From positions 1 through 57,625 of the forward strand of contig JAHOYZ010000026.1 of assembly GCA_019038695.1 (NCBI GenBank): DNA of 57,625 bases, written 5' to 3'. Below, piece by piece: positions 1 to 57,625 of this stretch. Origin of the DNA: Candidatus Zixiibacteriota bacterium (lineage in GTDB: Bacteria > Zixibacteria > MSB-5A5 > GN15 > FEB-12). Each line of letters opens with the position of its first letter. The first letter of the stretch is position 1. The notes under the pieces are model-generated. The model was not told the DNA's origin. It saw only the letters and a list, made by a program, of their open reading frames with translations, and did not search any database. Made by a program: the position numbers and the translations under genes.

Positions 1-217
1 TGTGACTGTCGAAATTCAATTCTCGATAAGGCATTAGGTGTCTCCTTTGTGGGTCATTGAAAACTCTAGGATACACCTTTTGTCTTTTACACACTTCTAA
101 AGATATTACCTCAGCCAGTTTGTATTTCAGCATGAATATCCCTGCTGTCTCCAAGGTAACATCGAAAATGAAACCATACATCGAGTAGTGCGTAGTATTA
201 GTTGGAGGAATGATGAT

Positions 218-475
218 ATGCTCAAAGCTATAGCGATTGTTTTTCTGGTAATGGTTGCTCTCAGTTTTCTAGGCTTGGGTGGCTTCGGAGTGCTGATAGG
301 GCTGATTGGCGGAATTTTCGGACTCATCGGAGGTTTGATTGGAGGATTGATCGGACTGGTCGGTGGCATCTTCGGAGCCCTGTTCGGTGTTGCATTTGGA
401 TTGCTTGGACTGTTTGCCCCAATTATCGTCCTGGTGCTAATCGTTGGCGGCGTTCTGCATTTGATCGCAGCCTGA
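218..475 (+). CDS. Small glycine-rich hydrophobic membrane protein
   Basis: The ATG at 218 follows a GGAGG ribosome site at 204-208 at normal spacing, so I prefer it to the upstream GTG at 188. The 85-residue product is almost wholly hydrophobic. It opens with a membrane segment (LKAIAIVFLVMVALSFLGL), continues with a glycine-isoleucine-leucine repeat (GGxxGxIGG type), and ends in another strongly hydrophobic stretch. It therefore probably sits in the inner membrane as two or three close-packed helices with glycine-zipper packing. I do not recognise a family and assign no function. It lies just before the tRNA-His gene, outside the island boundary, so it is probably host core sequence. Confidence 0.6.
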   Translation: MLKAIAIVFLVMVALSFLGLGGFGVLIGLIGGIFGLIGGLIGGLIGLVGGIFGALFGVAFGLLGLFAPIIVLVLIVGGVLHLIAA

Positions 476-570
476 GCGGGAAGCTGTGCTCTTTACGAAT
501 CACAGATTTCACTGAATCCTTAGGATCCGCCCTGCATCAGTGTTCGGCGATCAGACAACGAGCAAATTTC

Positions 571-598
571 TTGACTTATTCGTTAAAAGAGATACTAT
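571..598 (+). promoter_or_regulatory. Sigma-70-type promoter of tRNA-His
   Basis: A TTGACT box (571-576) and a TACTAT box (593-598) are separated by 16 bases. The predicted start near 605 is only a few bases before the tRNA, which gives the very short leader expected of a tRNA transcript. Confidence 0.6.
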
Positions 599-608
599 GG
601 CTGTACGA

Positions 609-682
609 GCTGGGGTAGCTCAGTTGGTTAGAGCGCCTGATTGTGGATCAGGAGGTCGGCAGTTCAACCCTGCCCCCCAGTA
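609..682 (+). tRNA. tRNA-His (anticodon GTG)
   Basis: The cloverleaf can be traced by eye. Acceptor stem is 609-615 with 675-681, D stem 618-621 with 631-634, anticodon stem 636-640 with 648-652 around loop TTGTGGA (anticodon GTG), and T stem 658-662 with 670-674 around TTCAACC. No CCA is encoded. Two things are odd for a bacterial tRNA-His. The base before the first pair is A608 rather than the usual G-1, and the discriminator is A682 rather than C73. The first pair is also a G-T wobble. The last 11 bases are the att core of the inserted islands, so the 3' end may be element-derived. Confidence 0.85.
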
Positions 683-2350
683 TGTCTTTAAGCGCAAATC
701 ACCCTTCTTTCCTACCGCAACCTCAAGCAGCCCACCGATTTTCGCGTTTGATGTGGCCCGCAAATACTTGACGCCGTCTATCATACTGGGTTCGAGTGTG
801 AAGTGTCCAACCAAGGCCATAAGTCTCGCCCGAGCGGTCGAGATATCTGTTTCCATCAGTTCCTTGAGGCGATCAAGCCAGCCATCGACCCATTTTTTGT
901 CAACCTTGAGCTTGTCATAATCATACTTGGAATTGAGAAGAGACTGCTGCCTGTCAATCTCGCTCCTGCGACTCTCAATATCCGTTAGACGGGACATCAA
1001 CATGTCCGAAGCTGTACCCTTCTCGATAGCTGAGATTATGTTTGCCGCCTTCTTCGAGAGTTCCTCTCGCTCCAGAACAATGGAGTCAGCATTCTCACGA
1101 AGATGCTTCAGCCTGGCTTTAAGCTTTCGATTAACCTTCTCCATAATCGCTGTTAGTACGGGCGGACTCAAAAGGTCATTCTGAATATCAGACAGAATCT
1201 TGTCTTCAATCTCAAGCATTCTCACCTTGAAGTTGTTGCTGCAGGCAGCCTGTCCCCGGTGGTTGTTCGTTCCGCACGCAAACAGCGGATTCGGGCGATC
1301 CCCCCCGGTAACAATCACATAACTGCCGCCGCATTCATGGCATCGCATCATACCTGAAAAAAGAAAACGTGAACGACGCCGGTGAGTGGGCTGTTTCGTC
1401 TTTCTCTTCCCGGCCGCGAGCTTTGTCTCCACAGCTTCCCAAGTAGCATCATCGATAATGGCTAATTCAGGCTGTGGATTAGCTGTCCATTCGCTTCGTG
1501 GCTTAGGCACACGTTTCCTTTGGCCGGTTGCCGGATTAGTGATCCAGCCGGTCTTATTGAACGTCCAGTCGCCTTTGTACTTCGCACTCTTTAGTATTGA
1601 GCGAACGGTGCCTGGAAGCCAGGACGGCTTCCCCTTACCGCGCTTGAGCTGACTCGCATTGTAAGGAGGAAGATAGCCCTTTTCATTTAGAAGATGTGTG
1701 ATTTCGCGGACACTCAGACCATCAACAAAGAGACCGTATAGTTCGCGAACAATACTCGCTTGGTCGTCGTCGATCAAAATACGAGTTCCCATCACCTTCG
1801 TTTGCCCGGTCTTTCTGTCAATAGCACCGGACGGGTCGAGCACCTTCTCATAGCTGTAGCCATAGAGACGCCCACCCGCATTGTATCCTCTGATGGCTTG
1901 GCCACGCATACCGCGAAGCGTCTTGTCCGCTATGTCGGCCCGGGTCTGATCGTCGAAAATGCTATTGAAGCCGACGCTTAGTCTCGCCTGTTTCTCCTTT
2001 GTGTCAATGCGCTGGGTCACGAAATATATCTGGACACCCCAGAACTGAAGCTGCTTAATAAGCCTGCTGGTCTCCCCCATATCACGAGACAGACGGCTCG
2101 TATCGTCTATTAGCACATACTCAAATGATCGCCGATCCTGGCTGGCAGCATCCAGTAGTTTGCTCAGTCCCACACGACCGAACACAGTCGCGCCAGATTT
2201 TTTTTCATCAACATACGTATGTTCATCCAGCACAACCCAGCCCTTCTTCTCTGCCAAATCACGGCAGTTCCGAACCTGATCGTCAATAGACGTGTCACGC
2301 TGAAGTTCGGAAGAATATCTTGCGTAGATGGCACACCGCATAGTATTCAT
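620..2350 (-). CDS. Large serine recombinase (site-specific integrase) whose C-terminus runs into tRNA-His
   Basis: This is the DNA integrase of island 1. The start at 2350 is chosen because an AGGAGG site precedes it and the protein then begins directly with the resolvase fold (CAIYARYSSE, catalytic Ser13). Next come a recombinase domain (about 170-300) and a recombinase zinc ribbon (CHECGGSYVIV to a second Cys pair in CGTNNHRGQAAC). A coiled coil follows (MEKVNRKLKARLKHLRENA region), then a conserved end GGLLEVAVGKKGDLRLKTYWGA. The last 20 residues are the antisense reading of the tRNA. The circular element would instead supply a different tail, found at the far end of the island at 10667-10737. 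Confidence 0.93.
   Translation of the reverse strand: MNTMRCAIYARYSSELQRDTSIDDQVRNCRDLAEKKGWVVLDEHTYVDEKKSGATVFGRVGLSKLLDAASQDRRSFEYVLIDDTSRLSRDMGETSRLIKQLQFWGVQIYFVTQRIDTKEKQARLSVGFNSIFDDQTRADIADKTLRGMRGQAIRGYNAGGRLYGYSYEKVLDPSGAIDRKTGQTKVMGTRILIDDDQASIVRELYGLFVDGLSVREITHLLNEKGYLPPYNASQLKRGKGKPSWLPGTVRSILKSAKYKGDWTFNKTGWITNPATGQRKRVPKPRSEWTANPQPELAIIDDATWEAVETKLAAGKRKTKQPTHRRRSRFLFSGMMRCHECGGSYVIVTGGDRPNPLFACGTNNHRGQAACSNNFKVRMLEIEDKILSDIQNDLLSPPVLTAIMEKVNRKLKARLKHLRENADSIVLEREELSKKAANIISAIEKGTASDMLMSRLTDIESRRSEIDRQQSLLNSKYDYDKLKVDKKWVDGWLDRLKELMETDISTARARLMALVGHFTLEPSMIDGVKYLRATSNAKIGGLLEVAVGKKGDLRLKTYWGAGLNCRPPDPQSGALTN
672..682 (+). repeat. att core copy 1 (left end of island 1, inside tRNA-His)
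   Basis: GCCCCCCAGTA is identical to 10740-10750 and 13340-13350. It is the last 11 bases of the tRNA. To its right the sequence becomes the 3' coding end of the serine recombinase. I read it as the left junction made by recombinase-driven integration. Confidence 0.75.
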
Positions 2351-2662
2351 ACTGTAGCAGACCTCCTGCTCGGAGTGCAAGATAAAACCAAGGTCTTGAG
2401 CATGGCCGAAGCATTCAGAGAGATTGGGGTTTGAGCGGGGCATACACAAGAAGTGCAGCCCCGCCACTGATTGAATAACTGCCTCAGATCAGGTGAGAGT
2501 GAGGATGCACTCTCTTCAAACCCAAAGATTGAACCAAAAACTGACACGACCACCTGCTTTAACCCATTTCTCAGTATGGCCTTATTCATAGGGGACACTG
2601 GTAGTTGGTGAATAGTCACTGGTCCCTCGTAAAGAGTAGGAAGTAATGAGGAATTCACCTTC

Positions 2663-3094
2663 TCAGTGCCCTCCAGTAATTGGCTCGATGAGCGTATCTA
2701 CAACTGAGTATCCCATGGATGGTGGATAGGGTTCGCCGTTTGGGAAGCATTTCTTCCTGTCTCGCACCAGCGCGCGAAAAGCCCTGTTCAAGAATACCTT
2801 GGGAGACCTTCTCTCATTTTTCTTGGGTCGTGCACCATTCGCGATTACCCATTGTTCACAATACTTGGTTCGGAATGACATAGTCCGAAGGTCGCCTGAG
2901 TCAGGAATCGGGCACATCAACTTGACCATTGTTCCCTCGTAATTCTCATCGTCAATCACTCTGAAATGAATGTACATACGTAATCCCGGTCCCCAGCCCG
3001 AAGGTCCCTTCTCGGCCTTACAGCCAACAAGCATGTACTCACCTGGCGGTATCCATTCGGGCAACTCCTTGGTTTGCTGTTCGTCACCAGCCAT
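2663..3094 (-). CDS. Hypothetical island protein, conserved phage/ICE type
   Basis: A 143-residue soluble protein reading ELPEWIPPGEYMLVGCKAEKGPSGWGPG near the start and SVVDTLIEPITG at the end. The pattern (PPGEY, K-WG-G, a beta-rich middle, a Lys/Arg-rich region RPKKNERRSPKVFLNRAFRALVRDRKK, then YSVVD) resembles short proteins I associate with mobile elements that also carry a DUF5659-like partner, which is present just upstream. No catalytic motif is visible. It is the last gene before the serine recombinase in a minus-strand run. Function is unknown; a DNA-binding role is only a guess from the basic segment. Confidence 0.6.
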   Translation of the reverse strand: MAGDEQQTKELPEWIPPGEYMLVGCKAEKGPSGWGPGLRMYIHFRVIDDENYEGTMVKLMCPIPDSGDLRTMSFRTKYCEQWVIANGARPKKNERRSPKVFLNRAFRALVRDRKKCFPNGEPYPPSMGYSVVDTLIEPITGGH

Positions 3095-3174
3095 TAGTGG
3101 ATGGCCATTCGATCGGATTCAATCCATCTCTATCCATTCTCAACTCTCCATCTTATCTCATTTGGTGTCCGCCC

Positions 3175-3441
3175 TCAGTTCCGTTTCGCTTCAAACACAG
3201 CCGCCTTCAAATTGGATAGCGTGTTGTTGTACGCCAGCGCAGACACTTGGCCTTGGCCACTGAAAAAGGCCGCAACCTGGTCTTGTGTCGGCTCAGGTGT
3301 CAAAGAAAAAACTACCTGCTGTCCACCATCGGGGCAGTACGCACGCTCAAGGATAGATACTTTGCTGGTGATTAGGTATGCTGCGAGATTGAGTTTGTCA
3401 GTCTCATAGACGCTTGATTGGACTGTCCTCGATTTTGTCAT
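3175..3441 (-). CDS. DUF5659-like small island protein
   Basis: An 88-residue protein preceded by a good GGAGG ribosome site six bases before the ATG at 3441. The sequence TDKLNLAAYLITSKVSILER, then QQVVFSLTPEP and a closing NTLSNLKAAVFEAK, fits the short one-domain proteins labelled DUF5659: an LAAYL helix, a middle beta strand, and an end helix with L-N-LK. The biochemical role of this family is not known to me. Its first codons overlap the end of a 55-codon frame at 3404-3571, suggesting translational coupling within the island operon. Confidence 0.6.
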   Translation of the reverse strand: MTKSRTVQSSVYETDKLNLAAYLITSKVSILERAYCPDGGQQVVFSLTPEPTQDQVAAFFSGQGQVSALAYNNTLSNLKAAVFEAKRN

Positions 3442-3571
3442 TCATATCCTCCGATTCTGTATCTCGTTCGATTTCCTTCAATCTCATCTCTACCATGGCA
3501 TCAGCCAGCACATCGATGAACCCGTTCCAGGCGGGGTCATCCGTTATCTTTCTTGAATCGACCTTTTCCAT
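3404..3571 (-). CDS. Small hypothetical ORF overlapping the DUF5659-like gene
   Basis: A 55-codon frame reads MEKVDSRKITDDPAWNGF, then a helix-like acidic/basic segment (LADAMVEMRLKEIERDTE), and stops inside the next gene after IKRL. Its end contains the ribosome site and start codon of the DUF5659-like gene, as in coupled phage genes. No clear ribosome site lies before its own ATG, and the frame is open about 15 more codons upstream (AFVIDKNQARAILPC), so the true start may be a non-ATG codon. Real coding is plausible, not proven. Confidence 0.4.
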   Translation of the reverse strand: MEKVDSRKITDDPAWNGFIDVLADAMVEMRLKEIERDTESEDMNDKIEDSPIKRL

Positions 3572-3678
3572 ACAAGGCAGTATCGCCCGTGCTTGATTCT
3601 TATCAATGACAAAGGCACATTTGGAGGACGCGGAATGGAGGACTTTGGGGGATTTTGGGGGACAGGCGGACGAGTCTG

Positions 3679-4488
3679 CTATTCGACCCTTGATTTGGCT
3701 ACATCAATGTCAAATCTGTAGCTGTTCGTGAACCGTTGGCCTTGATCGTTCTTCTGATTGTTGACGAGCTTGTTTAGCGGTGGATAGTGCTTGAACAAGT
3801 CCTTCATCGCCTTTTTCGGATTTTGTGGATCGACCTTCTTGAGCAGTTTCTTGCGATCTATGAACTTCTTTCCGCTCTTCCGAACTTCGATCATGTATGC
3901 AACTGCGGCAACAATGTGTGGCGGGTATTGCCTGCGCGGTTTCTCGCCGTCAAAGCTAATCTGGGCGAAGTCGCGATTGACGACAACAACCGACTTCTCC
4001 GGCGATTCTTTGGCTTCATCCGCGAGCGGAACTTCTGTTCGATCGGTATCATCAGGAGCCAACTCTTCCAGAATTATCGCTTCCAACATGAGACTGCAGC
4101 CTTTCAAATATGTAAATGCCTCATGGTATTCCCTGCTCGCTCTGTGGTGATCGAAGTTTTCGAAGTAGGCCAAGAACTGCTGCAACTCGGCCGTCGGCTT
4201 GTTTCGTCTTGGCTGGCTCCGATCGTCAGATAGATAGTATTCGATTGTAACAAACTGTAAGCCATCGCGTTCATTGATGATGCGCTGAAAATTCTGTATG
4301 GGGACGTCGTACCATTCGGCCAAGAACTCATTGACAGCCATTGGCAGATGGCGCGTGATCTTATAACGCCGCGCGTTCCTGTCGGGGCTAAATGCAGGGA
4401 TGTCACTTTCGGCAGTTAGGGCATCCTGGACGGATTGGTACAGTCGCTTAATCAGTGGCAGTTTCGATTTAGGGGATTTGTACGGCAT
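3679..4488 (-). CDS. Hypothetical island protein with basic termini
   Basis: About 270 residues from MPYKSPKSKLPLIKRLYQ. The start is uncertain: ATG codons at 4542 and 4563 are in frame but would overlap the upstream HTH gene by 53 or 74 bases, whereas 4488 begins right after its stop. The protein is hydrophilic. It has a basic N-terminus, a middle with acidic stretches (EELAPDDTDRTEVPLADEAKESPEK), and a Lys-rich C-terminal segment (KFIDRKKLLKKVDPQNPKKAMKDLFKHYPPLNKLV). I recognise no family. Its place directly behind an excisionase-like gene and a tyrosine recombinase would suit a replication or transfer accessory protein, but nothing in the sequence proves it. Confidence 0.65.
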   Translation of the reverse strand: MPYKSPKSKLPLIKRLYQSVQDALTAESDIPAFSPDRNARRYKITRHLPMAVNEFLAEWYDVPIQNFQRIINERDGLQFVTIEYYLSDDRSQPRRNKPTAELQQFLAYFENFDHHRASREYHEAFTYLKGCSLMLEAIILEELAPDDTDRTEVPLADEAKESPEKSVVVVNRDFAQISFDGEKPRRQYPPHIVAAVAYMIEVRKSGKKFIDRKKLLKKVDPQNPKKAMKDLFKHYPPLNKLVNNQKNDQGQRFTNSYRFDIDVAKSRVE

Positions 4489-4489
4489 C

Positions 4490-4720
4490 TTAACGGTCTC
4501 GCTTTCCGAAGCTCGACTTCTTTTTGATCTCTCTGATTTCATCTTTTCCCAAGCCCCGGACACGGCTTAGATAGTCCTCAACATCCGAACGTCGAAACCG
4601 CTTGGAGTTGCCTATGATATGAACGGGCAGCTCGCCGCGATCGACCATCCGATATATGGTGTACTGATTCAATTCCAGCAACGCGGCCAGTTCCTTGACT
4701 GTATAGAACTCCTTCTCCAT
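4490..4720 (-). CDS. Excisionase-type helix-turn-helix DNA-binding protein
   Basis: A 76-residue protein of the HTH_17 / MerR-like excisionase kind. FYTVKELAALLELNQYTIYRMVDRGELPVHIIGNSKRFRRSDVEDYLSRV is the canonical winged-helix pattern: recognition helix NQYTIYRMVDRG, wing IGNSKRF, closing helix DVEDYL. A basic tail (EIKKKSSFGKRDR) follows. Such proteins bend DNA at attachment sites and set the direction of recombination, or repress. It starts six bases after the tyrosine recombinase stop, so the two are almost surely co-transcribed and probably work together. Confidence 0.85.
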   Translation of the reverse strand: MEKEFYTVKELAALLELNQYTIYRMVDRGELPVHIIGNSKRFRRSDVEDYLSRVRGLGKDEIREIKKKSSFGKRDR

Positions 4721-4726
4721 TGTGCC

Positions 4727-5311
4727 TCACATATTCAAGATGGCATTGTCGATCTCTTCCTGCTTAAAGGACAGATACGACATGGTTGAATTGATATTCT
4801 TATGGCCTAATGCCCTTGCGACTTTGCCGATGTTTCCCCCGAGAGCATTGTACGCTCTATCAGCGAAAGTCTTCCTCATGGTATGGGTACCGAGCTTCCC
4901 GGTGAACTCGTTTGCCTCGTATGCATCATGCAAAATATGCCATGCGGAGGTGCCGGTGATCGGCCGGTTCTGGCCCTTACGACTTTGAAACAGAAAGGTG
5001 TCATCCTTGCTGTAGCCCAGATCATGGAGCTGTTCGATCCAGTCCGCCAGGGCGGCCTTAGCCTCCTGGTGCAGCGGGACACAGCGACCCTCAGTTTTCT
5101 TCTTCATGTTGCGACGCTCAACATAAACCCGATCGACCAGTTGGCCAGCGTGAACTACATCACGAAGCCGCAATGATAGAAGCTCGGCAACCCTGAAGCC
5201 AGTCTTCAGGCCCAGGATGAACAGCGCACGGTCACGAGCGGCATACTTGCCGGCAAATGACCTCTTGGCGATAGCCTCTTCTTCGATCGTTAGTGGTCGG
5301 CAGCCCTTCAT
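4727..5311 (-). CDS. Tyrosine recombinase, catalytic domain only
   Basis: From MKGCRPLTIEEE the product has about 194 residues and is nearly all catalytic domain of the phage-integrase family. The active-site set is complete: Arg40 in TGFRVAELL, H143xxR146 in HTMRKTF, His170 in ALGHKN, and Tyr179 in TMSYLSF. The usual N-terminal SAM-like core-binding domain (about 80-100 residues) is missing. This resembles short integrases of inverton or integron-like elements more than XerC/D. It heads a minus-strand operon with a good promoter at 5411-5439. Its presence in an island whose boundaries fit a serine recombinase suggests a second activity, such as inversion or resolution, rather than island integration. 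Confidence 0.88.
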   Translation of the reverse strand: MKGCRPLTIEEEAIAKRSFAGKYAARDRALFILGLKTGFRVAELLSLRLRDVVHAGQLVDRVYVERRNMKKKTEGRCVPLHQEAKAALADWIEQLHDLGYSKDDTFLFQSRKGQNRPITGTSAWHILHDAYEANEFTGKLGTHTMRKTFADRAYNALGGNIGKVARALGHKNINSTMSYLSFKQEEIDNAILNM

Positions 5312-5410
5312 GTGGGAAATCTCCAATCTATCTAATATGATCCAAATCCACTCTCTTCTGACCAAATCTACGGATCGAGGGCAGTTAAGTCAACAACTTT
5401 TTACTACTTT

Positions 5411-5439
5411 ATACTACATATTATGGCATATTGTGACAA
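5411..5439 (-). promoter_or_regulatory. Sigma-70-type promoter of the tyrosine recombinase operon
   Basis: On the minus strand TTGTCA (5439-5434) and TAGTAT (5416-5411) are 17 bases apart, about 100 bases before the recombinase start at 5311. The surrounding A+T-rich block has repeated TACTAC/TACTTT words that could also be protein-binding sites. Confidence 0.5.
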
Positions 5440-5523
5440 ATCGCAGCTTTTGGCGAAAGCTGTTATTCAAATCCATCCACCCCAGAGCTACCCCCAATTA
5501 GCCGTATTGACTATTTTTGATGT

Positions 5524-6102
5524 CTATTTGGACTTGGGTTTCTTGCGAACTTGTCTGACGGCCCACACAATGGTTCGAAGGAACAGAAAGAACGGATAGA
5601 GCGAGAATACCGTTACCTTTTGCAACCAATCGGCTCGCATTACACGATCATTGTAGGCTTGGTGGTTGTCGTATTGCTCGATCCAACGCCGTAATCCGAG
5701 CACTCGAAGACTATCTCGTTGACGAGTGAGTACGGTGTCGGGAAGAGTAAAGTAAGCGGGATTCTCTGACAGTAGCAGTTTGAGGCTATCGAACGCATTC
5801 CGCTCACTATCGTTAAGGCATTTGCCAAGTTCACCTGAAACGCTCAACCTCCCCTGCATCATTTCTTCGAGATCAATATCCACGAGCAACGAAGCAGTGC
5901 TACCAATCGACTCCTCACCACCAACAGCAAGGTGCTTCTCAAAAACTCCACGGTTTCTCTCAATTGGACTTGGCATCCGGATGGGTTGTTCAACCACAGG
6001 TCCTCTTGCCATATAGAAGACCGCTGTCGCCAACAGGAAACTGCCGACCGCGAACCCCAACAGATATAGCCATTCTCTGGCGACCACTCTCTTCCAGCTC
6101 AT
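5524..6102 (-). CDS. Hypothetical membrane protein with two transmembrane segments
   Basis: Counting from MSWKRVV (6102), the product has about 192 residues. It has an N-terminal membrane helix (YLLGFAVGSFLLATAVFYMA) and a second near the C-terminus (VTVFSLYPFFLFLRTIVWAV), then a basic tail (RQVRKKPKSK). The loop between them is about 120 residues and rather acidic, so by the positive-inside rule both ends are cytoplasmic and the loop is outside. I do not recognise the family. It lies upstream of the tyrosine recombinase promoter as a separate unit of the island. Confidence 0.6.
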   Translation of the reverse strand: MSWKRVVAREWLYLLGFAVGSFLLATAVFYMARGPVVEQPIRMPSPIERNRGVFEKHLAVGGEESIGSTASLLVDIDLEEMMQGRLSVSGELGKCLNDSERNAFDSLKLLLSENPAYFTLPDTVLTRQRDSLRVLGLRRWIEQYDNHQAYNDRVMRADWLQKVTVFSLYPFFLFLRTIVWAVRQVRKKPKSK

Positions 6103-6242
6103 ACTGATAGCATAATGGATGTTGACCACCACAAGCAAGCGTTTCTCGGGCGTTCTGAGTGGGGCTATGCGCTTGTGGCCCCTAAACCCGGTGGAAGCCG
6201 CTCAGTAGGCAGCTCACGCGCTTAGAATGCGTCTGTGTGGCA

Positions 6243-6271
6243 TTGACAAGCCGGAATGCAAAGGGTATAGT
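6243..6271 (+). promoter_or_regulatory. Sigma-70-type promoter for the secreted protein at 6300
   Basis: A perfect TTGACA (6243-6248) and TATAGT (6266-6271) lie 17 bases apart. A short leader then carries AGGAG before the ATG at 6300. Confidence 0.7.
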
Positions 6272-6299
6272 TGAGAAACATCTAACACAGGAGAAAGAT

Positions 6300-6653
6300 A
6301 TGAAACGGGTAACAATTGTATTCTTGATGTTGGTGCTATGTGCTATGTCGGCACATGGCGACACCTCAGATAACCCCGATGGCAGAACTTGTATTCTTGC
6401 CGGTCTTACTTGTACAAATTGGGATTGGCGTTTAACAACGATACAGAACACTGAAATACAGTCACTAAACGATACGCGCGTTACGCCCATGATCGGTGCA
6501 ATTGTACCCGTCAGTAATTACTTAACGATAATAACAGAAGTACAATACTATAATGGCGAGCATGAACCTTGGGGGAGTACACCCGATCTGACCGTGGAAG
6601 TTACAGAAATAAACTTCTCTATATGTTTGAAAATGTATATAACCGGTCAGTGA
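6300..6653 (+). CDS. Small secreted hypothetical protein
   Basis: The start at 6300 is set by the AGGAG site and by the signal peptide that follows (MKRVTIVFLMLVLCAMSAHG, likely cut after AHG). The mature protein has about 97 residues, with two cysteines near its start (CILAGLTC) that could form a disulfide and one near its end. It has a beta-rich pattern (YLTIITEVQYYNG, DLTVEVTEINFSICLKMYITG). I know no family for it. It is the only plus-strand coding gene I accept in island 1 and has its own strong promoter, so it is probably expressed in the integrated state. Confidence 0.6.
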   Translation: MKRVTIVFLMLVLCAMSAHGDTSDNPDGRTCILAGLTCTNWDWRLTTIQNTEIQSLNDTRVTPMIGAIVPVSNYLTIITEVQYYNGEHEPWGSTPDLTVEVTEINFSICLKMYITGQ

Positions 6654-6680
6654 TATAATGCACCCCCGCTTCCCGGATCA

Positions 6681-6806
6681 GACAAATTGTCGCCAGATAT
6701 GGAAGCCGGAGTAACCGATCATCTGTGGAGTATTGAGGACATTGTGAAGCTACTCGAAGCCAAAGAGGCCCTCAAACAGGAAGGCGAGACCACATTAAGT
6801 TATTAA
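6681..6806 (+). pseudogene. Remnant of a transposase C-terminus
   Basis: The frame reading DKLSPDMEAGVTDHLWSIED and on to a TAA at 6804 matches the end typical of many insertion-sequence transposases (P-M-xAGVTDHLWSIEDIVxLLEA). No start, catalytic core or terminal repeat is present, so this is only a 40-codon leftover. The exact IS family cannot be told from this piece. It shows that an insertion sequence once sat next to the ncRNA and DUF3800 locus. Confidence 0.5.
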
Positions 6807-6823
6807 AGAACAGATAAAAGTAA

Positions 6824-6851
6824 TTGACAAACCGAATCTATCCGATATAAT
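6824..6851 (+). promoter_or_regulatory. Consensus sigma-70 promoter of the ncRNA candidate
   Basis: TTGACA (6824-6829) and TATAAT (6846-6851) are both perfect and 16 bases apart. No protein-coding frame follows. Transcription would begin near 6858, at the first base of a 7-bp closing stem. Confidence 0.8.
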
Positions 6852-6858
6852 AGTAATA

Positions 6859-6946
6859 GAAGTGCCGTAAATCCCTTGGAGGTGTGTCGCAGATGGCATA
6901 AGCTGCATTTGATGCAGTCGCCCTTCGGGTTGCACTTCTTTCTTTA
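6859..6946 (+). ncRNA. Candidate structured small RNA next to a DUF3800 gene
   Basis: Directly after a perfect promoter, an RNA of about 80 nt can be drawn. A closing stem GAAGTGC (6859-6865) pairs with GCACTTC (6932-6938). Inside are a hairpin CTGCAT-TTG-ATGCAG (6903-6917) and a short CCC-TTC-GGG hairpin (6921-6929). A U-rich tail (TTTCTTTA) after the closing stem could end transcription. The 3' end touches the 3' end of the convergent DUF3800 gene. Rfam holds several unrelated RNA families found beside DUF3800 genes (the DUF3800 motifs). That link is from memory, and I cannot say which, if any, this matches. Function is unknown. Confidence 0.6.
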
Positions 6947-7690
6947 TCCCCCTTGAAACCAAGCTTCTCCATGTTTGATTTTGGGAGCCAAGATGTCCAA
7001 GAACCGACTATCCCCATATTCGAACTTCCGAAATACAGACCAAGAGACGAAGTCTGCTATCCTGATACAGTAATTGGCCGCAGAGTCGCATGGATACATT
7101 TTGAACGCAACACTCTCAAACTTGGTCTTGGTGTATACGATCGTTGTCACATACGACTGGAAGTTCAATTTGGGGCGTATCTCCTTGTTTCTTTCATCAT
7201 AATAGAGATCAATATCCGCGTAGTCCCCCAAGTTAAGCTCGATAAGCTTCCCTGATAGGAAGTTGTACAGAACAAACGGCGGGGCTGTCTTGAGGTTGCG
7301 ATAGACATTCTGCTTCTTAATAGTTAGATAGTCAATTTCCATATCTGCCCTCGACAATTTGTCGAGCAGCAACATTGTCTGATCCTGGGGTCGATCCTTG
7401 TGTCTATATGAGCTGGGTATGTCTCTGTTCTTACTGGCCCCAAACAGAAGACTCGCCTTGATCTCGGTATCTTTGGGCCACCCGGCAGATATTTGGGCAG
7501 CACAGAACCTTTTGCAGATAGCCCGGATCTGATTCGGACCAGCAACCTTAACTAACGCGATATTGAATGTGGAAGAACTCCTGGGGCTTGTGAAGCCTGT
7601 CGAGTCCCCGCTTTCGTCCATGTAGAATCGCATATTGGGGGAATATAGCGATCCACTGGTGCACAAGTAAACAAATATCATTTTAGGCAT
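6944..7690 (-). CDS. DUF3800 domain protein
   Basis: A 248-residue protein with the DUF3800 hallmarks: the N-terminal FYMDESGDSTGF motif (an RNase H-like-fold first strand with acidic residues), a middle with conserved DLYYDERNKE, and a C-terminal RIADFVSWSVFRKFEYGD. The fold and conserved acidic residues suggest a nuclease or nucleic-acid-binding role, but this family is not well characterised. Many DUF3800 proteins start with MRFYMDE (here 7633), so the true start may lie 19 codons inside the frame; no clear ribosome site separates the options. The gene converges with the ncRNA candidate. Confidence 0.8.
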   Translation of the reverse strand: MPKMIFVYLCTSGSLYSPNMRFYMDESGDSTGFTSPRSSSTFNIALVKVAGPNQIRAICKRFCAAQISAGWPKDTEIKASLLFGASKNRDIPSSYRHKDRPQDQTMLLLDKLSRADMEIDYLTIKKQNVYRNLKTAPPFVLYNFLSGKLIELNLGDYADIDLYYDERNKEIRPKLNFQSYVTTIVYTKTKFESVAFKMYPCDSAANYCIRIADFVSWSVFRKFEYGDSRFLDILAPKIKHGEAWFQGG

Positions 7691-7781
7691 TGAATTTCAA
7701 ACTGACCCACTACCGCGTTCTGGTACGCATTGACAGCACTACTCCAACCTGTTATCGTCCACCATGAGATATTGGTGGTGG

Positions 7782-7970
7782 CTATTTGGTCGGCAGAACT
7801 GGTGGGTTGTTTTGGCTGTGGCGATTATTGCCCTGATTGCCGCTTGGTGGCTCAGGTGAGCGCCGACGCATCGGGGTCGTCTGGACAAGCGGATACTCTG
7901 ACTTGCACAAGGGGCAGAACCACACCTTGCTTTCCAGAACACAATCGAACCCGCAGTTTTTGCACAGCAT
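7782..7970 (-). CDS. Tiny zinc-ribbon protein 2
   Basis: A 62-residue frame begins LCKNCGFDCVLESKVWFCPLC: two Cys pairs (CxxC and CxxC, plus an extra Cys) in the spacing of a zinc ribbon. It ends in a Pro/Asn/Gln-rich tail without predicted fold. Its ATG overlaps the TGA of the upstream zinc-ribbon gene (TGATG at 7968-7972), a strong sign of coupled translation. Family unknown; such ribbons usually bind nucleic acid or a partner protein. The Pro-rich tail is less certain because an antisense hydrophobic frame covers it. Confidence 0.5.
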   Translation of the reverse strand: MLCKNCGFDCVLESKVWFCPLCKSEYPLVQTTPMRRRSPEPPSGNQGNNRHSQNNPPVLPTK

Positions 7971-8071
7971 CAGCTCTTACTCCACTTAGTACCGCACTTG
8001 ACGCACACCCAATAGCCCGCGTCATCGGAACCGACCAAACTCCCACCGCATTTACATTTCTTGACTGCCAT
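7970..8071 (-). CDS. Tiny zinc-ribbon protein 1 (33 residues)
   Basis: The frame is short enough to be missed by most gene finders. It starts MAVKKCKCGGSLVGSDDAG and ends YWVCVKCGTKWSKS, with a CxC pair and a CxxC pair about 18 residues apart in zinc-ribbon layout. Its ATG lies inside the last codons of the M41 peptidase gene (frames overlap 8052-8071), and its stop overlaps the next ribbon start. The three genes thus form an unbroken coupled string, which argues that this one is translated. Role unknown; an adaptor or RNA/DNA-binding ribbon is possible. Confidence 0.55.
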   Translation of the reverse strand: MAVKKCKCGGSLVGSDDAGYWVCVKCGTKWSKS

Positions 8072-8822
8072 TTTCTTCAACTCCCAGAATGATTTTGTCT
8101 ATTTCTTCTTTGGATAATTCGTTCCGCTCAAATAGAGCGTCGGCCAGGCGTACAAGTTGGTCCTGGTTCTGTTCGAGGATCTCCCCCGCTTGACGCTCAG
8201 CACGCTCACAGAAAAAGCGGACTTCTTTATCCACCTTTTCTTGAATATCCGGGCGAGTGATAAGCGTCACAGTGTCATAGGCGACACAACCCAACTTTTC
8301 GGACATTCCATATTTGGACACCATAGCATTAGCCAGAGTTGTCGCGGTGAGAATGTCATCTGCACATCCGGAGTCAGCCCCGTCGGTCGATTTGGCGTTC
8401 GAAACGCTGGCAAGATATATCTGCAAATGTGCAAGGCAACTTTCTTCCCTCAAGTCCGACGCATAGTCTGACGGGTTGGCCATGACCCTACCCCAGGACG
8501 AACCGTCTGGGATTATCGTTGCACCGGCGTGCCCTATTTTCAAGGCATTCGCAACAATCAAATGTGAGGCTTCGTGTAGAGCTGTCCTTCGCCTCTGATA
8601 TTCAGGGATACTATTCTGCTTCTCAAGAAGCCGTTGCCGGTCCAGTTCTTTGCTCCCCCTGTCGGCAACGTCAGCCCTTGCAAACGACGCCTCATTGTCG
8701 GCTATTGTAGCGGCCAGTTGCATATCATATTCAGCTAACGCCTCCGGAGAGAGCGTTGTCCTGTGTGTCTCAATAGCAGTACGCTCTGCCTCCGGCAGCG
8801 CCGAAAGGAAGTTATCAGTCAT
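8052..8822 (-). CDS. Stand-alone M41 (FtsH-type) metallopeptidase
   Basis: A 256-residue protein with the zinc-binding HEASH motif (residues 83-87 in RRRTALHEASHLIVANAL). A downstream ADDI segment (about 154-157) corresponds to the acidic third zinc ligand of FtsH (TGAxND). The rest follows the FtsH protease domain closely: ATTLANAMVSKYGMSEKLG, then a helical end RAERQAGEILEQNQDQLVRLADALFERNELSKEEID. Unlike FtsH (about 600-700 residues), it has no membrane segments and no AAA ATPase domain. Residues 1-75 are an acidic helical region of unknown role. It would need another unfolding partner or cleave small or unfolded targets. It is coupled to two zinc-ribbon genes. Confidence 0.8.
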   Translation of the reverse strand: MTDNFLSALPEAERTAIETHRTTLSPEALAEYDMQLAATIADNEASFARADVADRGSKELDRQRLLEKQNSIPEYQRRRTALHEASHLIVANALKIGHAGATIIPDGSSWGRVMANPSDYASDLREESCLAHLQIYLASVSNAKSTDGADSGCADDILTATTLANAMVSKYGMSEKLGCVAYDTVTLITRPDIQEKVDKEVRFFCERAERQAGEILEQNQDQLVRLADALFERNELSKEEIDKIILGVEENGSQEM

Positions 8823-8933
8823 TGCGAATACCTACAATTCTGTTATAGGCCAGGATGAACTTTTCGACGGTGAGCCGCTGTAAGTGTCTTGCACTCCAAC
8901 ATACTATGTCTGGGCGGTCCATTGTTGGCGCTT

Positions 8934-9242
8934 TCATTGGTACTCCGTGAGCGGTGACTGTATGACGTCCAGCTCCATATCAGTCAAGTCGAACTCGGCC
9001 AGGTCGAATGCCAGCCGGTGCGAATACTGAAGGGCTAACGCCAGGAAACCCCGCCGGCAAGTCTGAAGGTCACCCCATATTGAATCTTTGTCGTCGGTCC
9101 AACAGTGAAAAGCATGAAAATTGCCGACTGTTCTATCGAAATCGTCTTTGGTAATTATGAACCCCCGAAAGAAGGGGTCACCATCGTCTGCCGTCATTGT
9201 AGAGAGCTTATCCAGTCTACGGGACAGTATGTTTTTTGGCAT
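8934..9242 (-). CDS. Hypothetical island protein (about 102 residues)
   Basis: The start at 9242 is preferred because GGAGG lies six bases before it. The protein starts MPKNILSRRLDKLSTMTADD and continues with FHAFHCWTDDKDSIWGDLQTCRRGFLALALQYSHRLAFDLAEFDLTDMELD, an acidic soluble protein with no motif known to me. The gene overlaps the end of the upstream Cys/His-rich gene by 26 bases, so the two are co-transcribed and probably coupled. It precedes the M41 peptidase gene by about 110 bases. Confidence 0.5.
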   Translation of the reverse strand: MPKNILSRRLDKLSTMTADDGDPFFRGFIITKDDFDRTVGNFHAFHCWTDDKDSIWGDLQTCRRGFLALALQYSHRLAFDLAEFDLTDMELDVIQSPLTEYQ

Positions 9243-9600
9243 ATAATTCCTCCAGTGCCTCAATGCGTTCTTCGAGTGTGCCGTTGTCTATGGACTTCAG
9301 GATGATGTTGCTCATATATGCTACGCAGTTTGCTACTTTGGTGTCCAGCTCCCCCGTTTTCACAGCCTGAATGCAGTCTGATAACAGCGCGGTAATATCT
9401 TGGGCTGTCTCGATCTTGAAGGGTTCGCCATCAGCCAGAACTTTCGGCGGTGGCTTCGTTGGAGTGTTCCCACCCTTCGCACTGGCCGCTTTCCGCTTCG
9501 ATACGTCCGGACTATGCCAGAAGCAAACAGTTCCCCCACGTGTAGCGTTGCCGTTGCATCGTTCACCTGAAATTTTAATTGCTGTGCATCGTCGGTTCAT
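9217..9600 (-). CDS. Small Cys/His-rich phage-like protein
   Basis: A 127-residue protein opening with RRCTAIKISGERCNGNATRGG and then VCFWHSPD: a C-x10-C-x9-C-x3-H zinc-binding pattern common at the start of small phage and island proteins, some of which neighbour terminase genes. A basic linker (KRKAASAKGG) and a helical C-terminus (QDITALLSDCIQAVKTGELDTKVANCVAYMSNIILKSI) follow. DNA binding is plausible from the zinc knot and basic linker, but no terminase or packaging gene is present, so I leave the role open. Confidence 0.6.
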   Translation of the reverse strand: MNRRCTAIKISGERCNGNATRGGTVCFWHSPDVSKRKAASAKGGNTPTKPPPKVLADGEPFKIETAQDITALLSDCIQAVKTGELDTKVANCVAYMSNIILKSIDNGTLEERIEALEELYAKKHTVP

Positions 9601-9626
9601 TTTGTAATCCCCCGTAGTCCCGCTTA

Positions 9627-9941
9627 CTACGCGCTCGCCCTGGCTTCGGCTATAGCTTCGGCACTCAAGTAGCCCTGACCGTCGTCGCTATTGTCGCCTG
9701 GCTGGTAGCCGTTGTTCAACTCAAGTCGCGAAAGAAAGTCGGTAACATCCGCTTTCCTGAATGAGCCGTCACCCTGGGCAATGATAGAACCGCGCTGAAG
9801 GTGAAACTTGAACATCTTGGGTGACAAGTCACAGAGTTCTGCCGCTTGTGAGCCGTTCAACCTGTCGGGAGCTGATTCGAGAGCTACCCTGAAGGGTTCG
9901 CGTCGGGCTTCCCTGGCCGCGTCCTTGTGGGCCTGGCCCAA
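9627..9941 (-). CDS. Helix-turn-helix protein with coiled-coil N-terminus (start unclear)
   Basis: The C-terminal half has an excisionase-like HTH (RLNGSQAAELCDLSPKMFKF, then GSFRKADVTDFLSRL). The only recognised start is TTG at 9941. However, the frame stays open for 45 more codons to a TAA at 10077-10079. Those codons look coding, with a charged heptad-like pattern (TEELHKQYLQSLKETERL, then LVLSQCADREAAEK), but contain no ATG, GTG or TTG. Either an unusual start (an ATA lies behind a purine-rich GGGCAGG) is used, or the 5' end is damaged. It probably acts as an island regulator. Confidence 0.55.
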   Translation of the reverse strand: MGQAHKDAAREARREPFRVALESAPDRLNGSQAAELCDLSPKMFKFHLQRGSIIAQGDGSFRKADVTDFLSRLELNNGYQPGDNSDDGQGYLSAEAIAEARASA

Positions 9942-10194
9942 TTTCTCAGCCGCTTCCCGATCTGCGCACTGACTTAAAACGAGTTCCGACCGAAGCCTCT
10001 CAGTCTCTTTGAGAGACTGAAGGTACTGTTTGTGAAGTTCTTCTGTCTTAGTTATCCGTAACCTGCCCTTTCCGTTTTAATCACCACCGCCCAGCGTTCA
10101 TACAAAAGAACGGGGAAACACGCACTAACGACGCCGAGCGGTGGGTTCGTTTTCATCTATGTATCAAAGACCTCTGCCTATCCACTGTGTTGTA

Positions 10195-10371
10195 TCATCC
10201 GGCATTGATTTTCACTCGATTTAGATATTCGGTGACATCCTCCGGAAGAAACCGGAGTGACTGGCTGCACATTCGCGCTGGCAGCTCGCCGGACTTCACC
10301 AATTTCCGCACGGTCTGTTTGCTGAGTAGAAGTTGGTCGGCTACCCCGTCGATGGTTAAAAGGTCTGTCAT
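10195..10371 (-). CDS. Excisionase-like HTH protein (58 residues)
   Basis: A short gene preceded by AGGAG at 10379-10383 with seven bases to the ATG. The protein, MTDLLTIDGVADQLLLSKQT followed by VRKLVKSGELPA, LRFLPEDVTEYLNRV, is a complete HTH_17 excisionase fold: recognition helix SKQTVRKLVKSG, wing, then closing helix DVTEYLNRV. It is the gene closest to the right end of island 1, a usual place for a recombination directionality factor. Its ribosome site lies in an RNA leader with two competing structures (10379-10440), so translation may be controlled. Confidence 0.7.
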   Translation of the reverse strand: MTDLLTIDGVADQLLLSKQTVRKLVKSGELPARMCSQSLRFLPEDVTEYLNRVKINAG

Positions 10372-10670
10372 AATTCATCTCCTAATCGTATTAGGTTTCT
10401 TGTCCTGTGACAAAATGCCCCTTTGTCAAGGGGAAACCTATCACCACATGAAAATGTGTAATAAGATGTGATAATTCCGCGTCCTATAACTGACTCAAGT
10501 TTATCGAATCGCAGGATTTTGTGAATCTTGCGATTCAACTCGGCCGTGAGGGGCTTTTCTCTGGTTGACCCTGTCCGAGAGACTGCTTCGAGCGGCGCTT
10601 CCGAATTCCGATCAGGTTTGAGGCCCATAGAAGCGATCTGAGCGTCGATCTCTGATTGATGCTGTGTCAT
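10368..10670 (-). CDS. Hypothetical ORF at the right end of island 1
   Basis: The first 57 residues look like protein (MTQHQSEIDAQIASMGLKPD, then EAPLEAVSRTGSTREKPLTAELNRKIHKILRFDKLESV). The rest reads through the palindromic leader and looks random. GGAGG lies four bases before the ATG. The ATG overlaps the TGA of the serine recombinase tail encoded at 10667-10737 (ATGA). In the circular form of island 1 this frame would therefore directly follow, and be coupled to, the recombinase. Function unknown. Confidence 0.4.
   Translation of the reverse strand: MTQHQSEIDAQIASMGLKPDRNSEAPLEAVSRTGSTREKPLTAELNRKIHKILRFDKLESVIGRGIITSYYTFSCGDRFPLDKGAFCHRTRNLIRLGDEL
10379..10440 (-). promoter_or_regulatory. 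Candidate RNA switch in the leader of the excisionase-like gene
   Basis: On the minus strand an outer stem TAGGTTT/AAACCTA (10440-10434 with 10398-10392) encloses two perfect hairpins: CCCCTT-GACA-AAGGGG (10433-10418) and TTGTC-ACAG-GACAA (10413-10400). Together they form a three-way junction. The same CCTA bases can instead form CCTAAT-ACG-ATTAGG (10395-10390 with 10386-10381), which covers the AGGAG ribosome site. The two folds exclude each other, as in translational riboswitches. No known riboswitch class is recognised. A DNA operator is the alternative reading. Confidence 0.45.
10439..10473. other. Nested palindromic sequence
   Basis: TATCAC (10439-10444) pairs with GTGATA (10468-10473). 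Inside, CACAT-GAAA-ATGTG (10445-10458) forms a hairpin. It adjoins the leader switch and may be an operator or recombination-protein site near the right end of island 1. Confidence 0.4.
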
Positions 10671-10737
10671 GCGGCCTCCAGCATGACAACAACGAGGGGG
10701 CCGGATAGTCCAATGGAATCGTCGCTTAAGCTCATAC

Positions 10738-10949
10738 TGGCCCCCCAGTATTTCCTTAAGTGCAAATCGCCCTTCTTCCCCATCGCAACCTCAAGCAGCC
10801 CACCGATTTTCGCGTTTGATGTGGCCCGCAAATACTTTACACCATCTATCATACTGGTTTCAAGAGTGAAATGTCCGACTAGAGTCATGAGCTTCGCCTT
10901 GGCGGTAGCAATATCAGTTTCCATCAGTTCTTTAAGGCGATCAAGCCAG
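10738..10949 (-). pseudogene. Truncated serine recombinase 3' end (island 2 layer)
   Basis: The frame from WLDRLKELMETDIATAKAKL down to KGDLHLRKYWGA is a close match to the last 70 codons of the intact recombinase, with a few changes (AVGKKGDLR to AMGKKGDLH). Upstream homology stops sharply at 10949, where the sequence turns to the kinase promoter region, so the rest of the gene has been deleted. Beyond the core the frame continues into the tail that belongs to island 1. It is a relic of an older, related element. Confidence 0.8.
10740..10750 (+). repeat. att core copy 2 (junction of islands 1 and 2)
   Basis: An identical GCCCCCCAGTA. To its left is the predicted native 3' tail of the island 1 recombinase; to its right is the truncated older recombinase. 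This is what the right junction of island 1, inserted into the left end of an earlier island, should look like. Confidence 0.7.
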
Positions 10950-11061
10950 GATAACCCCAACCAGATGGAATCATAAATGGTTATATGAACCTTAGATTAC
11001 TTCTTCACGTATAGAATACTAGTTCAGTTAATCGATTTCAGTTCAAGTTATGAGGTCATAT

Positions 11062-13254
11062 ATGGAAAACGATTGCAACATTCCGAATGCAGACGATACC
11101 CAAACATATAAGCTGATAGCTCCTGGAACCAAAGTCTCAAACTACACCGTGGCCGAACGGTTAGGGATAGGTGGTATAGGCGAAGTTTATCTGGCTCATG
11201 ATGTTGAATTGGATCGATCAGTAGCCATTAAATTTCTTAAATTCACTGAGATGCCGGACCCGAAAGTGGTGGAGAGATTTAAGTCGGAGGCTTACACAGC
11301 CGCAAAACTCAACCATCCAAATATCGTCACTGTCTATGAGATAGGAGACTTTGATGATAGACCATACGTTGTGCAGGAGTTTATAGACGGTGAACCATTG
11401 AACATGCGCGTCTATCCCTCTGGTCTTTCTGTACCAGCCTTCCTGTCACTGGCGATACAAATATGTGACGGTTTGAGTGAAGCTCATGCAAACCGTATTC
11501 TTCACGGAGATTTAAAACCGTCCAATATACTTATTGACCATAATGGTCGAGTCAAGATAATAGACCTTGGAATATCGGAAGACGAGCATACTTCACAGTT
11601 CACTGATGATCAGACGATTACAGGCACGACAGCTTATATGCCGCCCGAACAGCTCAAAGGTTTACGAGTTGACGAGCGATCGGATCTATTTTCCCTTGGT
11701 GTCGTACTCTATGAGGTGCTTACATTGAAGCACCCATTTAGACAACACACCGATAATCTTACTATGAATGCTATTATGCAAGGTACAGTCACGTCGATTT
11801 CCAAAGTACGGTCTGGAGTTCCTGCTGAATTGGAGAAAATCATAATGACTATGATTGATCCCAGCCCCGAAAATAGACCGGCTGCCATCGTACAAATTCG
11901 CTCCCAGTTAATAGCCATTATGAGGGATATACAGACAAATACTGGACATAAGGATGTGTCTTCCGTTTCACGCCAAACATCTATTGCTGTTTTGCCTTTC
12001 ATGAATATTGGAGGAGGAACGCACTGGGAACACTTCTGTCAGGGCATCTCCGAAGAGATATTGGTGTCGTTAGCATCCGTAGAAGGACTTCGGGTAACAG
12101 ATCGGGGTAAATCGTTTTCATTAAAAAACCCGTCCGAAGATATTTGTACATTTGGGCGAGATCTCAATGTTGAAATAGTCCTGAAAGGAAGTGTTCGAAT
12201 AAACCAGGGACGGCTAATAGTTTCGGTGCAACTCGTTGAAACCCAATCCGGATATCAGATATGGTCCAAGGAATATAATCGAATGCTCGGTGATGTATTT
12301 GATATTCAGGACGAAATAGCCGAGAGCGTCGTACATTCCCTGAAAATTGTATTGGGAAGTAACGCTCGCAAGCCTGTCGATCAGGCACCTACTAATAACG
12401 TCATGGCATACGATTATTTCCTTCGTGGCCGCCAGTATTTTCATCAACGACGTAAGAAGAGCCTACAATTTGCAGTCAGCATGCTGGAAAGTGCAGTAGA
12501 TATCGATCCCAATTTTGCATATGGTTTTGCTCTACTGGCTCATTGTTGTTCTCTCCTTGTTCATTTTTACGGAGACCCAAGGAAGTCAAATTTGGATCGA
12601 GCTGATAAAGCCAGCCAGGACGCTCTGAGATTGGCACCTGCTCTGGGAGACGCACATGCAGCTCGTGGTTTTGTACTTTGGTTACTCGGAGATCACGAGA
12701 ATTCTGATCTTGCATTTAAACAGGCTCGTCAACTTTCTCCAAAGAATCCTGAAGCGTACTATCTAAATGCTCGTTCTCATTTTCAACGTGGGTTGTTCGC
12801 TTCTGCGGCAAAACTCTTTGAGAAGGGATGTCGGGTCAGAGACGACCATGAGGCAAGGTATTTTCTTGCCCAAACTTATGCTTCCATGGGAAGGGAAGCA
12901 GAAGCAAGAACTGCGTACGTAAATGCTCTGCACATCATAGAAAGACATGTCGAATTGCATCCAGATGATGCACGAGCAATCACATTCGGTGCAGTAGCTT
13001 ATTATCGGTTAGATAAGCCAGTCAGTGGTTTAGAATGGGCACAGAGAGCTCTCGATGCCGATCCTACCGACGCTGGTATTCAATACAACGTTGCATGCTT
13101 ATTTGCGCTGGAAGGGGATCAGGCTCGGGCTATTAGCTGCCTAAAAGAAGCAGTCAAAGCTGGATTTGCCCACCGTGATTGGGTTATGAATGATCCTGAT
13201 CTTAGATCTTTAAGAAGTAATCCGGAATTTATGTCTCTGAATTGGCGGGAATGA
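11062..13254 (+). CDS. Soluble Ser/Thr protein kinase with TolB-like and TPR domains
   Basis: The ATG at 11062 is chosen over 11050 because GAGGT sits five bases before it. The kinase domain (about residues 24-290) has the glycine loop GIGGIGEVYLA, VAIKFLK with the ATP-binding Lys, and a catalytic loop HGDLKPSN in place of the usual HRDxKxxN. The metal motif is DLG rather than DFG, followed by MPPEQ. A TolB/FlgO-like segment (SIAVLPFMNIGGG, then ISEEILVSLASVEGLRVTDRGK) and about six TPR-like repeats follow. No membrane helix joins the halves, unlike the paralogue at 21740. The catalytic Asp is kept, so activity is likely. It is the only full gene of island 2. Confidence 0.88.
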   Translation: MENDCNIPNADDTQTYKLIAPGTKVSNYTVAERLGIGGIGEVYLAHDVELDRSVAIKFLKFTEMPDPKVVERFKSEAYTAAKLNHPNIVTVYEIGDFDDRPYVVQEFIDGEPLNMRVYPSGLSVPAFLSLAIQICDGLSEAHANRILHGDLKPSNILIDHNGRVKIIDLGISEDEHTSQFTDDQTITGTTAYMPPEQLKGLRVDERSDLFSLGVVLYEVLTLKHPFRQHTDNLTMNAIMQGTVTSISKVRSGVPAELEKIIMTMIDPSPENRPAAIVQIRSQLIAIMRDIQTNTGHKDVSSVSRQTSIAVLPFMNIGGGTHWEHFCQGISEEILVSLASVEGLRVTDRGKSFSLKNPSEDICTFGRDLNVEIVLKGSVRINQGRLIVSVQLVETQSGYQIWSKEYNRMLGDVFDIQDEIAESVVHSLKIVLGSNARKPVDQAPTNNVMAYDYFLRGRQYFHQRRKKSLQFAVSMLESAVDIDPNFAYGFALLAHCCSLLVHFYGDPRKSNLDRADKASQDALRLAPALGDAHAARGFVLWLLGDHENSDLAFKQARQLSPKNPEAYYLNARSHFQRGLFASAAKLFEKGCRVRDDHEARYFLAQTYASMGREAEARTAYVNALHIIERHVELHPDDARAITFGAVAYYRLDKPVSGLEWAQRALDADPTDAGIQYNVACLFALEGDQARAISCLKEAVKAGFAHRDWVMNDPDLRSLRSNPEFMSLNWRE

Positions 13255-13339
13255 CTTCTGAGATTCACTATATGCTGCCCTCAACCGCGTTTGTAAACGG
13301 TGTCAGAAGTTCATCCAGAACGGCACTTAGCTGATACCT

Positions 13340-13350
13340 GCCCCCCAGTA
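13340..13350 (+). repeat. att core copy 3 (right end of island 2)
   Basis: A third GCCCCCCAGTA; here CCT precedes it as in the tRNA, so 14 bases match copy 1. Recombinase 3' sequence continues to its right, so this too is a junction with an even older element. Confidence 0.7.
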
Positions 13351-13403
13351 AGTCATTAAGTGGCAAACGCCCTTCTTCCCCATCGCAACCTCAAGCAGCC
13401 CAC
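13351..13403 (-). pseudogene. Oldest serine recombinase remnant
   Basis: About 53 bases after core copy 3 match the recombinase 3' end at 10751-10803 (shared CGCCCTTCTTCCCCATCGCA and CTCAAGCAGCCCAC). The match ends at 13403. Nothing recognisable lies between here and the gene at 13621, a stretch of about 217 bases. Confidence 0.65.
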
Positions 13404-13620
13404 ATAAAATGTCACGCCACCCATATTCGCTGAGTCACCGTACTGGCAGCACCGCACAGTACGCAGCCACTGGTACAACCCGGAGTCGCCAAAACAAAAT
13501 AGAAAATGATAGTGTCGGATGAAGCTTATAGATATACTCTCACTCCGACTCAATCGTTTTGATTTAAGACCTGTCACTAAGAGATAATATTATTCAACTC
13601 CAATTGTCCGTTATCTGTAG

Positions 13621-15660
13621 CTACTGCCCGAGTGCCAGATCGGGGTGATCGTTTCCGTCCTGTTGCGCCAGGAGAATCTCAACCATTTCTGTCAACTGCT
13701 CCAATTTCGCATTAGTCGTTGTCTGACTGTCTCTCAATTGCGCGTTTTGTGAGCGTAACTCCGAGACTACATCAAGAAGGTAAATGGCCAGCTTGTCATA
13801 TTTGACACCTTCCGGTCTGCCTTCATTGTCAAGAAACACAAGCTCCGGTATCTGGGTCGCAACTTCTTCTGCGATCAGGCCGATGTCATCTGTTCCGTTC
13901 TTCCATTGGAAACTGACCGGCCGTAACTTAAGGATGGCTTCAGCATCAATACTCAAAGTCTCAATGTTGTCCTTGTACCTTTCGCTGGAGGAGCCTTTCC
14001 ACAGAACGCCATTGCCATCAACCAGGACCGGCTGACCGGCGCCGGCGGCTATTCCTCTCAACCGAGCTGTGCCGTTAATATCGATGTCTTCGGTGGGATC
14101 ATTGAGATTGATGCCAACTCCTCCGCCGGCGCGAATCAGGAATTGATTATACCCTGTTGATTCAACCGTGTCCAGGCTCGCGTCGGAGAATACGATGCTT
14201 CCCATATGCTTGGAGTGCGCAAAACGACCAAAGGCATACGAGTTCTCCTGCTCGGCCCGGCAGTAGAACCCGTGAGCCAGAGAAGCGCGGCCACTCGCCA
14301 CATTGCCCTTACCTCCGAGAACCGTAGCCCACCAATCTGAGACGGTGTCGGCTTCGCCACCGCATATGACCCCATGAAAGCCGTCCGAACTGATGTAGTT
14401 ATGGCTTCCACTACCAACAAACGATGCCTGTCCGGCAGCTGTGTTGGTGAAGCCTCCCGCACAGACAGCATGATCATGACTAGCAGTGTTCAGTTCGCCA
14501 CCGATGATCGAAGACAATATGCCGATAGCGGTGTTATTGTAACCACAGCCGACGATGCTGCCGTACGACCCCATGAGGTCGAGAGAATCCCCGGCTACGT
14601 TTTCTGACCCGCACCCAATAAAACACCTGAAACTGCCAGCCACATTGCCGTAACCGCCAACCACTGTGGAATGGGTACTCATGGCCTTCTGCACGTTGCC
14701 GCTCCCTATAAAGGCCGATGCCCCCCCAGTGATGTGGTTATCCTTCCCGGCGCCAATAAAACTGTTATTCCCGGTGATGCTATTGCCGTGGCCGGCACCT
14801 ATAGCCGATGAGCGACCATCGACGATATTGTCATAGCCCCCGAGAATAGACGACGAGTCCTGCAAAACTGTATTACCATAGCCGAAGACGTTGGCATACT
14901 GGGCCGAGGCATCGTGATCTCCACCGATTGTAACCTTGCCCTTTCCCATGATATCGCCGTCGGCATAGATCACCATGTTGGTGTCGTTCAGGGTCTCGTT
15001 GAGAAAATATATTCCGTCCTGGGCGATGTGTACACGGCTCACACCTTTTGCGCTTGACGTCACGATATCGACCCCTGCACCTGAGACCTGGGTCAGGTCG
15101 TCACCTCCCGGACCCTTGACAATCAGGAGAGGAGTATCACCTGTGGCATCCATCGTGATGACGTTGATCCCTTCTGAATCCTGAATATTTAAGGTTGCGT
15201 CATCGCCTCTCCCCTCTTCGGTCGGAGCCACGACCAATCCACCGTGCACAACCCCAGCGTCTGCGTTGTCGATTGTGCTGACTCGCATGGAATAGGCTGA
15301 TGATACCAGTCTTGTGCGAGGGGACAACTCTGCATCGGCTCCAACTGTGATTCCGAGCCACCGGTCCGACCCCTCAAAGACCGAGTCGTCGATCGGTCCC
15401 TTGGCCTGTTGGCCCAGGATATGATCAAAAGCACCATCATTGTTCGGAGTAATGTTCGCAGTCTCAGACCACAGCTCCGTAGGGCCGCTGGCGGCATCAT
15501 AAATAGCAAATTTGACCGACACTTCCGTCGTGACCGGATTGCCATCTCCATCCAAAAGGACCGCCTGGTAGTTGAGTAATTGCGGCGCCGCCCCCGCAAG
15601 AATAAGGGTGGTGGTCATCAAGCACACTATCACCACAATAACATACCTTAACCTTGACAT
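13621..15660 (-). CDS. Secreted head-repeat surface protein with S74 intramolecular chaperone domain
   Basis: A signal peptide (VIVVIVCLMTTTLILAGA) is followed by an N-terminal domain shared with the genes at 16200 and 18500 (APQLLNYQAVLLDGDGNPVT). The middle (about 255-480) is a string of roughly 14-residue repeats of the GxxNxVxGxxSxIGGG kind, like the head of trimeric autotransporters. The C-terminus is a peptidase S74 / intramolecular chaperone domain (SERYKDNIETL, then RPVSFQWK, DIGLIAEEV, GVKYDKLAIYLLDVV) and a coiled coil. S74 domains help trimers fold and then cut themselves off in phage tail spikes. No outer-membrane anchor is seen, so the export route is unclear. Confidence 0.85.
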   Translation of the reverse strand: MSRLRYVIVVIVCLMTTTLILAGAAPQLLNYQAVLLDGDGNPVTTEVSVKFAIYDAASGPTELWSETANITPNNDGAFDHILGQQAKGPIDDSVFEGSDRWLGITVGADAELSPRTRLVSSAYSMRVSTIDNADAGVVHGGLVVAPTEEGRGDDATLNIQDSEGINVITMDATGDTPLLIVKGPGGDDLTQVSGAGVDIVTSSAKGVSRVHIAQDGIYFLNETLNDTNMVIYADGDIMGKGKVTIGGDHDASAQYANVFGYGNTVLQDSSSILGGYDNIVDGRSSAIGAGHGNSITGNNSFIGAGKDNHITGGASAFIGSGNVQKAMSTHSTVVGGYGNVAGSFRCFIGCGSENVAGDSLDLMGSYGSIVGCGYNNTAIGILSSIIGGELNTASHDHAVCAGGFTNTAAGQASFVGSGSHNYISSDGFHGVICGGEADTVSDWWATVLGGKGNVASGRASLAHGFYCRAEQENSYAFGRFAHSKHMGSIVFSDASLDTVESTGYNQFLIRAGGGVGINLNDPTEDIDINGTARLRGIAAGAGQPVLVDGNGVLWKGSSSERYKDNIETLSIDAEAILKLRPVSFQWKNGTDDIGLIAEEVATQIPELVFLDNEGRPEGVKYDKLAIYLLDVVSELRSQNAQLRDSQTTTNAKLEQLTEMVEILLAQQDGNDHPDLALGQ

Positions 15661-15859
15661 AAGTATCCTCCTTCTTAAAACTATATTTATCTATTATGCA
15701 TGCTTAGACATCATTACGATACCGACTACCTCAGTAATCGTTGACAGAGATTAATACGCTGCTCTGGCCAAAACACGACTTATACTATTAACATCATGGT
15801 ATCTATCATCTACGTTGTGTTTGTCCGTCCTGCTTCCTGACGATAAACACGATATTGAT

Positions 15860-15888
15860 AAATTACTTATAAATCGCAATAAAGTCAA
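15860..15888 (-). promoter_or_regulatory. Possible promoter of the S74 surface protein
   Basis: On the minus strand TTGACT (15888-15883) and TAATTT (15865-15860) lie 17 bases apart. The -10 box is weak. The leader to the ATG at 15660 would be about 190 bases. Confidence 0.4.
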
Positions 15889-15941
15889 GAGTCACGAGCC
15901 TTTTCTTGCGGCGCCAAATCAAAGATCCGAAGTAATAGTTG

Positions 15942-15970
15942 TTGACGATTGAGGAAATACCGAGTATACT
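15942..15970 (+). promoter_or_regulatory. Promoter of the surface-protein operon 16200-21571
   Basis: TTGACG (15942-15947) and TATACT (15965-15970) are 17 bases apart. The leader would be about 220 bases and contains a hairpin GGTCGT/ACGACC at 16106-16127 and repeated CCCGG words, so it may be structured. No known riboswitch is recognised. Apart from the two divergent promoters and this leader I see nothing in the 540-base gap 15661-16199. Confidence 0.6.
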
Positions 15971-16199
15971 TAATAGAGCAGGTGCGTGTAGTTGTGTACT
16001 TCCTATATGAGAAGATCACATCGCAGGTTAGCACCAAGATGTTGAAAAACACCAAATTGAATTACGATTCCGGTATCCCGGGGTAATCCCGGTATATCGA
16101 CCTGTGGTCGTTTTGTTGCAGACGACCGATAGGACGAATGTAAGTAATGACAGAAATATCCTCTTTGCAATTCCATACCCAATACGAAAGGGAATTAAC

Positions 16200-18458
16200 A
16201 TGCAAAAACTGTTAATCATCAACGTAGTAGCGATCCTCATGTTGTGTGGATCGACTGCCCTTGCCGGAGCGGCACCGCAACTCCTCAACTACCAGGCAGT
16301 TCTCCTGGATGGTAATGGCGATCCGGTCACAACGGAAGTGTCGGTTAAGTTTGCCATCTACGACGCTGCCAGTGATGGGACTGAGTTATGGACGGAAACA
16401 TCAACCATAACTCCGAACGATGATGGCGCCTTTGATCATATCCTGGGTCAGGAAGTTAAGGGATCAATAGGCGATCTGGTTTTTGCTGGTCCGGACCGGT
16501 GGCTTGGAATCACAGTTGGAGCCGATGCTGAGTTATCACCACGTACGAGGCTGGTATCCTCAGCTTATTCCATGCGAGTCAGCACCGTTGACCAATCAAC
16601 TGCGGGGGAACTATTCGGTTCGATGAAACTCTCCTCTTCAGCCAAGGCAGTGGCTAGTCTTACTATTGCTGGATCTGGTTCTGACAGTATTTATTTTAAT
16701 TCTTCCAGTGGGACGATCCTGTCAGCCACCAATGGAGACGGCTACGAGGTTGTGAACTTCAACACCAATGGGGACAACAACTCGGCCCTTTTTGTGGTCA
16801 GAGGACCCGGGGGCGATGAGGAGACAGTATTCAGTTCTGGCGGTATGAATGTCAGCGCCGAGACTGCCACACGTGCGATGGAGAATGTGGTCTCACTGAC
16901 TCGGGACGGGTTCACGGTGTTCTCAACCGACGATCCCGCCGATGAGTTGGTTAACATCTCTGAAGATGCAGCGGCTTGTGGTGGTCAGGTTGAGGTAAGC
17001 GCCTGCGCCCTGGGCAGGGGAATCACCCGCACCGTGCGGATCGCCCCGGCGGTCGGCGAAGTACTTAAGGCTACCGAAGCAAACAATGATGACGTGCTGC
17101 TCCTTGCTGCGGACGCAAACGGCGCTTCCTTCATGGTCGCAGCCAGCGATGCCGCGAAGCTCGACCCTAAGGTCGTAACGAGCTCGGTACTCATCGAGCC
17201 GGCAACCAATACTGTCTTGAAAGCTGTGGACAACACAGGCGAGTCGTTGATTGAGCTGTCCACGGCGGATGCTGAAGGTGTGATCATACTTACCAATCCA
17301 GCTAAGGCGGGCAGTAGAGTTGAGATCAAGGAAGATGGTATTTACTTCTATGATGCTACCCGTTCAGAGACTACGATGGTAATTACTGCCGACGGCAGTA
17401 TTAATGGCCAGGGAAGTCTGACCATGGGCCAGAACGTTGTAAATGATGGTAACTGGTGCAACGTGCTGGGCGTCGATAACGAGGCCGTTGGTGATTCGTC
17501 AGCCGTGCTCGGCGGATTCAAGAACTTCGCCGACGGGCAAACTTCTGTCGTTGTTGGAGGATCAGGTTGTTCTACGTATGTCGACGTAAAAGGGACTCCC
17601 AATAATGCAGCCATTGTTGGAGGATCCAAGAATACTACTTGCGGCCGTAGATCCTTTATCGGTGGCGGTGCCGAAAACAAAATCGTGCACCAATACGGGG
17701 TTATCGGAGGTGGTCTCCGAAACTACATTGCCGGCTGGGCAGCATCAATTCCATCCGGTGAAGACAACTACATCAACCATAATTCTGCCTATTCTTGCAT
17801 CCCTGGAGGGCTCGCCGATACTATCGGTGGCATAGCGCGGTTCAGCATGGCATTTGGAAATGAAGTCTTGGTCGAGGAGGCATATCGAGTAGTGTTCTTC
17901 GAAGCGGATTCCTCCGGGGCATTGGCGATCAATCGCGACAATGATGGCTCGACTACTATTGATCACCCCATTCATGTTGGCACGAATACTGAAAACGGCA
18001 ATGGTGCTTATCTTACTACAGGCGGCGTATGGACCCTGGGTGTCGGTAAAGCATACAATAAGAGTATGGGACGACTGGATGGCAGTGACGTGCTTAAACG
18101 AATCAATGATCTCCCAGTTGAACAATGGGAATGCAATGATACAGGTGAGAGACACATCTGGCCCGACGCTGAGGGCTTCCACACCCAGTTTGATGTGGGT
18201 GTTCTATCCAAAGACGGTACTCGCAATACCGAGAATCTTGCGGCCATTGATGTTGCCGGCGTTGCATTGGTAGGAGTCCAGGAGCTATACCGCATGGTCC
18301 AGGAGCAGCAGTTGTTGGCTACGGAGTTCAAAGACAAAGACCTCCGTATCGAACAACTGGAGATGCGCCTGACTCAAATGGAAGCCATGATGGAGACAAT
18401 TCTGGCTGCCAAAACCGGAACTGACAACAACGGCCAGGAACTGGCTAACAACCGATAG
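16200..18458 (+). CDS. Secreted repeat-type surface protein, paralogue A
   Basis: The start at 16200 is chosen because a signal peptide follows at once (LLIINVVAILMLCGSTALAGA). The mature N-terminus, APQLLNYQAVLLDGNGDPVT, is the domain shared by three proteins in this window. A long middle of unclear fold follows, then head-like repeats (VLGGFKNFADGQTSVVVGGS, VIGGGLRNYIAGWAASIPSG) and a C-terminal coiled coil (LRIEQLEMRLTQMEAMM). Unlike the gene at 13621 it lacks the S74 chaperone domain. Residues about 58-233 are nearly identical to paralogue B at the DNA level. It is first in a three-gene operon. Confidence 0.85.
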   Translation: MQKLLIINVVAILMLCGSTALAGAAPQLLNYQAVLLDGNGDPVTTEVSVKFAIYDAASDGTELWTETSTITPNDDGAFDHILGQEVKGSIGDLVFAGPDRWLGITVGADAELSPRTRLVSSAYSMRVSTVDQSTAGELFGSMKLSSSAKAVASLTIAGSGSDSIYFNSSSGTILSATNGDGYEVVNFNTNGDNNSALFVVRGPGGDEETVFSSGGMNVSAETATRAMENVVSLTRDGFTVFSTDDPADELVNISEDAAACGGQVEVSACALGRGITRTVRIAPAVGEVLKATEANNDDVLLLAADANGASFMVAASDAAKLDPKVVTSSVLIEPATNTVLKAVDNTGESLIELSTADAEGVIILTNPAKAGSRVEIKEDGIYFYDATRSETTMVITADGSINGQGSLTMGQNVVNDGNWCNVLGVDNEAVGDSSAVLGGFKNFADGQTSVVVGGSGCSTYVDVKGTPNNAAIVGGSKNTTCGRRSFIGGGAENKIVHQYGVIGGGLRNYIAGWAASIPSGEDNYINHNSAYSCIPGGLADTIGGIARFSMAFGNEVLVEEAYRVVFFEADSSGALAINRDNDGSTTIDHPIHVGTNTENGNGAYLTTGGVWTLGVGKAYNKSMGRLDGSDVLKRINDLPVEQWECNDTGERHIWPDAEGFHTQFDVGVLSKDGTRNTENLAAIDVAGVALVGVQELYRMVQEQQLLATEFKDKDLRIEQLEMRLTQMEAMMETILAAKTGTDNNGQELANNR
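16371..16898 (+). repeat. Near-identical block, copy 1 (matches 18671-19198)
   Basis: With a constant offset of 2300 bases, I see only about five differences over some 528 bases; about 420 bases (16444-16864) show none. The flanks diverge clearly, including the 5' parts of the same genes. This points to recent gene conversion or duplication. Confidence 0.85.
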
Positions 18459-18499
18459 GCAGAGGTTAATGATATGAATAACAACATAAGGAGAGTAAC

Positions 18500-21037
18500 A
18501 TGCAAAAACAGTTAATCATCAGCGTTGTAGTGATCCTCATGCTGTGTGGATCGACTATCCTTGGCGGGGCTGCGCCACAACTGCTTAACTACCAGGCCGT
18601 CCTTCTGGATGGAAGCGGTGATCCGGTCACCACCGAGGTGTCGGTTAAGTTTGCTATTTATGATGCCGCCAGTGATGGGACTGAGTTGTGGACGGAAACA
18701 TCAACCATAACTCCGAACGATGATGGCGCCTTTGATCATATTTTGGGTCAGGAAGTTAAGGGATCAATAGGCGATCTGGTTTTTGCTGGTCCGGACCGGT
18801 GGCTTGGAATCACAGTTGGAGCCGATGCTGAGTTATCACCACGTACGAGGCTGGTATCCTCAGCTTATTCCATGCGAGTCAGCACCGTTGACCAATCAAC
18901 TGCGGGGGAACTATTCGGTTCGATGAAACTCTCCTCTTCAGCCAAGGCAGTGGCTAGTCTTACTATTGCTGGATCTGGTTCTGACAGTATTTATTTTAAT
19001 TCTTCCAGTGGGACGATCCTGTCAGCCACCAATGGAGACGGCTACGAGGTTGTGAACTTCAACACCAATGGGGACAACAACTCGGCCCTTTTTGTGGTCA
19101 GAGGACCCGGGGGCGATGAGGAGACAGTATTCAGTTCTGGCGGTATGAATGTCAGCGCCGAGACTTCCACACGTGCGATGGAGAATGTGGTATCACTGAC
19201 TAAGGATGGGTTCATAATGAACGATTCCGATAATCCTGCTGACGAGCTAGTCAGGATTACCCGCACGACCGATGGGGCTGAGTTAGTTTTCAATCAAGTG
19301 TCCAAGGGAGGGTTCGAACTTTCGGTACCAATAATGGCCATATCCGAAAAGGGTGTTTTGATATTCGATCCTGCGACCGCGGAAACACTGGCGGTTTTGG
19401 ATAATGCCGGCAGTCTCGTCCAGAGTAATTCTGACGGCGATATGGCTGAGCACAGCTCGACTGGTTCCAGCTACTACTACGATGACGGTCTTAAAGTTTC
19501 GCAGATGTCGGTGAGCGTTTCTGCTGATGGCATCACTGTTTTCTCGAAAGACAATCCGGGAGACCCGGCCGTTGAGATCAAGTATAATGATAACCGTTCC
19601 GAGATTATTCTCAGTCAACCGAACAAAGCCTCCTCGCCCAGTTTCGTGTTAACGGATGCTGGGCTGTACGCCATGGAGAATGGCGGAGCTGACACTAACC
19701 TGTTCTTCTCGGCAAGCGGCAATATTATCAGCAACGGTCAGATCGCTGTTGGTGAAGGTTGTAACTGGGGCGCGGCCAAAGATGACCCCACCTGGTCGGT
19801 CGTGTTCGGGTTTGGCAACACGGCCAGCGGGGACTCATCGACGGTCAGCGGCGGATACAACAATGTGGCTTCAGCCCGCATTTCCACGATTAGCGGTGGT
19901 GCCAACAATACGGCATCTGGAAAGGCCAGTGTTGTGGGTGGTGGTTACAGCAACACGGCCACCAAGCGATATACAACAGTTGGTGGCGGCGTGGCCAACT
20001 TGGTTGATAGTTCGTATTCGGTCATTGCGGGCGGATATATGGATACCTGCCACGGTACTATTTGTGTGATTGGGGGTGGTTTGTCAAACAAGATTGACTA
20101 CGCCACAGTCAGTTTTATCGGTGGTGGACAGGACAATACCATTAAAGACACGGCGGGCAGCGGCTGGCTCTCCGGGGCCACTATTGCCGGCGGCAGCAGC
20201 AACTTCGTTACTGCCAGCTATGGTACTGTTTGTGGAGGTAATGGGAACCTGGCCGGCCCCGTTGCATTTGTCGGCGGCGGTTCCGACAATCATGCAACGG
20301 GTGGTCGCTCCGGCGTGGTTTCGGGTTGGCATGCCCGAGCCCGGGGGAACCTATCTCTTGCCACTGGGTTCGGAGCTAAGGCAAATCATGATGGGTCAAC
20401 AGTGCTGTCAGCTGTGCACTCGTCTACAGAGTCAGATTCGGTAATGTCAAACGGTATTGGCCAGATGGTAATCCGTGCCCAAGGTGGCATGTATATCACC
20501 AACGTGGGCGGTTTGGCAACGGCAACAGACGGCACGAAGCTGATTCAGACAAACACCGGTGCTTCCCTGACCACCGGAGGTGTTTGGACTAACTTTACAC
20601 CCCCCAAATCCCGAGGACAGCGGACCCCGGTGGATGGCCATAAGGTGTTGGGTCTATTGGATCAACTACCAATTGAACGCTGGACTGAGGAGCCTAACGG
20701 TAGCACAGTCCATGTCAGCCCATCAGCCGAAGAGTTCAACCATCTGTTCGGCGTAGGAACCGATGACGAATCGCTCGCTTCACTTGACCTGTCAGGAATC
20801 GCCCTGGCTGCAATTAAGGAACTGAACCAGAAGATGCAAGAGCAGCAATTGTTGGCCACGGAGCTACAGCAGTCAATACAGGAGCAGCAGTTGTTGGCTA
20901 CGGAACTCAAAGACAAAGACCTCCGTATCGAACAGTTGGAGATGCGCCTGACTCAAATGGAAGCCATGATGGAGACAATTCTGGCTACCAGGAACGGAAC
21001 TGATAACAACGGCCAGGATCTGGCCATCAGTCAATAA
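18500..21037 (+). CDS. Secreted repeat-type surface protein, paralogue B
   Basis: Starts after an AAGGAGAG ribosome site 42 bases past paralogue A. It has a signal peptide (LIISVVVILMLCGSTILGGA), the shared APQLLNYQAVLLDG domain, and a block almost identical to paralogue A. A different middle follows, then a long run of head repeats (VFGFGNTASGDSSTVSGGYN, NVASARISTISGGANNTASG, KASVVGGGYSNTATKRYTTV). The C-terminal coiled coil contains an internal duplication (EQQLLATEL twice). At 845 residues it is 93 longer than paralogue A. It is probably a trimeric fibre exposed at the surface; no anchor is seen. Confidence 0.85.
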   Translation: MQKQLIISVVVILMLCGSTILGGAAPQLLNYQAVLLDGSGDPVTTEVSVKFAIYDAASDGTELWTETSTITPNDDGAFDHILGQEVKGSIGDLVFAGPDRWLGITVGADAELSPRTRLVSSAYSMRVSTVDQSTAGELFGSMKLSSSAKAVASLTIAGSGSDSIYFNSSSGTILSATNGDGYEVVNFNTNGDNNSALFVVRGPGGDEETVFSSGGMNVSAETSTRAMENVVSLTKDGFIMNDSDNPADELVRITRTTDGAELVFNQVSKGGFELSVPIMAISEKGVLIFDPATAETLAVLDNAGSLVQSNSDGDMAEHSSTGSSYYYDDGLKVSQMSVSVSADGITVFSKDNPGDPAVEIKYNDNRSEIILSQPNKASSPSFVLTDAGLYAMENGGADTNLFFSASGNIISNGQIAVGEGCNWGAAKDDPTWSVVFGFGNTASGDSSTVSGGYNNVASARISTISGGANNTASGKASVVGGGYSNTATKRYTTVGGGVANLVDSSYSVIAGGYMDTCHGTICVIGGGLSNKIDYATVSFIGGGQDNTIKDTAGSGWLSGATIAGGSSNFVTASYGTVCGGNGNLAGPVAFVGGGSDNHATGGRSGVVSGWHARARGNLSLATGFGAKANHDGSTVLSAVHSSTESDSVMSNGIGQMVIRAQGGMYITNVGGLATATDGTKLIQTNTGASLTTGGVWTNFTPPKSRGQRTPVDGHKVLGLLDQLPIERWTEEPNGSTVHVSPSAEEFNHLFGVGTDDESLASLDLSGIALAAIKELNQKMQEQQLLATELQQSIQEQQLLATELKDKDLRIEQLEMRLTQMEAMMETILATRNGTDNNGQDLAISQ
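18671..19198 (+). repeat. Near-identical block, copy 2 (matches 16371-16898)
   Basis: The partner of the block in paralogue A. The 3' ends of the two genes are also near-identical (18301-18451 with 20880-21030, offset 2579), leaving the middles different. Confidence 0.85.
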
Positions 21038-21052
21038 GCCGAGGAGGATGAA

Positions 21053-21571
21053 ATGAATGACTATAGACTAAAGGTAATCGGCCTGGTTGTAGTGGTGCTG
21101 CTGGCCATGTCCGGAACCGTCACTGGCGGTAAAGAATCAACTTCTTCGCCAGCCTCTACGACCGTAGAACAACCCTCCTCAAAGGCGGGCGAGCAGATCA
21201 ACTGGCAGGTAATATCCGGAGGTGGGACATCTGCCGCAACCGCAAGTTACAGTCTCAGCGGTACCGTTGTCCAGACAGCGGTTGGCCATTCGAGTTCAGA
21301 CAACTACGCCGCATATTCCGGCTTTTTCCCGTCCGGGGGAAATGACAAATGCTGTATCGATATTACCGGCAATATCGACAACGATCCGTCCGATGAAATC
21401 AACATTGCTGATCTGACCTACCTGGTGGCCTATTTGTTCACTGGAGGTCCGACTCCTGAGTGCCTGGATGAAGCTGACGTAAACGGCGATGGCGATATCA
21501 ATATAGCTGACTTGACCCATCTGGTTGCGTACTTATTCACGGGAGGTCCTGAGCCAGCGCCGTGCTATTAG
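21053..21571 (+). CDS. Secreted protein with C-terminal dockerin-like repeats
   Basis: A GAGGAGG ribosome site and 15-base gap follow paralogue B. The protein has a signal peptide (VIGLVVVVLLAMSGTVTG), a Ser/Thr-rich segment, and a short repeat domain (ISGGGTSAATASYSLSGTVV) common at the start of proteins in these phyla. It ends in a pair of type I dockerin-like calcium loops: D-x-N-x-D pattern in NIDNDPSDEINIADLTYLVA and again in DVNGDGDINIADLTHLVA, each followed by YLFTGGP. In cellulosomes such modules bind cohesins; in FCB-type bacteria they are widespread and their partner is mostly unknown. Confidence 0.85.
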   Translation: MNDYRLKVIGLVVVVLLAMSGTVTGGKESTSSPASTTVEQPSSKAGEQINWQVISGGGTSAATASYSLSGTVVQTAVGHSSSDNYAAYSGFFPSGGNDKCCIDITGNIDNDPSDEINIADLTYLVAYLFTGGPTPECLDEADVNGDGDINIADLTHLVAYLFTGGPEPAPCY

Positions 21572-21601
21572 GAAAACAGCTTACACAACGTTTCCACTGT
21601 T

Positions 21602-21636
21602 GGGCCACCTTCCGTTCAGGTCGGTGGCCCTTTTTT
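21602..21636 (+). terminator. Rho-independent terminator of the surface operon
   Basis: A stem GGGCCACC (21602-21609) with GGTGGCCC (21623-21630) and a run of six T (21631-21636), 30 bases after the dockerin gene. Confidence 0.9.
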
Positions 21637-21739
21637 CCATCCCTGTTGGACAAAGTCCCGTCAAAAAGTATTGTACTTATTCAGCACTCGAAGTATCTTT
21701 TTGCCAACCAATATGCTGAAGACCGGTTGACGAAAGACA

Positions 21740-24409
21740 ATGCTGATGAGCCATGATTCGAGCCGTGACGACGACGATAGCAATTCTCCTGTAGTATTGC
21801 TGCCTGGCACACAGATAGCAGATTACACTATTATTGAGAAAATTGGTGCCGGTGGCATGGGTGAAGTTTACCTGGCCAAAGATACCAAGCTTCGACGTCA
21901 GATCGCTCTAAAGTTCCTTCCGCCGAACTATTCAGGTGACTCCGAATTCCGCGATCGCTTCCTTCGTGAAGCCCAGGCTGCGGCCGCCGTGAACCACCCC
22001 AATATTATAACAGTCTTTGACTTCGCTGAGTTTCAGGGCAGACCCTACATTGCCATGGAGTACTTCGATGGGACGCCACTAAAAGACCTTCTTCAAGATC
22101 AGAAGTTGAGTGAATCAGATATTGTTCGTATTGGCGTAGACGTTGCCGAGGGTCTGGAAAAAGCCCACGAAGCAGGCATAGTACATAGGGATATCAAATC
22201 AGATAACATCCTCGTTGATGACAGTGGTAGAATCAAGATATTCGATTTCGGTTTAGCCCGGGAGAAAGAGAATGTAGACCTGACTCAGGCCGGTACGATC
22301 CTCGGTACGGTTTCCTATATGTCACCGGAGCAGGCGCAGGGATCAGAAGTTGACCATCGATCTGACTTGTTCTCCTTCGGTGTTGTACTCTACGAGCTAG
22401 TCGCCGGTTGCCTGCCGTTCACAGGCGAATATATGGCCGCCATCATCTATTCCGTTGTTAACGACGAGGCCGAACCACTGTCAGCCAAACGGAAAGACGT
22501 CTCCACCGATCTTGAGCAAATTGTTGGCAAGCTCATGACTAAGGATTTAGACAAGCGTTACCAATCCGCTACGGAAGCGCTCTCCGACCTGCGACGACTA
22601 GTAGTTATTCCGGAAGTACCAGCTACCAGTGTTCGAGGCGGTCGGCGAGTTGGCTTGTCTACTATCTTGTTGATTGCAGCAGTTGTCCTACTTGGGGTTG
22701 CACTGATGACCAATATGCTACCCTTCCAGTTGGCCGAGACCGACTCGGATCGTAATGAGATGATTGCTGTACTGCCATTTGAGAATCTGGGTGATCAAGG
22801 CGATGATTTCTTTGCCACTGGGATTGCGGACGAGATAACTACGCAGCTCACCAAACTGAGCGGGCTAGGTGTAATTTCAAGATCAAGTACAGCCCAATAC
22901 AAGGGTAGCGGAAAATCTCATCGACAGATTGCCGATGAGCTTGGCAGTGATTACATCCTTGAGGGCGCTATTCACTGGGACAAGAGATCCGCGGTAAGCA
23001 GAGTTCGGGTGACTACGACACTTAGCCGAGTACAAGATGCAATCGCAGTGTGGGCTGAATCCTATGATGAGATTCTGGCTGACATCTTCGCTGTTCAATC
23101 TGATATCGCCCGGAAAGTGTCTCACGCCATGAATGTAACTCTGCTGGATTCTGAGGACCAATCTCTTGACCAGCAACCAACGAACAACACCGAAGCTTAC
23201 ACATACTATCTGCGTGGGCAAGATCTCTTCAAGGATCGGAACTGGCTGAAGGCGCAGCAGTTGTTCGAATCAGCTATCGCTATCGATACCTCTTTTGCCT
23301 CCGCATGGGCCATGCTCTCCAGAACACATTCGCTGATCTACTGGTGGTATATTGACCGAACCGATGAACGTCTGGCGCTGTCGAAGGAGGCTGCGGAGCA
23401 GGCTTTGGAGCTTGCTCCGAACCTGGGCGAGGCATACCTGGCTATGGGGAGGTACCATTACCGCGGGTATCTCGACTACACTCGCGCCCTGGAACAGTAC
23501 GAATTGGCCATAAGACTCCAACCCAACAGCAGCGATCTTATGTTTGCTATTGGCTCAGTGAAGCGGCGACAAGGCAGGTGGGATGAGGCTATCGGAGACT
23601 TCAGGCGAGCCATTGTCTCCGACCCTCGCAATCGAATAAAATTGAGGAATTTGACACAGACGTATGTCCTGACACACGAATTCGACAGCGCGCTAACGAC
23701 AGTTGAGAAATTGATTGCTCTCGACTCCACCAATCCAGGTGCACGTGCACTAAAAGCCAGAATCCTTGCAAACGGATTTGGTCGATTGGATCAAGCGCTG
23801 GAGTATGCCGGCATAGGTAATACTCCCGAACAAGCCCCTGAACTTATTGATGTTACGGTCACCCTATGTATCATGGGTCGCCACTACGACCGAGCATTAC
23901 AACTGCTCACAGAATCCAGGGACACTGACTATTTCACAAACGACAGTGCCTATCTCTACCTACAACTTGGTGAAATCTACCACTGGCTCGGTGATCCTGA
24001 AGTATCGCGATCCTACTATGACTCCAGTCGAGTAGTATTGGAGGAATGGGTCCGACAGCAACCAGCCGACCCATCCTTTCGCAGCATGTTGGGAGTTGCC
24101 TATGCTGGCAGCGGACAAACCGATGCGGCCATCCGGGAAGGTAAACGAGCGCTCGAATTAGGCCCCATTGAAAGGGATGCACTAACCGGGAGTATGTGGA
24201 AGCTCAATCTGGCCATTATCTACCTGATGATTGAAAAACCTGTACTCGCCGCCGCTGAAATAAAGACCCTTTTATCAATGCCCTCAGATCTGTCCAGCTG
24301 GCATATCGTATTGCATCCGATATTTGTATCGATGAAAGAAGTTCCAGAGATTGAATCCATAATGAGCAGGGATACATCTCAACATACGAGTGGTGGCTCG
24401 CAACCTTAA
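21740..24409 (+). CDS. Membrane Ser/Thr protein kinase with TolB-like and TPR domains
   Basis: An 889-residue PknB-type kinase. The kinase domain (about 27-295) has all key motifs: glycine loop GAGGMGEVYLA, ALKFL with the ATP Lys, HRDIKSDN, DFGLA, SPEQ. One membrane helix follows (about 308-330, LSTILLIAAVVLLGVALM). Outside the membrane a TolB/FlgO-like segment (IAVLPFENLGDQGDDFFATG) and about eight TPR-like repeats reach the C-terminus. The kinase is thus cytoplasmic with a periplasmic protein-binding sensor. It stands alone after the surface-protein operon and may respond to envelope state. It is the chromosomal counterpart of the soluble island kinase at 11062. Confidence 0.92.
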   Translation: MLMSHDSSRDDDDSNSPVVLLPGTQIADYTIIEKIGAGGMGEVYLAKDTKLRRQIALKFLPPNYSGDSEFRDRFLREAQAAAAVNHPNIITVFDFAEFQGRPYIAMEYFDGTPLKDLLQDQKLSESDIVRIGVDVAEGLEKAHEAGIVHRDIKSDNILVDDSGRIKIFDFGLAREKENVDLTQAGTILGTVSYMSPEQAQGSEVDHRSDLFSFGVVLYELVAGCLPFTGEYMAAIIYSVVNDEAEPLSAKRKDVSTDLEQIVGKLMTKDLDKRYQSATEALSDLRRLVVIPEVPATSVRGGRRVGLSTILLIAAVVLLGVALMTNMLPFQLAETDSDRNEMIAVLPFENLGDQGDDFFATGIADEITTQLTKLSGLGVISRSSTAQYKGSGKSHRQIADELGSDYILEGAIHWDKRSAVSRVRVTTTLSRVQDAIAVWAESYDEILADIFAVQSDIARKVSHAMNVTLLDSEDQSLDQQPTNNTEAYTYYLRGQDLFKDRNWLKAQQLFESAIAIDTSFASAWAMLSRTHSLIYWWYIDRTDERLALSKEAAEQALELAPNLGEAYLAMGRYHYRGYLDYTRALEQYELAIRLQPNSSDLMFAIGSVKRRQGRWDEAIGDFRRAIVSDPRNRIKLRNLTQTYVLTHEFDSALTTVEKLIALDSTNPGARALKARILANGFGRLDQALEYAGIGNTPEQAPELIDVTVTLCIMGRHYDRALQLLTESRDTDYFTNDSAYLYLQLGEIYHWLGDPEVSRSYYDSSRVVLEEWVRQQPADPSFRSMLGVAYAGSGQTDAAIREGKRALELGPIERDALTGSMWKLNLAIIYLMIEKPVLAAAEIKTLLSMPSDLSSWHIVLHPIFVSMKEVPEIESIMSRDTSQHTSGGSQP

Positions 24410-24446
24410 TTGACAGTGCCCCTGACAGCCCTAACATCGACTCGCA

Positions 24447-24466
24447 TTTTGGACAATTGTCCAAAA
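24447..24466. other. Perfect 20-bp palindrome
   Basis: TTTTGGACAATTGTCCAAAA is its own reverse complement without mismatch. It lies 38 bases after the kinase stop, in the 317-base convergent gap before the cold-shock gene. It could be an operator for a dimeric regulator. No gene starts nearby. Apart from this and the terminator at 24679-24703 I see nothing in the gap. Confidence 0.6.
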
Positions 24467-24678
24467 CCGCACGTATAGCCTGTCCCACCTGTTCTCATCG
24501 TCCGAGGAGAACGACAACGGAACGAGGCTTGACCCTGTATGCGATTTGTCGGTCTATAGCCAATTCCGCGCCCGGCTCTGAAATGTCGTCGGGACTCTTG
24601 ATCGCTGTATCGATTACCCTTGGCGTCAACAATTGGGATCGGAATCGGAAGGAGCCAATCAACCGGAGTGCAATAGAA

Positions 24679-24705
24679 AAGGCCGCCCTGGACGGGCGAC
24701 CTTTT
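24679..24705. terminator. Bidirectional terminator between kinase and cold-shock gene
   Basis: AAGGCCGCCC (24679-24688) pairs with GGGCGACCTT (24694-24703) with one mismatch. Runs of four T occur on both strands, so it can serve both converging genes. Confidence 0.7.
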
Positions 24706-24726
24706 GGAGATCTGAATCCCCCTCAA

Positions 24727-24933
24727 CTACTGCTCAAGCGACACATTGTCAGCTCGGAAGCCTGCGCCCGCTTGAGCCAGTTCGAACATCACGCGTTGTC
24801 CCTCTCTCAAGGTCTTGAATCCATCCATGTTGATTGCCGTGTGGTGAACGTAGACATCATCACATACGTCATCACTGGCGATGATTCCCCAACCTGTGAG
24901 ATCATTAAAGTACTTCACCGTACCTATGGACAT
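24727..24933 (-). CDS. Cold-shock domain protein (CspA family)
   Basis: A 68-residue single cold-shock domain. It has KYFNDLTGWGII in place of the usual KWFNxxKGFGFI (RNP1), DVYVHHTAI in place of DVFVHxSAI (RNP2), and the end LREGQRVMFELAQAGAGFRADNVS. It would bind single-stranded RNA or DNA and melt secondary structure. The RNP1 site keeps aromatic Phe and Trp, but the second usual Phe is Trp-Gly and the Lys is Thr, so binding may differ from the textbook form. A long leader of about 200 bases before the ATG is typical of csp genes. Confidence 0.85.
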   Translation of the reverse strand: MSIGTVKYFNDLTGWGIIASDDVCDDVYVHHTAINMDGFKTLREGQRVMFELAQAGAGFRADNVSLEQ

Positions 24934-25138
24934 ACAGAAACCCTCCGATCCAATGGAGTTCTGGACTATACATCCTCCTCATCTATTATACACAGAAAGA
25001 GCGAACACAGGCAAGCTAAAACAAAAAAAAATCCCCAAAGACAACTGGGTTATTGCATCGGAGACCATACCGGCTGCCCCAATGAGATTATGTAACATCA
25101 CAACACTCACTGCGACAAAAGCTTAGGCGCCGCAGGAA

Positions 25139-25765
25139 TTAAGACAACAGGCTAACCATTAGAGTCATCGTTAGTCCCGACAGCAGTGGGACGGTCAGAT
25201 TGTCATCAATACCCAGAGGTAAGGCCTCCACGACAGTTGCCACGACAGCACCGGCTATCCCAGCTTCAAAAGCCAGGCCGGGGATGATTAGAGACACCCC
25301 AACCGTACTGACCAAACAAGCGCCAGACCCTTCCAGCGATTTCCCACCAAACCGGTGACGACCAAACCGACGTCCAATCAAAGCCGCCAGAGTATCCCCA
25401 ACAATGATAAAAGTCAACGCGGCGATTGCTATTGGTTTTGAAAACAAGGTTACGGTCAAACATACTGCCAGCAAGATATAAGTAGCCCCGGTAAAATCAC
25501 CGGCGTGCTCGTGGGCACGGATCATCTTCGACCCTATCTTCGACGCAAATGCGTGCCAGAACCCCCAGTTGCGGAGCCTGGAAATATCGATGATGATCAT
25601 GAGCACCGTAGCCGGTATAAGAAAGGCAAGCATTTGAGACTTACTCAACGACAGACCGTAGTATGCTCCGGGAATGATCAAAGCCCCCATGTGAGTGGCT
25701 TTGCGGATCAACTCCTGGCCGAAAGATATCTGGGCTGAGTCCGTATCAATCTCACCCATAATCAC
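25139..25765 (-). CDS. CTP-dependent lipid kinase-like membrane protein (SEC59/DGK1/VTE5 family)
   Basis: A polytopic membrane protein of 208 residues with the family signatures ELIRKATHMG near the start and the GDTLAALIGRRFGRHRFGGKSLEGS loop (the DxxAxxxGxxxG and G-K-S-EGS nucleotide-binding motifs). About six or seven membrane helices are seen. Relatives phosphorylate phytol, dolichol or diacylglycerol using CTP; the substrate here cannot be told. The GTG at 25765 overlaps the stop of the PpiC lipoprotein gene (GTGA), and an in-frame ATG at 25759 is the alternative start. The pair forms an operon. Confidence 0.8.
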   Translation of the reverse strand: MIMGEIDTDSAQISFGQELIRKATHMGALIIPGAYYGLSLSKSQMLAFLIPATVLMIIIDISRLRNWGFWHAFASKIGSKMIRAHEHAGDFTGATYILLAVCLTVTLFSKPIAIAALTFIIVGDTLAALIGRRFGRHRFGGKSLEGSGACLVSTVGVSLIIPGLAFEAGIAGAVVATVVEALPLGIDDNLTVPLLSGLTMTLMVSLLS

Positions 25766-27507
25766 TGGATGCGATATTCTACCGGCTTGAGATGCACTGG
25801 ATACACATCGCTAAACTTGACCCGATAACGCCGATAGAGATCATCACGGTAATTCAGGAATACTTCTTCTGCGTGCTGTTTCTTCAGCAGGGTAGATATC
25901 TTCGATCGGGCCTGGTTCACATCAGGTTCATCGAAACGATCAAGAACTTTGATTACATGGTAGCCATACTCTGTTTTGACCGGATGACTCACATCACCCA
26001 CACGCGTGATCATACCGACCCGGAAGAACTCAGGGGAAACATCACCTGAGCCAATCCTACCCAAATTGGCAAGGTCCCGCCTGATGCTCTCTTCACCCGG
26101 ATAGAACTCCTCTGCCAACTGCAAGAAATCGATGCCAGCCATTGCCTGGTCTCTGACAAACTCGCCAATAATGGAATCCTCGACAATGATATGCTGAACT
26201 ACCAGCGGCTTCTCAGGCACAAACTCCTTGTGATGCTTCTGGAAGTATTCCTCAACAAGAGCTTCACTCGCTATCCAGCCGGGATCGATCCAGCCCTTTC
26301 TAACAATGCCCTTGCACCGAGAATGTCGCAACTTGGACTCTTCACTGCGGACATGAGGCAGGGTATCAACTCCGCTTTCACGAGCTGCCTGGATAGCAAC
26401 AAAATGCTTGGCCAGTCGCCCAATGATTTCTTTTTTCATTTCAACCGTCGAATTATCTACCTGATACCTCTTGCGAGTACTCTCTTCCCATGACCTGATG
26501 TCATTGAAGTCGATGGTGTCGATACCGTTTAGAATCGCCGCCCATTGCCAACGATCAACAAAGTACACGTTAGTATCGAGGACTGCTTCATGGTATTCAA
26601 GATTGATCTCCCTCGACAACGAATCGACGAGAGGTCGAGCCAGAGCATTGGCCCGCTCAGCCATTAGCCTACCATATGCCATACCATATTGTAGAGAATC
26701 AAAATCAGGCAATCCCTCGGCCTGGTACTCCTCTACGTACACAATATGCCACCCGTCTTCATCGCGATATGGCTTCGAATATTCACCGGTGCTGAGCGCA
26801 AAGGCTACCGAATCAAAGGGATGCTTGTATGTACCACGGCGAGTCCATCCTTTCCGGCCTCTATATACAATCGCCTCATTGTCATGAGAGTATCCACGAG
26901 CTACATCCTCGAATTTCTCCCCGAAATCCAGTAATCTGTGTAAGCGCCAACTGGCAGCCTCTGTCTCCTCCTCCAGTTTCTCGGGGGACAAGCTACGATA
27001 GTACAGCGAATCTGAATCATACTTCAATCCCTGACTGGATGTCAGAATATGGTGAAGCAGGACTTTCTCTTCAAGGGAGAATAGATCGGGATGATTCTGA
27101 TAGTATTCGGCTACTTCCACAGAGTCCAACTCGATCCGATCATATATCACTTCTCTGACCCATTCCTTGATCAGTAGGTCGTGATATGGCCTGCGAAATG
27201 TTCTGTAAACATTGTAATAGTCTTCCAGTATCAATTCGTTGCCTGCTATACCAGTCAGCGACTCGCATACCACACTGTCGAGGAATCTCTTCACCTGTGA
27301 ACGTTCGAGTGTACCTCCGAGAGGAATCTCCTGGCTGTTTAACAGCATTTCATATACTTCCGGCATAGTTAGCGAATACGATGAGTCTGCCCGGACAACA
27401 ACATGCTGATAGCGATCAATATTATGAGAAGATACCACAACTCTCTTGCAACCGGCACAGAGCAACAAACAAACTGCAGAAACAAAAACAATTCTGGACA
27501 ACAACAT
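25762..27507 (-). CDS. PpiC/SurA-type peptidyl-prolyl isomerase lipoprotein
   Basis: Start at 27507, where GGGAGAG precedes the ATG and a lipoprotein signal follows at once (LLSRIVFVSAVCLLLCAGC, lipobox LCAGC). The 581-residue protein has two parvulin-type domains. The first is around residues 155-260 (VLLHHILTS, GEKFEDVARGYSHD, FALSTGEYSKPYRDEDGWHI). The second is near 425-530 (VVQHIIVEDSI, LGRIGSGDVSPEFF, GDVSHPVKTEYGYHVIKVLD). Helical chaperone-like regions surround them. It would be anchored to a membrane in the periplasm and help fold exported proteins, such as the fibres encoded nearby. The next gene overlaps its stop. Confidence 0.88.
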   Translation of the reverse strand: MLLSRIVFVSAVCLLLCAGCKRVVVSSHNIDRYQHVVVRADSSYSLTMPEVYEMLLNSQEIPLGGTLERSQVKRFLDSVVCESLTGIAGNELILEDYYNVYRTFRRPYHDLLIKEWVREVIYDRIELDSVEVAEYYQNHPDLFSLEEKVLLHHILTSSQGLKYDSDSLYYRSLSPEKLEEETEAASWRLHRLLDFGEKFEDVARGYSHDNEAIVYRGRKGWTRRGTYKHPFDSVAFALSTGEYSKPYRDEDGWHIVYVEEYQAEGLPDFDSLQYGMAYGRLMAERANALARPLVDSLSREINLEYHEAVLDTNVYFVDRWQWAAILNGIDTIDFNDIRSWEESTRKRYQVDNSTVEMKKEIIGRLAKHFVAIQAARESGVDTLPHVRSEESKLRHSRCKGIVRKGWIDPGWIASEALVEEYFQKHHKEFVPEKPLVVQHIIVEDSIIGEFVRDQAMAGIDFLQLAEEFYPGEESIRRDLANLGRIGSGDVSPEFFRVGMITRVGDVSHPVKTEYGYHVIKVLDRFDEPDVNQARSKISTLLKKQHAEEVFLNYRDDLYRRYRVKFSDVYPVHLKPVEYRIQ

Positions 27508-27594
27508 AAGCTCTCCCAACAATAGTGTACTCAGACAACAAAAATACACTGTATGGCTGGAAAATCAACCCCAAAAGGTGTCAATCAGACAGAA

Positions 27595-29304
27595 TCAGAA
27601 ACGGGTCGTTTCCAATTCCTCCGGTATGCCAGCGACTGCTGATTTGATTGGAGATTGAAAGAGACGAAAAACAATGCTGAAAGTAGTGCCTTCACCGGGG
27701 AGCGAATCCATCCCGAGGCCCAATTTCAGGGCTGAGCATATCCGGTGAACGATGGCCAGACCAAGACCAGTACCCAGTTTCTTGGTCGAATAGAAAGGTT
27801 CGTAGATATGCTTTGCCTGGTCGGCTGAGAGACCCTCGCCATCATCTTCCACGCGGAGCGTGGCAGACCCCTCATCGTTGTTGGCGTACAGACTAAACAC
27901 CAGATGCCCCCCGTCCACACCCAGAGCATCGCAGGCATTCACGGCTAGGTTGAGCAGTAGTTGTTTGAAGAGATCTTCGTCCCCTACGACGTACAGGATC
28001 GGATTCCCTGACTCGAAACTAACCTCTATCTTGTCATGGAAGGACGAGTGATGGCGGAGCACCTGAATGGTGTCCCCAATGACCCGACAGAGATCTACTT
28101 TGTTGTAGGCTGCCCGCTCGATCCGGGCATAATTGAGAAATTCGCTGAGGATCCTACTGAGTCGATGTGATTCCTTGACGATCAGGTCCATCAGGCGCAG
28201 ATTTTGTCCCGTTAGTTCCAGGTCACTCTTGAGCACTTCGACCGAACCAGAGATAGCCGCCAGCGGGTTTCGAATCTCATGTGCTATCGAAGCTGACATC
28301 TCACCTACGGCCGCCAATCGATCGCCGGCACGCACCTTAGCCTCCAGAAGCTTAGCCTCGGTCAGGTCAGAAAAGATGGCAATCACTCCTCTGAGAGCAC
28401 GATCCTCATTAGTCAGAAGTGAAATCGACAGCCCCAGAGGCACTTTCTTGTCGTCACCATCAATGATCTCTATCTCTCGTCGCATCTGGGGAACTCGCTG
28501 GTGGATAGCATCCATAAGACAACTGGCCAGATTGGGCATTCTCTCATTGAAAACATCGGTACACGACAACCCACTCACTGCCACTTCATCGTAACCGAGA
28601 ATAGTCTCTGCACTTCGATTGAAAAACACAATACAACCGTACGGATCAATAGTCAGTAGACCTGAATTGAGATGCCGCAAAATATCGTCGGTCTCCAGTC
28701 TTGCCTTCCGCAACGCTATCGACGCATCAGCTAACTTCAGGTCCTGATAGCGCAGACGTTGAGCCAGATAGCCAGTGATAAACGCAGCCAGATAGAATAT
28801 GAGAATGTGCAGGAAGATAGAATAAAACACTTCGTCCTGAACATCGAAGATAATCCTGAGAGCACTCCCCGATAGCCCGGTGCTATTGGTAGAACTCAGT
28901 CCCAACCAGATAAGCACTGCATAGGCGAACGAAACGACAGATGCCATCACCAAAGTTCCAACCAATCGGTAAACCAATGCAGCCGAGGCTATCGTCAGTA
29001 TGAATAACACCGAGAAAGGAGAATTGATGTTCCCCGTCGCGTAAACGATCCCTGACTCCACTATTACCTCGAATATAAAATGCAGGATGGTCACCACCGA
29101 CGCCAGATTGGGCATACTCCGTCGTCGATCGAAGGCTAATAGTAATGTGAGCGACAGTGCAAGGATCGAGTAAAGAATGAACGGCAGGCGTAGAAAGCCG
29201 GGATACCCCATCCACAAAACCACGGCTGCGAACAAGATCACGTAGGTGGCTAGCCGGACCGGAATAAACCAAGCCAGCCGGTTGTGAATCGGTATGTGTT
29301 CCAT
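27595..29304 (-). CDS. PilS-like sensor histidine kinase with PAS domain
   Basis: A 569-residue kinase with about six membrane helices (1-185), a PAS domain (about 205-315), and a HisKA segment with the phosphorylated His342 (SIAHEIRNPLAAISGS). The HATPase domain has the N box (NLAVNACDAL), DDGEG and the G2 box GTGLGLAIV. The layout of six helices, PAS and NtrB-type kinase is that of PilS, which controls pilin expression with a sigma-54 regulator PilR. No response regulator is adjacent in this window. It lies just after pilC in the same direction, which supports a pilus link. Confidence 0.85.
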   Translation of the reverse strand: MEHIPIHNRLAWFIPVRLATYVILFAAVVLWMGYPGFLRLPFILYSILALSLTLLLAFDRRRSMPNLASVVTILHFIFEVIVESGIVYATGNINSPFSVLFILTIASAALVYRLVGTLVMASVVSFAYAVLIWLGLSSTNSTGLSGSALRIIFDVQDEVFYSIFLHILIFYLAAFITGYLAQRLRYQDLKLADASIALRKARLETDDILRHLNSGLLTIDPYGCIVFFNRSAETILGYDEVAVSGLSCTDVFNERMPNLASCLMDAIHQRVPQMRREIEIIDGDDKKVPLGLSISLLTNEDRALRGVIAIFSDLTEAKLLEAKVRAGDRLAAVGEMSASIAHEIRNPLAAISGSVEVLKSDLELTGQNLRLMDLIVKESHRLSRILSEFLNYARIERAAYNKVDLCRVIGDTIQVLRHHSSFHDKIEVSFESGNPILYVVGDEDLFKQLLLNLAVNACDALGVDGGHLVFSLYANNDEGSATLRVEDDGEGLSADQAKHIYEPFYSTKKLGTGLGLAIVHRICSALKLGLGMDSLPGEGTTFSIVFRLFQSPIKSAVAGIPEELETTRF

Positions 29305-29377
29305 AAAGTGAACGGTGCGCAGAGCGCACCGTCCTTAGTATTTGTTTATGCCACCCGCCAAAGCGGACCAGCAGTTG

Positions 29378-30574
29378 TTATATCTTACCGATAATGTCGA
29401 ACATCGGCAGATACATGGCGATCATGATGCCACCAATAACCACACCCATAAATACAATTATGATCGGCTCAATAACTGAAGTCAAAGCTGAGACGGCATC
29501 ATCAACCTCTTCGTCATAGAAGTCGGCAATTTTAGCGAGCATCTCATCCAAGCCACCTGTCTTTTCGCCCACCGAGATCATCTGCGTAACCATCGGGGGA
29601 AAGACACCGGAGTCTTTGAGCGGGGCGGTAATAGTATCACCCTCGGCAATGGCCAAAACTGACTTGTTAATGGCCATAGAAATCACCCTGTTTCCGGCAG
29701 TCTTGGCGGTAATCTCCAGAGCGTCGAGAATCGAAACACCTGAGGATAGTAAAGTACCCAGGGTACGGGTGAAGCGAGCCACAGCAGATTTTCTGACCAA
29801 GTTCCCGAGCACTGGCATATGAAGCAGAGCCTTGTCCCAGGCCAGCTCACCAGACGAAGTCTTCTTCCAGTATAGTAGTCCTACGACCAAACCAATGGTG
29901 CCTGCCATGAGGTACAGGAAATTGTCCTGTAGGAAGTTCGATATTAAGAGAATAACCTGTGTTGGCATAGGCAATTCAGCATTGAGTCCGCCAAACATTT
30001 TTGCGAAGACAGGTACGATAAATGTCAACATCCCGATAGTAACGGCGGCCGCCACAAATGCAACGACTGAAGGATAGACCATAGCGCCTTTAACTTTACG
30101 AACTAGCTTGTCGGCTTTTTCCCGGTAGTCGGCAAGTCTGACCAGAATGGCATCCAGAGCACCACCGATTTCACCAGCCTCCACCATGTTGGTGTACAAT
30201 TGATCAAACACCTTGGGGTGTCGGGACATGGACTCAGAAAGTGTGGCGCCACCGGAAACGCCCTCCTTGATTTCCTTCACTACGGTTGCCATATTCTTGT
30301 TCTCGGTCTGGCTTGCCAGGATGTCGAGACACTGGACCATTGGTAAACCAGCGCCAATCATGGTTGCGAACTGGCGAGTGAACCGCGATATGTCGATTTT
30401 CTTGATGCCGGTACCAAATTTGATAGATATCTCCGGCGACCTTTTAGCAATCGACGACACCAGGATTCGGTTCTGTCTGAGAACACGCTCGACATCTTCC
30501 CGAGTCTTGGCTTTCAGCTTTCCGGAAACTGCAGCTCCGGCGAGGGTCTTGCCCTTATACTCAAAATCTGGCAT
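29378..30574 (-). CDS. pilC: Type IV pilus inner-membrane platform protein PilC
   Basis: A 398-residue GspF-family protein. It begins MPDFEYKGKTLAGAAVSGKL (typical FxYxAxxxxGxxxxG start) and has the two T2SSF repeats: FTRQFATMIGAGLPMVQCLD (about 66-85) and FTRTLGTLLSSGVSILDALE (about 270-290). Three membrane helices are seen, the last in IEPIIIVFMGVVIGGIMIAM near the C-terminus. PilC is the platform that couples the PilB and PilT motors to pilin assembly and removal. It follows pilT by 27 bases, so the two share a transcript. Confidence 0.95.
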   Translation of the reverse strand: MPDFEYKGKTLAGAAVSGKLKAKTREDVERVLRQNRILVSSIAKRSPEISIKFGTGIKKIDISRFTRQFATMIGAGLPMVQCLDILASQTENKNMATVVKEIKEGVSGGATLSESMSRHPKVFDQLYTNMVEAGEIGGALDAILVRLADYREKADKLVRKVKGAMVYPSVVAFVAAAVTIGMLTFIVPVFAKMFGGLNAELPMPTQVILLISNFLQDNFLYLMAGTIGLVVGLLYWKKTSSGELAWDKALLHMPVLGNLVRKSAVARFTRTLGTLLSSGVSILDALEITAKTAGNRVISMAINKSVLAIAEGDTITAPLKDSGVFPPMVTQMISVGEKTGGLDEMLAKIADFYDEEVDDAVSALTSVIEPIIIVFMGVVIGGIMIAMYLPMFDIIGKI

Positions 30575-30601
30575 TAGAAATATCCTCTAAGCTTAGGTAT
30601 G

Positions 30602-31678
30602 TCATGAGAACGCCGGGGTTTTCTGACGTGATAACATCTCCCCCAGTTCCTCAGTATTCTGGCTATAGTTCATAGCATCATTGATCGCAATTTTCCCCGA
30701 TTGGTACAGCTCCGCCAAGGATTGATTCATGGTCTTCATGCCGTACTTCTGCCCCGACTGGATCATCGAGTACATCTGGTGAACTTTGTCATCCCGGATG
30801 AGTGCCCGGATAGCCGGTGTCACCACCAGCACTTCCAGCGCCACGACGCGACCGCCGCCAATACGAGGGATCAGTGTCTGAGAGACGATAGCCTGCAACG
30901 TAAATGACAGTGCTACGCGTACCTGTTCCTGTTGATTACTTGGGAACGAATCGACAATGCGGTTGATAGATTCAACGGCAGAGTTTGTATGCAACGTAGC
31001 AAAAGCCAAATGCCCGGTCTCCGAAATCGATATGGCTGACTCGATGGTTTCCAAATCTCGCATCTCACCCACCAGCACCACGTCAGGATCCTCGCGGAGG
31101 GCATACTTGAGCGCCGAAGCAAATGAACTCGTATCGGCGTATACCTCACGCTGGTTGATCAGGGCCATCTGGTGCCGGTGCAAGTACTCGATAGGGTCTT
31201 CCACCGTGATTATGTGGACCGGTCGTTCCTTGTTAATCTTATCAATAAGGGCGGCCAGAGTCGTCGATTTGCCAGAACCGGTTGGACCCGTCACAAGAAC
31301 CAGTCCGCGAGGAAGGGTGGCAAACCCTGAGATAACCTTAGGGAGACAAAGTTCTTCAAAGGTCATGATCTTGTATGGGATTTGTCTGAGTGCGACCGCC
31401 ACGTTTCCACGCTGCATGAATACATTACACCGGAACCTACTCATCGACTCGATGCCGAATGAAAAATCAAGTTCATTGTTCTGTTCGAACTTGAGTTTCT
31501 GTTTTTCGCTCAGCATGGAGTAACACAGCTTTTTTGTGACTTCGGGCGTCAATATGTCACCAGCCAATCGCTGAAGCTTACCATCAACGCGCACAACCGG
31601 AGGAGCACCGATAGTTAGATGCAAATCAGAGGCTCCCATTTTCACCATTTGTTCCAATAACTCGCGAAGTGATATCAT
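30602..31678 (-). CDS. pilT: Type IV pilus retraction ATPase PilT
   Basis: The start at 31678 is chosen over 31684 because the GGGAG ribosome site abuts the earlier ATG. The 358-residue protein has Walker A GPTGSGKST (131-139), the Asp box (TVEDPIEYLH), Walker B (DPDVVLVGEMRD), a His box (ETGHLAFATLHTN), and the PilT-specific AIRDDKVHQMYSMIQSGQ segment. The AIRxxK signature is characteristic of PilT retraction motors rather than PilB. It powers pilus retraction for twitching motility or DNA uptake; comEC in the same cluster fits the latter. Confidence 0.96.
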   Translation of the reverse strand: MISLRELLEQMVKMGASDLHLTIGAPPVVRVDGKLQRLAGDILTPEVTKKLCYSMLSEKQKLKFEQNNELDFSFGIESMSRFRCNVFMQRGNVAVALRQIPYKIMTFEELCLPKVISGFATLPRGLVLVTGPTGSGKSTTLAALIDKINKERPVHIITVEDPIEYLHRHQMALINQREVYADTSSFASALKYALREDPDVVLVGEMRDLETIESAISISETGHLAFATLHTNSAVESINRIVDSFPSNQQEQVRVALSFTLQAIVSQTLIPRIGGGRVVALEVLVVTPAIRALIRDDKVHQMYSMIQSGQKYGMKTMNQSLAELYQSGKIAINDAMNYSQNTEELGEMLSRQKTPAFS

Positions 31679-31829
31679 CAACATCTCCCAACCGTTATTC
31701 GGTCATATGGTATCAGGTTTGGTACTATTTGGTATTATCGGTTATTGGAACCAATCCTTGACCAAAAAGCCACTTGGGCTTGATGATAACTAATTGGTAG
31801 ACAAGAAGATTTCGAGGTACGAAAAATAA

Positions 31830-33530
31830 TTATGCGCCGAACGACACAGCGAGAACCTCATCAAGGCTAATAATACCGGCTTTCATCATCTCCACAGCGC
31901 ACATCCGAAGGCTGTACATCCCTTCTTCCAAAGCCGTTTTTCGAATCTCAGTGTCAGTCGCCTTGGATAATATAAGAGCTTCAATGGCAGGTGTAATCGG
32001 CATTACTTCGAAGATACCGGTTCGACCGGATTTGCCGGTTTCACCACAAGCGCGACAGCCCTTTCCGCGGAAAGCACGGATGTTGCACATCAGATCCTTA
32101 GGCAGCACCCCCAGACTATCGACCTGCTCGGCCGTCAGGTTCACTTCTTCCTTGCACGAAGAACAAATTTTACGGCACATACGCTGAGCCATGATCAGCT
32201 TGGTAGCTGAAGCCACCAGGTAGAAGGGTACGTCCATATCGATCAGGCGGTTGATTGACGAGGGGGCATCGTTGGTATGCAGCGTGGAAAAAACGAGGTG
32301 ACCGGTCAAAGCCGCTCGAATCGCAATCTCAGCCGTCTCCGCGTCTCGAATCTCACCTACCATGATGACGTCCGGATCCTGACGCAGGAAGGACCTTAGC
32401 GCGGCGGCAAAAGTCATCCCAATACTTGTTTTCACTGCCACCTGGTTGATGCCGTCGAAGTTGAACTCGACCGGATCCTCAGCCGACATGATATTGATAT
32501 CTACCGTGTTGATCTGCTTAAGGGCCGAATACAACGTCGTAGTCTTACCGGAACCGGTTGGACCAGTCACCAGGATAATTCCAAAAGGCAGATGGATAGC
32601 ACTAGAGAACTTGCTCAAGTCGTCCTCACGGAATCCGAGCTTGGTCATATCAACCATGAGGGCATTCGGGTCTAAAATACGCATGACCACTTTCTCGCCA
32701 AATATCGTCGGCAAAATCGAAACACGCAGGTCGACAGTACGCCCTGAAATCTTCAGTTTGATACGCCCGTCCTGCGGTAAACGGCGCTCGGAAATGTCAA
32801 GGTCGGCCATAATTTTCACTCGGGATACAATGGCTGCTCGATACTTAAACGGAAGTGGCGCCATTTCCCTTAAATCACCGTCAATACGATAACGGACGCG
32901 AATACGCTTTTCGTACATCTCTAAATGGATATCGGAAGCTCCAATGCGAATAGCGTCGGCAATAATGGAATCCACCAATTTAACGAGTGGCTTATCCTGA
33001 ATGGCCGACATCAAGTCGCTTTCGTCAGGCAAATCCTCCACCGAAACGACCTCAAGGTCATCCTCATCCTCCAACCCCTTAACAATTTCTGAAAGACCAC
33101 CTGTGTCCGTGTAATAGAAGTCGATGGCTTTTTCAATTGCCGACTCAGGTGAAATCACCGGCTGAACATTACACCCGGTAATAAACTTAAGGGCATCGAG
33201 GACATAGATATTGTTGGGGTCACTGATAGCAACGAGCAAAGTCTTGTTCAACTTGGAGACGGCAATGACCTTGAACTTACGGGCAATATCGACCGAAATG
33301 AGCATAACGACTTCGGGATTAAGCTCAATATCCTCAAGACGAAGCGTTCCAATCTTGAGCTGCTTACCAATAATACTGGAAACATCATCTTCGGATTCGA
33401 ACGCCCCGACTTGCACAAGAGCCGTTTCGAATTTGAGATTCTGTTTATCGGCAGTGGTCTCAGCCGCCTCAGCTTGCTCCGGCGTAATCTTTCCGGCTTT
33501 GACCAGCATTGCCCCAAGATCTGTTGCCAT
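31830..33530 (-). CDS. pilB: Type IV pilus extension ATPase PilB
   Basis: A 566-residue PilB/GspE motor. An N-terminal MshEN-type domain (1-150, LGAMLVKAGKITPEQAEAAE) may bind cyclic di-GMP. The ATPase core has Walker A GPTGSGKTT (323-331), Asp box (SAEDPVEFNF), Walker B (DPDVIMVGEIRD) and His box (TGHLVFSTLHTN). A zinc-binding tetracysteine (CRKICSSC, then CRACG) is typical of extension motors. The 144-base gap to pilT contains repeated TTTGGTA-like words. No pilin gene is in the window. Confidence 0.96.
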   Translation of the reverse strand: MATDLGAMLVKAGKITPEQAEAAETTADKQNLKFETALVQVGAFESEDDVSSIIGKQLKIGTLRLEDIELNPEVVMLISVDIARKFKVIAVSKLNKTLLVAISDPNNIYVLDALKFITGCNVQPVISPESAIEKAIDFYYTDTGGLSEIVKGLEDEDDLEVVSVEDLPDESDLMSAIQDKPLVKLVDSIIADAIRIGASDIHLEMYEKRIRVRYRIDGDLREMAPLPFKYRAAIVSRVKIMADLDISERRLPQDGRIKLKISGRTVDLRVSILPTIFGEKVVMRILDPNALMVDMTKLGFREDDLSKFSSAIHLPFGIILVTGPTGSGKTTTLYSALKQINTVDINIMSAEDPVEFNFDGINQVAVKTSIGMTFAAALRSFLRQDPDVIMVGEIRDAETAEIAIRAALTGHLVFSTLHTNDAPSSINRLIDMDVPFYLVASATKLIMAQRMCRKICSSCKEEVNLTAEQVDSLGVLPKDLMCNIRAFRGKGCRACGETGKSGRTGIFEVMPITPAIEALILSKATDTEIRKTALEEGMYSLRMCAVEMMKAGIISLDEVLAVSFGA

Positions 33531-33608
33531 ACTCCCTTACCCGGTTCCTATTGTCTGCAAATCACTGTTTCAATCAGCGATGCGAAGGTGACAGAACAGA
33601 CATGAGTC

Positions 33609-34100
33609 TCAGTCCTGAAAGATATCGTCGAGCCTGTCCTGGGCTTCTTCAGCAAAATCGCTTGAAACGCCAACCTGAGTCTTGTCACGGGAATCATCAG
33701 TAACCTTGTCGAACACCTTGCCAAGTTCGACGGCAGTTTCCTTGGCATACAATCGCACCATGCCAATAGTCGTTCGGTCATCGAAAATTACAACCAGAAT
33801 AGACCGTTCACCGACCAGCGACATGTGGATGTGATCTTTTTTCCCCTGATGAAACAAAACCGAAAACTCGGGCTCACCGACCAGCTTGGCTATTTCCTTG
33901 GTAGAAGCAAATGAGCCAGCCAGTAGAGCAGCCAAAGCTGTAGTATCCAACGTACTGGTGAATCCCTGCCTCGTAATCAAGTGGCCATCCTTGTCCACTA
34001 ACAGACCACATTTCGCCTCGGCAGCTTTGAGCATCTTCGAGATTAAAATATCGATCTGTTTAGTTTCCTCTTCATAGAGGATCAGGCTATCGTCAGTCAT
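33609..34100 (-). CDS. Roadblock/LC7 domain protein
   Basis: A 163-residue protein with a roadblock/LC7 fold (about 10-130): KCGLLVDKDGHLITRQGF, then AALLAGSFASTKEIAKLVG, FSVLFHQGKKDHIHMSLVG and ILVVIFDDRTTIGMVRLYA. An acidic C-terminal tail follows. In Myxococcus and Thermus, roadblock proteins (MglB) act as GTPase-activating partners of MglA. The MglA-like gene lies 17 bases upstream, so this is a likely partner or scaffold. With three other roadblock proteins in the cluster, which of them is the GAP cannot be told from sequence. Confidence 0.85.
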   Translation of the reverse strand: MTDDSLILYEEETKQIDILISKMLKAAEAKCGLLVDKDGHLITRQGFTSTLDTTALAALLAGSFASTKEIAKLVGEPEFSVLFHQGKKDHIHMSLVGERSILVVIFDDRTTIGMVRLYAKETAVELGKVFDKVTDDSRDKTQVGVSSDFAEEAQDRLDDIFQD

Positions 34101-34117
34101 CCATGCCTCCTTCGCGA

Positions 34118-35191
34118 CTACTTAATGCCAAATAAGCGCTTGAAGAAACCACGTTTCTTCTTTTCGGATCTACGTCTCAACGAAGGCGCCATAGCCGGCA
34201 CACGTCCCGGTGTCGTATTCTGATCCGAATCGCCATTTGCTTGCAGGGCGTTTCGTTCTATGTTTTCGCCAACCCCAGGCGCTGGCGTCGGCGAAAAAGC
34301 AGTCGCCGATATCTTGTTCTCTTTCGTTGATACCTGCGTACTTCCCGGATAAGGCCGATACTGAGAAGGAGCTTGTGACTCGCTCTCTAACTGTACCACT
34401 TCTTTAGACGTCGGTTCGGATACCGGCGGTGATGGACTCGGCATCACAGGCTTGGGTGGAGAAACCGTCTTCGGTAATTCGGTAGCAACAGCTGTCTTGG
34501 TCTGTACGTCAGGTGGCGGAGACGGTTGGGCCGGTTGCGGATCAACGGGCTGAACAGCCTTTGGTGTGTCTTTTCTCTCAGGTGTGCTAGACGTTGGTGT
34601 GCCAGGTTTGGCGTTCTTGGCTTTGTCCAGTACCAGCTTGATAATCATTTTGAGAGTATCAAAGACACCGTTTCCAATAGTGGCCGAAGCTTGAAAAAAC
34701 GGCCTGCCCTGCTTATTGAGTTGGGCATTGAGCTGTTCGACTGACAGGATTCCGGGCAAATCAGCCTTATTGTACTGAATCACCATTGGCAAGGATTTTA
34801 AATCATACCCATACTCGACTAGATTATCTTCGAGGTTGGCTAATGATTCGATGTTTTCATCCATCTTGTCTTGCTGGCTGTCAGCCACAAAAACGACTCC
34901 ATCGACTCCCCGGAGCACCAGCTTACGAGTGGCATTGTAATAAACTTGCCCGGGTACAGTATAGAGCTGGAACTTTGCCGCAAATCCATTTATTGTACCG
35001 ATGTTAATCGGTAGAAAATCGAAATATAACGTACGGTCCGCTTCGGTAGCCAGAGATATCAGATCACCTCGAGTGTTGCCGGGGACCTTGGAATGCACGT
35101 ATTGAAGGTTTGTCGTCTTGCCCGATAATCCCGGACCGTAGTATACGATCTTACAACTAACCTCGCGCGCTGAATAATTAATCGAAACCAT
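34118..35191 (-). CDS. mglA: MglA-type small GTPase with long C-terminal extension
   Basis: Residues 1-197 form an Arf-like MglA GTPase: P-loop GPGLSGKTT (19-27), the switch II region TVPGQ (78-82), and NKAD (141-144). MglA sets cell polarity and places type IV pilus motors at a pole. Typical MglA stops near residue 195. Here a Pro/Ser/Thr-rich linker of about 130 residues follows, then a strongly basic amphipathic end (KKKRGFFKRLFGIK) that could bind membrane. The setting next to pilB, pilT and roadblock proteins supports the polarity role. The extension is unusual and may tether the GTPase. Confidence 0.88.
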   Translation of the reverse strand: MVSINYSAREVSCKIVYYGPGLSGKTTNLQYVHSKVPGNTRGDLISLATEADRTLYFDFLPINIGTINGFAAKFQLYTVPGQVYYNATRKLVLRGVDGVVFVADSQQDKMDENIESLANLEDNLVEYGYDLKSLPMVIQYNKADLPGILSVEQLNAQLNKQGRPFFQASATIGNGVFDTLKMIIKLVLDKAKNAKPGTPTSSTPERKDTPKAVQPVDPQPAQPSPPPDVQTKTAVATELPKTVSPPKPVMPSPSPPVSEPTSKEVVQLESESQAPSQYRPYPGSTQVSTKENKISATAFSPTPAPGVGENIERNALQANGDSDQNTTPGRVPAMAPSLRRRSEKKKRGFFKRLFGIK

Positions 35192-35225
35192 TTTCAGATA
35201 CCAACCATTGAGGGTTCCAATTGTC

Positions 35226-35567
35226 CTATCTATTCATCTTCAGTCGGCTGATAGCATTTTTAATTTCCAGCCGAACAAGACCAATGTTCACTTCACTGGC
35301 GGTGGACACTACTAAAATGCCCAATCCCGCATCAGTAAAAAACAACTTACTCTCATCCGCCTCAATCGTAACCTGCTGAGGAGGGCTGGTCTCAAGACGA
35401 TCCAACGACTTCCTGATGTTCGCAGTTATGGAAGCTGCCAGCGCTCCTACCGTGTCCTCCTCCTGGGAGGTATCAATATCTGCCGCAATAACAATACCGT
35501 CGTTCCCGACGAGCATAGATCCGGTCACGCCGCTGACTCTGTTTAGTTCACTCAGTACTTCGTGCAT
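35226..35567 (-). CDS. MglB-like roadblock/LC7 protein
   Basis: A compact 113-residue roadblock domain: LNRVSGVTGSMLVGNDGIVIAADIDTS, DTVGALAASITANIRKSLDRL, ESKLFFTDAGLGILVVSTASEVNIGLVRLEIKNAI. Its length and composition fit MglB, the dimeric GTPase-activating partner of MglA, better than the other roadblock proteins here. It sits 34 bases upstream of the MglA-like gene, in the mglBA order found in other bacteria. Its start overlaps the end of the preceding membrane-roadblock gene by 20 bases. Confidence 0.85.
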   Translation of the reverse strand: MHEVLSELNRVSGVTGSMLVGNDGIVIAADIDTSQEEDTVGALAASITANIRKSLDRLETSPPQQVTIEADESKLFFTDAGLGILVVSTASEVNIGLVRLEIKNAISRLKMNR

Positions 35568-36528
35568 ATTCCTTCTCCGGGTTTCCCAACAACTTCGAGC
35601 TGTAGCGTTCCGATACGTATTTTCGCATCATTTCCAATCCCTGTTCGATCCTGACATTCAATACATCATCATGCTGTTTCTGAGCCACAACCATCAGATG
35701 AAAGGTTGGCTCATGGGCGACGATCACCCGCTCATCGGCCGTAGTTAAACTAATCCGATCTGCCGGTCCAAACCCTGTCCGTGATAATAGCTTGTCATTA
35801 CTGCTCTCGAAGAGAAGCCCCATCGGTGCCCAGTCCTCAGCATCAACTCCACCACGTACAAAATTCCCCAATAGGAGACCTTCTCCATCCACAACAGCGG
35901 CCATCTTGACCGCACCGTTCTCGCCGATATAATTGGTGGCTCGTTCAAAGGCACTTACTTCACCAGAATGCGATTGTTCACTGGCTATACTCCGTGGGCC
36001 GCTATTTCCTTTTCCAGTTGAGACCAACGGCTGTAGAGATTCATCCAAAGAACTCTCTTGGTCGACCGTTATAGTTGGCTCACTCACCGAATCCGGTACA
36101 TCCTGAAGAACAACATGACGCCTTCGACTCCGGGACGCAAGATCGATATCATGAAAGACCGGACGCAGAATAAACGGCGCCGCAACTGCCTGAAGTATGA
36201 TGGCCGGGATGTAACTTTCAATAGCAAGTCCAATTGAAATAGACACATCCATAGCATACATAACGACGATTAGCATTCCCAGGAGCGTCCCCAACACCAG
36301 TCGATAGGTCAAACAGATTAAGCTCCCAAGAGCAACTCTGCCCAGGGAAATCCGTCGGTCGAAGAGAAAGAGGATTATCCCGTAGAAAACCAATTCCATC
36401 AGAAGGCTGGCAAAGGACATCTCAACCAATTTGGTCCCGAATCGCTGCGGGAAAAGAATCATTGGCAGAACTAATGCTGCCAACGACCACATTAAGATAT
36501 GACGGAATATGCGTGCATTAAGTATCAT
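35548..36528 (-). CDS. Membrane-anchored roadblock-type protein
   Basis: A 326-residue protein with four or five N-terminal membrane helices (LMWSLAALVLPMILF, SLLMELVFYGIILFLF, LGSLICLTYRLVLGTLLGMLIVVMYAM, YIPAIILQAVAAPFI). A Ser-rich linker and a C-terminal roadblock-like domain follow (AVKMAAVVDGEGLLLGNFVRGG, ISLTTADERVIVAHEPTFHLMVV). The fusion would place a roadblock module at the inner membrane, a possible docking point for the polarity GTPase. I know no name for it. It is coupled by a 20-base overlap to the MglB-like gene. Confidence 0.75.
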   Translation of the reverse strand: MILNARIFRHILMWSLAALVLPMILFPQRFGTKLVEMSFASLLMELVFYGIILFLFDRRISLGRVALGSLICLTYRLVLGTLLGMLIVVMYAMDVSISIGLAIESYIPAIILQAVAAPFILRPVFHDIDLASRSRRRHVVLQDVPDSVSEPTITVDQESSLDESLQPLVSTGKGNSGPRSIASEQSHSGEVSAFERATNYIGENGAVKMAAVVDGEGLLLGNFVRGGVDAEDWAPMGLLFESSNDKLLSRTGFGPADRISLTTADERVIVAHEPTFHLMVVAQKQHDDVLNVRIEQGLEMMRKYVSERYSSKLLGNPEKEYARSTE

Positions 36529-36543
36529 AACTAATCGTGTCCT

Positions 36544-37428
36544 TTAGGATCGGTAGGCCTGTATGAGCTTCTCAACTCTCATCTTGACCGTACCCAGGTT
36601 CGCATCCGCAGCAGCAACAAGCATGAACTGCCCGTCTTCAACCCGGGCAATCATGAAAGTAGGACCTTCTGTCTCAATCAAAACGGTTCCCAGACTGCCA
36701 AAACAATTTTCGAACAGCTTGACATTGAGTTCATTGATAATTTCACTAAATGAGGCACCCAGGAGGGTTACGTCGATTTCCGACTGCCATTCAGATTCAG
36801 CAATCAATCCGTCAAAGTTGACAAAAATGACACCTTCCATTCCTGGTATCTCTATTGCCTTCGTCACCAAACCAGCCGCATCTAAGTGCGACAATTCTAC
36901 TGGTCTCGAAATCGGCGGCTCTGGTGCCCGAGCTGGCTCACATGACGGTGATCCAGGCACACCACCTGAATCCATTGTCGAGGAACTGCCGACAGTTCTA
37001 GATTGCTCATCTCGAAGGCGACGAGCGAGCTCGAGCAGTTTCGCAATCTGACCGTTCTCGGGATCAGATTGGTGGAGAGGACTCAGTAACTTGATAGCAG
37101 CATCGAATCGGCTCTGATAAATGTAGATCTCCGCAAGAAGCAGTTCGATTCCTCTGGTTGAACCATCAAGACTGGAAGCTTTTCTGGCCTCGGCTTCGGC
37201 CCAATCAAACAGACCACGATCAAGATTGATTTTAGCCATGACGAAATGAGCCGGACCGTAATCACCGTGAATCCTCAGGCCTTGCTGGCATATCTGAAAG
37301 GCCTCTGTCAACTCGCCTTTTTTCCGATGCGAATCGGCCAGAGCAGCAAAAATCTGAGAGTTGGCGTCCGCCTCCAGAATCTTACGGCACTTTGATATTC
37401 TTTCGTCCAGTTCTGCGGTACTAGTCAT
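36544..37428 (-). CDS. TPR protein with C-terminal roadblock-like domain
   Basis: A 294-residue soluble protein. Residues 1-140 form three or four TPR repeats (SQIFAALADSHRKKGELTEAFQICQQGL, PAHFVMAKINLDRGLFDWAEAEARKA, ELLLAEIYIYQSRFDAAIKLL). A Ser/Pro-rich linker follows. The C-terminal 110 residues have the roadblock pattern (MEGVIFVNFDGLIAESEWQSE, FGSLGTVLIETEGPTFMIARVEDGQFMLVAAADANLGTVKMRVEKL). It may be an adaptor bringing partners to the MglA system. It begins 104 bases after the small membrane gene at 37533. Confidence 0.75.
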   Translation of the reverse strand: MTSTAELDERISKCRKILEADANSQIFAALADSHRKKGELTEAFQICQQGLRIHGDYGPAHFVMAKINLDRGLFDWAEAEARKASSLDGSTRGIELLLAEIYIYQSRFDAAIKLLSPLHQSDPENGQIAKLLELARRLRDEQSRTVGSSSTMDSGGVPGSPSCEPARAPEPPISRPVELSHLDAAGLVTKAIEIPGMEGVIFVNFDGLIAESEWQSEIDVTLLGASFSEIINELNVKLFENCFGSLGTVLIETEGPTFMIARVEDGQFMLVAAADANLGTVKMRVEKLIQAYRS

Positions 37429-37532
37429 TCGTGAACCTATAACTCGTATTCCACCATGACGTTAATTTACTCTACATTATTCTCAGCAAGTAATCATAAG
37501 TTTAGCAGTGAGTTATGTCAACCATATCTTTG

Positions 37533-37895
37533 CTAACTCAGTGTCTTCTTCGCTTCCAGAACACCGAACAGAAACAAGCCTGCCATGGCCGCCAGACAGG
37601 CCGGCATCACAAAGCCAGGCAACGAGATAACCTCGATTGCATACAATACACTCAGGGCTTGAGACACAACCAGCAGAGCAAAAGCAGCCACAAAGAAGTT
37701 CCAGCTGCGACTTAGTTGCCCACCGCGTACAACCGACATAACCCGGAACGCTCCGCCTGCGCATGCAATCCCAACCACCAAGATGACCAGGTTCAGCATA
37801 GTTGGGGGAGTGGCAATGACGGCCAGATTTGCCGCCTCGGCTCGGGAGCCGGCAGCCAGTACTATCAGCATTCCTAACAGTAGACTTCGATTCAT
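37533..37895 (-). CDS. Small membrane protein of the polarity cluster
   Basis: A 120-residue protein with an N-terminal signal or first helix (LLLGMLIVLAAGSRAEA) and three more membrane helices (LNLVILVVGIACAGGAF, FFVAAFALLVVSQALSVLYAI, FVMPACLAAMAGLFLFGVL). The end is KKTLS. I do not recognise a family. It starts three bases before the stop side of the DUF4388 gene, so it is part of that transcript. Confidence 0.6.
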   Translation of the reverse strand: MNRSLLLGMLIVLAAGSRAEAANLAVIATPPTMLNLVILVVGIACAGGAFRVMSVVRGGQLSRSWNFFVAAFALLVVSQALSVLYAIEVISLPGFVMPACLAAMAGLFLFGVLEAKKTLS

Positions 37896-37898
37896 GAT

Positions 37899-39101
37899 CT
37901 ATCCTCTCACCAGCTTAACAGTCTTGTCAGCCCGTTTGATTATCCTGTAGAAATCATCTTCGATCCCATGTCGTTTTACGAGTTCCCGACGCATAGCCAG
38001 CGGCTCAGCAATCTCACGTTTAACCGATGCAACCCCTTCGCGAAAAGCACCCGCGCCCAACAAATGGTAGGCAAACTGAAGGTGGTCTGTGAGCATAGTG
38101 TCCAGGTCGCGCATAAGGCGGTGAAACCGGATCGATGTCGGTAGAGCTCTAACAGCGCACGCAAAACGTTCCATTGATTCTGCTTGATCGGAAGCTGGAT
38201 CGGCTCCGGAGAAGAAGGCCATCAGACCACTATCATACTGGCTGGAAAAGACCCGATACCGATCGTTATCGGCACCCAAAATATCCTCGAAAAGCCCACG
38301 GATGCGATAGAAACATCTATTGTAGAGCTTGAAAATGATGTTCAGAATGACCTCTTCCTCGTCTTCCTCCTGTCCCTCATCTCCTTCCTGTCTTCCAACC
38401 GCTTCCACCAGTTTGTTCACAATCAAACGATAGATAGACCGGGAGGTAACAAACTCACCAACCGCGGAAGTACTAATCAAATCAGACACAGATCTCTCAC
38501 CGTCGATCTGGCTTAAAATCTGGAACTCCGGTACCGACAGTCTGATCTCGTCGCCTGAGATTTTGGGTATTTTTGAAATTGCAAGCATGACGTCGTCGGG
38601 AGGAAGAACCTTCTGTATTTCCATCCACTCGTCGATCCTGCGGGTTCCCTCAAGAATGACATTCATGGTTGACAGGTCAACCAGGAACGGAGCATCCTTG
38701 GGGGTCTCATCCTCACGGAAAACGAAATTCCCATCGCTCCAGGAAAAAAGATTGTAGACAATTTCCTCGACTTGCTGCTTGAGCACTTCAGCCACTTCAG
38801 CCTTGTCGAAAATCTTCATGTCAATCAGGGTTGTACCAAGCTGGCGTCCCGTCTGCCGATGCAGCGTGATGGCACGTTCAAGGTCGGCTTTTGAAATCCG
38901 ACCTCGATTGACCAGCATATTGCCCAGCAAATCTTCTGAGGAATTGACCGAAGCGGCGTGGATTATGTTACCATCCTTGAAGGCCACCAGCTTACCTCTG
39001 GTTGCTGTTTCGACAGAGAGTATCCCTGTCTTCTTCCCGGTGGACAGCAGTTGCAAAATGTCGGGGAACGATACTGTTTTGAGATTTCCGGACAGACTCA
39101 T
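37899..39101 (-). CDS. DUF4388 (PATAN) domain regulator-like protein
   Basis: The start at 39101 follows a GAAGGA ribosome site and begins the domain directly: MSLSGNLKTVSFPDILQLLS, TGILSVETATRGKLVAFKDGNIIHAASVN. This is the DUF4388/PATAN pattern found with two-component and GTPase signalling. A second segment GTTLIDMKIFDKAEVAEVLKQQVEEIVYNLFSW belongs to the same module, and the C-terminal half is helical and unassigned (about 400 residues in all). PATAN proteins in cyanobacteria influence pilus motors and phototaxis, so a role in pilus or polarity signalling fits the context; this is inference. Confidence 0.8.
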   Translation of the reverse strand: MSLSGNLKTVSFPDILQLLSTGKKTGILSVETATRGKLVAFKDGNIIHAASVNSSEDLLGNMLVNRGRISKADLERAITLHRQTGRQLGTTLIDMKIFDKAEVAEVLKQQVEEIVYNLFSWSDGNFVFREDETPKDAPFLVDLSTMNVILEGTRRIDEWMEIQKVLPPDDVMLAISKIPKISGDEIRLSVPEFQILSQIDGERSVSDLISTSAVGEFVTSRSIYRLIVNKLVEAVGRQEGDEGQEEDEEEVILNIIFKLYNRCFYRIRGLFEDILGADNDRYRVFSSQYDSGLMAFFSGADPASDQAESMERFACAVRALPTSIRFHRLMRDLDTMLTDHLQFAYHLLGAGAFREGVASVKREIAEPLAMRRELVKRHGIEDDFYRIIKRADKTVKLVRG

Positions 39102-39241
39102 CTTGTGTCCTTCAACTGATCTAGTACAACTCGTGGTTTGCCCCATTGGGGCTGCTTCCATATAGTTATCGGGTATCTTCGACGGGAACTTAAACGCAAA
39201 AGAGTTCAATTCGGAAGTTGCTGAGAGGCAACAATATGGTG

Positions 39242-41512
39242 TTATTGGGCAAATCGCAGGTGCACGATACCGACTCGGTCGAGGTGAGTAATCGTCAATG
39301 AGTCAATCTCATTGGATATTTCCTGAGTAAAAACCTGATCGATATCCGGGTCAGATAATGATCGCAAGATTATCGACGACAACCCCAATGTATCTATCCA
39401 AGGTAATAAAAGCTGAAGATCGCTGATTCGTCTGCCCACTACCAAGCGGTCGATTCCACCCAGACCAGCATCAGGTAGAAAATCGGAGTCGATATTATCT
39501 ACGAGGAGCAGACAAGATTTGTCTCCTGTCCAAACCAGACCGTCGCGAAAAGGATAGAATCCGATACCGACGCGGCTCGCCGGATGTTTGGGAGAAACCA
39601 CAATTTCCATAGCTCCAGATTCCTCCACAGGCTGGCGGATGATATCTCGAAAGCTGAATTCCAGACGTTTAGGAACGATCACTGTCTCCGCGGCCAACCG
39701 ATTGCCAACCCGAACCAAATCATCAATCGCCCCATAGTCAGCCGAAAGGACAAATATGGAGTGCAAGGCTTTAATGTCGAATCTCTCCAACATAGGCACA
39801 AGAATGCGGTCATCGATGGGATAGTCGCGCTCCAGCATACCGGTGATGATGAGATCGCCGTACGGCTGTTCTCCCTGCCTGACTACGGCAGCAATTCCTC
39901 CCGGAACTGTAGTCAGCCAAATGTTGGTGTGATCAGTCTCGTTTATGAGAGCCGCCGGACGAAGCAAGGCCAGATTGGTCAATACGACCAGTGAGATGAC
40001 AACGAATCGACGTATTCGCCTGGACTTGAGTGCCCACACCCCCAGCACAAGGTAGATATAGCAGGCAATGACAACCCCTGCCGGGACCGAATCGATCTGA
40101 ATAACCGGCGCATTCTCCCCTCCAAAGAATTGAAGACACCGGAGGATAAGCTCCATCAACAGATTGACCAGCGAACCGGTGAAAGCCCCTAAAGCCGGAA
40201 GAATAAAATCGGCCATCAGGACCCCCAAAATGCCAAGCACAGCCCCCGAAGTCAGCACCACGATCAGCACATTAGCCACTACGGAAAGAACCGGCAAACG
40301 CTGGAAATAGAAAGCTATCAACGGAGCCGAACATACCTGCGCAACAATTGCTATGGCCAATGGCACAACGACACAATAATACCACCAGCGGCGGCGATCC
40401 ATTCGGAAAATCTTCAACACGGCGGGGGTGACAAATATCAACCCCCAGGCTGTGACAAAGGAAAGCTGAAAACCGACATCGAAGAGTTGGGTGGGATCGA
40501 ACAGCAGGATTATCGCTGCCGCGGCGCTGATGATATTGTTGAGATCTGTTCGTCGTTGTACCAAACGACTCAGAAGCACCAGAGTGGCCATCACCGAGGC
40601 TCGCACTACTGATGGTTCCCCGTATGAGATGAGCGTAAATAACACCAGTACTGCCAGCAGAATAATCGTCCTCACTCGACGTGATAATGAAAGCGGCCGT
40701 ATCAGGAAAATGAAAAAACCCAGCACCAGGGCGACATTGGAACCGGATACAGCCAGCAAATGAAGGGTTCCGGAATCACGAAACCAGCCATACACTTCAA
40801 CGGGGATATTCCTGGTTTCGCCAATAAGAAATCCGGCCGCCAAAGCTGCCGCTCGAGGACTCAGATTACGGTTAAGCGCATCTACAATTCCACCCCGAAC
40901 TCCATCGGCCATATTGAACAGACCATAACGATTCCGTTTGTCCAGACGCAGGTCGAGAAGGGTCGTCATGTAGACAATGCCGTGGATGCCCTTGAGATTG
41001 AGGTAGCGCCGATAGTCAAATCCACCGGGAGACACACTACCGCGCAGAGGATAGATACGACCAAGGAATTCCAGACGATCCCCGCGTTGGAGGCAGGTCG
41101 TTGTATCTTCCAATCGCACCAGCACTGTTCCGTGTACCGGATACACGCCGTCGGCAACGAGGGAATCCACCCGGACCTTAAGTTCAGTCCGATCGGTGCG
41201 TAGCTTGGGCCAGTCGCTCACCTGACCATAAATGTGATACCGTTGTTCTCCGTCAGCGTAGTTGGCTACATGACCCGCACCGGTAGGATAATAGCGAAGG
41301 CTGTAATGAAAAGCCGAGAAACACAGCAGAGCCAGCCCCAGAGCCACGGCGGCGTGAGTACTCTTCTTTCTTAGTAGCCAGATAATCCCGAGCAGAGCCG
41401 CAATGGCCGCTATGGACAGATACACCCACACCGGTAACCGTAGCTGGTCGGCAAAGACAATCCCAGGGACGATCGCCATCAACAAGAATAGACTAGGGTA
41501 AGCACGCAGCAT
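39242..41512 (-). CDS. comEC: ComEC/Rec2-type DNA uptake channel
   Basis: A 756-residue membrane protein. Two N-terminal helices are followed by an OB-like DUF4131 region (YHIYGQVSDWPKLRTDRTEL) and the competence core with about ten helices (AGFLIGETRNIPVEVYGWFRDSGTLHLLAVSGSNVALV). The core's conserved SGTLHLLAVSG motif is intact. The C-terminal region, which in many ComEC proteins is a beta-lactamase-fold nuclease, has lost the HxHxDH zinc site: LSADYGAIDDL stands where HSDADHIGG would be. ComEC carries single-stranded DNA across the inner membrane after pilus capture, which matches the pil genes nearby. Confidence 0.92.
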   Translation of the reverse strand: MLRAYPSLFLLMAIVPGIVFADQLRLPVWVYLSIAAIAALLGIIWLLRKKSTHAAVALGLALLCFSAFHYSLRYYPTGAGHVANYADGEQRYHIYGQVSDWPKLRTDRTELKVRVDSLVADGVYPVHGTVLVRLEDTTTCLQRGDRLEFLGRIYPLRGSVSPGGFDYRRYLNLKGIHGIVYMTTLLDLRLDKRNRYGLFNMADGVRGGIVDALNRNLSPRAAALAAGFLIGETRNIPVEVYGWFRDSGTLHLLAVSGSNVALVLGFFIFLIRPLSLSRRVRTIILLAVLVLFTLISYGEPSVVRASVMATLVLLSRLVQRRTDLNNIISAAAAIILLFDPTQLFDVGFQLSFVTAWGLIFVTPAVLKIFRMDRRRWWYYCVVVPLAIAIVAQVCSAPLIAFYFQRLPVLSVVANVLIVVLTSGAVLGILGVLMADFILPALGAFTGSLVNLLMELILRCLQFFGGENAPVIQIDSVPAGVVIACYIYLVLGVWALKSRRIRRFVVISLVVLTNLALLRPAALINETDHTNIWLTTVPGGIAAVVRQGEQPYGDLIITGMLERDYPIDDRILVPMLERFDIKALHSIFVLSADYGAIDDLVRVGNRLAAETVIVPKRLEFSFRDIIRQPVEESGAMEIVVSPKHPASRVGIGFYPFRDGLVWTGDKSCLLLVDNIDSDFLPDAGLGGIDRLVVGRRISDLQLLLPWIDTLGLSSIILRSLSDPDIDQVFTQEISNEIDSLTITHLDRVGIVHLRFAQ

Positions 41513-41527
41513 AATAGCCCCTGAAGA

Positions 41528-43093
41528 TCACTTTCGAATCAATAGACGTCTGAGCAGACTGAGCTCCTGTACTCTTAGAATCAAACAGAACAACAGATAC
41601 AACAGACCGGCTACAATCATTGGCACCACCAATTGAATAATCCTTCCCGTTAGAGTAGCTGGATCGAAAACAAATTGGTAAGGCATCAACTGAGCTACAT
41701 GAAATGCGGCCATGGCTGCAATCAGAATCCGGAAAAACTTGAGGCCAACATGAGCCATCGATACTTGAATCCCGGTGCTTGGCAGCCACCTTAACAACAA
41801 TAGAAAGTTGACAATCCCGGCAATCGAAGTAGCCGCTGCCAAACCCGCGAAATCCAGAAGGCGTATCATTGGGTAGTACAAAACAAGATTGACGCCCACC
41901 GCAATAAGGGAAGCCTTCATCGGTCGGCGTGAATCTTTGACAGCATAGAAAAAAGCTACCGTCACCCGCACTGCCGCGAAACCAATCAGCCCGTAAGAAA
42001 AATGAAGCAGAGCCAGGGTTGTTCGCCCGGACGAGATAGCCGTGAACGCTCCCCACTGATAGATCAACTCAATGACTTCACGCCCCATAAACGCCAGGAA
42101 GACTGCTGATGGAACCACCACAAACAGGTTGGCCCCGATAGCTTCCTCGTACGTTCGACCAAGCTTAGTCGTTTCACCACGAGCCACCATCTCTGAGGCC
42201 TTCGGCAACGCCACCGTTCCCAGAGCCACCGCAAAGACACCCAGAGGGAGATGCATGAGACGATAAGCGTAGCTCAGATACGACATGGCTCCCTCCATCA
42301 GGAAGGACGCTAACAGAGTCGAGATCAGTATATTAACCCGACCTGCCGATAGGCCGGCTATCATCGGCAACAATAACCGCCCCACTTTTTTCAACCCTTC
42401 GTCGAGCAAGGATAGGCAAAAGCGGAATCTGTATCCAATTCGCAGAAGTGATGGCAACTGCACAGCGACCTGACCAACACCCCCAACTACTACTCCAATC
42501 GCCAGCGTATAGATGGACTGATCATAATAGCGATACAAACAAATGACCGTCAGCACCGTCCCCAGGTTGAACATAGCTGGTGAAAGAGCCGGAATCCCAA
42601 ACCGTCCAAAGGAGTTGAGCATTCCCATTACCAACGCCGACAACGAAACAAGCAACAGATAGACCATCATCACGCGTGCCATTCCTACAGTCAAATCGAA
42701 CTTGTCCGGACTGTCTGTAAATCCGTGAGCCATCAAATAAACTATCGCCGGGGCGGCAACGATACCCAATAGCACGATCAGCCCCACAACTACTAGAACA
42801 GCGGAAATGACAACATTAGCCAGTTTGAAGGCCTCGTCTGTTGATTCCTTTACTGCCTTTTCTTTGAAAATGGGGATAAAAGCGGCAGAAAGTGCTCCCT
42901 CAGCGAACATATCTCGCAACAGGTTAGGGATTCGGAACGCAACCACGAAGGCATCGGTTGCGAAACCAGCGCCAAAGAAATAGGCCATGACCTGCTCACG
43001 TACGAGGCCCAGAACACGTGAGAAAGCAGTTGCCCCCGAGACCAATCCGGCCGATCGCACCAGGGAGTCATTTTTTTCTTTACTGATTGACAA
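41528..43093 (-). CDS. murJ: Lipid II flippase MurJ
   Basis: A 521-residue MOP-family membrane protein with about 14 helices. Signature stretches are SGATAFSRVLGLVREQVMAYFFGAG, AFVVAFRIPNLLRDMFAEGALSAAFIPIF and ALGTVALPKASEMVARGE. MurJ moves the peptidoglycan precursor lipid II across the inner membrane. Its stop lies 15 bases after the comEC start side, so murJ and comEC probably share a transcript. The divergent rpsT promoter overlaps its 5' end. Confidence 0.95.
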   Translation of the reverse strand: MSISKEKNDSLVRSAGLVSGATAFSRVLGLVREQVMAYFFGAGFATDAFVVAFRIPNLLRDMFAEGALSAAFIPIFKEKAVKESTDEAFKLANVVISAVLVVVGLIVLLGIVAAPAIVYLMAHGFTDSPDKFDLTVGMARVMMVYLLLVSLSALVMGMLNSFGRFGIPALSPAMFNLGTVLTVICLYRYYDQSIYTLAIGVVVGGVGQVAVQLPSLLRIGYRFRFCLSLLDEGLKKVGRLLLPMIAGLSAGRVNILISTLLASFLMEGAMSYLSYAYRLMHLPLGVFAVALGTVALPKASEMVARGETTKLGRTYEEAIGANLFVVVPSAVFLAFMGREVIELIYQWGAFTAISSGRTTLALLHFSYGLIGFAAVRVTVAFFYAVKDSRRPMKASLIAVGVNLVLYYPMIRLLDFAGLAAATSIAGIVNFLLLLRWLPSTGIQVSMAHVGLKFFRILIAAMAAFHVAQLMPYQFVFDPATLTGRIIQLVVPMIVAGLLYLLFCLILRVQELSLLRRLLIRK

Positions 43094-43114
43094 AACTATA
43101 TTGCCGACTATATT
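43087..43114 (+). promoter_or_regulatory. Promoter of rpsT
   Basis: TTGACA (43087-43092) and TATATT (43109-43114) are 16 bases apart, about 45 bases before the GTG start. The -35 box overlaps the first codons of divergent murJ. Confidence 0.7.
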
Positions 43115-43160
43115 TAGAAGCTAAACGAAAACGATCCTGGTAATTTGAAAGGACATACCA

Positions 43161-43415
43161 GTGCCGCAACATAAATCCTGCGCTAAACGGATGAAAACCT
43201 CCGCCGTACAACGCGACCGCAATCGAGCGTTCCGTACTCGGTATCGGTCCGCCATCAGAGACTTGCGCGCCGAAACTAATGCCGAAGAAGCCGCTCGCAA
43301 GTATCGCCTGACAGTCAGTATGATCGACCAGGCAACTACTCGTGGCCTGCTTCACAAGAACAACGCCGCCCGGAACAAAGCCCGGTTGGCAGTAATGGTG
43401 AACAAGCTGAGCTAA
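43161..43415 (+). CDS. rpsT: 30S ribosomal protein S20
   Basis: An 84-residue basic helical protein starting with GTG after a GAAAGGA site. The sequence KSCAKRMKTSAVQRDRNRAF and the end TRGLLHKNNAARNKARLAVM (HKNxAARxKSRL) are diagnostic of S20, which binds 16S rRNA at the base of the body. It is a single-gene unit with its own promoter and terminator, as in many bacteria. Confidence 0.93.
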   Translation: MPQHKSCAKRMKTSAVQRDRNRAFRTRYRSAIRDLRAETNAEEAARKYRLTVSMIDQATTRGLLHKNNAARNKARLAVMVNKLS

Positions 43416-43438
43416 AGCTCGTCCGGACCGATTTATTG

Positions 43439-43470
43439 AACGCCCTGCTCTTAAATAGCGGGGCGTTTCT
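43439..43470 (+). terminator. Rho-independent terminator of rpsT
   Basis: A stem AACGCCC (43439-43445) with GGGCGTT (43461-43467), followed by TTCT. It begins 23 bases after the rpsT stop. Confidence 0.75.
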
Positions 43471-43790
43471 CCTTGCTTCATCAATCTCTTCCTAACCACT
43501 CCACGAATCTTTACTACCAAGCCACCAGAAAATACATTCTGGCAATATACCGGAATCCGGTCCAGTCTTTAATTAGACAAAGTTACCGCTGACAGATCAA
43601 GGCTTCAACTATATTTTCGGAATAACACCAGTCAATGTAGAGAGCAAATTTGGGCTCTGCCGGGAAACGACGCACTGTCTCAATATGGCAATCTCTTTGG
43701 GACAAAGATTACCATATGAAAAGATATACATAAGCCAGTCATCCAGCAACTAAGCAGTAGTCAATTGATATTGACCGATCACCCCACTGA
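43471..43790. other. Intergenic stretch with no feature seen
   Basis: About 320 bases between the rpsT terminator and the PEP-CTERM gene terminator. It is A+T-rich; I find no frame, tRNA or clear repeat in it. Confidence 0.5.
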
Positions 43791-43820
43791 AAAAAAATCC
43801 CCGTGTTAACCACGGGGATT
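43791..43820 (-). terminator. Terminator of the PEP-CTERM gene
   Basis: A perfect 10-bp stem AATCCCCGTG (43796-43805) with CACGGGGATT (43811-43820). On the minus strand it runs into eight T. It ends the PEP-CTERM transcript. Confidence 0.92.
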
Positions 43821-43851
43821 GTTCAAATCATGAAAATGTTTTCAGCAGGCC

Positions 43852-44511
43852 CTATTTCCTTCTGGCTCGGACACCAAGGCCAGCCAGTCCCAAGCCTACG
43901 AGAAGAAGAGTAGTAGGTTCAGGAATGGCATCGGAAGGATCATCATTTGTAGTATTGTAATCGATAGACAAAACGGAAGAATTCAGATTAACACCATAGT
44001 CAAAAATAGGTGTCATAGAGACGTTGAGCTGGCTGGAATTCCACAACTCAGAATCAATATCGGTCATATCGATGATATTGTTGGTTTCACCTGCCCATTC
44101 CCAACCACCATACTCTGTCCACATACATGTACCACCTACCTGGACAATATCCACTCCAAAGCCGTAATAGCGCCAACCAGAAATCTCAAGAGTAGCGCTG
44201 GAAACGGTAAAATCATCAGGGACGTTCATGTAGTCACCGCTCAGAGTGTGACCCCAAGTCTCCGTTTCTAACCAACCAATACAGCCTTCGGTGAATTCAA
44301 TCTGGGACACATAACTAAACCCAGGCGCATCAACGCCATAATTATCGACAGCTGTTTCAACGTATGCAAACTCTGGATCGGTGTTGAACTCTGGTGTAGT
44401 GTCGTAGTAGCTAAGGTTCCGAACAGATCCTACGAATGCAAAGGCAAATAGTGTTGACGGAATAGTCAAGACGATAGCCAAAACCAGCAAAAACTTTAGA
44501 TAACGATCCAA
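43852..44511 (-). CDS. PEP-CTERM sorted exported protein
   Basis: The TTG at 44511 is chosen because a perfect AGGAGGT lies six bases before it and a signal peptide follows (YLKFLLVLAIVLTIPSTLFAFA). The mature part (about 190 residues) is beta-rich, aromatic and acidic with few charged clusters. It ends in the PEP-CTERM signal: IPEPTTLLLVGLGLAGLGVRARRK has Pro-Glu-Pro, a membrane helix and an Arg/Lys tail. Exosortase recognises such tails and releases the protein to the surface or matrix. No exosortase (EpsH) gene is in the window. Confidence 0.88.
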   Translation of the reverse strand: MDRYLKFLLVLAIVLTIPSTLFAFAFVGSVRNLSYYDTTPEFNTDPEFAYVETAVDNYGVDAPGFSYVSQIEFTEGCIGWLETETWGHTLSGDYMNVPDDFTVSSATLEISGWRYYGFGVDIVQVGGTCMWTEYGGWEWAGETNNIIDMTDIDSELWNSSQLNVSMTPIFDYGVNLNSSVLSIDYNTTNDDPSDAIPEPTTLLLVGLGLAGLGVRARRK

Positions 44512-44805
44512 TGTGACCTCCTGATCAATATATATTGCTGAAAAATTGAGCAAATTACAGGCCAGTTCGCAATCTTAGCGTGAGATTCTTGTATCTAACA
44601 CTATATCAATGAGTTACTAATGTTCGACAGTATGGCCAAAAGGCATGATTGGAGGAGAATTATGCAACTGAATGCCATATTGTTACCTAACCCCTGCATG
44701 TACACCGCAAGACATGTGGGATAGGCTTTTTATGGATTACGGAGACGTTATTTTGTCAATCGCCCTTATGTCGTCTCGTTTTCTCCATCTCGCTGGAAGG
44801 CGGGA

Positions 44806-45621
44806 TCAATGATTGAGCACATAAACCTTCCCATCATAGATAGAAACCTTATGGGATTGAGCACGGAGGTTCACAAGTTCGCGGAAAAACGCTTCTTTCT
44901 CCTCAACAGGCGTATCGTCCGCCAGAACGGAAATGGGGAAGTCAATATTAAGAATCCGGCAATTGGTCATCACTCCTATGAAATCAGGTGGAAATAGATG
45001 GTCCGACAGAGCCGCACTCACGAGATCATTGAGAGAGAAACTCGGTAATGTCATGATTGCCGAATATGAACCGGAGCGAGTGATATTTCCAGTGGCACCT
45101 GACGGCTCTACAATTTGCTCATAGCGACCGTGGCAATGAATCGAGTGAACCAGATGATCTAGTGAGGCTGGACAGCCGGCACGACTGGAGTGACGCAATT
45201 GACAGCGAAGCTGCTCCTTCCCGAAATCGAAATCGACAGACAATGTGTCGGACGAGGACAATTCTTTTTCGGATGACCTCTCGATGACAATTTGGTCGGG
45301 GTACTTGGCTGCAAGCCCAGTCAGATGCTCTATATTGAATCCTGCCAGACCGAGCTGAATCGTGGCCAGAGAAATTGATTCGGGAGTCGCTATCTGCAAG
45401 GGAAAGTGATTCAGACTCGCAGCGGCAAGGGCATCGAAATCCGGTCTGTTCTCCAACAACAGAAAACCATCGTCTAAGGCCATAGCCAAGAAAGGATGGC
45501 GAACCAAACGGATTTCATCCAGAGTTAGCCCATCTGTGTCATTTGACTGCTGGGACCATTCAAATGAACAGATTCGGTCCCGGTCAACCACCCGGATATT
45601 TTTAAGAGCCTTCAGATCCAT
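44806..45621 (-). CDS. Hypothetical soluble protein (ParB/SbnI-like N-terminus possible)
   Basis: A 271-residue protein. The first 90 residues (LVRHPFLAMALDDGFLLLENRPDFDALAAASLNHFPLQI) recall the small ParB/sulfiredoxin-like fold used as a nucleotide-binding module: an R-HP-L strand, then a loop with a key residue. The GHHR/GNRR signature of ParB nucleases is missing, however. The rest has no motif I know, apart from cysteines in QLRHSSRAGCPASLDHLVHSIHC. The gene stands alone between a PEP-CTERM gene and a 385-base gap. I leave the function open. Confidence 0.65.
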   Translation of the reverse strand: MDLKALKNIRVVDRDRICSFEWSQQSNDTDGLTLDEIRLVRHPFLAMALDDGFLLLENRPDFDALAAASLNHFPLQIATPESISLATIQLGLAGFNIEHLTGLAAKYPDQIVIERSSEKELSSSDTLSVDFDFGKEQLRCQLRHSSRAGCPASLDHLVHSIHCHGRYEQIVEPSGATGNITRSGSYSAIMTLPSFSLNDLVSAALSDHLFPPDFIGVMTNCRILNIDFPISVLADDTPVEEKEAFFRELVNLRAQSHKVSIYDGKVYVLNH

Positions 45622-46006
45622 GTCGGCCGAGAGAGCAAGCCATATGCCCAGGTCTGAAAGGTTATCCGGATAGCATCAAGTTGTTATTACACAGCTTTTT
45701 ATATGTTTTAAGAATACTGTGGGTATGGCGTCGAACAACTTCGATCACCCGTTCCTGACACAAGGTATGCAATTGGAGTCACAGCTCTGGTCTGGATTCG
45801 TCACTGCAGTTCAACCCTACCGATCGAACATAGCTGTGGTGCGCCTATAGTATGACAGTCGATGAGATTGTCATGATGGAAAAACACCGTCGCAGGAGTA
45901 GCCTTAATGCAGTTAGGCTCGTCTCACTGATGATGAGTAGCGAGAGGTACAGCAGCCAACTTGCTGTGTGCAATGCCTTACTTTGGGTTGGTGGGAGAGA
46001 CCAATC
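45622..46006. other. Intergenic stretch, 385 bases
   Basis: It separates two minus-strand genes. A plus-strand frame begins at 45852 but runs antisense into the next gene and looks like a shadow. I see no terminator, RNA gene or repeat. Confidence 0.4.
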
Positions 46007-46519
46007 TTACAACCGGATTCCTTTGCGGATCGGTTTGAAACCCGATTTCCGAGAGTCCGACGGATCGGGCTTGAGTGATATCTCGGTATTGGTTGGAAGC
46101 GAAGCATAGTTTGCTGGAGACAGGAGCGATCGATTCTCAACCTGCTTGACATAACCCACGGCCAACGCAAACTGGCGGCTGTATTCCAGAAGAAGACGTG
46201 CCCGTTCCTTATCCTGGGTGAGACTCTGTCTCTTACCGGAGAACGAAAATACAAACTCGGGGTTGGATGACATAACCTGAACCGCCTTGATCTTCTGATC
46301 GGACAGACGTGTCTTAAGAAATCGAAGTAAGGCAAAAAAGGCACCAAACTCCAGATCGAGCACCGAACCGTGGGCACGGCACCGGAACAGAACCCCATAG
46401 TCCGGTACAGCGAAACTGATCATCCCACCGGCGAAACCGATATCGGTCAGGTACGGATCATTCAGACTATTGTTGAAAGCAGCAGTATAGCACTTGATAA
46501 AAGTCGGTTTCTTGTCCAT
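46007..46519 (-). CDS. Hypothetical protein
   Basis: A protein of about 170 residues starting MDKKPTFIKCYTAAFNNSLN (a second ATG three codons upstream, at 46528, is possible). It contains IGFAGGMISFAVPDYGVLFRCRAHGSVLDLEFGAFFALLRFLKTRLSDQKIKAVQVMSSNPEFVFSF, alternating strands and helices like a small RNase H-like or alpha/beta fold, but without conserved acidic residues I can place. The C-terminus is basic (KSGFKPIRKGIRL). No family recognised. Confidence 0.6.
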   Translation of the reverse strand: MDKKPTFIKCYTAAFNNSLNDPYLTDIGFAGGMISFAVPDYGVLFRCRAHGSVLDLEFGAFFALLRFLKTRLSDQKIKAVQVMSSNPEFVFSFSGKRQSLTQDKERARLLLEYSRQFALAVGYVKQVENRSLLSPANYASLPTNTEISLKPDPSDSRKSGFKPIRKGIRL

Positions 46520-46663
46520 TCCCTGCATTCAGCAACGCCTGTGCCGGCGCCGAAGGCGCTTTATGTAGTACGCAATTACGGTTGAGAGACAAGGCCTTAG
46601 GCGGATAACAGAATAGCCGTGGTTCGACCTGAAATAGCAATCTATGAAATCAAACTCACAATT

Positions 46664-47095
46664 TCAGTCGATTGATTTCATTAAGTCTTCGCGCAACCCC
46701 TCCCCGGCTTCGATGTACTTACCGGTAGCAGTGGCATAGATTTCGTCTGCGTCGTTTCTGACTTCTCCCTCTGTCAGGAATACTCTCCCCTTTGATTTGA
46801 CAACTCGGCCGGAAAAGGTCAGTTCGTCTCCAACTCTTACCGGTTGAATGAATCGCACCGTCATTTCAGCAGTCACAGCAAAGCGGTCGATTGCTAATAC
46901 AGCCTTTATCATCACCTCGTCCAACAGAGTCGCAATTAGTCCCCCGTGATAGATACCTCGATAACCCTCAAATTGCTCGGTAGCCTTAACCCTGGTAACA
47001 ACCTGACTTCCATCATAGAAAAAACGCGCCCCAAGGCCATCTGGGTTTTTATCACCACAGACGAAACAGTGGGAGTATTTGGCGACTTCCTTCAT
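46664..47095 (-). CDS. PaaI-type hotdog-fold thioesterase
   Basis: A 143-residue single hotdog domain. The active-site segment GIYHGGLIATLLDEVMIKAV matches the HGGxxxxLxD pattern of the PaaI/YbgC thioesterases, with Glu or Asp in DEVM as the likely general base. Strands AEMTVRFIQPVRVGDELTFSGRVVKSKGRVF complete the fold. An extra N-terminal HCFVCGDKNPDG (His and two Cys) is common in this subfamily and may bind zinc. Such enzymes hydrolyse acyl-CoA or aryl-CoA esters; the substrate is unknown. Confidence 0.85.
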   Translation of the reverse strand: MKEVAKYSHCFVCGDKNPDGLGARFFYDGSQVVTRVKATEQFEGYRGIYHGGLIATLLDEVMIKAVLAIDRFAVTAEMTVRFIQPVRVGDELTFSGRVVKSKGRVFLTEGEVRNDADEIYATATGKYIEAGEGLREDLMKSID

Positions 47096-47157
47096 ACTCC
47101 TTATGTACGGTTATGCGAGTTACTTGTCAATAAGTGCTGGGCGGATACGCCCGACAG

Positions 47158-47186
47158 AAAAAGGCCCGACCGGAATCGGTCGGGCC
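47158..47186 (-). terminator. Terminator of the lipoprotein gene
   Basis: A perfect 10-bp stem GGCCCGACCG (47163-47172) with CGGTCGGGCC (47177-47186) and loop GAAT. On the minus strand it is followed by five T. Confidence 0.9.
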
Positions 47187-47214
47187 CGAAATTGTCAGCA
47201 TTCCATAAGTTCTG

Positions 47215-48069
47215 TTATAGTGCAGGAGGCCAGCATTCGCGAGATGAATACGACCACGTCGTTTCGCCACAGGTTGCCACCACGGCAGCCATGCCCGAAT
47301 TAAATGTAACGTTCATGTTCCAATTGGTGGTATCGGGGGCATCGGCGTCTTTCTGATAGATCATTTCGATGTCGGCCGAGAAAGTACCCGTTTCCGGGCA
47401 ACCTTGCGTCCAGCCGAAGCTGGATTTGCTTATCTGACCACTAGCATAGGTAACATCCACATCGAACTCTCTCCAGACGGTGGAGTCAGCACTCACGTAT
47501 TTGGACTTGACGTTCCAACCGCTGGAGCCTTCCACAGAACACAGCTCCTGATCCATGTTGTCGAACTGGTAGTCCGCATTGCCAGCATAGATGGAGTGAG
47601 TGACGGTAGTATCCAGGGCGTTGTACACCCAATTGTGCTTATAAAGCAGAGCTTCCAGATCGGTTACACCCTGTTGGTAGGCGTTATCTTTCCGGAACTG
47701 GATGGAATCCATTATCACCGAGGAGTAGTCATCGGTGTGGAATTCGAAGTAGATAACATGCCAGCCGTCATCCGTGTACGTAACATAGGATTCATCAGTC
47801 TCGGCATTTGGATCAGTCGGACCGTAATGGACAGGATCAACAGTAGTATCAGTTGCCAGGGTACTCACAGAACCAAGCCCGTCGCTAAACCATATCAGTG
47901 TCGAATCTACGAACTCAGATACCTGTTCATGCACTGCTAGAAATTCGGGATCGTTAAGATTCCCGACTGTGCCGGTAGAGGTGTCATCACTTGAGCAGCC
48001 ATAGAAGGCCAGGCTGGCGGCAACAATGGCGACTGTTCCCAGTAGAAGCATGAGTTTGCAGGAACGCAT
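47215..48069 (-). CDS. Hypothetical lipoprotein
   Basis: The start at 48069 has AAAGGAG before it. A signal peptide (LMLLLGTVAIVAASLAFYGC) ends in a lipobox-like YGC and the mature end would be CSSDDTSTGTV. The remaining 260 residues are acidic and beta-rich, with repeated W and T (YVTYTDDGWHVIYFEFHTDDYS, GNADYQFDNMDQELCSVEGSSGW) and a C-terminal Cys pair. No known domain is seen. It is probably an outer-membrane or periplasmic lipoprotein. It lies 56 bases after argF in the same direction. Confidence 0.7.
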   Translation of the reverse strand: MRSCKLMLLLGTVAIVAASLAFYGCSSDDTSTGTVGNLNDPEFLAVHEQVSEFVDSTLIWFSDGLGSVSTLATDTTVDPVHYGPTDPNAETDESYVTYTDDGWHVIYFEFHTDDYSSVIMDSIQFRKDNAYQQGVTDLEALLYKHNWVYNALDTTVTHSIYAGNADYQFDNMDQELCSVEGSSGWNVKSKYVSADSTVWREFDVDVTYASGQISKSSFGWTQGCPETGTFSADIEMIYQKDADAPDTTNWNMNVTFNSGMAAVVATCGETTWSYSSRECWPPAL

Positions 48070-48124
48070 AAGCGTCTCCTTTCTTTGGTCCACAGCTTCT
48101 GTTCATACCAGCCACCAAGCGAGA

Positions 48125-49027
48125 TCACTTCAACAAGAAAGCCATTATTGCTTTCTGGATGTGTAACCTGTTTTCAGCCTCATCAAAGACTACCGACTGT
48201 GGACTATCCATCACCTCATCGGTGATTTCGCGCCCTCGTTCCGCCGGCAAACAGTGCATCACGACCGCGTTCGGATCGGCCAGAGCCAACAGAGAACTGT
48301 TGAGTTGGTATTTCTCTAACCTATTTGCTTTCTCTTCTGCCAGATGTTTCTGCCCCATCGAAGCCCAAACATCTGTATAGAGTACATCGGCACCGGCTAC
48401 GGCTTCTTTAGGATCCTCTGTCATAGTGATACGACTATCAGTATTGGCTTTGGCTTTCGCCAGCAAATCGGCATCGGGCGTGCAATCGGCTGCTGTCCCT
48501 ATTCTCAGGTCAATTGGAAGACGAACCGCCAGATTGAGCCAGCTATTGGTAATATTGTTGCCGTCTCCAACATAGGCGATCTTGTATCGATCCTTCGGTC
48601 CCAGATGTTCGATGGCCGTGAAATAGTCCCCCAGTATCTGACAGGGATGAACCAAATCGGTCAGTCCATTGACAATCGGGACCGAGGCATGTTGAGCCAA
48701 CCCCTCGACATCCGACTGCTTGAAGGTCCGAATCATAATCAGGGCGACGTAGCGGGAGAGAACCTGGGCAGCATCGGCGATGCTTTCCCTCTGCCCCAGC
48801 TTGATCTGCTCATCGGTGACATAGATCGGTTGACCACCCAACTCGCTGATGCCCACTTCAAATGATATTCTGGTTCTAAGGGAGGCTTTGGTGAAGATAC
48901 AAGCAACCGATTTCCCTTCCAGGGGTCGCGGTCGAATCTCACCTTTTTTCATCTTGGCACAAAGGTCAAATATCTCATTGAGTTCCTCAGTGCTGAAATC
49001 CGTTATCTGGCATAGTGAACGTGACAT
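48125..49027 (-). CDS. argF: Ornithine carbamoyltransferase
   Basis: A 300-residue enzyme making citrulline from ornithine and carbamoyl phosphate in arginine synthesis. The carbamoyl-phosphate loop reads KASLRTR (47-53), where most have STRTR. HPCQ (127-130) follows, and the ornithine-side DVWASMG (219-225) and HCLPAERG (258-265) are intact; the latter includes the catalytic Cys-Leu-Pro loop. Length is normal (about 300-335). No other arg gene is in the window. The Ser-Leu-Arg-Thr-Arg variant keeps the phosphate-binding Ser and both Arg. Confidence 0.95.
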   Translation of the reverse strand: MSRSLCQITDFSTEELNEIFDLCAKMKKGEIRPRPLEGKSVACIFTKASLRTRISFEVGISELGGQPIYVTDEQIKLGQRESIADAAQVLSRYVALIMIRTFKQSDVEGLAQHASVPIVNGLTDLVHPCQILGDYFTAIEHLGPKDRYKIAYVGDGNNITNSWLNLAVRLPIDLRIGTAADCTPDADLLAKAKANTDSRITMTEDPKEAVAGADVLYTDVWASMGQKHLAEEKANRLEKYQLNSSLLALADPNAVVMHCLPAERGREITDEVMDSPQSVVFDEAENRLHIQKAIMAFLLK

Positions 49028-49217
49028 GCTGGCTCCTTTCCACGACTATTAGTGTCGGACCGATTATATTCAAATTGCGTGGAATAACGGACCTTGCCCG
49101 GCTTATGTCAAGCACAGCTCACCTACAGTGTCAAGGTAAATGCTTGCCAACTGCAACCACGACGTCGATACTACGTATCGAATAGGTAGAAACCAGAAGA
49201 AAGTGGTTTAGTGTACT

Positions 49218-49919
49218 ATGAGTAAGCGACGTAACATATTCGGATTTGTGCTGATCGCCCTCGGGTTCCTGCTCGTTCTTCGAGCTATCGACCCGTATCT
49301 GTTTGGCTTCCAGCATATGGCGCGTTACCTGCTTCCTGTGGGTCTGATTCTTCTGGGCGGATGGTTGATCATTCGAAGGCGTAAACTTGAGGAGTGCTAC
49401 GATCCGGGGCAGGACGCTCAAACTGGATATGACCCAGGCAGTGCAAGTGCTTCTTCTACCGTACAGCCGGAATTCGTCCGAACGGATAACACGGGGCGTG
49501 CTTCGGGAACGACAGGCAACCAATCGGGACCTGATATCGGTTGTGTGAAGAGCACACGATATAATAAGCTCTTGGGGGATATTAATATCGACTGCAAAGG
49601 TGTCAGCTTGCGCAATATCGAAGTGTCATGCGGGTTAGGGGATATTGAAGTCAAGGTCCATGGTGGCATTTTGGCCGATGGTCTCAACAGGATAGTTATC
49701 TCTGGATTCATCGGCGACTGTCGGGTGCTGGTCCCACCGGGAATGGAACTATTCGCACATTGCTCCAACTTCATTGGCGATATCGAAACCATGAGCCAGC
49801 GTGACTCCGGCTTCGGCAACAACCTCGATAGCCAATCTCCCGGCTACGCGACAGCGGACAAGCGTCTCTATATTACCGCCAACAATTTCATCGGCGACAT
49901 CAAGATCATGGAAGTGTGA
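49218..49919 (+). CDS. LiaF-like membrane protein with C-terminal beta-helix domain
   Basis: A 233-residue protein with two N-terminal membrane helices (IFGFVLIALGFLLVLRAI, YLLPVGLILLGGWLII) and a basic stop (RRRK). A low-complexity Ser/Gly linker follows. The C-terminal domain (about 120-233) is of the LiaF/DUF2154 cell-wall-active antibiotic response type (LLGDINIDCKGVSLRNIEVSCGLGDIEVKVHGG, ISGFIGDCRVLVPPGM, NFIGDIKIM). In Firmicutes LiaF represses the LiaRS envelope-stress system; no LiaRS pair is visible here, so the role is unsure. It is divergent from argF. Confidence 0.8.
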   Translation: MSKRRNIFGFVLIALGFLLVLRAIDPYLFGFQHMARYLLPVGLILLGGWLIIRRRKLEECYDPGQDAQTGYDPGSASASSTVQPEFVRTDNTGRASGTTGNQSGPDIGCVKSTRYNKLLGDINIDCKGVSLRNIEVSCGLGDIEVKVHGGILADGLNRIVISGFIGDCRVLVPPGMELFAHCSNFIGDIETMSQRDSGFGNNLDSQSPGYATADKRLYITANNFIGDIKIMEV

Positions 49920-49945
49920 GGTGGGCACAGGTGCTGGTAGTTTCT

Positions 49946-50134
49946 CGTAGGGTGGAACCCCTTAGCGGTTCCGCCATCTTGCCAATTAACACCCAGCCAC
50001 CCCCATGGGTGTCATGCTGAAAATCTTTTGGGCATGATTCGGACCCTTGTGTCCGCTGCCCTTCGACTTCGCTCAGGATGAAGGACAACGGTAACCAGCG
50101 AATTGGCAGAACCACCAAGAGGGTTTCGCCCTAC
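49946..50134. repeat. Imperfect inverted-repeat element (MITE/REP-like)
   Basis: The ends CGTAGGGTGGAACCC (49946-49960) and GGGTTTCGCCCTACA (50121-50135) are near inverted copies. A second pair, GCCAATT (49981-49987) with AATTGGC (50101-50107), lies inside. The centre has CCTTCGACTTCGCTCAGGAT flanked by an inverted CCTTC/GAAGG pair, a motif often seen in dispersed intergenic repeats. No coding frame. It fills the gap before the hslU 3' end. Confidence 0.6.
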
Positions 50135-50174
50135 AGGGAATCATACTCAAACAAGTTTGAGCATGGCACCCTCG

Positions 50175-51521
50175 CTATAGTATATACCGGCTCAGGTCTT
50201 CGTCTTCGACGATAGCCGCGAGTTCTTTTTCCACCTTCTTGGCCGTGATCTTGATCTTCTTCTTCCCCTCAGGTGGCTCAAACAGAATATCCTCAAGCAG
50301 CGTTGTCATGACTGTCTGAAGTCGGCGTGCTCCAATATTCTCGGCCTCGGTATTGACTCGCTCCGCGTAAGACGCGATACGCTTGATAGCAGCCTTGTCA
50401 AAGACCAGCTCGACACTTTCAGAGCGAATGAGGGCCTGATACTGCTTCACCAGAGCCGCTTCCGGTTCGACTAAAATTCGTTCCAGGTCCTCTTTGCTGA
50501 GAGAATCAAGTTCGACTCTTATGGGGAATCGGCCCTGTAATTCAGGAATGAGATTGGACGGGCTGGTGCCGTGGAAAGCTCCGGCGGCGATGAACAGGAT
50601 ATGATCGGTGTGGACCATGCCGTATTTCGTCATGACCGCACAGCCCTCGACGATGGGCAGAATGTCGCGCTGGACGCCCTCACGACTGACATCAGGGCCG
50701 GTCCTGCCATCATCGCCAACGATCTTGTCGATCTCGTCGACAAAGATAATCCCGGCGTTCTGCACTCGGTTCAGCGCTTCCGAGATGACCTGATCCATAT
50801 TAGTCAGTTTGCCGATTTCTTCATTATGGAAGAACTTGCGGGCGTCTTTGATTGACATCTTGCGCTGCTTGGTTTTTTTTGGCATAAGTCCGGAGAACAT
50901 TTCCTGGAAGTTGACCCCCATTTCCTCCATGCCCATCGGCGAAAATATCTCGATAACAGGAAATTGATTCTGAGGGGCATTGATTTCGACTTCCCGTTCA
51001 TCCATTTTGCCAGCCAGTAGTTTTGCCCTGAGTTTATCTCTGGTTTTGGTGATTGTGTCTTTCTTTTCCAAGTCGGCGGCCTGAACGGGAGCACGTTTGA
51101 CTGGCATCAGTAGCAGGTCTAGAAGGCGTTCAGTCGTATTTTGCTGTGCCTTCTCCTGAAGCGCGGCTGATTTTTCGAGTTTGACCATGTTGACGGCGAT
51201 ATCCATTAGGTCACGAATCATCGATTCGACGTCGCGTCCCACGTAGCCGACCTCGGTGAATTTGGAAGCCTCAACTTTGATCAGGGGTGCTTTCGCCAAA
51301 TCAGCCAAACGTCGGGCGATCTCAGTCTTGCCAACACCAGTCGGACCCATCATGATTATGTTGTTGGGCATTATCTCATGGCGAATATCTTCGGGAGCCT
51401 GTTGTCGCCGCCAACGGTTGCGAAGGGCGATAGCCACTGATTTCTTGGCCTTGTCCTGACCGATAATGTACTTATCGAGATGAGATACGATCTCTGCCGG
51501 AGTGGGATAAGAATTGTTCAT
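50175..51521 (-). CDS. hslU: HslU ATPase subunit of the HslUV protease
   Basis: Start at 51521, overlapping the hslV stop (ATGA). The 448-residue AAA+ unfoldase has an N-terminal [21 protein letters not shown] segment and Walker A GPTGVGKT (59-66). A variable I domain follows, then Walker B ([10 protein letters not shown]) and the sensor region ([16 protein letters not shown]). The C-terminal LSRYIL tail docks into the HslV ring to open it. It feeds unfolded substrates to HslV. Length is normal. Confidence 0.97.
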
Positions 51522-52054
51522 TTGATCGTTTCTACCGTTATCTGATTGTTGGTGTAGACACAAATTTCTGAGGCGATCTCCAGTGATTTCCTGGCAATTT
51601 TCTCGGCTGTTAATTTGGGATTAGCGACCAACATAGCGCGCGCCGCTGCAAGCGCATACGGTCCGCCAGAGCCAATGGCAATAATGCCGTCATCCGGTTC
51701 AATCACGTCACCATTACCGCTAAGCAGGAAAATCTGCTTTCGGTCGGTCACGGCGATAACAGCCTCCAGTTTCTGGAGAACTTTGTCGGTTCGCCACTCC
51801 TTAGCCAACTCGACTGCCGCTCGGGAAAGATGGCCCGAGTATTCCTCAATCTTCTTCTCGAGCAGTTCGTACAGAGCCAGAGCATCTGCCGCCGTTCCGG
51901 CAAATCCAGCCAGAATCTTCCCGTCGCGCATCGAGCGAATCTTGTTGGAGTGCGACTTGAGCACCATGTCGTCAAGCGTGATCTGACCGTCACCGGCCAT
52001 AGCGGCCTGACCCTTGTGGATCAAACCAAGGATGGTAGTTGAACGTGTGTGCAT
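51518..52054 (-). CDS. hslV: HslV peptidase subunit of the HslUV protease
   Basis: A 178-residue proteasome-like peptidase. The catalytic Thr is exposed after removal of the short leader ([20 protein letters not shown]; expected cut just before a Thr). [45 protein letters not shown] and [15 protein letters not shown] are diagnostic. The leader has STT, so either Thr could become the N-terminus; the usual one is that followed by T-I. It forms a double hexamer with HslU, whose gene overlaps its stop. Confidence 0.96.
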
Positions 52055-52065
52055 TAATCTCTTTT

Positions 52066-52980
52066 CTATTCTTTGGCCCCGGAACGCGGGTGCGCGCGCC
52101 GGTAGACTTTCTTCATGGTTTCAGCCGTTACGTGTGTATATTTTTGAGTAGTCGATAACGAAGCGTGGCCCAGGATTTCTTTGATAAGGATCAGGTCAGC
52201 GCCATTTTCGAGCAGATGCGTAGCAAATGAATGGCGCAGCGTGTGGGGGGTAAAATCAAGCCCTTTCCCCCGTCCGAATTTCTTCACTCGCCGGTCTATG
52301 GAACGAACACTGAGCGGCTTCCCCAGACGATTGAGAAACAGGCTATCAGAATCCGACTCTTTTCGATCCGCAAAGATATTCCGAAGGACAAGATAGCGCT
52401 CAATATCTTTCAGAGTCTGGTCGCCAACCGGCACTACCCGTGTTTTGTTGCCCTTACCGATGACAGCAATCAGACCCCGTTGCATGTCGATATCCTTGAG
52501 GGTGATTCGCGCCAGTTCCTCCCGTCGAACGCCGGTGGCATACAACAAGGCTACCATAAGAAAATCACGCAGGTGAAGATACCCCTTTCCGGTTCCGTCG
52601 GACACAGAAACTTCAAAGAGAGAAACGCTGTCCTTCTGGGTAATGAAATCTGGCAGAGCGGCGTTGAACTTCATCTTAGGCAATTTGAAGATGTACTTGA
52701 TCATATTCGGTCGAGACCCGAGGTATTTCTGAAAACCGTTGACGGCGCTGAGGAATCGGGCCAGTGAACGGTTAGACACGCCTGCTTCTGAGCGTTCCCG
52801 TAAATAGATACGCAAATAAAGAGGATCATTAGGAGCGTTGCCTGGAAGCGCAGCATGCTGTTCTTCCAGCCAGCTTATCCATGGCACCAAATCCCGACCA
52901 TAGGCCTCTCTCGTTTTCTCAGAGAAACGCCTCCGTGATGTCGGATCATCCAGATATTGTTGTAATACTCGAGTCAACAT
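52066..52980 (-). CDS. xerC: Tyrosine recombinase XerC
   Basis: From 52980 the product has 304 residues, as in XerC/D. The N-terminal core-binding domain is followed by the catalytic set: Arg in ATGVRREEL (152), Lys in GKGNKTR (about 179), HxxR in HTLRHSFATHLLENG, the second His in ILGHASL, and Tyr in TTQKYTHV. XerC resolves chromosome dimers at dif with XerD and FtsK. Its place between topA and hslV is the conserved order known from Bacillus, which supports XerC over a phage integrase. Confidence 0.92.
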   Translation of the reverse strand: MLTRVLQQYLDDPTSRRRFSEKTREAYGRDLVPWISWLEEQHAALPGNAPNDPLYLRIYLRERSEAGVSNRSLARFLSAVNGFQKYLGSRPNMIKYIFKLPKMKFNAALPDFITQKDSVSLFEVSVSDGTGKGYLHLRDFLMVALLYATGVRREELARITLKDIDMQRGLIAVIGKGNKTRVVPVGDQTLKDIERYLVLRNIFADRKESDSDSLFLNRLGKPLSVRSIDRRVKKFGRGKGLDFTPHTLRHSFATHLLENGADLILIKEILGHASLSTTQKYTHVTAETMKKVYRRAHPRSGAKE

Positions 52981-53037
52981 ACAACTAATGATAGAGGATA
53001 AGAGCCGGAGGGTCAATTCAATTTGCGGACATAAGAA

Positions 53038-53065
53038 CAGCCGGAGCCCTTCAGGACCCCGGCTG
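53038..53065 (-). terminator. Possible terminator after topA
   Basis: CAGCCGG (53038-53044) pairs with CCGGCTG (53059-53065). Only a weak T-rich tail follows on the minus strand, so it may only slow transcription into xerC. Confidence 0.45.
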
Positions 53066-53093
53066 GTGATTATCTACACATACGGATGACGGT

Positions 53094-55385
53094 TTAAGTG
53101 ACCGTTTTTTCCTCCGCACTCTCATTGGTCACAGTGTTTTTGCATTCGGGACACTTGAGATACTCACCCTTTACCTTGGAGACCTTCTGGACCAGGTAGG
53201 GGTGTTTGCACGCAGGACACGGTGTGGGTACCGGTCGATCCCAGGATGCGAAATCACATTTGGGATATTTTGAGCAACCGAAAAATAGCCGACGACTGCG
53301 AGTCTGTTTCTCAACAATGTCTCCCCCGCAGCCAGACTTGGGACACTTAATTCCCAATGTAATTGCCTTGGTTGTCTTGCAATCAGGGTATGCAGAGCAG
53401 GCCAGAAAACGGCCAAAACGGCCAGTTTTGACCACCATCGGTGAACCGCATTTCTCGCACTTCTCGTCAGTCTTATTTTGCTCTTCTTCCTCCGGCAACG
53501 GTCGGGTCGACTTGCACTCTGGGTAAGCGGAACAGGCCAGAAAGCGACCATTGCGACCCCATTTGACAATCATCGGTGAACCGCATTTCTCACAGGCAAT
53601 ATCGGTTTTCTCGGTCAGGGAGGCTTTTATTTCGCTCTCACGGGCAGTGAGACCGTCGATTGTCTTCTTGAACGGCGTATAGAAAGCGCCGATGACTTTG
53701 ACCCAATCGTCTGTCCCATCCGCTACCGCATCAAGTTCCTTTTCCATGCTGGCTGTGAATTTAACGTTGAATATCTTGGGCAAATGCTCCACCAGAATGC
53801 GCGTGACTGCCTTACCCAAATCGGTCGGTACCAGTTTGCGCTGGTCAAGGTCGACGTACTTTCGGGATTTTAGCGTAGAGATAATCGTCGCATATGTAGA
53901 TGGTCGCCCAATGCCGTCAGCTTCCAGTCGCTTCACCAGCATAGCCTCCGAATATCTACCAGGAGGTTTTGTAAATGACTGATTTGGCTCAAGTTTCAGC
54001 AACTTGAGCAAGTCCTTCTCATTCAGTTCGGGGAGGTTTTCAAGTCCATTCTTGCCATTGCCGTTTTCATCTGGTTCCTTTTCAGCACGGTAGAGCTTAA
54101 TGAAACCATCGAACTTGATCCGCTGGGCAGTGGCCCGCAAAGTGAACCGTCCGGCCTTAATGTCAACCGTCTCAACGCTGTAGACAGCCGGTTTCATCTG
54201 GCAGGCGATGAACCGATTCCAAATCAACGTGTAGAGCTTATACTGCCGGGGTGTGAGATACTTCTTAACGTCCACTGGTGGCAGGGTCAAATAACTTGGA
54301 CGGATAGCTTCGTGAGCATCCTGGGCTTTTTTCTTGCTCGAATATATCTGCGCTTTGGCCGGAAGATAGCTCTTGCCATAGATCTCCTCGATATACTCAC
54401 GAGCACCAGTCAACGCCTCGGCCGCAATCCTGGTTGAGTCGGTACGCATATAGGTAATGAGTCCCGTCGGACCTTCCTTACCCATTTCGATTCCTTCGTA
54501 AAGGTCCTGCGCGATCCGCATTGTCACCTTGGGCGAAAAGCCATGAGCTTTGGCCGCTTCCTGTTGCAGCGTAGAGGTAATAAACGGAGCGTACGGTCGT
54601 CTTTTCTTCTCACTTCTCTTGATCTCGTCCACCACGAAATCTGCTTTTTCCAGCTCGGCAACGTATCCCTTTACTTCGTCTTCGCTATTAATGCAGACCT
54701 TGGTCTTGCCCTTGAGTTCAGATGGCTTGACGACAGTTAGCTTGTCGATCTTATGCAGACGAGTCTTGAACTGCTCCTGCTTGTCCGTTTCGAGTTGAGC
54801 ATTGATCTGCCAGTACTCGGTGGACTTGAAGGCCTTGATCTCGGCCTCACGTTCGCACACCAGGCGTAGTGCCACCGATTGCACTCGTCCCGCGGACAGA
54901 TTTCGAGCAATCGTCTTCCATAAGAAAGGCGACACTGTATAACCCACCAATCTATCGAGCACTCGACGGGCCTGCTGGGCATTAACGAGATTCATATTTA
55001 TCTCGCGGGGATTCTTGACGGCCTCAGTCACAGCGCGTTTGGTGATCTCATTAAAAGATACCCGAACGAAATTGGCCTTGCACTTGTCTCCAAGGCTGTT
55101 AGCAACATGCCAGGCTATCGCTTCCCCCTCGCGATCCGGATCAGGGGCCAGATAGATCGTATCCGCCTTTTTGGCGGCCTTCTTCAGCCCCGTGATGACC
55201 TTCTGCTTGCCTTCAATTACAGTATACTGAGGCTCAAAGTCGTTTTCGGTATCAATACCAAGCTTAGACTTGGGCAGGTCGATAATGTGTCCCACGGTGG
55301 CAACGATATCGAAATCCTTACCCAGAAAACGGGCGAGGGTCCGTGACTTCGCAGGTGACTCAACTATGAGAAGATTCCTGGCCAT
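53094..55385 (-). CDS. topA: DNA topoisomerase I (type IA)
   Basis: A 763-residue enzyme that relaxes negative supercoils. The Toprim domain has the VESPAK start (8-13) and DPDREGEA (81-89). The catalytic Tyr is in ITYMRTDSTR (Tyr312). The C-terminus carries four Cys4 zinc modules (CEKCGSPMIVKWGRNGRFLA and a near-duplicate after it, then CPKSGCGG and CPACKHPY). The first two modules look like a recent internal duplication. Length and order are normal for bacterial TopA. Confidence 0.97.
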   Translation of the reverse strand: MARNLLIVESPAKSRTLARFLGKDFDIVATVGHIIDLPKSKLGIDTENDFEPQYTVIEGKQKVITGLKKAAKKADTIYLAPDPDREGEAIAWHVANSLGDKCKANFVRVSFNEITKRAVTEAVKNPREINMNLVNAQQARRVLDRLVGYTVSPFLWKTIARNLSAGRVQSVALRLVCEREAEIKAFKSTEYWQINAQLETDKQEQFKTRLHKIDKLTVVKPSELKGKTKVCINSEDEVKGYVAELEKADFVVDEIKRSEKKRRPYAPFITSTLQQEAAKAHGFSPKVTMRIAQDLYEGIEMGKEGPTGLITYMRTDSTRIAAEALTGAREYIEEIYGKSYLPAKAQIYSSKKKAQDAHEAIRPSYLTLPPVDVKKYLTPRQYKLYTLIWNRFIACQMKPAVYSVETVDIKAGRFTLRATAQRIKFDGFIKLYRAEKEPDENGNGKNGLENLPELNEKDLLKLLKLEPNQSFTKPPGRYSEAMLVKRLEADGIGRPSTYATIISTLKSRKYVDLDQRKLVPTDLGKAVTRILVEHLPKIFNVKFTASMEKELDAVADGTDDWVKVIGAFYTPFKKTIDGLTARESEIKASLTEKTDIACEKCGSPMIVKWGRNGRFLACSAYPECKSTRPLPEEEEQNKTDEKCEKCGSPMVVKTGRFGRFLACSAYPDCKTTKAITLGIKCPKSGCGGDIVEKQTRSRRLFFGCSKYPKCDFASWDRPVPTPCPACKHPYLVQKVSKVKGEYLKCPECKNTVTNESAEEKTVT

Positions 55386-55422
55386 ATGCTTCCTTTGCGG
55401 ATCGAAAAGAGGGTTTACCTCA

Positions 55423-55650
55423 TTACATCGAATCCGAGCGGTTAAACTTTACCTTTCCTTCCAGAAGTTCCAACAATGCTGTCATCGACACTTTGCGGGA
55501 ATCAATCTGAATATCCGGGTCATCCATCATGCGCTCCAGCAGCCTTAGTCGCTTGCTATTTAGAGTTCGCGCATGGCGTGAGGCTACAATCACGGCCTCG
55601 TAACGATTGAGACCCTGTCTCTCGATTTCTTCCAAATCAATTTTGCTCAC
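55423..55650 (-). CDS. rpoZ: RNA polymerase omega subunit
   Basis: A 75-residue protein with the omega core NRYEAVIVASRHARTLNSKRL, then IQIDSRKVSMTALLELLEGKV. Omega helps assemble the beta-prime subunit and, in some bacteria, binds ppGpp. The gmk-rpoZ order seen here, 15 bases apart, is widespread and supports the call. Confidence 0.88.
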   Translation of the reverse strand: MSKIDLEEIERQGLNRYEAVIVASRHARTLNSKRLRLLERMMDDPDIQIDSRKVSMTALLELLEGKVKFNRSDSM

Positions 55651-55665
55651 CTTAGCTCCTATTGC

Positions 55666-56295
55666 TTAACTAACCAAACCAATGATCTTCTGTATCTGTT
55701 CCCGAGGTACCATGTCAGTGCGACAATAATGACCGGTAATTACACTCAGAACTTCGCTCACGGCTACCTCAAGGTCATCGTTGACAACAACATAATCGAA
55801 ATCTTGCCATAGCTGCATCTCTTTGGTAGCATTGTCACGTCGTACGCGAAGCTGCTCCTGTGTCTCCGTTCCGCGAGTCGTGAGGCGCTGACGAAGCTCA
55901 TCCACCGACGGAGGAAGAATGAAAATCGAGACAGCCTGAGGATAGGCGGCCTTGATCTTCTCCGCTCCTTGCACATCTACGTCGAGTAACATCACTCCGC
56001 CCTCATTGAGAACTTTCTCAAGCGGTTCCCGAGGGGTGCCATACCGATAAAGATGAACCCGGCACTCTTCAGCGAAAGCATCCTCACTGATCAAACGCTC
56101 GAATTCGTTGTCGTCAACGAAAAAATATTCTCTACCGTTTTGTTCACCGGCACGTTTGCCGCGTGTAGTATAGGAGACAGAGAAATACCAGTCATGATCG
56201 CGGTCCCGTTCCGGCAGACTGCGGCATATAGAGGTCTTGCCACCCCCGGAAGGGGACGAAATTACTATGATCTTGCCCGGTTTCCTGAGATTCAT
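55666..56295 (-). CDS. gmk: Guanylate kinase
   Basis: A 209-residue enzyme phosphorylating GMP to GDP with ATP. The P-loop is SSPSGGGKTS (13-22). The GMP-binding part reads SVSYTTRGKRAGEQNGREYFFVDDNEF, and the lid SVDELRQRLTTRGTET. Tyr and Arg that hold GMP (SYTTR) are present. Length is normal. It is in the yicC-gmk-rpoZ run. Confidence 0.96.
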   Translation of the reverse strand: MNLRKPGKIIVISSPSGGGKTSICRSLPERDRDHDWYFSVSYTTRGKRAGEQNGREYFFVDDNEFERLISEDAFAEECRVHLYRYGTPREPLEKVLNEGGVMLLDVDVQGAEKIKAAYPQAVSIFILPPSVDELRQRLTTRGTETQEQLRVRRDNATKEMQLWQDFDYVVVNDDLEVAVSEVLSVITGHYCRTDMVPREQIQKIIGLVS

Positions 56296-56315
56296 GGTAT
56301 CGGTATTCCCCGGTT

Positions 56316-57191
56316 CTACTCGACGTTCTGTACCATCTCGCGGAGTTTCTCCATCTCCTCTTTGAGAGAGATGACCGCAGTGGTAATACAGGTTTCAGTG
56401 GCCTTGGAGGCCATAGTATTAGCCTCTCGATTCATCTCCTGCAGGAGGAAATTGAGCCGTTTGCCCATCGGTTTTTTCTCCCGCAGAATGCCTTCGTATT
56501 GGTCAATATGGCTGGCAAGCCGAGTACACTCTTCTGTGATATCGCACCGATCCGCAAACAGAGCGATCTCTTGCTCCACACGGCCGGTATCACCAGTGCC
56601 ATTATCCAGCAGGTCCTGAACGCGCTCATACAGCCGCGTCCGATACTTGTCCACAATCTTCGGAGCCTCGGTCGAAATCATCCGATTGGCCTGTCCAATC
56701 GTCTTGAGGCGCTGTTTCATATCCTTAGCCATTGCCGCGCCTTCCTTGCGACGCATCCCCAGAAGTTCCTTAAGCGCACCCTTCACGGCTTTTTCCAGCA
56801 CTGCCCATAACACCTTCTCATCAACAACATCATTGTCAAGATGAGTAACGTCCGGAAACTGCAACAGGTCACTAATCGTGACATCACCAGCGATTTTCAG
56901 TTTTTTGCGGAGTGCCAGAAGACGATGACTAACAGCTATCATTGCCTTTTCATTCACATAACTCTTGGCCGGAGAATCCTCTGTTTCGGCAAATCCCGCA
57001 AACACAAAAACTTTGCCTCTATCAAGATTGCCGCTAACAAGTTCGCGAACTTTGTGCTCAAGCGAGGAATACTGGCGGGGAACTCGAACCGAAATTTCCA
57101 GAAATCGGCTGTTCACACTGGAGATTTCCACGGTGAACGCTCCTGGTTTGCCTTTCATCTGTGCTTTGCCGAATCCGGTCATCGAGTTCAT
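56316..57191 (-). CDS. yicC: YicC-family protein
   Basis: A 291-residue protein: the YicC N-terminal domain (NSMTGFGKAQMKGKPGAFTV, EISSVNSRFLEISVRVPRQY) and the DUF1732 C-terminus (IEQ-like AL region: GRVEQEIALFADRCDITEEC, RLASHIDQYEGILREKKPMG, KRLNFLLQEMNREANTMASK). YicC of E. coli is reported as an RNase. The gene is adjacent to gmk as in many genomes. Confidence 0.92.
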   Translation of the reverse strand: MNSMTGFGKAQMKGKPGAFTVEISSVNSRFLEISVRVPRQYSSLEHKVRELVSGNLDRGKVFVFAGFAETEDSPAKSYVNEKAMIAVSHRLLALRKKLKIAGDVTISDLLQFPDVTHLDNDVVDEKVLWAVLEKAVKGALKELLGMRRKEGAAMAKDMKQRLKTIGQANRMISTEAPKIVDKYRTRLYERVQDLLDNGTGDTGRVEQEIALFADRCDITEECTRLASHIDQYEGILREKKPMGKRLNFLLQEMNREANTMASKATETCITTAVISLKEEMEKLREMVQNVE

Positions 57192-57322
57192 AAGAATTCT
57201 GCTCCTCTATTTCAGATCAACTTTGCAAAATACTGATGAACACACATTTGTCAACTGTAAATCGACCTGATTCAGCCGCCGGGGTCCCTGTTTGCACAGG
57301 AGCACTATTGGAATAACTACAG

Positions 57323-57625
57323 TCAACTAACCCGGACGCGTCCGACTGTCGCCTCCTGAGGCATAACCGCTACCAGACTGGTGAGATCCTCCAGTCCGTC
57401 ACCAAGACGAAGGACAGTAAGAATAGCCGGAGTACCATCGGGAAGAGAAATTTGAAGCCGATTGCAGCAGGCCGGGTCGGAGGCATTCAAGAAACACTCG
57501 CGAATGGGGCTCTCGCAGTGATCCGGCGTCACCCCCTCCAAAAACTCACTGAAACGGCGAAAATCACCAATGATGTCGTTCTCTTGAACCATCTGATAGA
57601 GAATCGGATTGTGGCCGATAACATT
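57323..57625 (-). CDS. Incomplete gene at window edge (C-terminus of unknown protein)
   Basis: The frame is open to the window edge and reads NVIGHNPILYQMVQENDIIG before continuing to PQEATVGRVRVS and a stop at 57323. An internal ATG at 57592 is probably not the start. The visible 100 residues (DFRRFSEFLEGVTPDHCESPIRECFLNASDPACCNRLQISLPDGTPAILTVLRL) look like the end of a PAS- or GAF-type sensory domain but contain no decisive motif. Confidence 0.55.
   Translation of the reverse strand, partial: NVIGHNPILYQMVQENDIIGDFRRFSEFLEGVTPDHCESPIRECFLNASDPACCNRLQISLPDGTPAILTVLRLGDGLEDLTSLVAVMPQEATVGRVRVS

Follow-up and report, generated by a model that had tools for sequence, protein, structure and literature searches.

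The analysed window, a stretch of 57,625 nt from Candidatus Zixiibacteriota, contains a tRNA-His gene next to an island of roughly 10 kb, E1, which is probably mobilised by a large serine recombinase with the attP in the 3' end of its own gene (Table 1). The E1 recombinase scores above the cut-off for PF00239, PF07508 and PF13408 in Pfam, i.e. the Resolvase, Recombinase and zinc ribbon domains of large serine recombinases, and matches the phrog_95 integrase in PHROG (1.4e-85); all three domains are located before the att core. The island also encodes a 212-aa protein with a tyrosine recombinase catalytic domain (PF00589; 4727-5365), apparently without the N-terminal arm-binding domain, and a 256-aa ORF with a Peptidase_M41 (FtsH-type protease) domain (8052-8822), in which an AAA module would not fit. 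Immediately 5' of the tRNA-His lies a small glycine-rich, membrane-like ORF with repeated GLIGG (188-475). The tRNA-His and its counterparts in the relatives have an apparent G1-U72 pair and A73 and no encoded G-1:C73, which is unusual among bacterial tRNA-His.

Table 1. Features of the tRNA-His locus and of the ends of island E1.
Feature	Position	Strand	Remark
tRNA-His (GTG), target gene	609-682	+	ARAGORN; 3' end is the attachment site
Large serine recombinase of E1	620-2467	-	likely start ATG at 2350
attL core GCCCCCCAGTAT	672-683		12-nt identity with 10740-10751
attP half-site within recombinase codons CCAGTATGTCTTTAAGCG	677-694		15/18 inverted repeat with 10723-10740
Excisionase-like HTH protein MTDLLTIDGVADQLLLSKQTVRKLVKSGELPAR...	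10195-10371	-	start overlaps the ORF100 stop (ATGA)
ORF100, 100 aa	10368-10670	-	start overlaps the stop of the tail (ATGA); GGAGG just upstream
Predicted free-form C-terminal tail ASMSLSDDSIGLSGPLVVVMLEAA and stop	10667-10740	-	same frame as the homologous E2 remnant
Other attP half-site CGCTTAAGCTCATACTGG	10723-10740		codes for the start of the circular-form tail
attR core GCCCCCCAGTAT	10740-10751		12-nt identity with 672-683
E2, 3' fragment of a second related recombinase	10741-10960	-	78% amino acid, 84% DNA identity
E3, core and shorter fragment of a third recombinase	13329-13403	-	sequence similarity to the E1 recombinase

In agreement with the original prediction, the att core lies inside the recombinase coding sequence, and in the integrated state the frame passes through it, crosses the 3' end of the tRNA-His and terminates within the tRNA. 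The protein ends ...KTYWG AGLNCRPPDPQSGALTN, its last 17 residues being antisense tRNA-His; the 20 codons given earlier for this run include the YWG itself. The core proposed at that time, TACTGGGGGGC, is the reverse complement of GCCCCCCAGTAT and one base short of the 12-nt identical block. An open frame of 24 codons is by itself unremarkable as a chance event. The features that are not expected by chance are the attP dyad, the two ATGA overlaps in a row and, most of all, the finding of the same arrangement in relatives.

The predicted circular attP of E1 forms a dyad of two 18-nt arms around a CCCC centre, which was not matched in any of 500 shuffles (0/500). With the gap set to at least 10, a scan gave 9/12 and so underestimated this symmetry, while a small gap recovered the full 15/18; the attP dyads of E2 and of the same-phylum homologue G013 were not significant in the small-gap scan. 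An attP that is pseudo-palindromic, has half-sites resembling each other and shares a short core is typical of large serine recombinases, for example that of A118 (PMC3783163), and E1, with its dyad and 12-nt core, fits this pattern.

At the right end of the island, the frame at 10667-10960 on the minus strand reads ...KYWG ASMSLSDDSIGLSGPLVVVMLEAA and its TGA overlaps the ATG of the next ORF, confirming the predicted ATGA junction. This ORF, ORF100, which has no Pfam or PHROG match, would lie directly downstream of the E1 recombinase in the circle, followed by the HTH gene, whose product matches the excisionases phrog_66 (1.6e-5) and phrog_2907 (9e-5). That circularisation reunites the recombinase with an alternative tail and a downstream ORF is borne out by the geometry of E1, and relatives show both states. 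The recombinase sequence upstream of this tail is not E1's own, a point missed in the original prediction: comparison of 10729-10949 with 661-881 (84% identical DNA; 78% amino acid identity) identifies it as a truncated second recombinase, E2. Its predicted circular tail ends YWGAGIS before the stop; what separates this short tail (AGIS) from the E1 tail is an indel in the half-site, and coming from a dead remnant it is little informative. E2 appears to be left over from an earlier integration into the site used by E1, and the locus is best described as several related elements stacked in tandem on a single tRNA-His, of which E1 adjoins the tRNA and is the sole element with an intact recombinase. 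Judging by the E2 and E3 remnants, this tRNA-His has been the target of three or more successive integrations. Between the two remnants there is only a kinase-like ORF (11050-13254).

The same layout was found in many related recombinases. Tracing them required an alignment-based scan, as a genome-contig scan with the single recombinase protein returned no relative. The frame enters an antisense tRNA at 114 of the 168 distinct ends of related recombinases, in 106 cases tRNA-Met, where the stop usually follows 13 codons into the gene, near the anticodon. Homologues within the same phylum enter antisense tRNA-His (G033 and G037 in the frame used by E1, G039 in another), tRNA-Met (G084, G092, G036, G013, G102), tRNA-Glu (G054, G070), tRNA-Asn (G111) and tRNA-Leu (G127), and scans of genomes and viral contigs extended the layout to Acidobacteria, Alpha- and Deltaproteobacteria and Opitutaceae. 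In eleven of the serine recombinases (L208, L231, L254, L256, L288, L300, L303, L306, L326, L327, L390), no more than 45-52 nt from the 3' half of tRNA-Met follow before other sequence begins, possibly reflecting a second, tyrosine-type element inserted in the anticodon loop of this tRNA.

To read the other end of the exchange, free forms are informative. In the phage records of Rhizobium phage RR1-A and Mae-JY30 the frame crosses the core into a tail that is not tRNA-derived, and free viral contigs and attR-joined proviruses likewise show an alternative tail past the core. The comparison of C-termini between closely related recombinases in both states, suggested with the original prediction, displays the exchange directly: the enzymes of the free contig L221 and the integrated L228 share 95% identity across 535 aa, and their tails diverge exactly after the core. 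From the core onward, L221 matches the attR side of the L228 provirus (88% over 110 nt), i.e. the free contig carries the junction predicted from the provirus. In G013, a 24-nt att repeat marks attR and the exchanged tails are GLEPRTHGL and GLEPKVILEIPIEFNIMSDGKRRKQTG. Free homologues that end at or before YWG were not encountered; only L106, L104 and E2 stop within a few codons of the core and are almost without a tail. Inverted half-sites flank the core in JY30, L210 and L203 (12/12 each) and in L264 (11/12), and were not significant in about half of the free forms tested. Terminal repeats, looked for as a check of circularity, were not found in L159, L161, L104, L106, L035, L110 and L154, so the assignment of these seven as free rests on the tRNA-free sequence past their attP. 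Searches for attR in 36 proviruses gave no convincing site in about two thirds, and attR-joined tails come solely from the 12 in which the core run reached 12 or more and was oriented as expected. Together, the sequences make a solid case that the recombinase has two C-termini, set by the circular or the integrated template.

Whether the free tail is more than a by-product of this geometry is a separate question. If the adjacency of int and attP is simply kept, the conserved protein would stop short of the core by 10-15 residues, and the frame would enter whatever follows; both tails would be inert and the residues near the core would reflect constraint on att DNA. We regard this as unlikely, with an appreciable chance of being right. 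In its favour, the conservation of the recombinase protein declines ahead of the core, three classes of frame lead into the tRNA (G039 differing from E1), the half-sites encode the first tail residues, and several free tails (L104, L106, E2) are very short. The free tails are mostly unalignable across the family; the expectation of conserved tails holds in part, for one subclade with a conserved extension and for an enrichment of C-terminal Ala.

This enrichment stands against two inert tails. Of the 42 free tails, 20 have Ala as the last residue and 10 have AA, as compared with 1/114 and 0/114 integrated tails, with 11.8% Ala and 1.7% AA ends among 346 ORFs of the same contigs, and with 14% and 3.1% among random reading-frame ends. 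The Ala often follows a hydrophobic stretch (FLIVA, FMFVA, FVFAA, FVLAA, VIAA, VVLA), and the enrichment lies past the half-site, where codons and stops differ between tails. It was first noticed among the initial 20 free tails (12 with Ala); in the 22 collected later it was weaker and in the same direction, with 8 Ala (P=0.003) and 4 AA (P=0.0005), binomial values that assume an independence violated by related phages. More than half of the free tails are without a final Ala, including G013, E2 and the entire subclade with the long extension. The latter comprises seven tails (L228, L241, L246, L259, L361 and L397, attR-joined; L221, observed free) that share a conserved free-form extension of ~50 residues containing GTWQIALxRAIxKY, with dN well below dS where dS was measurable, e.g. 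0.19/1.69, many pairs being saturated. Between the L323 and L261 tails, five codon differences are synonymous and two nonsynonymous, which also speaks against an inert by-product. The Ala enrichment and the constrained extension thus argue against free tails being pure junk.

A constrained tail could alternatively act by direct modulation by way of dimer, coiled-coil or RDF contacts; the enzyme made from the circle would then favour integration and that made from the integrated template excision. The state of the template would match the reaction required, and the long conserved extension of the one subclade would suit such a contact, while most tails are short and variable; we consider this improbable. 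Still less probable is an operon switch in which the peptide is immaterial and integration merely uncouples the recombinase from ORF100 and the excisionase-like gene: the two ATGA overlaps with Shine-Dalgarno sequences and the excisionase-like HTH gene of E1 agree with it, but a conserved coupled ORF downstream of the recombinases of free relatives was looked for and not found, so that such coupling is not a feature of the whole family.

The reading that we favour is a function of the free tail itself. Transcription from the circular template would yield the free-form tail, a presumably functional, state-specific element, and the integrated template the C-terminus antisense to the tRNA. The short, hydrophobic and often Ala-Ala-ended tail may render the enzyme made from the circle short-lived through C-terminal proteolysis, as ssrA tags do, and integration would exchange it for an inert end encoded by the tRNA. 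The E1 circle would also place the recombinase upstream of ORF100 and the excisionase-like gene, an operon that integration would cut. A regulatory role of the free tail, perhaps as a degron, is plausible. For E1 considered alone, the free tail is one single sequence, ending EAA, in contrast to the MAA of the host tmRNA tag. The case for a degron is weak in this island, since its LEAA codons (CTG GAG GCC GCA TGA) also provide ORF100 with its Shine-Dalgarno sequence and start, and this overlap alone could account for them. That E1 has a self-exchanging C-terminus whose free tail is functional, most likely as a proteolysis signal, appears to us evenly balanced between right and wrong. The generalisation that widespread tRNA-targeting serine integrases exist as two state-set isoforms, one with a degron or regulatory free tail and one with a tRNA-encoded prophage end, forming a self-written switch, is more tentative and falls slightly short of that balance.

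If true, a tail written by recombination would be a simple way to limit a serine integrase after infection, or to hold it ready in the prophage. Integrases mined from prophages would then be cloned with a tRNA-derived tail and not in the form that performs integration. Furthermore, att sites overlooked due to a short core could be sought within the recombinase gene, for instance in the Paracoccus prophages with serine recombinases, whose integration sites were not identified (PMC6536676).

The removal of a repressor tail by integration and self-targeting att sites in archaeal tyrosine integrases are already known; for large serine integrases with their own C-terminus exchanged, no description was found in the open-access literature. 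Islander describes tRNA-targeting genomic islands with tyrosine integrases (PMC4383910); the restoration of the tRNA 3' end by the island is shared with E1, where, in contrast, the frame of a serine recombinase crosses the junction. In ICEKp1, the int promoter switches with the state, and expression differs between the integrated and excised forms through the junction (PMC13023037); as in E1, the junction makes the difference between the two states, but in ICEKp1 it acts at the promoter and not at the protein C-terminus. The archaeal 'suicidal' integrases of SSV1, pTN3 and pT26-2 likewise have the attP within the integrase gene, with a tRNA as the target of SSV1, and self-disrupting recombinases have been called exclusively archaeal (PMC8371274). 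Integration breaks these tyrosine recombinases up into int(N) and int(C), leaving them inactive, whereas in the present family the C-terminal tail alone changes. In integration-dependent immunity (Broussard 2013; mycobacteriophages BPs and Brujita), the attP lies in the repressor gene, the attB in a tRNA, and integration removes an ssrA-like degron; C-terminal degrons have been described there for phage repressors and integrases (PMC9262239). An attP within a coding sequence, a tRNA attB and a C-terminal tail stripped by integration are common to both systems. There, however, the repressor is altered and the tyrosine integrase retains its own tag, while in E1 the attP sits in the recombinase gene, and it is the large serine recombinase itself that would lose a putative degron.
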